Shown: one piece after another, positions 1 to 64,000 of the stretch | Position numbering within the stretch: position 1 is the first letter of the stretch | Layout: every line of letters begins with the position of its first letter | DNA from: Pratylenchus scribneri | Taxonomy: Eukaryota > Nematoda > Chromadorea > Rhabditida > Pratylenchidae | DNA: 64,000 nucleotides | NCBI GenBank assembly: GCA_030063045.1 | Contig: JAQSEB010000134.1 | Location: 62,001 to 126,000 of the forward strand | Direction of reading: 5' to 3' | Notes under the pieces: model-generated | The model's database searches: none | Seen by the model: only the letters and a program-made list of their open reading frames with translations | Told to the model about the DNA's origin: nothing | Position numbers and translations under genes: made by a program

Positions 1-836
1 GAATCCCTTATAGCTAAAGTTTTTTAAATTGAATAAGTACAACTAAAATAATGGAAGTATGAGAAATTAATGTTCAATTTTGTATATTCTTTACTTAATC
101 CATTTTATTATCAAATTACAATTAAATGACGAGATTTAAAATTATTAAACTGATGAAAATAAATGTTCATTTGACAAATATGAATTTAGTGAAACAAAAT
201 TAATATGGGTTAAAAACAACTTTTTTCAGATGGACAAAAAAATGCCCGGAGGGATCAATCATTCTATCCCCCTAGACAAAATTAATGAATTCTAATATCT
301 TAAAAATACTTTGCAATGTTCCTATTCCTTTTCAATAAAATTTCATTCCATTTTTTTGGCTAATTTAATTACAGGTACAAATTACGCATTGATTGACTTT
401 AAGACGAAGTACCTTAATCTGAATGCTTTTTTTTAATAAGAAATAGAAATACTTGAAATAATTGGAAGAACAAAATTAAGTATAAAAAATATTTGATTTT
501 GATTATTATTTCAACTTTTGATTTTGATTTCTTTGTAACTAAATCCTTCAATTGTATTCAATTAAAGGGTTAATGGTTAAATTTACGAATTTAAAAAACA
601 AATATTAGCTCATTGGATTGGGAATTTGGCTTGCAAAATTCGGATGTTCATTCTAGATACTTTTAAACATTTTTATGGATGTAAAATAAGGCCTGAAGGG
701 ATTGAATACCATATTCATTTTTAATAATACATTATTCCCACCCATTTCCATTTCGTTTTGGCTAGTAAATTGTACACATAATTGACATTTTCAGATTGAA
801 AGTGAGTATTTGAAGGCAAAAATCGACGTTCAAAGC

Positions 837-3800
837 ATGCTTCGACAATATCTACACATCAATTCAATTGAACCATCACTGTCATTGTCCCGAAAAACGT
901 ATTCAGAAAACATGTTGGCCAAAATTCGACACATTCGGCGTTTCCCCGAGGATTTTCTTCAAACTTTATTCAAATTATTAATCAAAAGGGTCGTGTCCGA
1001 AGGGCGGAAGAGTTTTCGAGGTCCTCCCTTCCCCCAAAAATTCCCCAATTTTCTTTATAATATTCCAGGAAAGCCCAAATTCATTGGAGTCCAACTCCAA
1101 ACAAAATATATGGACACCCCCTTTTGCATTCCCCTCCGTTCTCCCAGACAGAATAATCCGAAAGCATTGACTGCCGAATTGCTCTCTTTGGCCAAACAGT
1201 CCGGTGGCAGGCTAAGAATATTGAAATCGGCACTGAAATTGAAAATATCAGCGGTTTGGCCATGTAAATTGGAAGGGGATTAAGGGGAAGATGGAAAAAA
1301 CTAATTTTAGTGGACAAAAAAGATACTACAAAAAAGATACGAAAAAGGTGCCGTTTGTTTGGCGCATGTTCCAGTGAGGGAAAATGGCTGTCAAAGGAGG
1401 AAAAGCTCAGAAGGGGGATATTCCCCATTGTGAATGAGGAGGATAATTTGTGCATGGCGCGAAGCATTGGTCTAGGTATTATCAAATGCCTGAAAGGAAT
1501 GGCAACACTGCGCAAGTGGGGTAACGATGAGGAGCGCCAAAAGGCATTGGCAATTTCAATTTTGAAGGTTAAAAATGTGAATAAATTTTGAATTGTTTTT
1601 TCCCAAAAAATAGAAGGCTGGAATTCGAACCGATTTGAAGGCATACAACATGGGACATGTCAAAAAAATTCAAAAATTGTTGAATCGATGGAATTCGAGG
1701 ATTCGAATAGGAATAATTCATGCCGAAAGGGCCTTCAAATTATGTTTCAAAGGCGGAGGCCCAAAAAAATATGATCTATTGCTCCTATTGAATGGTGCCC
1801 ACTATGATTTGATTTATTCAACCAAAAAATTATTCCAAGTGAGTTTTTTGGGGGGATTAAAGATGGAAAAAATAATTTTCTTATAGACAAGAGGCGAATT
1901 TTGCCTAGACTGTGAGGGGCCTGCTTACCGCTGGTCTCATAATCGAAAATGCGTATATTCCTGCCAACTTTGCTATCGCTATGGGGAAAAATATCCATGC
2001 AAGGGGCGAGCTGCGATAAAATGCAATAATTGCCGTTTCTTCTTCTCAAATCGGGATTGCTTCAATTACCACAAAGCCAGAGGGGAAAGGAATGGTGCAA
2101 GCATTTGCGAATCAAGATATTTTTGCCCTAGATGTGAAAAAGTGGTGAGTAAAAGGACAAATTAAATCAAATGTATTTATCTAAAACAGGTTTACAAAAG
2201 AGGAGGAAAACACCAATGTGAACAGTTGGATTCCACGAAAAATGGTGGAATTGAAAAATGTAGCCAATGTTTTGTGATGAAGGCCATTGGCCAACCCCAT
2301 TTTTGCTACATTCAGCCAATTCAACCAAAAGTGGACACACAGGATGTGAGATACATCTTCTTTGATATTGAAGCCAGTCAATCCGATCGGATTGAAGTAA
2401 ATGGAATAAAGGTAAGGGGGAAATAATAAATTATGATTTTTTCAAAAATGAATTCTTGAATTTTGTCAAATAATTTTGATTTTTCCCCCCTAGTGTTATC
2501 GTCATATTCCCGTTCTTTTGGTTGCCGAAGTACTTTGTCAATATTGTATGGATTTGGGGGCTGCGCAATTCAATCGAGCACCCAATTGTTGTTGTGGAGT
2601 ATTCGGTGGAGGCCATTTCAAATGGCGAAAAGCACAGTTGGATCCCGGCAATCCCCGAGTATTATTCTTTCATCAATTCGACAAAAACAACGAGCTAACT
2701 CCGGCCGAACAATTTTTGCATTTTCTTTTCAACTGTGGACCGAAGAATATGCGCACAATTTGCCTTTCCCATAATGGAGGTAAATACGACATGCATTTAC
2801 TTATGGACAAAATTTATGAATGGCAGCTTCAACCAAAGATGATAATGACCGGTTATTTTTGAAATTGAGCGAAAAATTTCTAATTTTTTCAGGCCTAAAA
2901 ATTTATAACATGGAAATTTATGCCAATCGACGCCGAATAGTGATGAAGGACACTTTGAATTGGCTCACGGGCAGTTTGGCAGGATTGGTTGAAACTTTCG
3001 GAATAGGCGCCGAATATGCCAAACCACCTTTTCCACACAAATTCAATAAGGCCAAAAATTTCGGCAAAGTTCTGCCTCATTTGCCGGCATTAAAATACTA
3101 TTGTATAAAGGATATGAAAGTGGATGAAAGGAATGAATTGCTCAGCTGGTACAATGCAAACAGACATCGCGAATTTGATCTGAACCGTGAATTGCTTGAA
3201 TACTGTAGGAATGATGTGGCAATTTTAAAGTAAGTCTATCCTATTTTCACATGAATCAAAATGTTTAAAAATATTTTTCAAGATTCGCATGCATTCGATT
3301 TCGGGAAATAATACGAAGTATTGCCCCCAATGTCGAGCCATTCCTTCACACTTCCACTTTGGCAAAGTTGGCTTTCAATATTTGGAGAATGGAATTTTTA
3401 CTTCCAAATTTGCTTCTCAACATTCCCGAAGAAGGATTTCGGCCCAAACATTTACAATCAGCTCAGGCTCGTCAATTCTTTGCACTTTTCACAAAAATGA
3501 CTGGTCGACGAGTGAGAACAGTGGACACCTCCGTTGATGGCGAACACATTTCAAAGGCTCATGAGGGCAATTCAAAACATGGAAAAGGAGATTTTCGAGC
3601 GGATGGACTGCTCGAACCACGCACACCCGACGAACAACCAACCATTTTGGAGTTTTATGGTTGTTATTATCATGGTAAGTCAAAGGGAATGAAAAATGAA
3701 TTAAATGAGCGCAAAAAAGGTTGCGCTAAGTGTTTTGTCAATCGGGAACAGCAACTTCAAAGAGGCAGAACTGCGGAGGAGCTGTTTGAACGAACCCGAC

Positions 3801-5673
3801 AACGACGAATTGAGCTGGAACGCCGGGGCTACAAAGTGTTGGAAGTCTGGAATTGTGAGCTGCAAAAAATGTTGAGAGAAAACAAAAAGGCTCGCAAATT
3901 GTGGAATTCGTTGCAACTGCCCCCACCACCACTCAACCCCAGAAAGAACGCATTGAGAGGGGGGAGGGTAGAGCCCTTTGTATTATTCACTGAGGCGGGA
4001 CCCGATGAACGAATTGAACTCTTCGACATTGTAAATTTTTGGGGATTTTGGGTGAGAAAAATCTTTTTAAAAATATAGGTGAGCCTGTACCCAAGTGTGA
4101 TGAAGAGTTCACCATATCCACTTGGTGCGCCGATGGTGTACGGAGAAGAGGATTTCCGGCGGCTGGGCCTTCCCAAATTGCCATGGCATGCACCCTTCCC
4201 CAAAGGAATGGAAGGATTGATGCTCGTCAAAGTTTTGCCACCCCCAAAAATGCCAATGCCTGCCGGTGCCCAACAACCATTTCCCCCATTTCTTCCATAC
4301 AAAACGCGTGAAGGGCTGCTGGTTTTTCCACTTTGTGCCCGCTGTTCCGACACTCAAAATCAAAAGCGATGCACACATGAGGATGAGAAGAGGGCTTGGA
4401 TTGCTGCATTCCCGCATCAAGACCTTGAGATGGCACTCGAATTGGGCTACACCATTCTCGAACTTTATGAAGTGAGTTTTCGGGGGGATGTATAAATTTA
4501 CTCATAAAATCCCTATAGTTTTGGCATTGGCCCCAGGAACAATGGACAAATTCAGGACCAAATAAAGATTTGTTCCGGGAATATATCAATGCCATGTTAA
4601 AATTAAAGGTAAAAAGGGGGTGATTAAAAATCCACAAAATCCCAAAAATTTCACAGGTTGAAGCGTCGGGTTGGCCCTCAAATATGGATTCGGATGAGGC
4701 TCGGCAGGAATTCATTCGGCAATATGCGGAACGAGAAGGAATTGTGCTGGGTGCCACCACAATGGACAAAATCAACAAAGGATTGAGGATGATCGCGTAT
4801 GTTCCGCATTTTTTTGGTGTGGGGAAATTTCCAATGATTTTAGTAAACTCCTGTTGAATAGCCTATGGGGTAAGATGTCACAAAGGCCGAACCCATCCAC
4901 TGTCATCATCACCAAATCCGCCAAACAACTACATGAATTATTGGAGGATCCGACCCGAGAGGTTGTGGATTTTTGCCATTTGAATGCATTCCTGGACCGG
5001 GTGGTTGTTCGCCAGAAGCCTGAATTCCTAAAACCTCCATCCACCAACAATGTAGTGATCGCAAGCTTTGTCACTTCACATGGTCGGAGGCGCACATATC
5101 AGGCAATTCAAGAGGCAATTCGACTTGGTCATCAACTCATTTACACGGACACCGATTCAATTGTGACAAAACGACGAGTGGATCAACCCCGAATCAGTGA
5201 AGGTAGAAAATGAAATATTTGGGGGGTGAAAAATTCGTTATCTTAGGACAATTTCTCGGTGACATGCAAAGGGAACTTGAAAACCGCATTGTCAAACGAT
5301 GGCTTGCAGCAGGCCCAAAAAATTACGCTTACGAACATACCGATTTGGAGGGCGGAGATCTGGAACTCACACGACGCATCAGGGGCTTCAAACTCAGCTA
5401 TCGTGCTTCAAAACGGCTCACATTTGAGAAAATGCGCGCGGAAATGTTTTCGCGTTTTGGTGGAGAGAAGAAAAGGTGGGGCAAAATCGGAGGATGAAAA
5501 ATAAAATAATTTTTTAAAGAAAATGCCAATTCATTCGATACAATGTGTTTAGACGGCATAAGAAGGGCTGGCTTTATACAACCACAATGAATAAAGAATA
5601 CAGTGCTGTTTGTGGCAAATCGATTATCCAAGGAGACTATACCACAAAACCATTTGGATGGATTGGAGATTAG
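837..5673 (+). CDS. polB: Protein-primed DNA polymerase B of the Maverick, 14 exons
   Basis: Replicates the element. Exons read: 837-1263, 1311-1567, 1614-1838, 1887-2144, 2190-2411, 2494-2851, 2893-3229, 3283-4030, 4079-4471, 4519-4608, 4657-4796, 4844-5202, 5247-5475, 5553-5673. Introns are 41-82 nt with gt..ag ends and the frame is unbroken (about 1,387 residues, usual for this family). Exonuclease motifs: FFDIEAS (about residue 445), HNGGKYD (555), YCRND (685). Polymerase motif A, FDIVSLYP, is split by intron 8 (944); motif B KLLLNSLWGK is split by intron 11 (1,152); motif C is YTDTDS (1,252). A cysteine-rich zinc-binding stretch lies at about 1,890-2,230, and the C-terminus ends in TTKPFGW, as in relatives. 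A ttttcag at 788-794 just upstream of the first ATG could be a trans-splice site; an in-frame extension back to 795 or an unseen first exon remains possible. Confidence 0.93.
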
Positions 5674-5828
5674 AAATATGATGATGATTAATTTTTTCTA
5701 AATTCATATTATTTTTTCATAACATTTTTTCATTTCATTATCATTTAATAAAAAATTACCATTAATTTGCTGCATTGAATAATTTGTGTTGTATTAATTT
5801 TTCTGGTCTTAGTAGTCGTCAAAAAAAG

Positions 5829-5932
5829 GTATTCGCAGCCTTCACAAATATGTGCCATATGAGAATTTTGATGAGAGCGTAAATTTGATTGCCGCTCAAA
5901 CACATATGGACAAATTGTGAAGGTAGCGAATA
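5829..5932. repeat. Imperfect inverted repeat 1 between PolB and the capsid block
   Basis: Arms at about 5,829-5,861 and 5,900-5,932 pair as attcgcNNccttcacaa against ttgtgaaggtagcgaat, with a loop of roughly 38 nt. It lies in the noncoding gap between the convergent 3' ends of PolB (plus) and the membrane-protein gene (minus). It could serve as a two-way transcription terminator or RNA 3'-end structure, or be the relic of a small insertion. Function is inference. Confidence 0.6.
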
Positions 5933-5962
5933 GCTTTTTGTAATTTGAATATTTTTATGCCG

Positions 5963-6062
5963 AACCGTTACCCGTCAGGTTTGCCTTATGGAAATATTTC
6001 AAGGGGCTATGAATTCACACAACCTAACTCATAAGGCAAAACCTTTCGAGTGGCGGTAACGC
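5963..6062. repeat. Imperfect inverted repeat 2 between PolB and the capsid block
   Basis: Arms at about 5,965-5,991 (ccgttacccgtcaggtttgc and onward) and 6,029-6,060 (ataaggcaaaacctttcgag and onward) are mutually complementary with a few mismatches. It directly follows inverted repeat 1, so the same intergenic gap contains two independent stem-forming sequences. Confidence 0.55.
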
Positions 6063-6072
6063 CATTTTTGAA

Positions 6073-6468
6073 TCATTTAGTTGAAATTATTGGGGGTCGA
6101 GAAAATGGGGATGTTGCCGATATTTTCACATTCTTTAGCTCCTCAATCATGGAGTCGGCTTCACTCGAATTGATGTGGCCTCGTCGTTTCAAATATGAAA
6201 TTAGGGCAATCCAACAAAGCAAAAATACTGGGAATGCAATTAAATAGTGGGCAAATAGGAGTAGAATTTCAAAGGCAATATTGATTTGATTGCCGGCTGT
6301 TGATTTAATGCGGCCATGATTAACCATTGGAGATTCATTATCGAAAATTAAATAGTCGAATTGTTGTTGCTCATTTTGGGGATAAATTGAAGTTGAATTT
6401 TGGTGCAGAGATTGATTATTCAAATTCTCCATTGCCTGTTTTCGGTAATAGTCGAGAATTTGATCCAT
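6073..6468 (-). CDS. Maverick membrane protein of unknown function
   Basis: 131 residues. The first 55 residues are polar and rich in Asn and Gln. A long hydrophobic stretch at about residues 64-92 (FEILLLFAHYLIAFPVFLL) is followed by KRR, a single-pass membrane anchor with a positive stop-transfer side. No signal peptide is obvious and I recognise no family. It is the most distal gene of the minus-strand virion block, 45 nt after the major capsid gene. A TATA-like tatttatatgcc (minus reading gcatataaata) lies about 35 nt upstream of its ATG. It might be a virion membrane or egress protein; that is inference. Confidence 0.7.
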   Translation of the reverse strand: MDQILDYYRKQAMENLNNQSLHQNSTSIYPQNEQQQFDYLIFDNESPMVNHGRIKSTAGNQINIAFEILLLFAHYLIAFPVFLLCWIALISYLKRRGHINSSEADSMIEELKNVKISATSPFSRPPIISTK

Positions 6469-6498
6469 TTAAAAAGGGGGGTGTGATGCTTTTTTGGT

Positions 6499-6512
6499 TT
6501 ATTTATATGCCA
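6499..6512 (-). promoter_or_regulatory. TATA-like box upstream of the membrane-protein gene
   Basis: The minus strand reads GCATATAAATAA around these positions, about 31-40 nt upstream of the start codon at 6,468. It overlaps or abuts the end of the major capsid gene. The match to a TATA box is seen directly; promoter activity is inferred. Confidence 0.4.
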
Positions 6513-6513
6513 T

Positions 6514-7839
6514 CTAGGCTAGATTTGAATCGGAAACTATATGGCGATTATAGTCAATCATGACCATTTGGTCAAATTCGCCTAACACTAGCATTTCCAC
6601 ACCACCAGCGGGGATGGCTGTGTTGAATAGTACCCGAATGCTGGTTGTTCCACTCCTAAGCAATTCAAATCCACACGAATCATCGAGAGTGGAAGTTAGC
6701 GGGATGACAAAAAAGGTCCAGCCTTCTTTGAATTTTTTCATGGAAATATCGAAAGAACGTTCCGAGTTTGCCACCCCCAATGCTTCATACATGTCCAAAA
6801 AGGGGCGAGTGTAGGAATCATTTGTAAATTCCATCTTATAGGGGACCACTGGGTAAATTTGGCCTCCAGCATGTACGGCTATTTCTCGAATATCGAAAGG
6901 TTTGAAATTGAATGGGGATTTGGTGGAATAGCCATTAAATGCCTCATTTTCCACAAAAGCCACGGTTATGCGACGAGGAATACTTGCACTAAACGCATTA
7001 TAGTCAATTGAGGTTCTACCTGCGCTCAGAAAACAGGATTTCATTTCAGTTTTACGAACGGAATAGGTGGCTGGCTGTTGTTCCAAAGTCTTATAGATGG
7101 ATAGGTTGAGGGATGGTTGAACCTCTACCATTTTTGCATAAATTTTGACATCCTCTACATAGAGGCGATATTCATTCAAATCGGCTGCACCGCCTAATTT
7201 ATGAATGCAAAAAGAATCTTTCGATCTGAATATGCTGAACAGCACATCCATATTGTTCAAAAGGAGTAATTCCTGATTTCCAAAATCAAAATCTAAACGC
7301 GAAAGGAATTGGGCCTTTTTTCCTGAGGCAAATTGGGACACAATCCCCAGGAAACCTGTGTCCGTTGAATCATTATGTTTTTTGAGTGGATAATAGCCTG
7401 AAGAGGCTAAAAAATTAGATTTCACATTATCGGGATAGGAGAGCTCAGTGGTCATATAGGTTTTATAGGGATAAAGTGTTCCGCTATCGTACAAATCCGT
7501 GTTTCCTATTGTCACTTTAAGTTGCTGAACAAAACTTTGTCCAATGCATTGGATGGTACCCACGAGAAGATCGGTTGCTTCAATTGGGACCCAGTTGTTC
7601 CCAGATTTTTTTTGAATTCTCAATTCTAAATAGAGGTAAATTCGGGACAAATCAGTCCACAAATTATCGCTGAATAAGCGGAATAGATATGGTGATTCTT
7701 GGGTAATAGTGCTCAGAGGTAGAATTTCGCGATAATGTGAGCGGAGTATTGACACATTGGTAGGAGGGACAGTAAAAATGCTGAGTGCTGTGTCAATAGC
7801 CAAAGGACTTTTTTCGCTTATTTTCTTTGGACAGCTCAT
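6514..7839 (-). CDS. mcp: Major capsid protein (double jelly-roll, hexon-like)
   Basis: 441 residues, single exon, no breaks. It forms the capsid shell in Maverick/adintovirus relatives. The recognisable family pattern is a long beta-rich protein with an N-terminal part containing SHYREILPLSTITQESPYLF and a central LDFDFGNQELLLLNNMDVLF, at the position expected next to the core-like protein and protease. Its start lies 7 nt after the stop of the upstream gene (7,847), so little space exists for a separate promoter. No signal peptide or membrane segment is seen. Assignment rests on gene order, size and motif memory of Maverick capsids. Confidence 0.85.
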   Translation of the reverse strand: MSCPKKISEKSPLAIDTALSIFTVPPTNVSILRSHYREILPLSTITQESPYLFRLFSDNLWTDLSRIYLYLELRIQKKSGNNWVPIEATDLLVGTIQCIGQSFVQQLKVTIGNTDLYDSGTLYPYKTYMTTELSYPDNVKSNFLASSGYYPLKKHNDSTDTGFLGIVSQFASGKKAQFLSRLDFDFGNQELLLLNNMDVLFSIFRSKDSFCIHKLGGAADLNEYRLYVEDVKIYAKMVEVQPSLNLSIYKTLEQQPATYSVRKTEMKSCFLSAGRTSIDYNAFSASIPRRITVAFVENEAFNGYSTKSPFNFKPFDIREIAVHAGGQIYPVVPYKMEFTNDSYTRPFLDMYEALGVANSERSFDISMKKFKEGWTFFVIPLTSTLDDSCGFELLRSGTTSIRVLFNTAIPAGGVEMLVLGEFDQMVMIDYNRHIVSDSNLA

Positions 7840-7846
7840 TGCTGGA

Positions 7847-8389
7847 CTAATATGTACCTAAACTGTCAATTCTTAATCGCTTTTTAGTGGTGGATGTTTT
7901 TTTAGCTGGAGCTTTTTTCTTCCGGGATTTTGAGGGAAGAAAATTGGGTGGACCCATGGTGGAAGCAAGTTTATGTATAGATTTTCCAATTTTTGGGTCA
8001 GTCACTTTTTGATATCTTTTAAAATCAAATCGACTTCCTTTTCCGGTTTGCTGCTGAGTCTTTTCCAAATTTGAAGAGGCTTTATCCAGTAGGGATTTTA
8101 AACCCATTCTGCCTTCATCCACAAGGGATTCTTTAAGGTCTTTGCCTTCTAAAACATTGGTTAGAACGCGACTGCCAGACTCCAGTCCCTGGCGTCCTAT
8201 AGCAGACCCAATCTCTTTTCCTATAGGGAGAAGATAACGAAAAAGGCGCCGAAATACCGAGCCTAGACCACTTCCTCTCTGGTAGGGTAGACCACGAAAG
8301 ACGGCATATCCACCGGTTTGGTAGATTTGCGGTTCATTACCTGTCAGTAAGGACCATTCAATTTCAAGAGGATCGAAATTAACATGCAT
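7847..8389 (-). CDS. Basic virion core/minor protein (adenovirus pVI/pX-like in character)
   Basis: 180 residues. The N-terminus MHVNFDPLEIEW is followed by RGLPYQRGSGLGSVFRRLFR, a glycine-rich amphipathic start typical of the small virion protein beside the Maverick capsid gene, and the C-terminus is strongly basic (KSRKKKAPAKK). Two short stretches fit the adenovirus-protease consensus: QTGG before Tyr28 and QRGS before Gly41, so the N-terminus may be trimmed by the neighbouring protease. A TATA-like tatttata lies at 8,433-8,440, about 45 nt upstream of the start. Exact homology (pVI versus pX) cannot be settled by eye. Confidence 0.78.
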   Translation of the reverse strand: MHVNFDPLEIEWSLLTGNEPQIYQTGGYAVFRGLPYQRGSGLGSVFRRLFRYLLPIGKEIGSAIGRQGLESGSRVLTNVLEGKDLKESLVDEGRMGLKSLLDKASSNLEKTQQQTGKGSRFDFKRYQKVTDPKIGKSIHKLASTMGPPNFLPSKSRKKKAPAKKTSTTKKRLRIDSLGTY

Positions 8390-8429
8390 TTTTGTGAGGA
8401 TTTTGTGTATAAGATGGGAATTGTGGTAT

Positions 8430-8441
8430 TTTATTTATATT
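8430..8441 (-). promoter_or_regulatory. TATA-like box upstream of the core-like protein gene
   Basis: Minus strand reads ATATAAATAAAAT about 42-52 nt before the start codon at 8,389 and overlaps the end of the protease gene. Motif is seen; use is inferred. Confidence 0.4.
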
Positions 8442-8901
8442 AATTGCCAAATATTTTAGCATCGACAAATTTGTTAATAAACCGGTCAATGGAACCGGGG
8501 ATCGATTTAAGGAAGCGAAGAGTTTCCTCAAAAGATTTGCCCTTCGAACGAGCATAGAGAAAAAATATGGCATGTTGACCACAAGATTTGGAATATTCAC
8601 CTTGTAGGGCATAAGGATTGAAGCGGATTCGTTTAAATTTTGACAAATATTGTGTAATATTCGAATTCAGTGGAGGCCAAAGCCCCAATGAATCGTAATA
8701 GTCAACATCGTTAGGCGAAATTGAAAAAATGGCTACCCAATGGGAACCTTTGAATTCGGAAGGATCAAAATTGACAACCATTGAATGGGGATATTTCCCC
8801 TGGGAAATTTTTAATAGTTGATCCGAAGCAAAGCAGCCCAGATAAAAAGGAGCAGTTATGTGATTTCTTTTCAGAATTTTGTCTATTTGGCGACTTTCCA
8901 T
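8440..8901 (-). CDS. pro: Adenain-like cysteine protease (virion maturation)
   Basis: 153 residues from the ATG at 8,901 (MESRQIDKIL). This start matches the family N-terminus; an upstream in-frame ATG at 8,964 would overlap the penton gene and adds unrelated residues. The catalytic set is visible: His54 in GSHWVA, Asp70 in YYDSLG, Gln100 in ALQGEYSKSCGQH and nucleophile Cys107 in SCGQHAIFFL. This is the adenovirus-protease fold (C5), expected to cut capsid and core proteins. It lies 20 nt after the stop of the penton-like gene. Confidence 0.93.
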   Translation of the reverse strand: MESRQIDKILKRNHITAPFYLGCFASDQLLKISQGKYPHSMVVNFDPSEFKGSHWVAIFSISPNDVDYYDSLGLWPPLNSNITQYLSKFKRIRFNPYALQGEYSKSCGQHAIFFLYARSKGKSFEETLRFLKSIPGSIDRFINKFVDAKIFGN

Positions 8902-8921
8902 TTTAGTGGGGGAATGAAAAT

Positions 8922-10055
8922 CTAAAAATAGGCAGCTTTTCGGAAATGTAAAGTCAATATACAATTTCCAAACATGAATGGCATCAATACACCATTGGCG
9001 GTGCGAATTTCAATAAAAATTTCACTGATTTCCTTCACCAGTAATTTATGATATTGAATTGCGAAGAATTGTTCCTCTACAATTTCATCGGGTGCACCTC
9101 GAATTGTGACGGCACGCAAAATGGGGGCAGTCACATCACCAAACATCATTGGCTCTATCAGACCAGGCGCATAAACCAGAAATGAGGAAACTCCTCCCTT
9201 TAAATCTGGCATGAATTTAGCCACGGTAGTTTCCGTTAAAACTTGTCCCTCAAATCCAAGAATGTATGAGAGCTGTTCACTCAATTCAACCTGTTGAATA
9301 AAACCCGAGTCCAAATGAAATGTGAAACGATTATGGGTTGGATCAAATTGAAGCCGGCAAGCAAAATTTACATGCCGATAAGCATGAATCCATGGCTCTA
9401 GGCCTTTTTGTTTAGTTTGATCCAAAATTGAGCGATCTTCATCATCAAGCTGCGCGATTTCCTCATTCAAATAGCGATTGTAGAGTTCCTCTAAAGTTGG
9501 TAAATTTTCGGAGGAAGTTGGCTGCTCTTCTTCCTCCATTTGGGAACTTTCTCTTTCCTGTCGTTCCAGAACAGTTTGAGCCCCTTCTAAATCGGAGACT
9601 TCTTCAATGTCTTTGACTAGAGAGGGAGCTTTCCTTTTCTGGGGCTTTTCTTTAGCAATTTTCGCATGTTCCTCTCGGGCTCGTTTTTCGGCCTTTTTAA
9701 CAACTTCATGAAACGAGAACTGAGTGGTTCTTACTTTCTTTGCCAGCTCTTCACTCCCAGATTGCAATGCTTTCGTCATTGCCTTGGTCAATTCATGAGG
9801 ATTAGTGAATGTACTTGAGGGGAGTTCAATTCGGACTTTTTCACCCGTTTTCCATACAACATTCAGAAATTGCTGAGTGTTTGTACCCAATGAGGGCCAT
9901 GTGTGAGGATAAACCAACACGGCCAACCCCACTGACCATTCCGAATTGAATTGAAGTTTATGTGGGAGGCGAACTCTAAAAGAATTTGTCTTATTCCCAT
10001 CAACATTGGTATTTGAGGGTAAAATAATGTAGAAAGATGTGGAAGAAGTCGTCAT
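8922..10055 (-). CDS. Minor capsid (penton-like) protein
   Basis: 377 residues, single exon. The N-terminal part (FYIILPSNTNVDGNKTNSFR, then LPHKLQFNSEWSVGLAVLVY) is the typical start of Maverick minor capsid proteins. Residues about 115-215 are a highly charged Lys/Glu insertion predicted to be flexible or coiled. The C-terminal part returns to a beta-rich pattern (FHLDSGFIQQVELSEQLSYI). Located 50 nt downstream of the integrase stop on the same strand, as expected for the virion cluster. Confidence 0.82.
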   Translation of the reverse strand: MTTSSTSFYIILPSNTNVDGNKTNSFRVRLPHKLQFNSEWSVGLAVLVYPHTWPSLGTNTQQFLNVVWKTGEKVRIELPSSTFTNPHELTKAMTKALQSGSEELAKKVRTTQFSFHEVVKKAEKRAREEHAKIAKEKPQKRKAPSLVKDIEEVSDLEGAQTVLERQERESSQMEEEEQPTSSENLPTLEELYNRYLNEEIAQLDDEDRSILDQTKQKGLEPWIHAYRHVNFACRLQFDPTHNRFTFHLDSGFIQQVELSEQLSYILGFEGQVLTETTVAKFMPDLKGGVSSFLVYAPGLIEPMMFGDVTAPILRAVTIRGAPDEIVEEQFFAIQYHKLLVKEISEIFIEIRTANGVLMPFMFGNCILTLHFRKAAYF

Positions 10056-10104
10056 TTTTTTGGATAGAGAATAAGGATGTAATTTTTGAGAATTGCAATT
10101 CTAT

Positions 10105-11235
10105 TTATTCTTTCCAATAAAGTTCACTTGACGGAATCCAGCTATTATATTCAGGGCCATAGCCCTTCCATTTAACAAACAAATATTCCACATCGTCTTT
10201 TTTTCGATTTTTTAAAATTTTTTCAATATCATAAAGGGGCATTTCCGTATTCGTTTCTTTCTTACGAATTCTACTGAAATCGGATGAGTAAAATTTACCC
10301 TTTATTATTTCACCTTCCCTATCTCGAATTCTATATGTGATGGGTTGATAGGGAACTTTGTCTCGTACCTGGTCAATAATGAATATTTCATTGGTAAAAT
10401 TTGGGGTATATCCTTTTTGGAAAATATGTTTATGTTTCTCAATTCGAACACTATCGCCAACTTTGAATTTTCCCAAATCGGATTTGTTTTTAAATTTTTC
10501 GATAGCTTTTTGTTCAAGTTTTCGTCTAAGTGTCTCGGCATTTTCAAAATTTACATCCACTGGCCTCATGCCGATCGAACGATTTATTGTGTGGTTTATA
10601 GAGTTCACAATTTTCTGGATCACTCCGATCCAATTCTGCGTTTGTCTTTCCGTAAAGAGACGATATAGACGTTCTTTGATGGTTCTATTGGCACGTTCTG
10701 CCATTCCAGCATGGAATTTTGGGTTTAGCATACAAAAATGTTGAATTTCATTTCTGCTAAAATATTCTTGAACTTGTTTTGCCATAAATTCTTTTCCCTG
10801 ATCCGTTTTCAGTTTCCAAGGTAAATGGCCTACTCGAGAAAATATTTTTTCAAATGCTTTCACCATGTCGGGTGCTGATTTTGTCTTGACTGGCTCAACA
10901 AAAATTTGTCGGGAGAGGGAATCGATGCAAACCAACAAATATTTGTAGCCCCGATTTTGGCGAGAAAGTCGATCCAAAATTGCCAAATCGGCTTGCCATT
11001 CAGTGTGTAAGCCAGGGGCGAGTGTTGGAAGTGTGGGATAGCGGCGAACAGCTCTTCTATGAAGAGTATAAGCATGCTGGGATTCTAGATATTTTTTCAC
11101 ATCATTTTGTGTAATATCTTTTCGAATTTTTTTCGCTTCGCGATAAAGTGGAACAACAGAGGTATATGCAGATGTGGAATTTATATCTTTATAGAGGCGA
11201 TCGAGAATTTGACTTTTGGATTTCATCACTTCCAA
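10105..11235 (-). CDS. int: Retroviral-type (rve) integrase with C-terminal chromodomain
   Basis: 376 residues, no breaks. Catalytic triad: Asp83 in WQADLAIL, Asp145 in KTDQGKEF and Glu180 in HAGMAERANRT, with D-to-E spacing of about 35. A chromodomain at about 332-374 (YDIEKILKNRK ... VKWKGYGPEYNSWIP) suggests targeting to marked chromatin. A classic HHCC zinc finger is not obvious. The ATG overlaps the end of the preceding gene (stop at 11,226-11,228) by about ten bases. It is not a Ty3 retrotransposon: there is no reverse transcriptase, and the neighbours are capsid and ATPase genes. Confidence 0.95.
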   Translation of the reverse strand: MEVMKSKSQILDRLYKDINSTSAYTSVVPLYREAKKIRKDITQNDVKKYLESQHAYTLHRRAVRRYPTLPTLAPGLHTEWQADLAILDRLSRQNRGYKYLLVCIDSLSRQIFVEPVKTKSAPDMVKAFEKIFSRVGHLPWKLKTDQGKEFMAKQVQEYFSRNEIQHFCMLNPKFHAGMAERANRTIKERLYRLFTERQTQNWIGVIQKIVNSINHTINRSIGMRPVDVNFENAETLRRKLEQKAIEKFKNKSDLGKFKVGDSVRIEKHKHIFQKGYTPNFTNEIFIIDQVRDKVPYQPITYRIRDREGEIIKGKFYSSDFSRIRKKETNTEMPLYDIEKILKNRKKDDVEYLFVKWKGYGPEYNSWIPSSELYWKE

Positions 11236-12077
11236 AGAGTGGGCTTAAATTTAAATGAAGAATATTTTCTTTCATCTTTATATGTTTTTTTGATATGGGT
11301 CATTCCCGAACCGGATTGATGTCTTTGTTGCTTTAGGCCTAGAATGTTTATTAATTCAGGATGCCTGTTTATTCTTTCCACAAATTTTTCATATCCAGGT
11401 GGTAGCGGTTTACGGCGATTTCCCCCGTTGTTCACCAAATGATCAATAATGGTGGAGACATTGCTTGTTTTAATAACTTGGGGGACTCCGCCCGCAGTAT
11501 TCACCATTACCTGGCCATGACTGTTCAGACCTAATGATGCTAAATTTCTGGCCACATATTCATTTGCCCGTTTTTTTCTGGCCAAAAAAGGGTCGGCCTC
11601 ACTTGTACTTGCTTCTTTTTGATTGTTGGCATCTCCATATATTTCATCTTCCTCTTCTTCTTCATTGTTGTCATCAAAAACTGAAACGGATTCAGGCTTT
11701 CCCCCTTTTTTCAGTGTCTTTGAGAATTTTCCCGTTTTCCGTCGATGATATGTCTTTTTGATTGGAGCTACAATTGCGGAGTTTAGAGTTTTTTCTACTT
11801 TTTGGGGTAGGGAATCGGCAATTTCTTCTATATTTTGAAGACGAACATTCAAAGGTTTTTCCTCTTGTTCTTTCTGCAGTTTACTATAGCGTTTATATTC
11901 TTGGTCAAATCGAATTGCGCGTTCATCCCTATTCATTTTCTGGTCAATGGGTGCGGCGAGATTTTGCATTTTGGACTGGATATGCCCCAGTGGGCTTCCA
12001 TCTTGATTCTGTTGGGTGGAGAAGAAATGCTGATAGAGCTCTTCAGGAATAAGAAACATACGATTTGAATGTTTCAT
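11226..12077 (-). CDS. Maverick 283-residue protein, probable minor virion component
   Basis: A mixed protein: charged N-terminal half with coiled-coil potential (RDERAIRFDQEYKRYSKLQK), a basic stretch (KKTYHRRKTGKFSKTLKKGG), a very acidic patch (NNEEEEEDEIYGD) and a C-terminal part with YVARNLASLGLNSHG and GYEKFVERINRHPELINILG. Two sites fit the adenain consensus loosely (NNGG before Asn, QSGS before Gly258), which would be consistent with a processed structural protein. Its place between integrase and the small basic gene fits a conserved but poorly characterised Maverick gene. I cannot assign a function. Confidence 0.7.
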   Translation of the reverse strand: MKHSNRMFLIPEELYQHFFSTQQNQDGSPLGHIQSKMQNLAAPIDQKMNRDERAIRFDQEYKRYSKLQKEQEEKPLNVRLQNIEEIADSLPQKVEKTLNSAIVAPIKKTYHRRKTGKFSKTLKKGGKPESVSVFDDNNEEEEEDEIYGDANNQKEASTSEADPFLARKKRANEYVARNLASLGLNSHGQVMVNTAGGVPQVIKTSNVSTIIDHLVNNGGNRRKPLPPGYEKFVERINRHPELINILGLKQQRHQSGSGMTHIKKTYKDERKYSSFKFKPTLWK

Positions 12078-12141
12078 TTTTCAATTGGTATAGAATTTTT
12101 AAATACTCTTTGTTATTTATTTGTTTTTTGGCGGAACACAT

Positions 12142-12537
12142 TCATCCAAATGTTTTTGAAATTATTTTCTCCGCAAGAACTGGCAATATTATATTAGCCA
12201 ACAATGCTGGCACCAGTGGGAGACCTTCACCCTTTTGCGGGATTCCTCTATGTAAAATGGCTCTAGCTGTTTTGCTTGAACGGCAGCGGGACAGTTTTCT
12301 TAAAGTTCCAGCTTGCTTTTTTAGGGAATTCAGCGAACGTTTAGGAATGGGAATACGTCCCTTCAACAAATTGAAACAAGTTTCAACTAGACATAGCAAC
12401 TCTTTACCCGTTGCGCTATTCAGTAAAGCTCTGATTTTTGGGCGAGATTTTTCACATTGCTGAATATTTTTCAAAAAATGGATATTCTCTTTTATTAGGG
12501 GACTAAATTTAATCAGCTTTTTGGCTTTTTTGGTCAT
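12142..12537 (-). CDS. Small basic Maverick protein with hydrophobic C-terminal tail
   Basis: 131 residues. Lys/Arg-rich throughout, with a Cys-containing helix (LCLVETCFNLLKGRIPIP) and a C-terminal hydrophobic tail (LVPALLANIILPVLAEKIIS). Short basic proteins with such PALLA-type tails recur beside Maverick/adintovirus virion genes and may be core or membrane-penetration components; that link is from memory. The start ATG overlaps the ATPase stop codon in an ATGA arrangement (12,534-12,537), so translation of both from one mRNA would need reinitiation. Confidence 0.72.
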   Translation of the reverse strand: MTKKAKKLIKFSPLIKENIHFLKNIQQCEKSRPKIRALLNSATGKELLCLVETCFNLLKGRIPIPKRSLNSLKKQAGTLRKLSRCRSSKTARAILHRGIPQKGEGLPLVPALLANIILPVLAEKIISKTFG

Positions 12538-13262
12538 TTTGGCAAATAAACGGTGGTTGGTTGACCATCGTCAGAGTATATATTTGTTCTGAGACGCAGC
12601 GAGTCAACTGTTGCTGGATGGATATCAATTAGTAAATAGCCAAAATTTTTACGAATGGCATCCGAATATGCCTCTAAAAAATAGGGCACTTTGGAGGGAA
12701 ACAATTGTACGGCCAGATTCCGAATCTGTAATGCACCAGCCGGATTGCGTAATAGAACAATATAGTGAGAATTATTTCGAGGAATTCTTAGTTCTTTAGT
12801 AAATAAATGCTGCGTAACCAAAACGACACTTACTCCACAATTATGGGAGGCTCGAGTGAATAGCGAGTCCAAAAAGTCTTTATTGCCTCCAATACCTGTC
12901 ATAAGATCATCTAGCACAACTAAAAGATGACCATTTGTCTGTTTAGCATGAGTTCGCAGCAATTCCTCACTAGGAAAGCCATGATATGTCAGAAGACGAA
13001 TTCCACCATCATCTATTTGACCCCTTCTTTGCATTTGTAGAATATTAGGGTTCAATTCCCCATAACAATAAAGGATAAGATCTATTGGAGAGGGTCCCGC
13101 TTCTCCATTTCCTATTATTAATTTCCGAAAATTTTTAAAAAGTCGGAGAATCCATTCCGATTTACCGCTTCCAGTACTGCCAGAAACAATCATAGTGAAG
13201 GGATGACGAAATCCCAATTGGAAGGATTGAATTTCTTCACCCAGAAGATTTGAAGAAGCCAT
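12534..13262 (-). CDS. atp: DNA-packaging ATPase (FtsK/HerA, A32-like)
   Basis: 242 residues. Walker A GSTGSGKS at residues 28-35 and Walker B HLLVVLDDLM around 112-121, followed by an Asn/Gln-containing sensor region (VSVVLVTQHLF). Family members pump genome DNA into the capsid. It is the first gene of the minus-strand block; the 117-nt gap to the divergent PAZ gene holds a TATA element. No truncation. Confidence 0.94.
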   Translation of the reverse strand: MASSNLLGEEIQSFQLGFRHPFTMIVSGSTGSGKSEWILRLFKNFRKLIIGNGEAGPSPIDLILYCYGELNPNILQMQRRGQIDDGGIRLLTYHGFPSEELLRTHAKQTNGHLLVVLDDLMTGIGGNKDFLDSLFTRASHNCGVSVVLVTQHLFTKELRIPRNNSHYIVLLRNPAGALQIRNLAVQLFPSKVPYFLEAYSDAIRKNFGYLLIDIHPATVDSLRLRTNIYSDDGQPTTVYLPK

Positions 13263-13379
13263 TTTTATTTCCCTCCCATAAGGGGTATTGCGTATATATA
13301 GTGAGGGAAATTATTTCAGATATTTCATTTCATCATTTTTAAAAAATCCTTTCTTTTATTTCATCATTTTCCAAAAAAA
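13263..13379. promoter_or_regulatory. Divergent promoter between ATPase and PAZ genes
   Basis: The gap contains gcgtatatatag at about 13,288-13,300, a near-palindromic TATATATA about 30 nt from the ATPase start codon (minus) and about 85 nt from the PAZ start (plus). On the plus side attatttcag ends at about 13,320, a good acceptor for spliced-leader addition roughly 60 nt before the ATG at 13,380. Motifs are visible; promoter and trans-splicing use are inferred. Confidence 0.5.
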
Positions 13380-14230
13380 ATGGAGTTTATGCTGGCTAAT
13401 GATTGGCTCCAAGTGATCAACAACACCTCAAACAATTCCCAGGAGGCAGACATTTCCACCCCAATCGCCGAAAAGGTAAATGTGATTTTTTTTTCTCTCT
13501 AAAATTATTTCTTTTAGAAAAATGCCGTGGAAATTCAAATGGATGAGGCTGATGATTCGGAGCATGAAGACATTTTGAAGATTTTGGAATCCGATGACGA
13601 TGACCTGATCACTGTACGGGATGAGAATGAGAAAGAGGAAAAGCTAGATGAGGGAAAAGAGAATCGCGTTCCCCCGAAAGGACAGCCAAACCTGGGTTTT
13701 TCATTTGGATTGAATTAATTTTCGATTACAATATTTTAGATGGGAAGAAGGAATGCAAATGCAAGGAAGAGCAATCCCATTGGACTCCGCTGATTGACCA
13801 CCTTTGCGAAAAATTTGGATGTTCGGTGAAAGAGCTGCAAATCATTTTCAATGGGCTTGAGACTCGGCGGGAAGTCATTGCATATTTGCGGGAGAATGTG
13901 GCCCTGAAAACCTCACATTTGAAACCAGCTGGCCGCAATTTCATCGTCCGATGCTGTGATTTGACCAATCTCCCGGCCAGTTGCGTTCCGGCTTTGGGCG
14001 GTTATTTGAATGTGACGGTTAGTTTTTTTCACTTAAGTTAAAGCAATTTTCTTCTCCATTTTTTTTCACAGGTACGGGCCTACTATTTCATCAAGCACGG
14101 GATGAAGCTCCGTCATCCATATTTCCCATGTGTGATCCAATATGGCGGTGGGCGGCACCAATCGTACTTCCCCCTTGAGGTCCTGCAAGTTGCAAGCCGA
14201 CGAATTAAGAAGAATCAATTCAAATGGTGA
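13380..14230 (+). CDS. Stand-alone PAZ-domain protein carried by the Maverick
   Basis: Exons 13,380-13,475, 13,518-13,695, 13,740-14,017 and 14,072-14,230 keep one frame and give 236 residues. Residues 1-90 are a polar, very acidic leader (ESDDDDLITV). From about residue 108 the protein follows the L1/PAZ part of Argonaute proteins: PLIDHLCEKFG, then FIVRCCDLTNLPAS, then YFIKHGMKLRHPYFPCV, then SYFPLEVLQVASRR, i.e. the conserved aromatic, Pro and P-x-E elements of the pocket that holds small-RNA 3' ends. There is no MID or PIWI domain and the gene ends right after PAZ, so it cannot slice. It probably binds RNA; as an element gene it could mask host small RNAs or siRNA duplexes (inference). 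The usual Cys of the PLEVC motif is Leu here. Introns resemble those of PolB. A captured host fragment without function is the alternative. Confidence 0.82.
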
Positions 14231-14341
14231 TGGCCCATTCCACACACCCACACACACATCAATATTCTTTTTAAAATATTTTCCCAATTTTTGACATTCA
14301 TTTATTTTTATTTTTTCCCAATTATGCGATAAACTATTTAG

Positions 14342-15056
14342 ATGAAAATTGAAAATTGCAGTGTGGTTTTCCGTCTTTTCCCTTCCAATTCCCCCAAAAA
14401 AATTCCGCACCAACAATACCTAGCAATTGCCCGAAATGGATGGAATTTGGAATATTGTCCCCGACGTTTTCATGCAATCACCATGCGATTCCCTGTCCAA
14501 AATGCGGAAGGAAAAAGCAATGTAATTGCCGCTTTGATTTTCAAATCAGGAAAAGTCGTTTTGACTGGTGTTCCCTGTCCCGGTTTGTCCTTTCCCTTTT
14601 ACTATCCCCCCAAAGAAATTTTGAGATTTAGAAATGGCTGAATTTGCTGCGAGAAAAGTTTCAAGAAATTTGAGAATGGCTGCCCGAAGAGGTCAACACC
14701 CGTTCGAAAAGAGGGATGGACTGATCTATGGAATGCGAATTGTGAACATTGTCGGGGCACATCAAATGCCGCATCGCCTTGGAATTGAGCGAATTAATGA
14801 ACTTTGGCGTTTCAAAAAAATGGAGGGAATTTTGGCAGATGATGCCCGACTTCGGCTGATTTCCAAAAGCACATATGACCCGACAATTTTCCCAGCGCTT
14901 CGTTGTAAAATTTTCATCAATGATGGCACCAGCGCAGTTGCCAGTATTCTTGTGTACATAACAGGCAAAATAATTGTTACTGGAGTTCAAGAAGTCAAGC
15001 AACTTGAAGAAATTTTCAATTCATTAATTCCACTTCTTTCCCAATTCCCTCGCTAA
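14342..15056 (+). CDS. TATA-binding-protein homologue (core domain only)
   Basis: Two exons (14,342-14,582 and 14,632-15,056; 49-nt intron) give 221 residues with the two-repeat saddle of TBP. Repeat 1: YLAIARNGWNLEYCPRRFHA and ALIFKSGKVVLTG, linked by FAARKVSRNL. Repeat 2: RIVNIVGAH, YDPTIFPALRCKI and LVYITGKIIVTGV. Of the four phenylalanines that kink TATA DNA, three have counterparts (Phe43, Phe67, Phe167) and the fourth is Tyr189. Repeat 2 has an extra loop of about 15 residues (138-158). There is no N-terminal extension. It is far more diverged than a host TBP would be. ATG follows ctatttag directly and the stop of the PAZ gene is 112 nt upstream, a spacing typical of nematode operons. 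Probably recognises promoters of the element; this is inference. Confidence 0.85.
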
Positions 15057-16447
15057 ATTATTTTATTTTAATTTGAAGAGACAAAATAAATTATTATTTA
15101 TGCGAAATAAAATTCATTTCATACAATTATACTATACAATTCAAGTACATAGACATCAGTTTTTACCATTCACTTCGCCATCAATTTCCCCAAAAACATC
15201 GATTACCTATCCGTTCATTCATAAAGAGGAAAAAACCCAGCAAAATTTTTAAAAAAAGACTTTAATATTTTGACACAAAATTCACATTCCCTCGAGTCAT
15301 AATAAACATTGCCCACAAGGGCACCATTGTCCTCAATGGCACCAAGGTAAACGTTTTGATCAATGCCCAAAATCGGCATCATCCTCCACCTCCCACATTT
15401 GTTCATTTAAAAAAATCCTTCCTCCACCTTCAACAAACCCATCACATACCTATTCGCTTCACCATCTTTTTACATTCGACACAAAAATGTCGAAAAAAAA
15501 AGATGTGGTAACACAATACTACTTATCATTTTTCAAAATTTTTATGTATTTATATTTTTACGTTTAAATATTTTATGTGACATAAAATTTATCAGGTTGC
15601 ATTTCAATTGAATCACCCATAGGCAAAAGGTACATCTCATCAGCCAAACGAATTTGAAATAAATTGCACCAATTCATTCTTTCTTAATAATTTGGCCATA
15701 ACATTTTGAATTTTAAGGCTAATCCATTTATTTTCTTCACTCCTTTAATACTAGACCTCATCAAGCCATCTTTCATTTAACAAATATTAAATTCCACAAT
15801 GATTCCAATCGTAAATTTAAAAAATCTGAATTTTTTCCTTCACAATTGATCACTTAGTCTTGAGGCATCATTTTTGACTCATTCATATTTCAATGAGACA
15901 ATTAGCAATAGACGAAGGTGATATGGATGGCTATTGGAATTCCCGAAATGTCCTCTATAATTTAGCATTTTTTAGATTTTAAACATAAATTTTACTATAA
16001 TTAAACTCGAATTTTCAGAGTAAAAGTTGTCATTTATGCTAATTTGTCCCTAAAAATATTTCCTTCAAAATGAGTAAATCTTGAAAGGAATAGGAAGAAA
16101 ACATTGCTCTCATCCTTCCCTTTTTTGTATTAATCTTTCCTTCCATCCGCAGCTTTCAATTTTCCTTCCCATTTTCTCCCCTCTGGGGCTCTGGCCACAC
16201 ACTCAACAATTATTCTGGGAAATGGGGAAAGAGGCCAAAATTATTCAGCAGAGAGTGTTGGGTTTGGGTCAAATGCAATCGATTGGGCTTTGGAGAATTT
16301 TGTTATGTTGACTTCTTCACAGTTCTTCCCCATCTACGCTACAACAAGAAAATTATCCATTTTTTGGGTTTTAATAATTTTATAAACAAAAATACATTTT
16401 TTAAATTATATTTCTTTTTATAAATATTAGATTAAATTTAACTAAAC
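15057..16447. other. Intergenic DNA right of the Maverick genes
   Basis: AT-rich and without a convincing gene. A stop-free plus-strand stretch of about 85 codons at 15,260-15,515 (containing VNVLINAQNRHHPPP) has no ATG and no clear splice sites. A short open segment from the ATG at about 15,892 (MRQLAIDEGDMDGYWNSRNV) could be an isolated exon. The right end of the element should lie here or beyond, but I see no terminal repeat. Confidence 0.5.
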
Positions 16448-19400
16448 ATGGAAAATAACCAAGCAGAGCCAGGCCAAGGGAATAGTGACAATAGCGATCA
16501 AATCAACAACAATGAAATTAACATGGGAAATAACCAAGGAGAACATGGCGATCAAATCAACAACAACGACAATGGCGCAATAGAAGTTACTAAATACGGA
16601 AAAAAAAAATATAAATGCAGGTTAAAATGGGCAAATTAGGCATAATTTGTTTGGGATGATATTTAATTTGGCGAAACTTGGAAATGGCGAAAAATGTATT
16701 TAAAATGTCGGACTAATCGTTAATCCTTGAAAACAAAGCCTAGATCAAATCAACAGATTTCACTAAGTTTCATCGAATGATATTTAATTTGTAATGGTTT
16801 GGTCAAATTAGAAGAATATTAAGCCATTCAAATTTTATTATGTTTTTGCTTCAAAACTAATTAATTAAAATTTGTTAATCTTAAGCTTAATTATTATCAT
16901 TGAGCCTCGAATATATGGTTTGAACTTCTAGGACTAACCATTAAATTATTAAAATCTTATTGCCATTTTCGCTAGTATTATTGTCATTTTAAATCTCCAA
17001 TTTATTTATAGGAATTCATACAAATTTCAATTTTTATATTTCAGACAATGCCCTTTCAGAGGGCTAAAATTCCATTTGATAGATCATGGCAAAATCCACA
17101 ACCGTAATTTTTTGAATATTTCACATAAAAATTAGACTTTTTAAGGTGATTTGCCACTGAAATGTGAAGATTGTGATGCCTCATTCCATGAACATAATCC
17201 GGTAGCAAAAATGAATCATAAAAAAGTTCATGAAGCAGAAACAAAAAGAGTTAATCGGGTGGCTTGCCTAGACTTTAAGTTTTGAATAAATTTTTTCTCA
17301 TTTCAAAGGTGCAAGTGGCAAAGAAACTTCAAAAGGCAGTGGTGACTATGCCAGCAGCAAAAAAATCGGTGACAAAAGTGACTTCTATCGAAATTGATTG
17401 GGGTCCATCCAAAAGAAATGGGGCAACATCAATTAATGACAGCAAACGCAAACGTATTGAACCCAAAGATGGTCAGCCGGTCGAGGTTTTGGTCATTTTC
17501 AATTTTTAATTAATTTTCCAAAAAGAAGAAATCCGTGGGTCGTCCCCGTAAATTGGTTCCACATAAGTCCATTGAATTGCCCACAAATGTTGATGCCTCA
17601 AATGGCAAAAAATGCATGGGCGAACTCGAAGATGACAATGGTACGAAAATCTGCGGACCGTCTAAGGTTATTTTGACAATAAATATTAAAATATTTTAAG
17701 GCAAAGATCTAGAATTGTGGTCCCAAAAAAATTTTTTGGATTTTTCAAAATATGGTTTCTGAAGGTTTTCGGGGGCCTAGAACACGAATCTGACATCCAT
17801 TTTGTCATCTTAGTAAGATAATGCCGACTCCTTAACAAGAAAAACCTAAGGGGGACCAAGGAAAATTTTAATGCAAAAATTTTTTAATGTAACAAAATTG
17901 TTTAAATTTGAATATTATCTTACAAAAATGATACCATTCGATTCGGCATGATGAGCTGCGTCGATTGAGCTCTAATATGACTATATAAAAATATTTTCAC
18001 CAAAATTGCCCTTGGTCCTCACTTCCCGGATCAACGCTATTTTAGTATATTCAAAAAATTGATTTTATTATACAAATCCCAGTTGATTTTAATTGTTGCC
18101 AAAAAATCGAATTTTAGATCAATCTTCCATATCTCTAAATTGTCATTAAAATTCCCACAATTATAAAAATTTTCAAAACATTGTAGAATTAAATTTTGGG
18201 AAAATCCGCAAAACCGTTTTTCACTTTTATTCTCAAAAAAAGTTAAAAAATGGCGAAAATATTTTTGGACTAAATTTTGGCAATACGATTTATTTTAGAA
18301 AGATTCTCACCAAAAAATAAATTTTCACAAATTTTCCAAATTATATTTTCAAAATATTTGCTAAAATATTTCAGGAATATTTTCCAAAATATTTTTTATC
18401 GCCAAAATTATTTTTTCATTAAAATTTGGAAAAATTTGTTACAATTTATTTCAGAAAAAAACTGACAAAAAATAAATTTTCACAAATTTTCCAAATATTT
18501 TCTAAAATATTTTAAAGAATTTTTTCCAAAATATTATTTATGGCCAAAAATATTCTCAAAATTGTCACATTCTTCGAAATATTTTCTGACAAATTTTGGC
18601 AAAAATTCCAACAATGTGCATAAGCACAAATTTTCGGAATTTATTACATTTCCAAAATAAATGTGCAAAATATTCTCAAAATAAAAATGAAAACAAAAAT
18701 AAAAATTTTTCCCAATATATTAATTTATTCCTAAAAATATTGTCACGATTCACAACTTTCTCATATTTATTCCCACGATCCGAAATATTTCCAAAAATAT
18801 TCTCACGATAGTTAACATTTTCAACATATTTCGAAAATATTTCACATTTTGATAAATATATTTGAACCACATTTTCCAAAAAATTCCGACTACAAATAAA
18901 AAATTTATTTTGAAAATGAGAAATATTCCCAAAAAAAATCGCCACGATGGCAAATATTTTGACCAAATGGTCACGATTTTACATATTCTCACTAATATTT
19001 CCTTTTTATGCTATTAATATTTTTTGTCAGACTATTTTGAGAAATATTTTTTGAACAAATTCCCGAAATTATTTCCAAAATCTGGTTAAAATATATTATT
19101 CAGAACATGTAAATTTTAGGAAATATTTTTCAAAATCTAGAATATTTTCATGATATCGGCAGATTTATTTGTATTCTGAGGTCGGCATACAATTGCCAAT
19201 ATTCGCATATTTTGGAAAATATCGTGGGAATTTATCGGAAGTTTGAGACTCCGGGTTTACGTTTTCTTGGTAAAAGTCGGCTACCTTACCAAGATGGCAA
19301 GATATGACAAAATGGATATCAGATTCGTGTTTTGCAACCACACAGTAAACCCTCAGATACTAATTTTAGAACAAAACAACAAAAAATTCAAAACAAAAAA

Positions 19401-20915
19401 TGGGACCACAATTCTAGACATTTGCCTATTTTAAATTATTATCCAAAAGGTGGACCATCGTTCACGTGAATTATTGCCGGATCCGGATATTGCTTCTATT
19501 GAGTCACAAAATGTTACCGGTGAAATAATTCCGAACAATGGCACAAACGAACCCGATGGGGATGATGAGGTGCAAATATATATGCCAACTAAGGTTTTGG
19601 TCAAATTTGTTAAATTTTTAATTATTTATTCTAAAAACAGGAATCAGTTGATTGCCCCCATGAATTGGTCTCTGCTGTCGCCCCCATTGAAATTGGCCAA
19701 AATGATGCATCAACTTCGGGTATTTCGGTGAATCCATGCAACAAATCGGTTTGTTTTAATTTCAAATAATTTATTGGTTGGAACTTAATAAGATACTTTT
19801 CTGGTATGCACCACCTTCACCAAAAATTATGAAAATGCATTCTAGCTTGGGTTAATTTTTGGGTTTTAAATAAATGTATTTCATTCAGGCGGAATTAAAA
19901 TTTGTTTCATCCAGATATAATTAAATGTGTTTCATCATAGGAATTAGAATGTATTTCATTCTGCTAGAATTAAAATGTGTTTAACGTGGGAATTAAATTG
20001 TGTTTCATCCAGGGGATCAAAAATAAGCACAAATTAATGTCATTCAGATCAGCACCAAAAATTATCTATAGAATATGATTTCCATAATTTTTGTAGGGGG
20101 TGGCACATAAACGAAAAGTACCCTTAATATTCCGAAAAAATAATTCAATTTACCAAATAACCTCAAAATTCCAATCCTAGCCCTACCTAACTTAACCTTA
20201 AACTTAATCCCTAATGTAAGTTCTATCCAACACCTAATTATGGCTAATTAAGATTAGTGTTGAACCGGTTCGGTCAACCGAACCGAACCGAGGCGATTTT
20301 TGGGCAAAAACCCAAACCGAAAACCGTGGTCCGAAAACCGAAAACCGAGGGTCCAAAACGACCGGTTTTTCGATTTTTAATTTCCACCTTGAAGAACAAT
20401 TTATGGTTAAATTTTTAAGTTATTCGGCCATTTTTATTTAAAATTTTTCCCTAACGGGCTACGAATTTCGTCTAAAAGGCATCTAAGACATTTTTCATCT
20501 TGGTTTCTTGAATTTATTATGATTAAACTAAAAATAAATAATATTTTCGGATTTAGCATGTAGAAAAACCTGTTAAAACGGTTTAATACAACATTAAATG
20601 AATGTTAAACTATTGAAAATTATTTTTCTTACATTTTGTTAAAATTGGGAGCGCAGCAAAATAGCACCGTAAAAGTCACGCTGCAATTGTCACAGTGCAA
20701 AAATCCAAGTCACAAATGTCGCAGAATCAATTTCCCCCAAACTATTTTAGGTGACTTTGCATGATGTGAACATTCAGCGAGAGAATATCGGCAAAATGTT
20801 GAAATTCGATTGTGACAATTGTCATGGAGAATTTTGCGTGCCTCGATGTTATCAGGGCCGTGCGTTATGCATCATTTGCTGTGGCGATCCAACATGCACA
20901 TGGTTGCGCAACTAA
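16448..20915 (+). CDS. Two-finger C2H2 zinc-finger / AT-hook protein, 8 exons
   Basis: Exons 16,448-16,620, 17,045-17,103, 17,146-17,258, 17,309-17,485, 17,526-17,666, 19,450-19,593, 19,641-19,748 and 20,751-20,915 keep one frame (359 residues). An Asn/Gln-rich N-terminus leads into two C2H2-like fingers: YKCRQCPFRGLKF ... HGKIH and LKCEDCDASFHEH ... HKKVH. Exon 5 has an AT-hook, KKSVGRPRKLVP. The last exon is a compact cysteine cluster (FDCDNCHGEFCVPRC, then CIICCGDPTC), another likely zinc site. It is probably a nuclear DNA-binding regulator; I know no named orthologue. Exons 4 to 8 join in phase 0. Introns 5 and 7 hold transposon-like repeats. The exon 3 donor (CGG|gtggct) is the least certain junction. 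Confidence 0.72.
17700..19440. repeat. Inverted-repeat transposon filling intron 5 of the zinc-finger gene
   Basis: The left end (17,708-17,840: ctagaattgtggtcccaaaa, then cacgaatctgacatccattt) recurs inverted at 19,240-19,430 (gatatcagattcgtgttttg, then gggaccacaattctaga). Between them is AT-rich filler full of the words aaaatatttt and cacaaatttt. The same family occurs at 60.5 kb. There are no coding signals; it is a non-autonomous element. Confidence 0.7.
19794..20120. repeat. Short inverted-repeat element with internal tgtttcatt word repeats
   Basis: Ends tacttttctggtatgcacca and gggtggcacataaacgaaaa are imperfect inverted repeats, each followed inside by accaaaaattat/ataatttttgt. The middle repeats ggaattaaaatgtgtttcat about five times. 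It lies in intron 7 of the zinc-finger gene. Confidence 0.6.
20253..20480. repeat. Partial element built of ccgaa/aaccg words
   Basis: Starts tagtgttgaaccggttcggt and continues with repeated ccgaaccg and ccgaaaac words, then ccatttttatttaaaatttttcc as in the 42-kb element. I see no right arm, so this is a one-ended or truncated copy. Confidence 0.5.
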
Positions 20916-22599
20916 AGCGGCACAAGAACAACAGAAAATGGAAAGAAGAATGGATCGATGAATAATTTTTTTTGCATCATATGGAATCATAAGCAATTTC
21001 CCCTATAATATTTTCCTTTTTATAAATTCGGGCAAATTTCAATTAATCTTTTAAAACACTTTAATTTAACATGGAATTTTAATTTTTTTCTAAACTCTTC
21101 TTGGTTTGAATTTTAAAAGAATTTTGAATAATAATTGATCAATTTATATTATTTGTATGCCTATATTTTTTAAATATTTGAAAATAAATTTATTGGGATT
21201 TGAAAATTTGACTAAAAATGCCTGATTTTTATTAAATTCTCATTCGATTCGTATAAGGCAAATCAAAAGCCAAGTTCAAGGGAAAATATTTCTAATTGGC
21301 AAAAAAGATTGGAATTTTCTGTTTCGGTTAAAATCTGATGAGCCTATATTATTCAAGTGGATCTAAAGAAAATTTAGAAATGGGTGGAAAAAAATATCAT
21401 GGAATATGCATTTAAATTAATTTTTTGCCCATTTTACTGTTGAAATTGAACAAACAAATATGAATCCCATCGTTCATAAAGTTCATAATTTTTGTAGAAA
21501 ATTGTGGCCAATGCCAATATTCGTTCAATAATGAAGAAATAGTCAATCAAATTGCCAAAAACAATTGCAAAAAAGTTGTAAAATAAATCCAATTTGGTAG
21601 AATTAAGTAAATATTCATTGAAATAAATTTGCCAAAAACGCAAAAAATACATGTGAAAGCGAAAAAAAAGAACATATAAAATTTAGACAAGCAAAATACA
21701 TTTGCAAATCATTCAACAACAAGTTTAATAATTTTATTAGATAATTGATAATTCATTGTTTTTTTTTTTCAAAATTATTAATTAATTTAATTTTCACGTC
21801 ATCATCAAATATATTTTCAAATAGTAATTCCATTTCATTATTACTCTTTTGATTCTAAAATTAAAGATGTCACCATCGCCAATTGATTTTTGCATGGATT
21901 ATTTTGCTGGTGGTTATTTCAATTTTAATAATTGGCCGGTATGCTTTTTATTAATCTGCTTCTGCCCATGAGTTAATCCAATTAAATATACAAATTACAA
22001 AATTAATATTTTAATTAATATTAAACCAAATGAAATTTTTTGCGTAAAATTACAAATTATTGAATTAATATTATCAAATTAATAAAAAAATAAATAATAA
22101 CCAAGTTGGCCACGCCAAGTCGGCCGGCACCAAGTTGTCTGCTGTTCCCACAAATGTCTTCTTCGTCTTTCGTTTTCGTCTCATATTTGTATTAAAAAAT
22201 GCAACGAAAATTCAAGAGAAAAAAAGGCAAAGACAAGTGTGTGGAAACTCTGGAAAGCAATAGCCAATAGGTAGCTAAATGACAAAACTAAAGAGTAAAG
22301 ACCTAGAAATGAATAGATTTTCGTTCTTTTCCTCGATAATGACGAGTGAAGCGATATTTTTCGTCATTCTTTTGTCTCATCTCATCTCTTCGGAAAAACG
22401 AAAAATACATAGAAAGACGAGTGAAGGGTAGAGACGAATGACGAGGGAGGGACGAAAAAGGGTAGAGATGAAAGAAGAAAGATGAGGATGAAGATGAGCG
22501 ATTTATTAAAATTTGTGCAACACAGATTTAAATTTCAACATTTTTAATATTATTTTTGGCACAGATTTATGATAAAACGCTTTCTCATTCATCCATTCC
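20916..22599. other. Intergenic, AT-rich; possible isolated first exon and a gacga-word element
   Basis: At 21,867 an ATG opens a short exon-like stretch (MSPSPIDFCMDYFAGGYFNF) ending at a gtatgc donor; its partner is unknown. From about 22,150 to 22,500 the words cgtctttcg/gacgag recur on both strands, in inverted orientation at the two sides, like the other word-filled elements here. Otherwise I see nothing. Confidence 0.4.
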
Positions 22600-24600
22600 T
22601 TGAAATGTTCATTCAAACAACAACGAAACGGGCGGCTGAAGAAGGAGTGGAAAAGGCTGCGATGGAAACGGCAAAAAAAGAAACGAAGGGAGAAAAATGT
22701 AAAATATGCAGTGTTGCTTTCCTATCAAGGCCAAAACTATTTTGGAATGCAGGTTTCCTTTTTATTTTCTCAAAATTTATTAAAAATTTAAAAAGGATTT
22801 TTTGATAACAAAAACAAGATTTTAAACATTTTAATTGCGGTTCTTGAATCTTGATTGAAATTTTGGCTCATTTGTAGTTTAGCCAAACTTTTTTAGTTTA
22901 AACGACCTTTCATAGTTTAAGAGTTTAAGCAACGAATGAAAGGTATAGGTGATATTCCAAAGTTGGGCAATTACAAGCAAATGCATATCAAACCTTTAAG
23001 CCTAAACCTAATACATTCTAAATTTAACTTTGCCTACCTAAATCACATGCTACTTATTCGGAAGGCTAGTCTTAATCCTAATTCGATATTTATGTCATCA
23101 AATTAACCAACAAATTTTATTAAAACTAAAAGTTTTAAGGCTCGAGTTAGCGTGTTTTACGCTAGACAAGAATAGGTTTAGAGGTCCAAGCTTTGAAGCA
23201 TGAAATAGGTTTGGCTGGGCCGGATTTAGTGCTTGAAAAACATGTAAACGCAAGAAAGATTGTGCCACAGCCTAGACTTGGTCGATTTTAGCTTTGATAG
23301 TCTAAAGTGCGTTTAAAATTTCATTGCTCTCTTAAAGGGCGAATTGTTGCCTAAAATTTTTTCGTAGTTAAAAACCGCAAATGGTCAATTAAATTGCAAC
23401 ATAACCACAGTACTTAAGCTTAAGTTTTTCTTTCTCATTTTTCTTCTTACAAAAAATAACTTAAAAATATTTAAATAAAATTAAAACAAAATTTAGACTA
23501 ATTTATCTCCTCTTCATTTTCATTTTTAGTATGAATATATTCATACACGGTGCCCACTTTTGCATTTGCCGCATGCGATCAGGTTAACAAAAATTTTTAA
23601 TGAATTGATCTAATTCTAATGAGAAATTTTAGAACAAATTAGTTTAAAAGAAAAAAATGGTGACGAAAGGTTTTTTTTTGTAAATTTTAGAAAATTAAAA
23701 GAATAATAATAAATAAAATGGTGAATGATTGATAAATATGAAAAAAAATGCAAAAAGGTTAAAATTTAAACCAATTAAAAATGAGTCTTTAAATATGCAT
23801 AATTTATGGGATACATAGTTTATGTCATTATTTTTCCTATCATTAAATTATTATTTTATTGCTTAATTTCCCTCCCTTTTGCTTTGCAGTTGACCACCGA
23901 TCAATTTCGTATTATGGAGGAAAGAATTGAGGAAATTCGGGAATTGCTCAATTGCTTCATTGGCAGGTACACACAATTTCTTCAATTACACTTCTGGAAT
24001 GTAAGCAAAGAAATTTATTTTTAAAATAATAAAATAAAATGAAATTTTTTTTCTTTATATTTTTAAATTTTGGAATTTTTTTAAGACAAAAATTTGCCGA
24101 AATTTTAGATTTTTAAAACAATTTTTTATTTATAAATTAGTAATATTTTTTACTAAAGAATAAAAAATTAATTAATTTTTTTCCAGGGAATTTAAAGACC
24201 AACGTGTCCGGCGGAGAATACTTGAAATTCGATTGGAAAAGTTGGTTTTCTCTAACAATTATTTTAAATTTTTGATTATTAATTTAATAAATTTTAAATA
24301 ATTATTTTATTAAATTTTTAATTTTAAAATTAATTTTATAAATTAAATTTCAAATTCAGGCCATTCCTTTTCACGGACCCAATTCGGCAAAAGGAAGTGG
24401 AATTTATGCGAATTTATATTAAAGGCCAAAGTTTCATATTGCATCAAATTCGCAAAATGATTGGTAATATTTTTTCAATTTTTAAATTAAAATTTTATTC
24501 CATTTTTTAAGGCTTTTCCATTGCAATTTTGCGTGGTTTCTGCCACAAAAGTGATATTACCCAGAGTATCAAAAATCGAAAAATTTTTGACCAGATTACG
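22600..24600 (+). pseudogene. Decayed PUS1/TruA-type tRNA pseudouridine synthase
   Basis: Pieces match the family in order. At 22,600-22,752 a basic stretch leads into KYAVLLSYQGQNYFGMQ, the family's N-terminal strand. A fragment at 23,530-23,582 (YEYIHTRCPLLHLPHAI) and exon 23,890-23,966 (RELLNCFIGR) follow. Exon 24,187-24,240 and exon 24,360-24,473 (IKGQSFILHQIRKMIG, a family signature) continue, with the end at 24,512-24,590 (FSIAILRGFCHKSDI). The segment that should carry the catalytic Asp (RTDKGVHA-type) is missing; its place holds repeat DNA. The 23,530 and 23,890 pieces do not join in one frame. A transposon sits at the 3' end. The enzyme would modify uridines in tRNA, but this copy is probably dead. 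Exons misread by me in AT-rich DNA are the alternative. Confidence 0.65.
22861..23410. repeat. Element related to the 36-kb hAT-like repeat, inside the PUS1 remnant
   Basis: Starts ggctcatttgtagtttagcc, close to the terminus at 36,019 (ggctcaattgtactttagcc), and like it is full of tttaagcg/cctaaa words. The right end is not clear. It occupies the gap where the synthase catalytic region would be. Confidence 0.45.
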
Positions 24601-25210
24601 AGAAAATTCAAAATTTGTGGCTGTTATGGAAGCAGGGTAAAAAATCAAAATTTTGAGCAATTTATGGAAAGGGACAAATTTTTGGGAAGATTTATAACAA
24701 TATAAAATCTGGTCAAAAAATTTGTTGGACGTTTCTAGTCGCCAAAATTACGACAATGACCATGAAAAAATATTTTTCACCAATTCGCGGATATTGAGAA
24801 ATTCATCCACAAAATTCAACATTTTGAAAAAATTTGTTTGCGAACATTTTGGTCCGATCAGACGAAAAGTTTTTCAAAAAGATTTTCCAGAAAGTCGCGG
24901 TTTCCAAAAAATTTTGTGGAGTTAATTTGTGGGGAAAATGGTGAAAAATTTTTTCAAAAAGATTTTCCAAAAAGTTGCGGTTTACCCAAAAAAATTGTGG
25001 AACTTTTTTGTGGGGAATATTACGACAATATGCTCCAATAATATTTCCCAGAATGGCAAACTTTTCGACCATCCTTTTTGATACAATTTCTCAAAATTAT
25101 TCTGAAAATATTTTGCATACTCAGAATAATTTCGAGAAATTGTACCAAAAAGGATGGTCGAAATATGTCACCTTTCTTAGTATTATTTTGGAGCATATTC
25201 TCGTTTGTTT
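24581..25210. repeat. Repeat cluster: small inverted element, 80-bp direct repeat, long hairpin
   Basis: Arms aaatttttgaccagatt (24,581) and aatctggtcaaaaaattt (24,705) flank about 105 bp. A unit starting ttttcaaaaagattttcca is repeated at 24,871 and 24,951. A near-perfect inverted repeat has arms at about 25,061-25,108 and 25,119-25,163 (tcgaccatcctttttgatac against accaaaaaggatggtcga); weaker pairing extends it to 25,024-25,205. It is a hairpin-forming relic with no coding content. Confidence 0.65.
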
Positions 25211-25399
25211 TGTGAGAATATTGTCCAAAATACATTGTATTTTCATTTTATCTTTTCGTGCAAATTAAATTGTGAAATAATACAATTAAATAAGTTATTA
25301 GTCTGTATCCTTTTAAAAATATCTATATTTTTAATTGCCTAATAATCTTTTTGGTCAAAATTTTCTTAAAATTAATAAAACTTTTTCTAGTTTTAAAAT

Positions 25400-28010
25400 T
25401 AAACAATTAAAAGATACAAACTAACATTAACAAAAATCATTACAATATTGATCCATAATTGATGAATATTCCATATTGATGCTGCACTTATCTGTTGACG
25501 AGTAAACATGGTCAAATACGCCCATTGAGAAAATAGCATTTTGGTCCACATTGGCGGCCGGATCATTGTATTGCACAATTGTACCATGAGGCTTTTGTAC
25601 ACCACTCGATCATACTGTGATCATACTGTTATCTCCGATCTGAATTAATTAATTAATTATTTTAATATTTTTGAATAAAAACCTCTCTTTATCCGGAAAA
25701 GATTTGATTCGTTGAGGTATCACCCATGTTAATGATTCAGCGATTGATTTGTCGATCACCATAGCCTTTCTTAAAAGATAAATTTGATCACAATTCTGAA
25801 TTTTGTAAAAAATTCAGCAACTGCCAGTTTGAGGGTGACATTATTTCGCTGAAAACAATAAATTATTTTTCAAATAAAATTACATAAAACTTACTGATCG
25901 AACATTTATGATCGAATCATTGATCCGTTGGCGTAGGCCTAGTAGATTTGATCAAAAAATTGTTCAATTTTATACTATTTGCAGTGAATATAATTTTCAC
26001 CATGTTTTTTTCCTTTCAAATTTAATGTTTTTATTGTTAGAAAGAAATTGTGACCTCAAAATTCCTGATATTCAGTTGGAATTCCATTGATTGAATATCT
26101 GAATTTATTGGCCATTGTTGAGATATTTTTGATCGAAAATAATTCATGTTTAAACTGCGAGAGGAACCAAGCAGTGCTGGTAAAAATTGTTGCATTTTTC
26201 ATTTTACTTAATAAGAATTTAAACTGACTTTTGATCATACATTGCGAATAACGATCTTGAAACTGATCCAAAATTTCGATGATCAAAATATTCATCCTAG
26301 ATTTTTTTTGAATTAAAGTTTACTTTTAAAAAAAATGGACCTGAATAGTACAATCAGAACAGCCATTTTAACATGACGGTTCTTTCATTAAAATTTATTT
26401 TGCTCGGCCTTGATTTGATTATAAGCTAGAAACCGGAGAAACCATATCTATGATTAAAAATAACAATTTTTAACTTTATGTCAAGTAGAAAATTATTCTG
26501 TAAACTTAAAACTATGTATTTCTTAAAATTAAAAATCAAATTTAATTTTATATCATGTATAAAATTGTTTCTCATAACTTAGAAATATGTATTTTTAAAA
26601 AATATTTTTTAAGCGTAAACCTTGGATCGATAATTATTAATCTGTAGAGCACCCTCATCCAATTTCAGAAAGTTGATCTGCGGTATGATCTGAGCACATA
26701 TTTCGTTCCAATCCAGATTGTTTGAACCGACACTTATTTTTCAAATTAAAATTAAATTTATTAATGAAACATACAAAACTGCGATCAAGACCATGTTTGA
26801 AATCTTTTTTTGTAATTTTGGAGGCCAATTAAAAATTTGTGCGATCACTGACCATGCTGATAGAGAAGATCTTAGAAGATCTTTTAGATTTTAGAAATTT
26901 CGAAAAATCAAAACATTACCACAAAGTAAATTTGTTTCATGTTTGTTCAGAAATGTGCGGCCAGTAAAACTTGCTTTGATCATATTTTGGTCCGAATATT
27001 TGCATGAAATGCTCCCTGAAGTAGGCACCACCAAACAATAATTGTGCCATGCACTTGATCAATATGCCAGGAGACAAGCAATTGTTGATGTCATCTTTAA
27101 GATCGAGAACCAAAATTTTCTAAAAATTCTCGATTTTTAATTTTATTTATTTTATGCTATTTATTACCGGACTATTCCACTCTTTTTGCCCATCCAAAAT
27201 AAGATCTTTTATCTGATCGGTGTATCCATAATGAACTATTCTTTTCATTCGAAATCAATAACCATTTCAGCTGCTTTCGATCGGTCTAAAAAATTAATAT
27301 TGATAAATTTTTTGGCGATAAACTCTTTGAAATTTTTCTTGAAATTTTTGATCTTTTCGGTTTTTCCATTTTCGCCACAATATTTTGCAAAGTTTGGTGA
27401 ACCCGATGGATTAAATAACCTTGGAAGATCATTGCTTGAGCCATTATCTTTTGTCCTTCAGCCATTTGCCAAAGATTTGAACGGAACCATAGCATTGGAC
27501 ATGTTGAATTTACAATAGTTATGTTACATTAATTTTATTTTAAATAAACCTTCATTCTGAAAGGCACTGCAGATGTCCATAAAATTTTCAGCGGTCTGAT
27601 GACATTATTAGCTTCAAATTTGATATTTCTATTATTTTCAAGTTTAAATACGTAAACCTTGTTGAATATTTAATTCGAAATGTTCCATATTGTTGGCCAT
27701 AAATGATGTTCGCTTGTTCTTTATGGCATCGATTTTTCTCAGATCCTCGTCATGGTCTGAAGTCGCAGTTGTTTGCCATGTCCGTTAGCAAACTAAAATT
27801 ACAAAAGAAACGTTTTCTAATGAACTTTTTGTTTGTATAGAACCTGCTCTTGCTCATTATCAAGTTGATTCTCTTATTTTGATCTTGGGCATGTCCATCC
27901 AAGACGTCATTGTTAAAATTACCTGATTTTGAACGCGTTGAATTAAGATCGACCATACTTGATCCTAAAAATTTATCAACTTTTATTTTTATTGGAATAA
28001 GCAATTTATA
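25400..28010 (-). other. Possible minus-strand multi-exon gene of unknown function
   Basis: Several minus-strand stretches look coding between intron-like borders. At 25,440-25,600: VQYNDPAANVDQNAIFSMGV. At 25,690-25,775: VIDKSIAESLTWVIPQRIKS. At 26,945-27,120: LVLDLKDDINNCLSPGILIK, continuing with GGAYFREHFMQIFGPKYDQ. At 27,180-27,260: MKRIVHYGYTDQIKDLILDG. At 27,330-27,480: MAEGQKIMAQAMIFQGYLIH. I could not join them in one frame, stops occur between some, and no family is recognised. They may be a real gene read imperfectly or a decaying one. The region is unusually rich in GATC. Confidence 0.35.
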
Positions 28011-28293
28011 TTAATTAAAAAGATGGCACACTTTAGCCGAAAAATTAATAAAAATAAGAAAAGAACTTGTAAAATAAAAATCAATAAAATCTACGTTGAC
28101 TTTTTATCCAAATGTTTTTTAGCAAAAGGTCTAAGTTTGTTTAGATATTTTATGCTTGTTTTTAATATTAAGATTGCTTTTTCCAAAACATTACTTTAAT
28201 TATTAGTATTTAATTCATAATTAATTTAAAAATATTTAGCTAAATTATTCAAGACCGATTTGATAAAATATTAAAAGATCGATTTTTGAGAAT

Positions 28294-30843
28294 ATGGATG
28301 ATCAAATGTCTACTTTGTACAATCACAGCTTGATGGATCGAACAAATAAACTTCCAGATCGTGATCACAGATATGCTAAAAAGGACGATCATGCGAAGCT
28401 GGAGAAAAAGGCAAAACTATCAATGAAGGTTATATTCTTTATTTATAACAAAAAGAAAATTATGTTTAATTTCAGGGCCCGTATGCAAAGAGAATTGTAA
28501 GGTTATTTGACAACGGGTTCGTTGTTCGTTGTCATTTAACAACGAACCCTGGTCCGAGGCATCGTAAGAGTTGGTTGTCAGTTGACAATCAACTTTCCCT
28601 TGTATTCATTGTTAACAATGTTCTTTGCATTTACAACGGGTTCTATTCTGTATTGACATTGTCATTTAACATGGAACCCGTTGTTAAAATTTTCTTTGCA
28701 TACCGGCCCAGTTGGTTGCAAATGTTATGATGGATGCTACCGACGAACCTGGAAACCTCTCTTCGCCAATTGATGCTGAGGTAATTATTAATAGTAAAAC
28801 CAAAAAATTTTTACAACGACAAATTTTAAATTCTAGGCATCATTCGACTTGCCTATGACCTCCATACCAATCCGAAAATCGCTGGGTGTTCGTCATGGAA
28901 TGGATCTGGATTTGGAGGTTCTAATTTTAAACAATACAAAAATTTATTAATAAATGTTAAACTATTCAGCCTTCACCGATCCCTGCACGATCGTGAGAAG
29001 TCTACAAACCAGTTGATCAACGGGATATGAGCAAGGTTAACACATCTACACCATTCCGCAAATTATTTTCTGAGGTTTTAATTTTAACTATAATTTAAAT
29101 AAACAAAAAAATTATTAACATCCTAGGTTTCCTCCGATCATTGAACCGCTGGAGCAAGAACTGCAGGAAGAACAGTAAAATGAAATGCAGAATGTTATGA
29201 AGATCGCTAATAAGGTATAAAATGGAAAATTGTATATGTAAAAAATTATCTAATATCACAATGCAGGTTGATCCGGATCAGGAAGAAGAATATGGTGATG
29301 AAAATAAGGAAAATTAACTGCCAAAATCTATCAACAAGAATGATGAGGTTTGTAAAAAACAGGGGAATAAAATAAAAAAAAACCAACATAATAAATTTAA
29401 TAGTGTGCTATTCAGATCCTGGTCGCTTCTTATCAAATTCTGAGAGAAGAAGGTCAAGCTAATGAATTGCCAAATGTCAACAATGGGAATGAGGTTAAAA
29501 ATGGGAAATTATTGAAAATCCATAAATAAATTAATATTCAGATGGAACATGATCAACTGAATGGGGAATCTCACCAAGATATTGCAATGCCCAATGGTGC
29601 CAACAATGGGAATGAGGTTAAAAATGGGAAATTATTGAAAATCCATAAATAAATTAATATTCAGATCGAACATGATCAACTGAATGGGGAATCTCACATA
29701 AGATAATGGAATGCCCAATGGTGCCAACAATGGGAATGAGGTTGAAAATAGGAAATAAAAATTATTAAAAATATAAAAAAATTAATATTCAGATCGATCA
29801 TGATCAATTGAATGGAGAATATCACCATGATAATGGAATGCCCAATGGTGCCAACAATGGGAATGAGGTTGAAAATAGGAAATAAAAGTTATTAAAAATA
29901 TAAAAAAAATTAATATTCAGATCGATCATGATCAATTGAATAAAGAACATCACCAAGATGATGGAATGCCCAATGGTGCCAACAATGAGAATGAGGTTGA
30001 AGATAGGAAATAAAAGTTATTAAAAATATAAAAAAAATTAATATTCAGATCGATCATGATCAATTGAATGGAGAACATCACCAAGATAATGGAATGCCCA
30101 ATGGTGCCAACAATGAGAATGAGGTACAAATAGGATTATTAAAATTCGTACTTAATTAAAATTTAGTCCGATGGCAATGATGAGATGGATATTTCGAGCG
30201 GAGAGCTTCATGACAATGATGTGGCAGATGATGGGGATAATGAAAATGAGGTTTAAATATAGTCATAAACCAAAATTCCAAATACATTTAAATTCAGGAT
30301 GATCAGATGGACGACATTTCTGGCGACGAAGATCAGGACCGTGCAAATGGAGGAAACAATAACGAGGTTTGCAAAAATAGGGGTATCAGAAAATATAAAA
30401 ATATTTAATCAATTAAATTCAGATCGATCCCAATCATTACTCCGCCAATGGGAATAATATTTCTTCAATTGTTCTGTCCGATGATAGCCAGGTTTAAAAT
30501 TTCTATTCAAACTAAAAATCAAACAAATTAATAATTTAAAAAGTTAATGCAATAAAAAAATATAAACATAATATTAATTATACAATAACATCTTTTGCAG
30601 GATATGGATTCTTCCGACATTGAAGTTCTCTGCCACATTCAACATGCTGCAAGTGACGAAGCGCCCATCAATGTCTCCTCGGACACATCGGACAGTGATC
30701 AGCCTCCTGATCGTGAGGAATCGGCCATCAATCTGTCATCGGACTCATCGGATTCGGACATTCAAGAGTTGGCTGTCCTGGCTCCGCGCCGCGAGGATCT
30801 TCAAAACCATTGGGAACTCTACAATCCATCGCGTGGATATTGA
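28294..30843 (+). CDS. Acidic, disordered multi-exon protein with tandem exon repeats and SIM-like tail
   Basis: Phase-0 exons read: 28,294-28,428, 28,712-28,780, 28,837-28,917, 28,970 to about 29,070, about 29,130-29,215, 29,267-29,347, 29,416-29,493, five copies (29,542, 29,665, 29,793, 29,921, 30,049; 75 nt each), 30,167-30,250, 30,298-30,366, 30,423-30,491 and 30,601-30,843. The product is rich in Asp, Glu and Asn and has no enzyme motifs. The last exon holds INVSSDTSDSD and INLSSDSSDSD, resembling SUMO-interacting motifs followed by acidic serines. Three early exons (28,970, 29,130 and 29,267) each carry one in-frame stop, and the second tandem copy has a one-base insertion. Since all exons are phase 0, skipping the broken ones would leave an intact frame; otherwise the 5' half is pseudogenised. 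A transposon sits at the second exon's splice acceptor. Confidence 0.5.
28475..28709. repeat. Inverted-repeat element with aacgggttc words at a splice acceptor
   Basis: Ends gggcccgtatgcaaag and ctttgcataccggccc are inverted repeats. Inside, caacgggttcgttgttc-type words recur in both directions. Its last bases (ccggccc) plus the next ag form the apparent acceptor of exon 2 of the acidic gene (exon starts 28,712). Confidence 0.7.
29542..30123 (+). repeat. Five tandem exon-plus-intron units, 123-128 bp each
   Basis: Each unit is a 75-nt exon (IDHDQLNGEHHQDNGMPNG-type) plus an intron of about 50 nt. Exon starts are 29,542, 29,665, 29,793, 29,921 and 30,049, so periods are 123, 128, 128, 128. 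Units 3-5 are most alike, pointing to recent unequal exchange. Unit 2 has an extra base after cac (cacataagataatgg), breaking its frame. Confidence 0.8.
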
Positions 30844-31915
30844 GAAAAGATGATCAAAATGAAAGCCAAAAGGATCTCTGAAAAACCTGGTTTTATTTAA
30901 TATCAAACATCTTAATTTGTTCAACCCATATCCCAACATGATTCTAATATTTTTCTGAGCAGCCAAAAATTAACCCTTTGATTCATTTTTTTGGAAAACT
31001 ATTCAAAAATTCAAATTTTCTCTTCAAAATTCCCATTATTATAATATTTTTCAAAATATGATTTCATTAAATTTTGGAAATAATTCCAAGACTAAATTTC
31101 ACATTTATTCCCAAAAAAAGTAAAATTTCCAAAAAAGATGTCACAATTTAATTTGTGCTCAAAAAAATTTTTTGGGCATATTTTGGTAAAATTTACTACA
31201 ATTTATTTCAGCAGAATTCTCACAAAAATAAAAACTTTCACCAATTAAATCACAATTTAGATTTTGGTCAAAAAATTTTTTGAGAATATTTTGATAAAAT
31301 TTGCGACAATTCATTGCAGTAGAAATCTCGCAAATAAATTAATTTTGGCAAAATTTCTGAGTTATTTTTAAAAAATGTCTTCCAAAAATTTTTCAGGAAT
31401 TTTTCCAAAATTTTTTAACATTCTCACCAATTTTCTCGTAAATTGTCAACATCTCAGCAATCTTCTCATAATTTCAAATTTTTTCACCATATTGTCAACA
31501 ATTTACAAATTTTGATAAATATTGTCATCTCAACATTTTGGTCAAATCTGTGACAAATTTTAAACAATTTTTTTCACAAATTTACAACATTTTGGTGAAT
31601 ATTATGAAAAATCGGGAAATTTTCATGAACTTCCCAAAAAATCGAACTTTCTCAGAATCTGGTCATAAATTTGAACATTTTGACCAATTTTTTGGTATTT
31701 CCTTTTTTTTGATACTCTGGGTACCCTATCATTTATGGAGCAGCGAATGGACGTCCCTCGGGCACCTGGGCTTGGCCTTTTGCTTGGTAAATTCCATTTA
31801 CACAAAATTTTTAAATAATTTAAAAAAGAATCTTATTTCAAAATTTACAAAAAAATCTGACAATAATTAGATTTAAAAAAATTTATTTAATGGAAAAACA
31901 GAATTTCTGGACGAA
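30844..31915. other. Intergenic, AT-rich word-repeat DNA
   Basis: Dominated by variants of aaattttcacaaattttc and ttctcacaaa, like the filler at 18.3-19.1 kb. An exon-like patch near 31,705-31,785 (WVPYHLWSSEWTSLGHLGLA) ends at a ggtaaatt donor but has no identified partner. Confidence 0.4.
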
Positions 31916-32489
31916 TAGGGGATTTTTATCCGGAGATCCGAGTTGGATGAGTGAAAGCTCATTCGAAAGAGCTCGAAAAACTGGGTCGATCTAGGGGTGG
32001 GAGAATCTATGATTTCATTAAATATTTGATTTTTTGTTAAATCTATGATTTTTTTTAAATAGATTGTTTTTTTGGCAAAAATTAAACTCCGGCGATATGT
32101 TGGATTTCTTTAAGATCACTCATCCTCCGAGCCCTAAACCCCAAACCTAGCCCTAATCCTAGACCCTAATCTTAGTTAGCCCATATGTGAAAATAAAAAA
32201 GGTCATAACTTATTGATTATTGGGTTTTATGCGAAACCAATGGCATATTCGGGCTCCTTTCATCGAGACACGTCGATTGAGCTATATTATGCCCGAAAAA
32301 AAATTCAAAAATATTTTTCGAGTTTCGACCCGTAGGGGGGACCAAGCACTTTTTCAGATTTAGGCATACTGTATCTCAGCCCCTGGGGGGTTATCGAATT
32401 TCCCCCACCCCTAGTTCGACTCAGTTTTTCGAGCTCTTTCGAATAAGCTATCACTCATCCAAATCGGATCACCGGATAAAAATCCCCTA
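31916..32489. repeat. Long inverted-repeat element, arms about 90 bp
   Basis: Left arm from taggggatttttatccggag pairs with the right arm ending ccggataaaaatcccctata; both continue through ttggatgagtga and gaaagagctcgaaaaactg. Near the centre of each arm is a second terminus-like ctaggggtggg. Flanking 8-mers tggacgaa and taagtcaa are only weakly alike. Confidence 0.75.
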
Positions 32490-32530
32490 TAAGTCAAGAA
32501 AGCCGAAAAACATTTTTACTCACATATTTT

Positions 32531-32842
32531 TTTTGCCCTAAAAGTAGTTTTTGACTTCTAATAAATCCTAAACCGGTATTAGGCCCACAAACCTTATACC
32601 AATTTGTATATCTCATCGAGATGCATTGAATGGTAAATAAAATGTAAGAATTTGGCCCAAAATTAAAGTGGAAAAATGGTTTAAGCGGTTTAAACGGTAT
32701 AACTCCCATGTTTCGATTTAAACTAAGAAATTTATAAATGCGTTTCGATGAGATATACAAATTGGTATAAGGTTTATAGGTTTTAAAACCAGTTTCTGAT
32801 TTAATAGAAGTCAAAAAAACTATTTTTTTTTCAGGGGTAAAA
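32531..32842. repeat. Inverted-repeat element containing the caaattggtataagg repeat
   Basis: Ends ttttgccctaaaagtag and actatttttttttcagggg flank arms that share ttgacttctaataaatc and aaccttataccaatttgtat. The inner part (catcgagatgcattgaatgg) belongs to the dispersed family also seen at 34.7, 37.5, 38.3, 40.0, 56.4 and 63.7 kb. Confidence 0.65.
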
Positions 32843-32929
32843 AATGAGTTAAAAATTTCCTTCCAAAATTAATTGTTTAATTTTTGCAAATAATTTACCC
32901 CTTCAAATAGAACACGTCTTGATCGATTT

Positions 32930-33052
32930 GAGCGGCGCTATTTCAATCGCATGGCTCATTGAATGATTGGGGCGAGGAGGTTGAAAAGGACATTGTGGCA
33001 TGGCGAGACCAATGGATAATGGAGCGCATTCTCAGCGAGGAATGCCGAACAC
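32930..33052 (+). pseudogene. Short frame-shifted coding remnant
   Basis: Reads TRLDRFERRYFNRMAH in one frame and then NDWGEEVEKDIVAWRDQWIM to a stop (..EECRTQS) in another, with a one-base shift at about 32,967. It could be the last exon of a gene whose earlier exon is near 31,705-31,785. No family recognised. Confidence 0.3.
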
Positions 33053-33541
33053 AATCCTGAGTATTTAAGGGAACAACCTCTAACCTCACTTGGTGCCATC
33101 TATAATAATTCCATTAAAATCTGAAGCAATTTCGATGATTTTATTATCAAATTATAGATAAGATTCTTAGCTCTCTAATAATAGCAAATTATTTTAAATT
33201 ATTCCATATTTGTTGAAATTTTGCCGACAAAACCAATCAAAATAATATTTAATATGGATTAACGAAATTTTTTGATGCTTTTTCGAACAAAATTCTTACA
33301 AATTTCAATCATTTTGAATACAGTTAGTATTTTAAATAGCCAAGAATGAAGAATCTACTCTTAATTTGATAATAAAATCATTCAAATTGGTTCAATCTTC
33401 AATTATTGATGAATTATTTTAAACAGCGCCTTGTTGAGTCTCACTACTTTGGTAAAAGGACTAGAAAAATAATTCAATTTTAATTGATGAAAATAAAATT
33501 TAAAAAGATCAATTTTCGAAGCAAGTCTAGCTTAGCATGAA

Positions 33542-33612
33542 TGGCTTAACGGTTAACACGATTGAATTCAATCCACAATTGGGTTGGATTCGATTCTCAG
33601 CTTTGCAAATTA
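33542..33612 (+). tRNA. tRNA-like sequence (probably a pseudogene)
   Basis: An A-box-like tggcttaacgg at 33,542 and B-box-like ggattcgattc at 33,586 flank a perfect stem gattg-aatt-caatc in the anticodon position; ttttttt follows. The D-stem does not pair well and the acceptor stem is not clear, so I do not assign an isotype. Confidence 0.3.
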
Positions 33613-33684
33613 TTTTTTTGTCATTTTTTAATAAAAATAATTAATTATTTATTATTAAAATTCAATTCCATAACATTTTTCAGA

Positions 33685-34289
33685 ATGATCATTTGGCTTT
33701 CAACTTTGCCATTGCATAAATACATTTTGGATCCGGAAGATGAAAGCGGGAAAAATTGTTCGGCATTTAGTCAAGCTGCCCAAAATGCCAATGTTCGTTC
33801 ATTTTATTATTAATGCAAATTATTATTGAATAATTTTTTTTAATTTGAAATTTTTATTCTCTTTAAATTATAAAAAATTTTAATTTTTTAGGATGAAATT
33901 TTATTTTTTTCTGTTTTTATTCCTAAATTAGGCTAATAAATTAATTTTAAAATTTTAAAATATTTAATTAAATATTTAAAAATTGAATTTTAATAATTTA
34001 ATTAAAAAATGAATTTTAATTAATAATTTATTTAAAAAATGAATTTTAATAATTAATTTGAAAAATGAATTTTAATTTAAAAAAATTTTTCCAGAGAGCA
34101 AAACAGGAAAGTGAGAAAGCAATGGCCGATGACAACATCGACGAAGAAAATGGCGAAAAATTTGAAGAGGATGAATTGGAAGGAGAAGAAATTGCAACGG
34201 AAGAAGAAGCCAACAAACAATTCAACCAAAAACATTTATCCAAGTTTATATATAATGTTGTTATTTTAAATAAAAAAAAGAATAATTGA
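33685..34289 (+). CDS. Possible small acidic protein, two exons
   Basis: Exon 33,685-33,792 (MIIWLSTLPLHKYILDPEDE) and exon 34,095-34,289 (EENGEKFEEDELEGEEIATE) join in phase 0 after ttttccag, giving about 100 residues. The second half is strongly acidic. No family recognised; the intron is long and AT-rich. It may be part of a larger gene or spurious. Confidence 0.35.
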
Positions 34290-34478
34290 CGATTTTCGGT
34301 TTCTCGTACATTTAATTTCAAAATAGTAAACGATCAAATTCATAAAATAGGGAAGGGAATAGTTTTTGTTAAATATGAAAACATGTATTTTAGCATCATA
34401 AGAAATTTCTTTGTAAATTCTTCAACATTCATCCGCTACAAAATAATTCATCCTTCTCTCATTTTCAAATAAATGATA

Positions 34479-37400
34479 TCAAAAGATGAAGCTGAGTTGA
34501 TCCAAAAATTCGTCCAGCTGTTTCAATGTTTCGCCCTCCAAATCCTTCATTGTGTCCAGCAATGCCAATTTGAGGCGGTCTAATAAAAATTGTGATTAAT
34601 AGGCAAAGAATAATATTTAATTTGCCGAAAAATATACTGAAAATAGAGAAAAGGTTATAATGGTTTTGTGGTTTGTCCTACATTCAAAAACCCAATACAC
34701 AATTAGATAGAGACGGTGATGCATTGAATGGTATATAATTTGTGATGGTTTGGTCAAAAACAATTAAAGCATATTAAAAGGTTTAAACCGATTTGGTTCT
34801 TGGTTTAAAAGTATGTTAGTATTGGTTACCTAAATCAAAATCATATTAAAAATGATTCTTCTTGAATAGATCTTCGGTTGGGTAATGGTGGGTATATGGT
34901 TTAGGGCTTAGAATTTAAGAAACGGTTATAGGTATACCACTTTCAGCATTCTTTTCGACATTTTAAATATTTCCCATTACGGTAAAACCCCCCAAATCCC
35001 ACCTTCCAATGTTCGATCCTTTTCAATCAATTTTCGTACGACCAACATGAAAGTCTCGCAATCGTGGCGATATCTCTAAAAATTGGAAATTTTGAACAAT
35101 TTTCTCCGTTTTAATTTATCGCTGACCAATTCCAATTGTCTCTTCTTTTTGGCTACACGTTCGCGCATTTCCGGCGACAATTTGGCCACTTTCTCCTCGC
35201 GCATATCATCCGTCATTCGTTGATGAGAGAGGGCACTGAGACGAAGTCCGCCCAAATTTTCCTCCTCCGCGTCCGGCTGTGGCTTATAACGAACATCTTG
35301 CAAGATTTGTCGCTGAAAATATGTTTTAAAATTGTTAAAATTTTTTATAAAATTAAAGGCTGGCAATTAATTTTACTATTTACTTTTATAATCATATGGA
35401 AATAACCCAAAAATTTTGTATCAAAAATAAATATTCCCAAATTGGGCTAGTTTTTAACTATATTCGGCCTAAATGACTGCCCTCTCCTCATCTCAATACA
35501 TATTACGACTAAGTTTTACGATTTTAAAAAAATATTTAAGTTTTGGGTAAATTCAATGACAACAAAATTAATAAATAAAAAAAATAAAACTGAGAAATAT
35601 TTTGAAAAAATTATTTCATCACTTTCAAACATATATGTACAATTTTAATTTATTTTTATTTTTTTATTATTAAAAATGAAAAATTTTTATTTTTGTGTAA
35701 TGATTAAATTAATATTTTCTCTTAAAATTATATTTTAATTAAGAAAATTTAAGGGTAAATTCGATGGTATTTTAAGGTAAAATTAATTTTATATAAATAT
35801 ATATAATATATACAAATTTTATCCCACCTGAATATCCTTGAAAACACTTCCGGCCAATAGGCCACTCTCCCGGAGGGGCGAGGATGAATTCATTGGGGCC
35901 GAATTGAGATTGTTGGCAGAAATGGCCGAAGATTGGACGGTGGGTGGCGATGCATCGAGACGAGGGCGTTTGGCCATCATATCTTCTTTAAAAATGGAAA
36001 AAAAATGAGAATTATTTGGCTCAATTGTACTTTAGCCGACCTTTCGCTGTTTAAGCGACAAATGAAAATTTTTGACTAGAATTAGAATATACACGCTAAA
36101 ATCAGTCACAAAAAAGTCTAGGCGGGAGCGATCTATCTTTCACTTGTATGCTCCATGCCCTAAAACTTGACCTAGCTTAACCAAATGCTCGCAGTCTGAA
36201 TCCTAAACTCTGCCTATAGAACTTAAACCCATACTCACAGCCTTGAAACTTTTAATTTTTGTCAAATTTGTTGCTTAATTTAAATGAAATAAAAGCCAAA
36301 TTAGGATTAGATAGGTTAAGGCTAGGTTTCAGAGCTCGGAGAATGTCATTTATAGACGGATGGAAATTTCCTTGTAATAAATTTTTCTTTTTGATGTATT
36401 TTGCTTAAACTTTCCATTCATTTTCATAAAATTGATCAATTTTCATTTAGTTGAAAGATCGCCTAAACTTTTATTTGGTCGCCTAAACTGTTAAATGTCG
36501 CATAAACGGCGTAAGGTCGCATAAACAGCGAAAGGTTGGCTAAAGTGCAAGTGAACCAATTATTTGATGGACAAATTGGATAGTTTTTGAGTGTTTATCT
36601 ACTGGCGCTAAATTTTTAACATTTCCAAAATCACCCTAAGTTTTCCCAAAATTAATAATAAGATTTTAAGCCAAAAATTTGTATTTAGAAATATTATTTT
36701 ACAATCAAATATTGAAAATAAAATTAAAATTTCATAAAATAAATATTAAAATTTTGGACTCAAATAATATGTAGCAACGATTTCGGTTACATACTTACCC
36801 GCTTTGGTGCCATCATTAATTGATGCTGATGAGTAAGACGAAATCTTTGTTGTAACGTTGGATGGGTTCTGAACAATAAAATAAATTATTAATAATTTTA
36901 TGGATTTAAATAAATATAAATTGGGAACTAATTATTACAATAATAGCTTTTTGAAAATTATTTTAAAACTATGTTTTCATTTGTTGTAATAATTTTATTT
37001 TTTAAATGATTTATTATTAGGGAATGGGAGCGGATTTTTATGTTTTTATCTATTTTTGTATGTATCAGATTTAACGAGAAAAGCACATAAACACATAATA
37101 TTTAAGAATTTATTTCATTTTTTGATCTATTTTACCAATTGTGTTAATTTTTTGAGGGAAAAATTCATTAAAGTCAAAAATGAATTATTTTTCAAAACCC
37201 TTCTTGCATTTTATAGTAAATTTATTTCCAAATTTCCCCCTCAAAACCCTCACAAACTTACATCCAATCCAAATCGATGGTGATTGGTGAATAAAGTTTG
37301 CCGGAATTTGCTATTTTTGTTTGTGCTATTTTGGTTTCCCCCACCAATTACCTTTTTGATTGTTTTCACATTGTTTTGACCAGTCGCTACCGACCCATCA

Positions 37401-39756
37401 GCCGGACTATTTCGAATGGTGTACGCTTTAGGTGGAGACTAAAATGCATGAAATTAATTAAATTTATGGATTAATTCCAAAATAATTATAATGAATTAAA
37501 AAGTGTTTATCCTATAATTTATAAACCATAAACCCAAAATTGAATAGAGCTGGTCAGAAGGCATTGAATGTTATATAATTTTGTCATGGTTTGTTCAACA
37601 ATTAAAGGGTATTAAACGGTTTAAACCATTTTTGGTTTAAAGCTAAGTTACAATTAAACCCAAATCAAACATATATCATAATATGGTATCTATCAAATGG
37701 GCATACGCAAAATTTTTCAATTTTTTTCGGTAAATTAAATATTTCCTAATTTTTGAGTCATGTTTTTCGTTAAATAATTTTATTTTTCAATTAAAATTTA
37801 TTTTTTATTTAATTAATAAAGATTATAGACCATACACCATACCTGGCGTTGCTGTTCCTTCGATTTGCTTGAAGTATTCATCATCGAAGTTGGTGCTTTT
37901 TCATTCTTTTCCCCCCTTTTCGTTGATGGCACAATTTCGCCTTTGCTCGTTTCCATGTCCGACCCATCGTCTATTCCGCCGCGTCCATCACTGTGCATCG
38001 GCGATTGGGATGAACGTTGATGATGATGGCGGAGGCGCTTTCGTTCCGCTTTTCTCTCCTTTTTCTTCTGTTTGCTCCGTTTGATGGGAGGCGTGGTCGG
38101 TAAACGTTCTTTCTTCTTTAATTTTGATTTGATTATTTTTTACTACAAATAAATTAAAAATGAGAAATATTTAATTTTCCTAACGGTTCAATTGTTGATC
38201 CTAAATCCCCTTATTCCCAAAACCCAATCAATAGATCTCGTCAATATGCATCATCTGATTATAATTTACTTTTGGATTTAACCAATTCTATTTTAGCTTT
38301 GAACGAAAAACCAAAAGGGTTTAAAACATTTAATGCCCTTTAATTGTTGAACAAATCAAAACAAATTATATACCATTCAATGCGTTTTGAACAGCAGCTC
38401 TATCCAATTAGGTATATGGAATATGGTTTTGAATTTAGGGACAAACCATTAAACTGTTATTATTTTCGTAATCTTTTTTAGGCAATTTCAATGTTTTTCG
38501 GTATATTAAATATTCCCTCATTTGTCAATAAAAAAATTAAGTTACAATATCGTTGTAATCGGCAGATTTGCTTCGATCCGAACGGCTATAGGATGAAGCA
38601 ACGGATGAGACCGATTTGCTCGATGAACGGGAACGACGGCTACCGGATGAAGCAACGGATGAGACCGATTTGCTCTGTGAACGGGAACGACGCTGATGGT
38701 CGTCGGGTTCATCGGATGGAGAGCGACTGTGACTTGCTGATCGACGGCGATCATCGTCATTCTCATCAGCTGAAGACATTGAATTGGATCGGGATTTTGA
38801 CTTAGAATGGCTAGAATTTTGTTGAGAAGAACGGGAACGACTGCGGGTGGTACGCAATGGAGAAATGGATCTACTAATGAAATAATGAGAAAAATTATTA
38901 CAAATTAATTATTTTAACTCTAATAATTCTAAAACTCGATGACCTAAGTTTCATAAAATTTAAATTCTGAAAGGCAAACCCCAACTTTAAACCGTTTTCG
39001 AAGTTCGAATTACGGAGGAAGTTACCTAAATTTTAGTCCTATTCTAAACCTTGAACGTCCTCGGCCTCTTGGATGATAGCCATCACAATAGCGAATATCA
39101 TGGCGTCCTCCTCCATTTCCACCCCTGCTATTGAAACGAGATGGGGCAATGCCTGAAATATAAGTGGTTTTTAAAAATCGGGTATTATTTTTTTTTGGTA
39201 AAATATGCTTCATTAAAACCAACAAACCTTTTTTTGCACAATCCGCTATATAGCGGCGAATGTTTCGAAACCAGCTCAATTCCACTTCATGCCCAAGAAT
39301 TTCGCCTCGACCATCCTTTCCATACCTGAAAAAATTTCATTTATTAGATTCAATTTAAAAATTAAGCAAACTTTTTCATCACTCTACGGGCCGATTTTTT
39401 ACTATCGAAACGGACGGCCACATGAAGTTTTTTTCGATCAGGAGATACTTTAACAAAATCAAAACTGAAATTACCATAATTGGCGAAGAAAGAGCTGAAA
39501 ATGAAATAAATTAAAAATGTTTAAATTAGTTAATATTAATTTTAAAAATATGGTAGTTTTTAAGGCAAAACAAAAATATGGCAAATCTTTAAAAATATGA
39601 TAAATGCCATATAAATAAGGTATTTTGGCAACCTTGATTGGCCTTCAAAAGTTTACCGAATTTCCTCAGTTGTCATAGCGCCGGGTAGACCACGGATGAA
39701 TATTGTATGCTGACTTTTCGGCACATCCCGTTCATTGATACGATTATGTCGATACA
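34479..39756 (-). CDS. RRM + RS-domain protein with periphilin/Lge1-like C-terminus (5' exon not found)
   Basis: Twelve exons from high to low coordinate: 39,756-39,657, 39,494-39,372, 39,325-39,228, 39,152-39,026, 38,870-38,546, 38,115-37,843, 37,438-37,352, 36,868-36,799, 35,985-35,828, 35,312-35,127, 35,075-35,003, 34,579-34,479. The frame holds throughout (about 572 residues). Order: RRM (HTIFIRGLPGAMTTEEI, then KKLHVAVRFDSKKSARRVM), a Gly/Arg patch, a long Ser/Arg domain, a Lys-rich region, low complexity, then YRHDCETFMLVVRKLIEKD, which resembles the helical C-terminus of periphilin-1 and yeast Lge1. Likely a nuclear RNA-binding, silencing or splicing-associated protein. The first exon enters in mid-codon, so the start is upstream and unseen. 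If the 38,546 donor is not used, a stop follows at 38,537 and two separate genes would result. Confidence 0.75.
34690..34960. repeat. Dispersed repeat copy (tgcattgaatggtatataat family)
   Basis: Contains gatgcattgaatggtatata, gtttggtcaaaaacaattaa, then ggtttaaacc and a mirrored gggtatatggtttaggg end. It lies in the last intron of the RRM gene. Related copies are listed separately. Confidence 0.55.
36019..36557. repeat. hAT-like non-autonomous transposon with 8-bp target duplication
   Basis: Termini ggctcaattgtactttagcc and ggctaaagtgcaagtgaacc are inverted repeats, followed inside by gacctttcgctgtttaagcg and its partner. Exact 8-bp duplications aattattt flank it (36,011-36,018 and 36,558-36,565). 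The interior repeats cgcctaaac/gtcgcataaac words. Sits in an intron of the RRM gene. Confidence 0.85.
37540..37740. repeat. Dispersed repeat copy (gcattgaatg.tatataatt family)
   Basis: Carries ggcattgaatgttatataat, ggtttgttcaacaattaaag and cggtttaaacc. It lies in an intron of the RRM gene. Confidence 0.5.
38200..38430. repeat. Dispersed repeat copy, inverted orientation
   Basis: Contains tatataccattcaatgcgtt and gggtttaaaac, the reverse complement of the family words at 37.5 kb. It lies in an intron of the RRM gene. Confidence 0.5.
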
Positions 39757-39949
39757 CTTAAAATGAAGCGTGAATAAACAATAAAACTTTCTTTGTTTTC
39801 ACTTTTGAATATCAATTCCGGGAATTGAAAATAATTTGGAAGTTCTCAATGCTCTCTGCTTTGATTTTTGAATAAATTTGTTGGATTGTGTGTGTTCAAA
39901 TGCAAATAATTAATTGTTAATTCCTTCCTCGAAGAAATTTAGTTGCTAC

Positions 39950-40225
39950 TCCAAAAAAATGTCAATAAGCAATTTTTGGCTTCTAATAAATCAGAAACCG
40001 GTTTAAGGCCCAGCGAACCTTATACTAATTTGTAGATCTCATCGAGACGCATCGAATGGTATATAGCATTTTAGCTTATGGCCAAAAATAAAGGGTATTA
40101 AACCGTTTAAACCATGTTTTCCAGTTTTTGGTTTTAACTTTTTAAATTTTGGCCAAAAATTAACATATTCTACACCATTCGATGCGTCCCGATGATATCT
40201 ACAAATTGGTATAATCTGAATTAGA
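39950..40225. repeat. Dispersed repeat copy, palindromic
   Basis: Starts ggcttctaataaatcagaaa, contains atctcatcgagacgcatcga and, inverted, cattcgatgcgtcccgatga ... acaaattggtataat. The two halves are mutually complementary, as in the 32.5-kb copy. Confidence 0.6.
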
Positions 40226-42164
40226 CGTAAAGAAATTAAATGCTTTAATTTTTTGAATAATCAATTCGGTATCATAGCTAGGAAAGGATGCCAATTTTAA
40301 CTAATTTTTGTGTATGCGAATTGGAAGTTGTTTTTTAAGGTTTTTTCGTTTAAGATTAGGAGTAAATTTAGTTTATTTAAATTAGAAAATTTCTCAAAAA
40401 TAGGCACATAGGATTAAATTTTAGCCAAAAATGCCAAAAACGATAAAGGGGATAAAAAATGCCTAAAAATCGGCATTTGGGAAGCATATTTGCTTAACGA
40501 CAAAATTGAATTTTTTAATTGAAATGAAATGATATTAAATTCGTCGAAATTAATTTGAAGGAAAATTTGATTGATTAATGTCAAAAAATGAACCATAAAT
40601 TCATTCATTCATTCACTTTTATAGACAAAAAAATAAATGTATTAAATTAATACCAAATAGACTTTAATCGTCAAAATTTCGGAGGGTATTACCACGTTTC
40701 CAAAAAAGAAAAATAAAAAGGAATGCCGATTCGGGCCGAAAAATGAATTAAAATAATCCATTATCTTTACAATCATCCACAATCCGATACAAAAAAATCC
40801 AAGCAAAATGACGATAAAAATTCCTTTTCACCTATTGAAAATGAAAATGGAACAAAAATTATTTTCAATTAAGTATAAGTGCCCCAAGGTTATACTCGCC
40901 AATAGGATTGTAGTTGGAAATTGCAAAATTATTGGAGATAAAAAAGTTAAAATTAAAAATGAATTAAAATTATTAAAATAATTTATAAATTTTTTAAAAA
41001 ATAATTAATTCAGAAAAGGGAATAAATCCTCGGAGGCCTACAGTAAGGGAGGGGGAAAAACCCCATACCTTTTTCTTCTAACTAATATCACTATCACACT
41101 CAGCAGTCAGCAGCACCCTTGATTACCCTATACTTGACATTTTCATCATCTTTACAAAACTACGGTAATCTACAAAACTACCATATTCTACGGTATTTCT
41201 TTTTATCTCTGCAGAGAAATAGCGTGGGGACAAACACACACTTCTAAAATTATATATAGGATACTGATCTATACAAAATATTGTTTGATTTTTATTTTTT
41301 ATTTATCAATTTTCAATTATCGAAAAAAATTTTGCCATTTTTACACTGTTTTTTGAAAATTATCGAAAACCCGAAAAACCCGAGGTGGATGACTCGGGTT
41401 TTTTTGGGAAAAACCTTACCGAAAACCGATCGAAGAATTTTTTGAATTTTCGGGTTTGTTTGGGTTCGAATTTTTTCGGGTAACCCGATCCGAAGATCCG
41501 AACGAAGTGCCGTGCGGATCTCTAAAAAATATAGTGGTATAAATACAAATAGCGAAAAATGATGTGGCAAATAATTCATCATCTCTAGAATTAATTAAAA
41601 CAATTTGTAAACACCCATTTTAACCATTTTTATGATTTATCAATGCATTTTTACTTTAAATAAGAAAATGGAATAAAATTCATTCGAAAAATGATTAATC
41701 CACCGAATAATATTTTTCAACTAATTTTTCATCATTTGATGAAGATGGAAATTTGCACAAAGAAATGAAAACTTTGCGCAAAGCGGTGAAGCAAGAGATT
41801 AATAAATTACAAAAAAAAATGAATACAAATTCAATGGAATGAAAACAAGGACATTTATTATTGACTAATTTTAAATTTGTGAACAAATTATAAAGAAATT
41901 TGTATTAGAATAATTATTTATTCATCTACATTAAAAAAAATTTTTTCCCACAAATTAATATTGAAATAAATAAAAATAAAAATTGATTAATGCAAGATAA
42001 CTGAAAGGGATGAAAAAACGAGTTTTGGTTTTTGGGAATGGAGTAAATAACATTATGAAATATAAACTACAAAATAAATAAACTAATTGAAATAAAATGG
42101 GTGGAATTTTGTGGAACAATTGCAAATTCAAAAATAAATTTTGTTGAATTTATGTTCTTTAAGA
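40226..42164. other. Intergenic; one ccgaaaaacccg word cluster, no convincing gene
   Basis: 41,370-41,510 repeats aaacccgaaaaacccgagg and cgggtttgtttgggttcg in opposite orientations, like the other word-filled elements, but clear ends are lacking. A minus-strand tail near 41,700-41,790 (KFPSSSNDEKLVEKYYSVD, then stop) could be an isolated exon. Otherwise AT-rich filler. Confidence 0.4.
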
Positions 42165-42957
42165 TAGGGTAGGACAGAGTCGGGTACCCGAACCGGAACC
42201 GAACCGAACCGAGGCCATTTTTGGGCCAAGAACCGGAACCGGAACCGAGGTCTTGGAACCGAGCAGAACCGGGAACCGAGGGTCAGAACCGGCGGTTCCA
42301 CGGTTCTGGCATTCACCCCGAAGGGGAAATTTTTTGCAAAATTTTACATTTGTGGGGCCATTTTTACCTTAAAATTTTCTCCTATCGGACCATTTTTGCG
42401 TAAAATTTTCCCCTAGCGGGCCCATTTTTAGCTAAAATTTCCCCCTACTGAATCATCTTAGGTTTAAAATTTTCTCTGGTGGGGCCATTTTTGGTCTATT
42501 TTTCCCTCCTGGGTCATAATAAACTAAATTTTTTTTCCTTAACGGACATTTTTAGTTAAAATTCTTATATCTATGGCTTTTTTAGTCTAATTTTTCCCTG
42601 CGGGGCTATTTTGGTCAAAAATTTCCTCTTTTACGACCATTTTCCGCTAAAATTTTCCCTATCGGGGCCTTTTTGGTCAATTTTTTCTTTTGAGGCTATT
42701 TTATTGAAGCAGACTCAGTAGAAGATTTAGAAATCATGAAAGAATAGTGAATACATGATATTTAAATTATTTTATTTGATTTTTTTTCGATATTTTACAA
42801 AAAAAAATAAATTTTAAAAATTTTTATGATCATTTTTCAAAAACCAAGGAACCGGAAGAACCGGAACCGAGGATTTTTCAGGAACCGGAACCGATCTAGG
42901 AACCGAGCGGAACCGGAACCAGAGACCTCGGTCTAGAACCGACTCTGTCCTACTCTA
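42165..42957. repeat. hAT-like element made of aaccgg words, 8-bp target duplication
   Basis: Termini tagggtaggacagagtc and gactctgtcctactcta are inverted repeats with exact 8-bp duplications ctttaaga (42,157-42,164 and 42,958-42,965). Each end carries about ten ggaaccgg/ccgagg words. The middle repeats a unit of about 40 bp (ggggccatttttaccttaaa-type) with gradual divergence. No coding capacity. Confidence 0.85.
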
Positions 42958-43026
42958 CTTTAAGATAGCAATGCAACAATATTAATTGAAATGTATAAAA
43001 GGTTGATTTCTCATTTCTTTTAAATA

Positions 43027-43432
43027 TAGGGGCCCGACGGCGAGGGACATTTCCGTCTCGCCACTTCCGTCTCAGGAATTTTGATGAGCTGTAGATCGCC
43101 ACCCAATTAACTAATTTAAATGATCTAAAGTGTATTTAATAGCCCTAAATATTGGCTATCCATAGATACATTGATCATCCAAAAATGTAAGTTTTGGCCA
43201 AGTTGTGGCCAAAAAATTAGAAAAATCGTATTTAAACTTCTATTTCTGGCCATATCTTGGCCAAAACATTATAGTTTTGGATGAACATATACCAATAGAT
43301 AGCTAACACTTAGGGCTATAAAATGCACTTTAGTTCATTTTGATTGGTTATTTTGTTGCTGTGCTATGGTTCATCAAAGTCGCTGAGACGGAAATGGCCG
43401 AGACGGAAATGACCCCAACTGGCACCCGACCA
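43027..43432. repeat. Inverted-repeat element with gagacggaaat words
   Basis: Left end taggggcccgacggcgaggg followed by acatttccgtctcgccactt; right end has gagacggaaatggccgagac, then ggaaatgacccc, then the terminal cacccgacc. Inside, ttggccaagttgtggccaaa and its inverted counterpart pair as well, giving an almost continuous stem. Confidence 0.75.
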
Positions 43433-44663
43433 CATTAAATTAGATTTGGAATTGGATAGTCTACCTATCCTTATTCTCCATTCCCCACTCTGCCCTTTAA
43501 CGGCCAGCAGACAATACATTCAATGAAATAATAGTGTTGAAAATGCGGTGAATTTTGATGTGAAAGACATTCAATCGCTATGATGGAAAGAGAAAAATGA
43601 AATGGAGGCATAGCAATGGAAAATATTCTTCGCACTTGGATGGTTGCTTTCCATCCACTTTTTTGGCCTAGGGTTGAATAAAGTTCCCTCTTTTGTTTGT
43701 TTGTTTAGCCTTGCGCTCGGGCAATACGAGGCCAATGAGGCCTAGCCGAGGTTCTGTTATTGCTGTTGGAAAACATACTAATTGATCGCCTTAAGCAATT
43801 TTTGGATGCCCTTCGGGGATTCAAATAATTATTATTAGATTAAATAATTGATAAATATAAATTAGCCTGTTTGAATTTTTGTAATTGTTAACAAATTTAT
43901 ATAAATATTGCCAGTAAATAAATAATTATATTAGTAAAATCTTTCGAATATTTATTTAAAAAATCGAAAGAATCATAAAGCATTATTTTTTAAACGAAAG
44001 AATTCAAGTAAATATAAATCTTAAAAGATGAAATTAATCACTTATATATTATAAAATGATAAAATAAAACTGCTTAATGCTTTGATCAGCGAAGAAAGAA
44101 AATAAAAAAAGCTCTCCATATTTTAAGCACCACCCAATATTGTTGGGCAATGCAATTCAAAAATTTACTCCAAACCACTAAAAATAAAGTAGAAAAAACT
44201 AAGTACCTCAAATCTGGGTAATTAAACCGAATATATAAGTGAAAAGAGGGAATTTGATCGGGGAATGAGGGCAAATTACAAATGCTTTGGAAGGGCACAA
44301 AAAGGCCCCAATTTCCCCACTCTTCCCAATCAAATAAACAGGAAAATGCGCTATTAATTCAGCACACTCTCTTTCATATTTCACTTTTCTTCTGTATTAT
44401 TTCCCCCATGAAATATTTCTTTCATTTACTCCACTATATAAGTGTCAGTGAAAACAGAAAAGTGTGTTCTCAAAATAGTGAATTAACATAGAAGAGAACT
44501 ACTGCAATTAAAGTCAATTACTCAATATGCAGTAATCTTCCAGCCTCTAACTGTTTCCAATTCAATTTTTCACCAAAATTTTTAAATGGCTATCAGATTC
44601 AAAATTTGACTAAAATTGTATTCAATTTTATAAGAATTGTTCAAATTAATAATTATGGTTTAT

Positions 44664-44972
44664 ATGTGCCACACATAATGTTGCACCAATGCACACTGGA
44701 AAAATTATTTGCCATTCAAAGGAATGAAAAATTATAAAAGCAAATTTTATAAATTCTTAATAAATGTCTGTGACCTATATTCATGTTAAATGTCGGCATT
44801 TACTTATCAAGATTTTCTTAAATTTAAAAATAATAAAAATTGCTTATTAAGCATTACTAATTAAAAATCAAACGAAAACAACTTTTAAAATTAAAAATCT
44901 AATTTTTAGGATATGCCTATTTTAGGAAATAATTTTTCCAGTGTGCATTGGTGCAACATTGTGTGTGCATTA
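44664..44972. repeat. MITE with near-perfect 45-bp inverted termini
   Basis: Left end contains atgttgcaccaatgcacact; right end contains agtgtgcattggtgcaacat. The pairing continues through ggaaaaattattt. Interior is AT-rich with aaaattgct-type pairing. Target duplication unclear (ta possible). Confidence 0.85.
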
Positions 44973-46040
44973 TTGGATTTTAAATGTGAGCGTGATAAAA
45001 TTCGAATCCCCCAAAATTCCACGCTAAGAATTCCATTTGGATTGGTTTTTGCGTGAAGGCATGAAAATACATTTGACTAAAAACACAAATCTTAAATACA
45101 TTGAATAATAATTAAGTGATTTGAGTAATAATTAAGTGATTTGAGTAATAATTAAGTGATTTGAGTAATAATTAAGTGATTTGAGTAATAATTAAGTGAT
45201 TTGAGTAATAATTAAGTGATTTGAGTAATAATTAAATGATTTGAGTAATAATTAAGTGATTTGAGTAATAATTAAATGATTTGAGTAATAATTAAGTGAT
45301 TTGAGTAATAATTAAGTGATTTGAGTAATAATTAAGTGATTTGAGTAATAATTAAGTGATTTGAGTAATAATTAAGTGATTTGAGTAATAATTAAGTGAT
45401 TTGACTAATAATTAAATGATTTGAGTAATAATTAAGTGATTTGAGTAATAATTAAGTGATTTGAGTAATAATTAAGTGATTTGAGTAATAATTAAGTGAT
45501 TTGAGTAATAATTAAGTGATTTGAGTAATAATTAAGTGATTTGACTAATAATTAAGTGATTTGAGTAATAATTAAGTGATTTGAGTAATAATTAAGTGAT
45601 TTGAATAATTAATTCCAACAAAGTAAATAAATTGATTGTTATTAATTAAAATAATAATTAATTTAAATAATCGTCAATCTAGTAAAGAAATATTTTAGGA
45701 TGTTTGAGAAATACAAATATATTTTGAGTATGTATAATTTGGCTATTCATTTCTCCATCAGTTTTTTCTTGATTTGAGTTAATAGTTAATGGCCTGAATT
45801 AATAATTAAGATATTTTTTGAATTGAGATAAAAAAATTATTATTTATATATATTAAAAATTGAAATTCTTTAATTTTTTCAAAAATACGGCTTTCTAGCC
45901 AAAAGTTTTCCTATTTTACTAATATAATATTTTTCCACGTTAATCCCCCGATGCGCTATTCTTTGAATTGATAATTTCCATTTATTTTTTAAAAATAAAC
46001 CAATTTTATCTCATTGGCGAATAAATTATTTTAATTAAAA
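44973..46040. other. Intergenic, holds the 20-bp minisatellite
   Basis: Apart from the minisatellite described separately, this stretch is AT-rich with no coding or RNA signal that I can see. Confidence 0.5.
45103..45606. repeat. 20-bp minisatellite, about 25 copies
   Basis: Unit attaagtgatttgagtaata, nearly perfect and in register across about 500 bp. Rare variants are ttgac for ttgag (two copies) and aaatgat for aagtgat (three copies). It begins and ends abruptly, with one degenerate unit on the right. Confidence 0.95.
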
Positions 46041-46103
46041 TTGCGAAAGAATATTTTTTGCCAACAGTTTTTTCGCCTTAAATCGTCAAATTTTCATCAA
46101 AAA

Positions 46104-47632
46104 ATGATTTTCTCATTTTTTCTTCTATTTTTTATTTTACAATTTTTGATCACAATTCCAACACCAAATTTGGCTCAAAGCAAACAATTAATGAAAAATG
46201 ATGGAAATGGATGGGAAATTTTGAAAGTTAAATGGCCAAAAATGTTTCTCTCAAATAGGAAGGAAAATTATCTCAAAGACGATTTGAAAGGATGGTATTG
46301 TGCAACGGAGGAAACAATATTTAAAGGCCTCCATGAAAACTCTTGGATGGACTTGCCATGGCCTGGCACTGTGAAAATCAAATCGGATGGAATGTATAAA
46401 AGGGGAAATTATTTAATTTTCAATTATAACATTTTAATCCTATATAGCTATATTCAAGCACGCACAGACAAAGAAATCGAGAATGATGACCGTGAAATGA
46501 TAGTTTTGCCCGTCGCCTTCCTTGTTCCATTGAATATAAGCAATTTTTTCGAATACCGAATTGTGGATTCACCAATGACAGAAAAACCTTCTGATTGCAT
46601 TGACAGTGATCATGACGAATATTTTCGAGAACAGGATAAGTAAGAAATTATTCATTGTAATCATAATTAGAATTGTTAGCCTGTCTTATTAAATAGGGCC
46701 CCAATTCTCTTATTTATTATAAATTAAATGTTTTTTTATGCTTACTCCCCATTGTGAACACAGCTTAATAAGGGAAATTTTATATAGGCTGAAAATAATT
46801 TTATTTGAAAAATTAAAATTTAATTTCAATTTTTTTCAAAAGGATCTATCAAATGAATGCCCCATTTTGCAAAATAGATAATGATGAGACACCAGTGAGT
46901 TTGGTATATTCTTGGGTTGGGCGATACCGCAGTACCGGTCACTGGTACCGAAATATCGACCTTTAGCCAATACCGGTACCGTTTTTTCAACCCGGTACTA
47001 GTCGGTACTGACAAGCACCCCCATAAATGGCATTTTTGTTCAAATTTTAATTTTTTTTCTAAAAAAATTATGAATTTTGTAAGAAAAAAAATTGATTTTT
47101 TAAAAATTTTTTGGCATTTTTACTCCAGTACCCTCAGTACCGACTAGTACCGGTACCGGCAAGTGAAAAGTACCGAGTACCGATCCGTCCAAAGTACCGG
47201 TACCGCCCAACACTAGTACATATATCCTTTTTCCTAAAATTAGTGCAAATAATTTTACTAGAAAATTGTTCGTGACGGAATCCAATATAAATTTAATTGT
47301 GCTCAATGGGCTGATTCGCCTATGTTTTGGCAACCAAAAGAAATTCCATCCGATTTTCCAGCTTCAAAATTTTATAAAATTTATTCCATTTCTCTATGGG
47401 GAAATGTAATGAATCCGAATGCCTCTAAATGTTCTGCTCGAACATCATTGGAATATTTTTTCGTGAGCCTTGATGAATAATGAAAATAGAACAATTTATT
47501 TAGCTTTATATATCAAATAAATAATTTAAAAAATTTCTTTATCTTTTTTAGCCTTCACCCCCATACAAATATCTAGTGCATTATAAAGATTTTGAAAATG
47601 ATGAAGTAGAAAATTGCCTGCCTCTGAAATAG
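46104..47632 (+). CDS. Secreted protein of unknown function
   Basis: Exons 46,104-46,639, 46,843-46,894, 47,262-47,462 and 47,552-47,632 keep one frame (about 289 residues). The N-terminus MIFSFFLLFFILQFLITIP is a strong signal peptide; an in-frame ATG 63 nt upstream (46,041) is less likely because it would bury it. Mature parts include GWYCATEETIFKGLHENSWM, NAPFCKIDNDE, YKFNCAQWADSPMFW and NASKCSARTSLEYFF; the cysteines suggest an extracellular fold. The stretch 46,394-46,447 has gt..ag ends and is 54 nt, so it may be an in-frame intron (product 271 residues). No family recognised. A hAT-like element occupies intron 2. Confidence 0.65.
46912..47215. repeat. hAT-like element made of ggtaccg words
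   Basis: Termini ttgggttgggcgataccg and cggtaccgcccaacacta are inverted; both ends are packed with taccggtacc and cagtaccg words. Flanking gtatattc and gtacatat could be a decayed 8-bp duplication. It lies in an intron of the secreted-protein gene. Confidence 0.75.
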
Positions 47633-49290
47633 CTACCACAACAACTGCAACCCAGAACAACGTCCACAACATTCATGAATGGTCCAACCACATATCCGCC
47701 TGACATCATTATCAAACTTTGAATTAATTTCTATTATTTGATTTTATAGAAATTCTTTCATAATTAATAAATCTTCTGAATAAAATAAAATATTTTTAAA
47801 TAATTTTGATTTATTATATATTTAATATTTTTGATTTATTAATTCCATTTATTCTTTTTAATATTTAATGCCATTCCAAACAATTTGGTAATTTCCCTGC
47901 TGGATTTGAAAATATTGAAAGAATGAGAATGGCTAAAAATGACTCCAATTTTTTATTCAATTTTCTGTCAGATCGATCAAAAATTAGCAAAATTTAAAGT
48001 TGGATTGTTTTGGCAAATTTATAAAATTTTTTATAAAACTTATTTTCAAATTATTGTTGGATAATCGTCTATTAGGCTGTAATTAATTTCCGTGATTTTA
48101 ACCCACGTAATCCATTTATAGAGGTGGATAACAAAAAGGAGGCAAAGAAATGCGAAAAATTTTTTATAAATAAAATGGCAAGATTTATAAAATATTCTTT
48201 TTTCATTTTCTTGAATGAATTTTATTTTTGCTTTCTTACCTATTTGCTTTTACTATCCTTGAATTTCAAATTTAATTTCATTTTAGATGGATATCATTTT
48301 GTTTGTTAGATTCCATATTTATAAATTTTTTGAGAGGTTGGAAGATAATTTCCAATGGGAAATTAAAAGAGCATTTACGGCAATTTTTATTCAAAATGAC
48401 TAGGAAATATACAAGTAAAAAATATTTGAGATCATAAAAAATATACAAATTTTTAATCATTTTTCGTCCATTTCAATCATCATTTAACATTGATTGCCTC
48501 AAGTCCTCCTCCTCCTCATTTCCGTTGCCATCTTCTGCTTTTGCTGCCATACAGTAGTGATTATTACTACATTAAATGAAATCCAATTAAAAATAAATAA
48601 AAGAATGGACAATGAAACAAATGATAAAAATTTAAAACAGAATTCAACAAAGTCTGAAATATTTCTTAAACTTTTGCCTGTTGTGAATGGACGTTGTTAA
48701 AATAAAGATAGAGATAGAGAGCCATTAAAAAATGAACAATGAAACAAGGTATTAAAAATAAAAAAAAACAGAATTCAATATACTTCTCAAAAATTTCAAT
48801 AAACTTTCTGTCAGCTGTGGTTGCATCGATGTTAAATGAATGGGGAGCCATGAAAAACAAACCAAAGAATGGATAATGAAGCGGCGACGGATTATAATAT
48901 AAAGCATAAAACAGCTTTTTTAATATTCCTTTCAAATTTTCTGCCTGCTGTTTGGAAGCATTGAAGTTAATCTGGATGCGAGTACATATATAAACTATTG
49001 TACAGCATTAAAAAAATTCTAAGTGCTTATTTGTTTATTATTGCTAGATTATCCAGCACCGGATCCGTCCAGCAAAAAATTGGGGGAAAAAAATCCAGTC
49101 AGGAATCCAGCAAAAGGCATTTTGCTGGCCTCTACCCTAAACCATATCCCTAATACCCATAAGGGGACCCTTCATTTTTTTCTTACTTTTTCCCTCATGA
49201 GGAAAAAAGCGAATACAAACCGTATAAGTAAGAGATTAGACGCTTCTTAATGATATCTACCGATTGGGTATAGGGTTTGGCGGTCTATGC
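47633..49290. other. Intergenic; possible secreted-peptide remnant at 48.49-48.97 kb
   Basis: From about 48,494 a plus-strand frame starts with a hydrophobic leader (PQVLLLLISVAIFCFCCHTV; TTG start or missing first exon) and ends RMDNETNDKN ... LLPVVNGRC at 48,700. Two degenerate copies of its last 120-130 bp follow (words atggataatgaa, cagaattcaa, ctgcctgctgtttgga), with stops. It may be a tandem of decayed exons. Confidence 0.35.
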
Positions 49291-49460
49291 CAGGGATGGG
49301 GCCGCAATTGCGATTTTCGCTTGCGATTTGATATTTTTCGGGAAAATTTTGAAAAATTATGTAAAAAGTAAAGGGGGGACCCTTAACTTTTCGATTTAAT
49401 TGCGGTTGCGATTGCCGCAATTGCGGCAATTTTTGAGTTGCGAGTTGCGACCCATCCCTG
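49291..49460. repeat. hAT-like element (170 bp) with gcaattgcg words and exact 8-bp duplication
   Basis: Termini cagggatggg and cccatccctg, flanked by exact gtctatgc duplications (49,283-49,290 and 49,461-49,468). Interior words: cgcaattgcg, ttgcgatt, gccgcaattgcggc. It is inserted in an older copy of the dispersed gcatcgaatgg family. Confidence 0.9.
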
Positions 49461-49609
49461 GTCTATGCCAAAAAATGTTGAACCGTTTATCGACATTTTC
49501 ATATTCTTTTCGACAATTTCAATGTTTTTTTCGGTAAATTAAATATACAATGATTTAATAAAACAAAAAAAAAAGATGAAAATTCATCTACAACAATAAG
49601 CACTCATTA

Positions 49610-49771
49610 ATGTCCACTACGTATTTAAGAGGAATGGCTGAATATATGGCCAAATCATTACATATTACTGAATTTGTGCATAAAATACCGGACCAAGCAA
49701 TTTTGGATGTTGAGCAGCAATATTTCTCTAATACAAAAAAAAACGAATGGGCTAATGAGGCAATTTTATGA
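49610..49771 (+). CDS. Possible 53-residue protein or isolated last exon
   Basis: ATG to TGA without break: MSTTYLRGMAEYMAKSLHIT, then EFVHKIPDQAILDVEQQYF and a short tail. Composition is protein-like in this AT-rich setting. There is no neighbour to join and no family recognised. Confidence 0.3.
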   Translation: MSTTYLRGMAEYMAKSLHITEFVHKIPDQAILDVEQQYFSNTKKNEWANEAIL

Positions 49772-50154
49772 CGATGATCTGCAATCCTCAACTAATGTTC
49801 AATAATTAATTTAATTTTAATTTTTAAACAATCACATTTTTGAGATGGAAATTTGTATTTAACCTAATTTAATCATTTTTTAATTTTTTTAATTCGATAT
49901 AATCTGCCTTGATATTTCCATTTAATTTTAATCAACACAATTATATTTTTTGCCATTTATTTATAATAAATTGTAATTTATGCAAAAATATTCAATTTTT
50001 TTTATTTATTCTTTGGTAAATACCACAATCAACAACAGGAATGAATTGAATTCTTAAATATAATTCATTAATAAAAATTAAACTATGACAAAATTATTCA
50101 TTTCATTCAAATCATATTCGTTTAACATTTATTATTGAAATTTTAGTTTATATT

Positions 50155-50291
50155 AAAAAATGACATTCAGTTCAATGCATCCACTTCGCACTGCTTTCAA
50201 TGCAGCCTCAATGTCCAATGGTTTATTCCCGCCTCCACCACGATGAATTATGTCCGTTGGGCTGCCCAATCCCGTGGTATGGTCCAACTGT
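50155..50291 (-). CDS. Possible last exon of a minus-strand gene
   Basis: Minus strand reads an acceptor-like cag, then LDHTTGLGSPTDIIHRGGGG, then NKPLDIEAALKAVRSGCIEL to a stop near 50,157. The codon use looks coding, but upstream exons were not found; the next 900 bp hold repeats. Confidence 0.3.
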
Positions 50292-50787
50292 ATATGATTT
50301 TTTGGAATTAAATTAATTGGAATTTGTATATTTTATTTGGCTGTATAAATTTTTTAAAATACGAATTAGGTTCTTTTTGGCTAAATTGCATTGGAATTTA
50401 ATTTTCATTAATTTAATATAATTTTATATATTACTTCATATTATCTTATTGCGTTGCAATTTAATTTTATAAATAATAATTTTACATAATTTATTAATTA
50501 TTTTAATTTTAATATATTACTTATCTTATTGTATCGCAATTTAATTTGAATAATTCTTGTATATTAATAAAAAATGGAAAAACTGGCGTTAGGAACAGAA
50601 CTTTTTAGGGAGTTGATCGATTTTTCTGAAATTTTGCATGGTGATAACAGCAAACATGGAGGGGGTGCATCAAGTTTCAAAAAATTTTTTTGGCCACATG
50701 CGCGAAAGTTATGGCCATAAATGTGTTTTCCCTTATGTCTCCTTAAGACTATGACGAAGTTAGAAGGAAGCAGCCAATCTGACCTTT

Positions 50788-50880
50788 TAGCGCAATGGTA
50801 TGTCGCTTTGGTTAGCTCCTGGGGTAATGGTCCGGAGGTCTCGGGTTCGAATCCTCGCCGTGGCATATAATTTTCTTATT
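50788..50880 (+). tRNA. tRNA-derived Pol III sequence (SINE-like)
   Basis: A box tagcgcaatgg (50,788-50,798) and a perfect B box ggttcgaatcc (50,844-50,854) are spaced as in tRNA genes, and tttt runs follow from 50,870. The segment does not fold into a proper cloverleaf that I can see (the 3' ccgtggca lacks its acceptor partner), so it is more likely a SINE head or tRNA pseudogene than a working tRNA. Confidence 0.45.
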
Positions 50881-50949
50881 TTTTTATTTTTATTTCCAAA
50901 AAAAAATACAGTTACCAAATGGCATCTACGGTATCCTTATCGACGGCGG

Positions 50950-51240
50950 TTCGCTTGGGACGAGGCTGAAGCTCGCGGAGGCCGCGAAGCGGCCGCAGCG
51001 AGCGAAGCCGAGTCCCAAGCGAATTGACGTCGCAACCTGATAAATTGCTGATGAATACATCGTAAATTATACTCTTGAGTTCGAGCTCCGAAGGAGCGAG
51101 AAACTAGGCCAGGTGTCGAAATCGCCGCAGGCGATTTCTCCTAAATTGGGCATACGCGTTCGGGGGTTTGGGGGGGGGGGGGGGTGGAACCCCCCAACGC
51201 AGTCCGAGCGAAGCGAGGACTGGTTCATTAATTATTCATT
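50950..51240. repeat. GC-rich island of hairpins
   Basis: A large stem is formed by tcgcttgggacgaggctga (50,950) and gccgagtcccaagcga (51,008-51,023), with gaggccgcgaagcggccgc at the tip. Further small stems: gaaatcgccgcaggcgattt (51,118), ctccgaaggag and cagtccgagcgaagcgagga near 51,210. A run of about 15 G lies near 51,170-51,185, followed by gaaccccc that can pair with it. The island is utterly unlike the AT-rich surroundings. Confidence 0.75.
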
Positions 51241-51595
51241 TTTAAATTTATATGATAATTCATTAATTAATTAATTATTCAATTATTTTTAATTATAATA
51301 TATTATTTTAATGAACAGTAATTTGATTTTATTTAAACAATTCATATTATTCAATTATATTTTGAGCAAAACGGTGATTGAAGTTTCCAAGAAGGCAAGC
51401 ACAAGGAATTGGACCGGAGTCAGTCGGCCTAGCATATTGTGATTAAAACAGTCACGCAGGACAAATCCGCTTGTACTAATCTAAATAATATATACATAAA
51501 ATTTCGTTCAATTTTAAAATATTGAATTACAGAATTATTTGTGTGAAAAAATTATATCTCAAATCTCATAATAATAAATATTTTGATTTAATCAT

Positions 51596-51867
51596 TAGGG
51601 AGCGGATTTATATGCACGAAAAAGTGTCAAAATATGCAAATTTCGTAAAAATTTCCTTAAATATGCAAAATTTTCTTAAAATATGCAATTTTTCGATTTG
51701 TATTGCATTTTTGATTGACAATTTTTTCCAAAAAAAAAATACATAAATATGCAAAATAAAGTTAGTCTTAAAACACTTCAAATATCATAAAAACACTATT
51801 TATATATCCAGAAACCCATTAAGAGCTTTGGCACAAAACATGCATTTGTATATAAATCCGCTCCCTA
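51596..51867. repeat. hAT-like element with aaatatgcaaa words, exact 8-bp duplication
   Basis: Termini tagggagcggatttatatgc and tataaatccgctccctaa-like end (ccgctcccta), flanked by exact ttaatcat duplications (51,588-51,595 and 51,868-51,875). Interior repeats aaatatgcaaa many times on both strands. A related fragment (gggagcggatttttatg) occurs at 37,027. Confidence 0.88.
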
Positions 51868-52240
51868 TTAATCATGAATGAATAATCCCGCCTGAATTGA
51901 GTTAATGACCAATCTAGATCAATAAAATTTGCCTTCAACTCCTAAATTTTGATTCAGAAATTTTTAAAATTGAAAAAATTTAAAATAATTACCACCTCAG
52001 AGGAAAGTTGAAAAATAATTCCCCACTCTCTAATAATCCCCCATATTTTGTGAATGTTGAAAAATAATACCGCCGAGGTTTAAAAGAGCATTTACGGTAT
52101 TTTCCATGGGATATTAAAAGAGAATTTACTGTATTTTCTCTTTAAATTTTAATTGATTTTGATCAATAAATAGGATTTTAATCGATTTTGTCTCATCACT
52201 GTATTGCACATTCACAAGTATCTTTGAATTGGCAACTCCA

Positions 52241-52414
52241 ATGGAAGGCAGTGCATTTGTTGGCCAATTTCTCAATCTCATATTGGCCCATATTGATGAA
52301 TATAGCTGTGCAGAATGTGAACGCGGAATGAAAGCAAATGGCAAAATGGTGGAAATGGTCGTGGAGGATGTGTTCACAATGTGCCAACAACAATGCGTGG
52401 ACATGCCGATATGA
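52241..52414 (+). CDS. Small cysteine-containing protein or last exon
   Basis: From ATG: MEGSAFVGQFLNLILAHIDE, then SCAECERGMKANGKMVEMVV, then a CxxxC and stop. The helical pattern with CxxC at the start and two later cysteines loosely recalls the first half of a saposin-like domain, but cysteines are too few to be sure. Upstream coding may extend to 52,229 or through an unseen exon. Confidence 0.35.
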   Translation: MEGSAFVGQFLNLILAHIDEYSCAECERGMKANGKMVEMVVEDVFTMCQQQCVDMPI

Positions 52415-53577
52415 ATGAAATATGAATGAGATCAAATATATATATCAATAAAATGAATAATCAATATTGCAAAAAATTGAGCAATTTTTTGGATTTTTTT
52501 TCTGTTTTATTAAAAAAAATTCCCCCTTTTTCCCCAAAAATTGCCATCCATACCATTTTTCAACATATTTCCATGAATTTTGATTGAACAAATTAATAAA
52601 TATGAAATATCTTCTTAAAAAAGCTGAAATAGAGATGCCAGAATGAAATTAATTACTGAAAGAATTGATGATTTGATAAATAAATAATTGGCCTAACAAA
52701 ATATAATAAGAGAATATAATGTGATAAATTTTAATTGAGGAAAATCAATTCATTAATTGGTTCAATATATTTTAATTTTTTTTGATACTATTAGTTCTAA
52801 ATTCTAGTGAATATTTAAATTTTAACAAGTTTTTAATTTTGAAAAATTTTTACAAGCATCAAAATACCCATTTTCAACAGGATTTACTTTTTTTTTATTG
52901 GAGAAATGTAAAATTAAATATGCTAATCAATTGTCTGGCTACCCGAATTTTGCACAAATGTGACCAATATTTCAATATACATAAAGTTTTATATTATTGG
53001 ATTATTTATAAGCCTCTAATATAATTGACCAAAGTATAATTGCCATGGAATGTTTTGACAAAAATGTAGAATTTTTAAGACCAAAATCACGTGGGAATGG
53101 ATTTATTATTTGATATTTCCGTTTCGATTATTATTATCCATTCAATCAGTTGTGATTCGGGATTTTCTTTAATTTTACCCCCCCCCCCCCACCCCAAAAA
53201 AAAAATATATTTGGGGAATGGGGTATGCAATATTCATTATCGATCACTAAGATCAAAAAAATAAATTGTAAAAATTTAAATAATGTTCATTTTTCTTCTC
53301 ATCTTCATTCATCCAATTCAATTCAACACATTTCGAATCCATCAAAAACATTCATCAATAGTACATGGTTGAGCAGTCGGTCTGCGACAATCACAACTTC
53401 ATTTGAATTCTCAAAACATTGTCCCGAAGGCAAACATTTCAAACGCTGCCCTTTTTTCCCTTTCATTTTTTCACATTTTTTAATTTAGTTAATTTATTCG
53501 ATATATGCTGATAAAATTTCGTACTATAGAACATAAATAAATGAAAATTAGAAATTCAATTGAGGAAAGCAACGTGG

Positions 53578-53579
<2 letters not shown>

Positions 53580-53608
<29 letters not shown>

Positions 53609-53610
53609 AA
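53580..53610. repeat. (TA)n microsatellite
   Basis: Run of about 14 ta dinucleotides at 53,582-53,609. Confidence 0.9.
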
Positions 53611-53741
53611 GATTGAAATCCGTTCATAACTATAATTCTAGAATGCTATTTCCGAGATATTAATTAAACTCGGCCATACCCGACAGATTAATTTTTGGCA
53701 AAATAATAGTAATATTTTTATAATTTATTTTCTATCTTCAG

Positions 53742-56700
53742 ATGTTCTCTTTTTTTCTATTATTTCTTTTATTGGATTCTTGCGAAAGCGAAAATGTGCC
53801 AGTCCTCGAATCCTGTAAAACAACCTGTACAAGGTTAATCGATTAATTTATAAAAAAATATTTTCCTATAGTGTATAGGTTGGCAAATTAATAAGGAAAC
53901 TCATAATAATAACACTCAAGATGATAGGGAATATGGATCTTCAATTTTTCCTTTACAATAAAAAAGCATAAAATTATGGCAAATTAAAAACTTTAAGCAT
54001 AAAATAAAAAATTTTTAGCTTTTCTAAGCTTTTTTAAAATTTCCTTTTATCCCCGACTTCCATTCTCGGAGACGAAGATCCCCGGTGCTATTCCCGGTTG
54101 TCAATCCTAAATATCCATCTCCGAAAATTTATCCACGAACTCGTCCCCGTTAACCAGTGTTTTCATGATAATACTAAAATGATATGATAATGATATCATT
54201 TTGAATGACTATCATCATATATCAGTATCATATCATTTTAAGAAATTTACTATCATAAAAAAGTGATACTATCGTGATAGTATCATGATAATTGTAAACA
54301 GGCATTTTTCAATGAATTTTTAAAAATTTTATCTAATTTCTACCTAAATTATTATCCTTGAACCCTTTATTGACATTTTTAGATAACAAATATTTTTTTA
54401 TGAACGTATTTTAAAAAATTAATTAATAAATTTTTTATAATCCGCTTGTCTGGTGAATTTAGGAAATGCAAAATCGTAAAAAATATATTATTTTTGCCCT
54501 GGAAACCTGGTAGGATTGCGTAAGAATTATTACTAATTGTTCTTAAATTTGTATTCAATTTCTTTAAGCACCTCGAAGCCCGAATGAAAGAATTTTTCTT
54601 AAAGATGAAATCCTATGAAGACTGAAGTCTTAAAAATAATCTATTCTAATAAACCAACGAAGATTTTTCAACTAGGAGAGAAAATTTGTTTAAATATCTT
54701 TTCAAAATTTTACAGTATAGGTGAATTTACAAAAAATATTTTTCTCGATATTTTTCTAAGTGATAATGATGATATGATAGTGATATTTTCCACCATCATA
54801 TATATCATTTTGAATGATACCGTTTTGACTATGATGTCACTATCATATCATTTTCAAAATTTTGGCATCATGAAAACACTGCCGCCAGTTCAAATTCACA
54901 ACCCTAATTGAATGTGAAAAAGGGGGTACTTGCGTTATAAATGTGAGATTTGAAAAAATGAATGATTTTTTAAAATTAATTTGAGAAACAAATTTTGTGA
55001 TGAGTGCAAATTGTAACTTATGAAAATAGTAGGATATTATAATGTATTTACCAAATTTTAATGCATGATTGTAATTAAATTTTAGACATAAATTTGAATT
55101 TTTTCAATTCTATTATACAATAGTGATTATTTAGGAAAAATGATAGATAAAAAAGAATTATTTATAAAAAAATATTTAATTTAGAAATGCTAATGGAGAA
55201 GGAGATTGCAAGGAAATTAAAAGCATTCAACCAGTATTGAGCATCGGACAGGAAGGCGAAATAACTGTTCGGGGTATGTTTTTAAAAGGAAAAAAGCTAG
55301 AAATTTAATTATAATATAAGAAAAGAGTTTTAAAATTTTATTTTAAAAATTTTATAAATAATACACTTAAAGCATGGCATTCAGAATCAAGCTTTAATGG
55401 TAATATACCGTAGGCCGGTTTATGACCGAACATTTTATTTCCATTGGGTTATTAATGGCGAAAGAATGGAGAGAAAATTCTTTCTTTCTTAGAAAATATA
55501 TTAAAATTAATTAAATTTACATTTTATAAAAAATGAAGTGAATTTTGAATAAATATTATAATTAAATATTAAACATTTATAGGAAAAATGAGGATATTTG
55601 CTTGTCCCGTTATTTTTCATTATAATAAAATATTTATTTTGTTTAGATGATAATGATAAAATAGTAATGGAACCATATTTGAAACTTTTGGCATTGTATG
55701 GCAATTGTACTGAGCAAATTGTATTCTACAGTACTGACTTTACATATAATTTTGTAAGTTTAATTAATTTAAATTGATTATTTTTTTTTAAATTTAAGAG
55801 AAAAATGATTTGGTCTTTTAGTCAATTTTTGTTGATATTTTTAATTTAAATCATTTTATGTGATTTATGCATAATTAGATAGCCAAGCCCAAGCCATAGT
55901 TTTTAGCTATCACAAAATTTTGTATAGTGGATGCATCCATTTGGACTTCTTGCATATAAAAATTTCAATCATTATTTGAAGTGATTTTTATTTTTTTGAA
56001 AATATTGAATTGTATTAAAACTTGGGCTTTAATTACTTATATTAATAATATCTGTTACATTTTTCAATAATTTTTATTTTCAAAGATTTTTATAAAAATG
56101 AAAATAAATTTTAGGAGGAGATTATTGTGTGCAGTGGCACTGGACAATGCACCGAGGAATATTGCCATAAATTAAGTACACAAGCAAGCATACCTTCACA
56201 GAAAATTAATTCCCCAGGCAAATTTTACATTTATTTATTTTTTATAATTTTAAAAATATTTATCTAATTTAAATAAAACCATATATTAATTTTTATTACG
56301 ATTTAGTGGTTTGCTCAAAATTCACAAACCATATACAAATGGATTAGAGCTCGTCAAGACACATCGAATGGTATATAATTTGTCATGGTTTTTTGAATCA
56401 AACCCACAAAACGGTTTAATGGTTTAAAACCCTTAACTTTTGATAAAATCACGATAAAATATATACCAATCGATGCCTCTTGACGAGATCTCTCGTTTGG
56501 GTATAAGGTTTAGGGGTCTAGAAAACTCGTTAAACCGTTATAAACTTTTCGCAATTTTCAATAATTTATTCGCAAAATTAAATATCATCCTAATATAATT
56601 TAGGACAATCTTTCTGTATTTATGGCAATATGGAGGGTATGTTTGATTGCATGTTTACTAGCGAAGAATGCTACTTTTATCGCATTTACGCGAAAAAAGA

Positions 56701-59700
56701 AAGCAATGAAATTTTCGAAATCTTCAAGTGTTCTGCATCAACAATTTTTGCCAAGGTAAGTATCAGCTATCAGGGCTGGACAAAATCTCAGAAATCACGG
56801 TATTTCACGGGAATGGTAAACGGTATTTTAATGAAAAGTGAATTGTCCACTTTTACTTTTGTAAAAATTTTGAAAAATCATAAGATACGGTTATTGATAC
56901 CGTGGACCGTGCCAAGCCCTGGCTGGTAAGTATAGAAAATTAAATAATTTGAATATACTGTATTTTTGCATTTTAAAATAATTAACTATAGTAAGCATCT
57001 TATACCCAGGGCTGCCAGATAGTTTTTCGATTTGGGGGCATTTCTTAAAAAATAGTAAAAATGATTTTGAAAAAATTTCTTCTCAATGTTTATTATTATT
57101 TTGTGCAGTTTTGCAACAATTGTTGGAAATAAACAAATTTAATGTTTTATGCAAGGTTGGAGGACGGGGTGCATTATAGTCATTATATAGTGCGAAGATG
57201 GTCCAATTTTGCTCCGTAGACGAAAATTCTAACGAAAAATGACATTTCAAATGAAAAATTTCAGTAAAATATGACCCATAGATAAAATTAGACCAGAAAT
57301 AGGCTGCGCAGCGAAAAAAAAAACAAAAATGACTGCGCAACGAGAAAATGTGAACAATGGGAATTGTTGTTGAATTGAATGGAAATGGAGAATGGGTGAT
57401 TTGGTGTTGGGGCCATTTTGCTTTGAATTTGATCGATTTCTTGAATGCATCATTTTGGGTTTAATGTTGAATTGGTTGAATTGATGAAAATTATAGTAAA
57501 TTTATTGAAGAAATTATTTTGTCAGTTTGGAACATTTTTAACCAATTCAAATGAAATAAATAAAGTGGAACGAATGAGAAGGACAAAGAGCATTTTTTGG
57601 CGCATATTTGGTGAATTTAAATGTTTTGATTGAATGATTGGAATTTGTGGAGAAATTTGGTAAAAAGGAATATTATTTTAATATTTAAAAAATGAATAAT
57701 AATTAATTATGCGCACCACACCAATCAAAAATTATTTGGAAAAATGAGTTGTGACCCAAAATTTTTTAATTTTGGAACGGTCGAATTTGTTGGCTCGCAT
57801 CCATCTTTTCGCAACAAACAAAAACACAGAAAATTGGAACTGCCTACAAAAAACAGGTTTTATTTTGCCCAAATGAATGATAATCCTGTATTTGGGATAC
57901 AAAAAAATGAGAATATTATGGCCTTGAAATTTAATATGAAAAAAGCAATTTGATAAAAGTATTATTAATTAATTTATTCATTTTAAATTTCCTCAATAAT
58001 TTGTGTTTTTGAATTCATCATAGAAAATGGATATGGGAAAGGAAAAGGATGAATTGACCTTGAAATTGAAAATGTGTCGATGCCTGTGGTCGGTCTTCAT
58101 GTTTGAAAATATTTCGGTTTGATAGAGAGTTTGACTGCACATCAATAAGAAAATGAATGAATTCGGAGGAGTTTGTTTAGTCTAAATTTTCGGCGCCAGT
58201 AATCAAAATCGGTTTACCATAAACAAATTTGCTCAGCGATAAATTCTTTCCGCCCATTTCCATGATTGAGTGGACGGAACATGAATCTGTGGAGGGGAAG
58301 GTGCGCAATGTGCGAAGGGAAAATGGGGGAGAAGTTAATGATAAAAAAGTCAAAAGTGGTGGATGGATAGATGGATGGATGGATGGATGAAAGGGTGCGC
58401 GAGGAGCATTTCATCAACCCAATTTGGTGTATAATGAAGGAGGAGAAAAGGGCAACCAGCAGGCACCAGCTGCTTGCTTATTTTGATAAGAAATATTTAA
58501 TAAAATGAATGGGGGCACGCGCAAAGCAAGATTGCATTTGCGGAAATGATTATCACAGGTGATGGATGGTAAACTAGTAATAATTAGCAAATAACGGGGA
58601 AATTATTTCTATGGTCCCATTTCTATGTATACTCTACCTTTAATTTGATTGATCAATGATTGATATTTCTTTAATCTTCTAAATTGGACTTTAACCTATT
58701 AAAATAAAAAATTAAGACGCACCATTTAAACAGGTTTTTTACAAATTTTATGCAAACTTTTTTAGTGAGCCATTCCCATTATTAGGGAGATTCAAAGACC
58801 AATAAAAAAAGTAAAGGTGTGGATTTCATTTGAATGATGCCATTTTTGTTATAAGCCAATGGATGGCTAAAAAGAGGATGACTTTAACCGGATTTCCCCC
58901 ATTTCTATTTGGGGGAATATCCAATTCCACCATCATCTCCATTTTTGGATTGGAACTCATTGGGCGGAAAAGGTTTCGAAGATTTGGATGGCCTTTTAAT
59001 GGGCACTAAACTCAAAAAAACTTTCAAAAGTAAAATGGCATAATTTGGTTCCTCAATTTCGGATGCCAGGATGGAAAATGAGATGCAAAGAAAATGCATG
59101 GACCAGAAATATTTCTTTTGAACTTTGAGAATGGCATTTAGTAAAAATATAAGAAGGCAATTTAGTGTTATTTTTTGGAAAAATGGTATGAATGAACATT
59201 TGAGAGCATTTTTGGAGAAGTATTTGGTGTCGAATTTTCGAAAAATATTACATTTTATATGCGGTTAACATCAAAAAAATGATTTAAGAGAGGCGGCTAA
59301 AGCCTAGAAATAAGATGATCCATAAAGAAAGAAGTAATCTTTCAAAATGATAGAATTGCTATTTGGATTTTCAAAGATTGTGCTGGCCTTAGGATTGGTC
59401 CAACGATTAGAAAAAATATTTCTCATATTCGAATGGCAGGAAAAGCTAAAAAATAGGAATAGTCAGATGATTAATAGAGGAAATCTATTTTGGTAATTTG
59501 TGTTGATCTAATATTTGCCCTTGATCTGATTCTGATTTAAAAGTTCATAAAAGCTATCGACAAGGCAGGAATGAGGGAGTTGGATAAACGATAAAAACTA
59601 TTTTTCTTTGATATTCCAAAAATGTATGACAGGATAATTTAGAATGAAAAGTGAAAAAGAGAAAAAAGTTACTTTTTAAATACTTTCTATGGGCATTTGG

Positions 59701-62637
59701 GGGGCATCTCAGCTTGAGTGGGTGGCGGAGGTAAAAAAAGGAGGCAAACGGCAAATTCTCAGAGGGTGATATTCTGGCAACCCTGGCTCAAATGCCATAT
59801 TTATTAATTTAAATAATAAAGGAATAATATTTTTGCTAGCTATTTTATTTTATTAGCAGCTTCAATTTATTGTTTTTCACTTTCTAATAGCACAAAATCG
59901 TTTTTAAGATTGAAATACGTAATAATGGAATGAAAGAAGAATTAATTCTCGAACAAAATAAATTGGTCAAAAGCAAAATCATAAATATGAATATTTCGAT
60001 GTCAAATTATGTTTTTAATGCACTGACTGATTTCAATCAAAATTTATATGTGAGAAGAAGCAGCGACAAAAAAGTTGCAATCATTGAGGAAAGAAGCCTC
60101 ATTGAATATGTCCCAAGTATGGTTTATATTTAAATAATTTAGAAACTAAAATCAATCACATTTAAAATTTCGATATAAATTCATTTTTAATATATTTGAA
60201 GAAATGAATATTATCTAAAATTAAATAACTATTGAAAATAAGAAATAAATTTATGCAAATTGATATTATATAAGGCATATATATAAAAATTATATTTTTC
60301 AAGATATAAATGACTGTTTTTATTTTTATTATTTTCAGTTATTAGAAATAATTTTTTTATTTAATAGTTTAAAAAAAGTAAAAATATTTTATCTATTTTT
60401 AAGATGAATTTATCACACTTAAAAATAAAGAAAGAATTCTAAAATTTTTGTATAAAGTTTATTTGGTACTTAATTGATGTTATCTGTACGCAGATTTTTG
60501 AAAAAAAATTTTGGAAAGTGTTTTTTTATGGGTTTTCTGGTGGTGTGGAACGCGATTCTGACATCTATTTTTTCATATCTTACCATCATGGTAAATAATA
60601 CCAATTTTTACCAAAAAAAAAATGCCAAGGGAGGATAGGATCAAAGCCAATTTTTCAAAATTTTTTAAATATTTTGACTTCTAACTTGCGTAAAGTGCAA
60701 TATTACTTTATAAAAATGGTACCATCCGATTCAGCTCATCGAGCTGCATTGATTGAGTATAATTTGCATATATTTAAAATATTTTGAAAATTGGCTTGGT
60801 CCGCCCTTAGCATTTTCATTGTAAAAGTTGGCATTATCTTACCAAGATGGTAAGATATGACAAAATGGATGTCAGATTCGCGTTCTTCGCTCCAGAAAAC
60901 CGCAGGAAACAAATTTTTAAAAAATTCAAAATTTTTTTTTCATGAATCTACATAGAGATAACAGTTTATTTTATGTTGATATGGAATATTTTTTGATGCC
61001 GAAATTAGTTGTCTCTAAAGATAGAATTTTTATAAGCTACTTTTTTCATCTAAAAATATTTTTCTGCATCATATTGTTGAAAAATGTTTTATAGATTCTT
61101 TTATGATTTAAGTAATATGCTATAATTTAATGCAAATATTCTATTTTTTTTTATAAATTTAATTAATTAAAAAATTAAAATATTTTTTTTGTAAGAGTGC
61201 TCATTACCAGAAGAAGTAGAACGCTTTCACAAAACTGACTGTCCTTTCAAAAAAGTTGCTGAATGTAATGAAGTTAGTGGAAAGGTAGATTGCACGGAAT
61301 TTGAATCAAACCCGTTTCCTAATATTTTTGCGCAATACTCTTTGCCAAAACCCAATCACCAAGCGTCAATTTTTCAAGAATTTAACGGTAAAAAATAAAA
61401 AAATACTCTAATTTTTCATCATTTCCTTAAAATATATGCATATTATATATGTCACGCCGAATATTGAAATTGTCAAATATTGAAATTGCTGAGCAAGAGA
61501 CGCAGATATCGATAATAGGTATTAGGTTAGGTATAGGGGTCAGGGATTAAGAATCCAGCGGAAAGTGTGAACATTCTCAATATCGGCAATTCTCAATATT
61601 CGGTGTAACATGTATCAGCGAAAGCGAATATGGGAAATTAGTGATTTCCGGAAATCACTGGCGAATTCTGGAAATTCTCATTTTCGCTAGGCTAACTAGC
61701 GTATTCCGGGAAATCACTAGCGAATTTGGAAATTTCCAGAATACACTAACCCTTTCTAGCGAATTCCGGAATTCCCTAGTTAATTTAGGAAAAATGAAAT
61801 AAAATCAGAAATGGGGGAAATAAAATCGGAACAATGTGAAATTAAATCAAAATTGTCAGAATTATTTTCAGAATTGTCAGAATTATTATCAGAATAGTCA
61901 GAATTATTATCAGAATAGTCAGAATTAATATCAGAATAGTCAGAATTATTATCAGAATAGTCAGAATTAATATCAGAATAGTCAGAATTATTATCAGAAT
62001 AGTCGGAATTAATATCAGAATTGTAAGAATTATTATCAGAATAGTCAGAATTAATATCAGAATAGTCAGAATTATTATCAGAATAGTCAGAATTAATATC
62101 AGAATAGTCAGAATTATTATCAGAATAGTCGGAATTAATATCAGAATAGTCAGAATTATTATCAGAATAGTCAGAATTAATATCAGAATAGTCAGAATTA
62201 TTATCAGAATAGTCAGAATTAATATCAGAATAGTCAGAATTATTATCAGAATAGTCGGAATTAATATCAGAATAGTCAGAATTATTATCAGAATAGTCAG
62301 AATTAATATCAGAATAGTCAGAATTATTATCAGAATAGTCAGAATTAATATCAGAATAGTCAGAATTATTATCAGAATAGTCGGAATTAATATCAGAATT
62401 GTAAGAATTATTATCAGAATAATATAAAAATAATTTTGAGGCAAAATAAGTGAGGAATATCTTGCTGCTCAAATCACAATTATCGCTGATATTGCCAATT
62501 TTAAAACTCAATACATAATGGATAATGCCAGTTGCCAATTCAATCAGACAAAGATATCCGGATGCTTTAATTGCCGTGCAAGTGCAACTTTAAAGTATAC
62601 CTGTTTAAATCAATTTTCTACCAAAAAAGCTTATGTT
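53742..62637 (+). CDS. Env-like glycoprotein of the phlebovirus-G2 type (old viral-type gene, 3' end not found)
   Basis: Coding pieces in order: 53,742-53,833, 55,185-55,273, 55,647-55,753, 56,115-56,217, 56,605-56,756, 59,909-60,116, 61,196-61,387 and about 62,455-62,637. A signal peptide (MFSFFLLFLLLDSC) follows ttctatcttcag, a possible trans-splice site. The cysteine pattern and the phrases CYFYRIYAKK and KISGCFNCRASA recall the phlebovirus G2 (class II fusion) family found in nematode Env-like genes and env-bearing LTR elements. Pieces 1-7 join in consistent phase, one with a gc donor at 56,218. Piece 8 does not join piece 7 in frame by any site I see. The membrane anchor and tail are missing from the window. 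No gag or pol lies nearby. It may be a domesticated or decaying env copy; function cannot be told from sequence. Confidence 0.6.
54155..54881. repeat. hAT-like element with atgatatcat words (intron 1 of the Env-like gene)
   Basis: Termini cagtgttttcatgat and atcatgaaaacactg. Both sides are filled with tgatatgataatgatatcat-type words. Flanking ccgttaac and ccgccagt resemble each other only partly. Confidence 0.75.
56320..56570. repeat. Dispersed repeat copy (cacatcgaatggtatataat family), palindromic
   Basis: Carries gctcgtcaagacacatcgaa, tggtatataatttgtcatgg and an inverted half, accaatcgatgcctcttgac. It lies in an intron of the Env-like gene. Confidence 0.55.
56771..56921. repeat. Small inverted-repeat element with acggta words
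   Basis: Termini cagggctggac and gtgccaagccctg; interior words cacggtatttcacgg and gataccgtggaccgtg. About 150 bp, immediately after the exon ending at 56,756. Confidence 0.65.
56922..59908. other. Large intron of the Env-like gene
   Basis: Mixed AT-rich DNA. It contains a ggat microsatellite near 58,360-58,390 and no convincing open frame; several short open stretches on both strands (57.1-57.6 and 57.7-58.0 kb) lack family features. The stretch 58.0-59.0 kb is slightly less AT-rich. Confidence 0.4.
60535..60915. repeat. Second copy of the 17.7-kb inverted-repeat family
   Basis: gcgattctgacatctatttt at the left and ggatgtcagattcgcgttct at the right are inverted. The centre (atcgagctgcattgattgag) matches 17,950 (tgagctgcgtcgattgagct). 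It lies in an intron of the Env-like gene. Confidence 0.7.
61451..61609. repeat. Inverted-repeat element with atattgaaatt words
   Basis: Termini gtcacgccgaatattga and tcaatattcggtgtaac. Followed directly (61,615-61,790) by repeated gaattccggaaat words in both directions, probably a second small element. Confidence 0.65.
61856..62415. repeat. 21-bp minisatellite with 126-bp higher-order period
   Basis: About 26 units of tcagaattattatcagaata / tcagaattaatatcagaata alternate. A cggaatt variant recurs at about 62,003, 62,130, 62,256 and 62,381, a period of 126 bp (six units). The array lies between the last two pieces of the Env-like gene. On the minus strand it is open as an NSDYSDN/NSDYSDI repeat. 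Confidence 0.93.
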
Positions 62638-64000
62638 GTAAGTATTTAATAATTTCTAGTTATTTTTATTAAAAATAAATTTTACTCCAAATAAATAAGG
62701 AATTTTAAGTCTATTTTTAAAATCAAAATTTATTTTAATCCCCTCAAAGAAAAAATGCATATCGGTTACGTTAAGCTAATACCAAGAAATATAATATAAA
62801 AAGATTCAAAATATAGATTTAAAGCATTAAATCATTAAATTTTATCCACTTATTAACAAATTAAATGTTTAAAATTTATTCTATTTTTAATAGTTTTTAA
62901 ATTCGTGAAAATAATTTTAATTTAATTTTAATTGACAAAAATCTATCTTCTTCGCGGTGAAGTTTCCAAAATTGATTAGGTCGGATTATCTTTTGTTCAC
63001 GGAGTGCAAAAAGCAATTCTATGAAAGAATTTGATAACGAGAATTTATTAAATGTTAGAATCCGACAATAATAAAATGCGTTGAATTGACTAACCTTCGA
63101 ATTTTCACAAATTTAGAACATTTTCCTAGACTTACAGTAATGAATATAAATAAATTTAGACTTGTTCTGGTTCGGAAGATACGTCATTTACAGGTCAATT
63201 TAATGAATTTTTGATACGCTTTAGCAAAAAAAATATTTTATAATCAAATATTTTTTAGAAGCTATATTTGAGTGAGCAAGATCCAAAAATTAGGAATACA
63301 TGCTTGGCCAAAATAGTTTAAAATAACAATAATGTAAGGAAATTGTTTTTAAATCGCAAGGAAAACAAATATAGAGTCGAGCCGGTTTAAGAGTTCACAT
63401 TTATTTACAATTTACATCAATTGAAGTTTAATCTAAAAAGTGAATGAATGCTTTTTAAAGGGATATTTAGGTTTGAGACTTGAAGTATCCTAAGGGTAAT
63501 TTTTCATGGCGTATACAGGAAACTATAGGTTTTTCATTTCGAATAAAGGGTTGCGCAATGCGCATAACCCGGTTTAAAAATACTGGTTAAAAAGGCAAAA
63601 TTTTACCAAAACTGGAGAACAGATAAGTTTTTATCCAATGATCCAATCAATTCAAATGTAGTAACAATCGACTCCTCTCGACGAGACGAATCGAATGAGC
63701 GCAAGCACTAATTGATCCAAATATATGCTGCAAAGTTATAGCCTCAAGAAAAATCACAAAAGTGAAGTCCCCTTTCGGGCCCAAATCGCAACATTTTTTC
63801 ATAGTGTTATTATATTCGATCGACACGTCTCGATGAGAGGAACATGAAATCTGTCTATGGTTTTGAATAGAACTCAAAAATAAAAAAATTGACCATTTTT
63901 GTCTCGATGGAATGTATTGGAACTGGAGAGGTAATTTGAGAAGGGATTCCAGAGTGGCGTAGCCGAAGAGCGGTAACCGGAAGAGCGTTTGGCGAGCTTT
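62638..64000. other. AT-rich DNA to the window end; one dispersed-repeat copy
   Basis: 63,660-63,850 carries gacgagacgaatcgaatgag and, inverted, atcgacacgtctcgatgaga, the palindromic core of the dispersed family. The last 60 bases (gtagccgaagagcggtaacc) are less AT-rich and may begin something outside the window. The missing end of the Env-like gene was not found here. Confidence 0.4.

Follow-up and report, generated by a model that had tools for sequence, protein, structure and literature searches.

Mavericks, which are related to DNA viruses, reside in animal chromosomes, and what times and drives the expression of their own genes is, as far as we know, an open question. A locus in the nematode Pratylenchus scribneri raises this question in a specific form: does a Maverick carry a TATA-binding protein (TBP) of its own, and would such a protein serve the element's promoters? 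The window, by which we mean the whole 64,000-nucleotide stretch of contig JAQSEB010000134.1 that was analysed, had been interpreted from its letters alone as holding a Maverick-borne TBP at positions 14342 to 15056 that would let the element drive its own transcription.

The TBP-family gene and its residues

The predicted gene consists of two exons on the plus strand. Exon 1 (14342..14582), which ends at a predicted splice site, holds the N-terminal repeat and matches Pfam PF00352 with an E-value of 6.5e-8 (32.7 bits), and exon 2 (14632..15056) holds the end of repeat 1 and the whole C-terminal repeat and matches the same profile with an E-value of 1.8e-10 (41 bits). Each exon separately exceeds the curated cut-off of 22.9 bits, and the motifs quoted in the sequence-only reading for a two-repeat TBP were all found, so the profile search that it had proposed supports its claim. 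Between the exons lies a predicted 49-bp GT..AG intron (14583..14631, plus strand) that joins halves lying in two different reading frames into a product of 221 aa; an earlier acceptor would give a 43-bp intron and leave the frame likewise open. The prediction of an intron is supported by an intron-free relative from the same genome that runs in a single frame (family C, L037, 191 aa). In family A, which comprises 19 genes at least 87% identical to exon 2, 18 genes were read, one with an early stop, and in all 18 the frame is restored by the same donor and a nearby acceptor, with intron lengths that differ. Across 15 distinct sequences among the 17 full-length copies, mean dN is 0.027 and mean dS is 0.224 (dN/dS 0.12), and judging from these rates the family-A copies are under purifying selection.

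At E-values up to 0.01, exon 2 matches 35 distinct PDB sequences and exon 1 matches 31, with solved TBPs as the match in both cases. The fold evidence comes from AlphaFold models of a full-length family-C relative, P0001, and of exon 2 of the window gene alone. The P0001 model (pLDDT 96.7) forms the TBP saddle, its leading PDB matches include human, yeast and plant TBP entries, and it compares with human TBP (1cdw) at a TMq of 0.79 and 26% identity; the exon 2 model (pLDDT 87.5) has TBPs as its top PDB matches, with E-values from 4e-6. This confirmed that positions 14342-15056 hold a TBP-family gene. Chance similarity to TBP was considered and is ruled out by profile, fold and selection. The description of the protein as core-only, highly diverged and bearing an extra loop was likewise borne out, with 30% identity to the canonical host TBP over 171 aligned residues.

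Residues were counted over the 29 rows that form the window's group in our trees (13 from families A-E, two of which are close relatives, 11 from Meloidogyne and Heterodera, and five others). Among the phenylalanines that kink DNA, Phe1 is present in 29 rows, Phe2 in 28 and Phe3 in 29, and the fourth position holds Tyr in 23 rows against Phe in six; the window protein has F, F, F and Y, the three retained Phe and one Tyr that had been noted before. The central Asn pair is found in 25 rows (with three gaps) and 29 rows, and the Thr pair in 28 and 28, all four of these residues being there in the window protein. From structural work on TBP we take the Asn and Thr residues to contact the minor groove, the YEPELF motif to dock TFIIB, and a further Asn and Glu to lie on the TFIIA side. 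The docking motif reads YDPTIF in the window protein, departing from that of canonical eukaryotic TBP, and across the group its first E is changed to D in 25 rows, its second E to T in 26 and its L to I in 24; the Asn and Glu on the TFIIA side are retained in 24/29 and 27/29 rows. The same docking positions are E, E and L in family F and N, E and I in family G, nearer to cellular TBP. These counts indicate that, group-wide, the DNA-contact face is conserved while the TFIIB-docking motif is altered. TLF/TRF2 proteins have lost the kinking Phe, and a host protein that we label TLF-like by resemblance has F, Y, M and H at Phe1-4 versus F, F, F and Y in the window protein; a TLF identity for the latter was ruled out by its retention of three kinking Phe.

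The Maverick element and its copies

The gene lies in a 20,709-bp Maverick whose left end, located by DNA search against sister copies, is at C134:56815, about 5.2 kb beyond the window. The right terminal inverted repeat (15187..15523, about 337 bp) is separated from the end of the TBP gene by 130 bp, has AGTAGTATTG at its start, reading inward, and recurs inverted at the left end; it is followed by the 6-bp target-site duplication TATCAT (15524..15529), and an identical 6 bp precede the left end. Paired terminal repeats were found in 12 copies, that of the window included, 11 of them with repeats about 20.6-21.0 kb apart and one with repeats 17.2 kb apart, and four further contigs have one terminal repeat only. 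The element starts with AG, and 6-bp duplications were present in all six copies whose ends were examined, three by script and three by eye on the same output. These repeats, duplications and copies bear out the placement of the gene inside a Maverick. In the right flank, beginning about 120 bp past the end of the element, positions 15643-17897 are 99% identical to C10:25121-27378, which may reflect duplication of host sequence or mark a related empty site.

On the minus strand, the element encodes an integrase with a chromodomain (10105..11226), with rve (E 1.3e-13) and Chromo (E 8.7e-8) matches both above cut-off, and a predicted packaging ATPase (12534..13262) that matches Pox_A32 with an E-value of 1.2e-4 and 22.1 bits, slightly below the cut-off of 22.8. 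The same strand carries a putative Ulp1/adenain-like cysteine protease (8440..8901), with weak, sub-cut-off matches to Peptidase_C48 (E 0.015) and Peptidase_C5 (E 0.075); a predicted major capsid protein (6514..7839), named from its size and place, which has no Pfam or NCBIfam match, to double-jelly-roll capsids or otherwise, and is 37% identical over its full length to the family G protein in the same slot; and a conserved ORF of the structural block (8922..10055), a presumed minor capsid protein that has no Pfam match above cut-off and a counterpart of similar start in the same slot of family B. Pieces of a type-B DNA polymerase, its reading frame fragmented, lie on the plus strand (2548..5213); one (2820-3230) matches DNA_pol_B_2 with an E-value of 1.6e-11 and 44.3 bits against a cut-off of 25.8, and another (4875-5210) matches the PolB of L019 at 38% over 96 aa, YTDTDS included. 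Immediately upstream of the TBP gene, also on the plus strand, is a PAZ-like gene (13380..14230) with predicted introns and exons left unjoined, whose last exon (14072-14227) matches PF02170 with an E-value of 1e-4 and 22.7 bits, below the cut-off of 28.8. The 117-bp gap that separates it from the divergent ATPase gene contains TATATATA (13293..13300). PAZ is an Argonaute-type RNA-end-binding domain, and this gene could conceivably act in the handling of small RNAs. Pfam recognised no RNA polymerase gene among the ORFs of the window, 5.2 kb of the element lying outside it.

A search of the genome (227,248,964 bases, 276 contigs) returned 128 PF00352 matches that fall into 70 TBP-like gene clusters. 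At least 53 of the 70 have a Maverick ATPase match within 12 kb, a lower bound since the ATPase matches were the best 150 of 301 and the best 150 of 304 candidates: 45 clusters lie 0.9-1.6 kb from the ATPase on the opposite strand, C82 lies 0.3 kb from it on the same strand, another lies on the opposite strand at 5.3 kb, and six family G clusters lie on the same strand at 8.3 kb. By our own sorting, the other 17 clusters comprise six host-looking genes, four of family F, four that lie no more than 0.9 kb from the end of a contig, and, from family C or D, three with no ATPase match among those listed (C112, C95 and C80). Presence in other Maverick copies, proposed as a check when the gene was first noticed, was found dozens of times in the genome, the 12 copies with paired repeats among them. 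Of the 150 ATPase matches listed, 97 lie more than 12 kb from any PF00352 match, so TBP is dispensable for Maverick life in general.

The host-looking genes comprise a canonical pair (C10:1389 and C41:1379), a pair for a second TBP (C33:1590 and C115:697), the TLF-like gene (C10:3118) and a TBP-like gene on C179; those at C10:1389, C33 and C10:3118 were read through. The second host TBP (C33:1589809-1590440 and C115:697496-698119) bears introns, and its C33 copy is 68% identical to the canonical TBP. Evenly spaced ATPase matches occur on C63 (21485, 41629 and 61773; spacing 20,144 bp) and on C138 (32192, 70601 and 109010; spacing 38,409 bp), which suggests either that elements are arrayed head to tail or that the spacing is an artefact of assembly. 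Ten ATPase matches fall within open frames 637-681 aa long (C150:1025755, C130:338835, C142:688544, C109:1541876, C172:98689, C45:1645415, C102:193919, C83:2094, C164:700817 and C273:2705), in which the ATPase is probably fused to another domain.

Relatives and origin of the element TBPs

A protein search with a family-C TBP returned 44 relatives, under names that include Meloidogyne enterolobii, M. hapla, Heterodera trifolii and H. schachtii. TATA-box-binding protein is already the automatic name of some of these relatives, and those of Meloidogyne and Heterodera are known as protein models. In the Heterodera gene model P0019, the middle part of the PAZ-like gene stands ahead of TBP (49% over 75 aa), and the model P0012 combines the end of PAZ (26.1 bits, below cut-off) with TBP; as both models fuse parts of the upstream gene to TBP, the order of these neighbours is shared. 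No relatives of the TBP were found in IMG/VR.

In a tree of 44 rows, a single group distinct from cellular TBPs unites families A-E with the Meloidogyne and Heterodera proteins; its support is 100/99, rising to 100/100 once seven long-branch rows were removed (P0039, P0040, P0034, P0032, P0037, the host TLF-like protein and Pythium P0056). Both trees leave out G_L014. The phylogeny that the sequence-only reading had proposed covers cellular TBPs and, in the 44-row tree, the host TLF-like protein, with no named giant-virus TBP among the rows. The trees place families F and G to the side of the cellular TBPs. A single origin of all element TBPs (A-E, F and G) has an AU p of 0.18 with the 44 rows and of 0.048 without the seven long rows, where joining the group with F gives 0.19 and with G 0.066. 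One origin is therefore not rejected with all rows and only weakly rejected without the long ones. The intron of the family G TBP (L013 and L015, near 4550-5330, minus strand) sits at the position of the host TBP intron, after QLEG in phase 1, which hints that this TBP was taken separately from the genomic DNA of the host. In family F (L011, L012, L017 and L019), the TBP is about 169 aa long, lacks introns and stands next to a large PolB ORF (1310 aa in L019), the polymerase being observed in three loci inspected, and L017 and L019 carry small ORFs that look F-box-like by eye. No Maverick ATPase match lies near the family F loci among the matches listed, and family F is possibly another kind of element.

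Proposed role and comparison with known systems

Of 38 Maverick ORFs, 17 have TATAWA at 30-60 bp upstream of the ATG against 3.5 expected from dinucleotide shuffles, and none of 2000 shuffled sets had as many; these ORFs were hand-picked from one element in each of six families (A and B being related), one start is off by one base, and the range of -60 to -30 was fixed after inspecting the data. The 100-bp upstream regions contain 38 TATAWA starts, 19 of them at -31 to -50. The motif precedes 10 of 24 ORFs in TBP-bearing Mavericks (1.7 expected) and 7 of 14 in TBP-less ones (1.9 expected), and no TATA signature peculiar to TBP-bearing elements was found among these 38 ORFs of six families. TBP-less Mavericks have the boxes just as often, so host TBP is probably able to recognise them, and their presence in both classes suggests a general trait of Maverick genes here, with carriage of a TBP as an addition in some lineages. 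A part for the protein in the element's own transcription is weakened by these boxes in TBP-less elements, by the ATPase matches that have no PF00352 match nearby, and by the window TBP gene itself, which lacks TATAWA in the 100 bp before it.

Other Mavericks of the same genome hold genes related to the partner of TBP at the promoter, TFIIB. Of eight PF00382 matches in the genome, four fall within three Maverick ORFs (L078:564-1322, L079:1985-2743 and L080:696-1376), and the other four have no ATPase nearby among the matches listed. The TFIIB-like proteins of C157 and C48 are 252 aa each, and their genes stand immediately after a gene in the PAZ position, which in C157 is PAZ-like by eye without a Pfam match and in C48 likewise by eye, about 0.5 kb from an oppositely oriented ATPase; they occupy the slot that TBP has in family A, and no TBP lies within 12 kb of either ATPase. 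In C150, a TFIIB-like protein of 226 aa is encoded immediately after a gene whose PAZ match is above cut-off, with the ATPase about 8 kb off. All three pass the cut-off for the TFIIB repeat, and C150 alone passes that for the zinc ribbon. This arrangement suggests that such elements take control of the TBP-TFIIB step through whichever of the two partners they captured. PF02170 matches also occur near a number of other Mavericks, TBP-less ones included, and inspection by eye of five PAZ neighbourhoods of other elements (L081-L085, 2.4-2.8 kb each) revealed no TBP or TFIIB ORF.

With a probability of roughly 0.6, we read the window gene as a Maverick-borne TBP that is predicted to bind the element's TATA boxes and likely to start transcription with host Pol II; DNA binding, the choice of Maverick promoters and the use of host Pol II are all three what we infer. 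That the protein would drive the element's own transcription, as the sequence-only reading had supposed, fits both the TATA boxes before Maverick genes and the conserved DNA-contact residues. In the simplest reading the captured TBP would seed initiation at these boxes using host Pol II, and the group-wide change at the TFIIB-docking site leads us to expect a re-tuned initiation complex, not one identical to that of the host. An element might gain from carrying the gene if host TBP were limiting or tied up in TFIID, if the altered TFIIB side released it from a host check, or if its capsid genes were to be fired together.

The altered TFIIB-contact motif also counts against plain use of host TFIIB and leaves room for another role. 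As a decoy or repressor, Maverick TBP could sit on TATA boxes without a normal initiation complex and so damp host transcription or hold Maverick genes off until they are needed, a rather unlikely course in our estimation; the conserved DNA face beside a docking motif whose E, E and L are replaced by D (25 of 29 rows), T (26) and I (24) speaks for it, as does the fact that TBP-less Mavericks manage without the protein, but the TFIIA-side Asn and Glu are retained in 24/29 and 27/29 rows, and the TFIIB-like factor that other Mavericks encode next to a PAZ or PAZ-like gene fits the promotion of initiation better. The same TFIIB-like genes, together with conserved minor-groove Asn and Thr residues and TATA motifs at promoter distance, argue against an architectural protein that bends DNA for replication, integration or packaging instead of transcription. 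TBPs do bend DNA, which counts for such a function, and the gene adjoins a terminal repeat; we nevertheless hold it to be quite improbable.

A fixed host TBP paralogue, or a processed pseudogene, near or in the element is hardly credible, even in a host with several intron-bearing TBP genes, given a gene within terminal repeats, 12 copies with paired repeats, a dN/dS of 0.12, a well-supported group separate from host TBPs and a Maverick ATPase near at least 53 of 70 clusters. The terminal repeats, the many copies and the separate tree group rule the host-gene reading out, and with it the fixed host gene outside the element that had been named as the finding that would overturn the assignment.

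Beyond the window gene, a broader interpretation, to which we give slightly less than even odds, is that Mavericks of nematodes have taken control of the opening step of gene expression in the host. Lineages with their own TBP or TFIIB-like gene beside a PAZ or PAZ-like gene would then have private promoter recognition within the host Pol II machinery, TBP having been captured more than once (in the A-E group; in family G, with the host TBP intron position; and in family F, beside PolB). Self-encoded TBP, and TFIIB-like genes beside the same neighbour elsewhere, would make the promoter choice of a transposon directly testable; basal transcription factors would be cargo of 20-kb elements and not of large viruses alone; and nature would supply a series of diverged TBPs whose TFIIB-docking sites are altered.

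Viral TBPs are known from giant viruses, African swine fever virus (ASFV) and mirusviruses, and we found no report of a TBP or TFIIB in Mavericks, Polintons or Polintoviruses among open-licence PMC papers, in agreement with the statement in the sequence-only reading that TBP-like genes occur in some giant viruses and in no Maverick known to it. PMC5825884 describes ASFV pB263R as retaining three Phe, so three-Phe TBPs have been described; PMC10132985 gives TBP for 59% of mirusvirus genomes, and PMC11464507 has a megavirus expressing TBP and TFIIB. The carrier here is a 20-kb integrating element, unlike the large viruses among which giant viruses, ASFV and mirusviruses fall. The point in common with giant-virus TBPs is a virus-encoded TBP, and structural matches in BFVD include Heterosigma akashiwo virus TBP (TMq 0.77), but the viral structural matches listed have 6-17% identity versus up to 28% for cellular ones. 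With TLF/TRF2 the window protein shares the status of a TBP-fold paralogue, and it differs in having F, F and Y where the host TLF-like protein has Y, M and H at Phe2-4. Like cellular eukaryotic TBP (PF00352), it has the two-repeat saddle, as modelled for the relative P0001, the Asn and Thr pairs and three of four kinking Phe; unlike it, it is encoded by a transposon, with about 30% identity to host TBP, inserted loops, Tyr for the fourth Phe and a changed TFIIB-docking motif. The element itself agrees with known Mavericks and Polintons in its AG-starting terminal repeats, 6-bp duplications, rve and chromodomain integrase, PolB, predicted ATPase, and protease-like and capsid-block ORFs, and it differs from them in carrying a TBP beside a PAZ-like gene.
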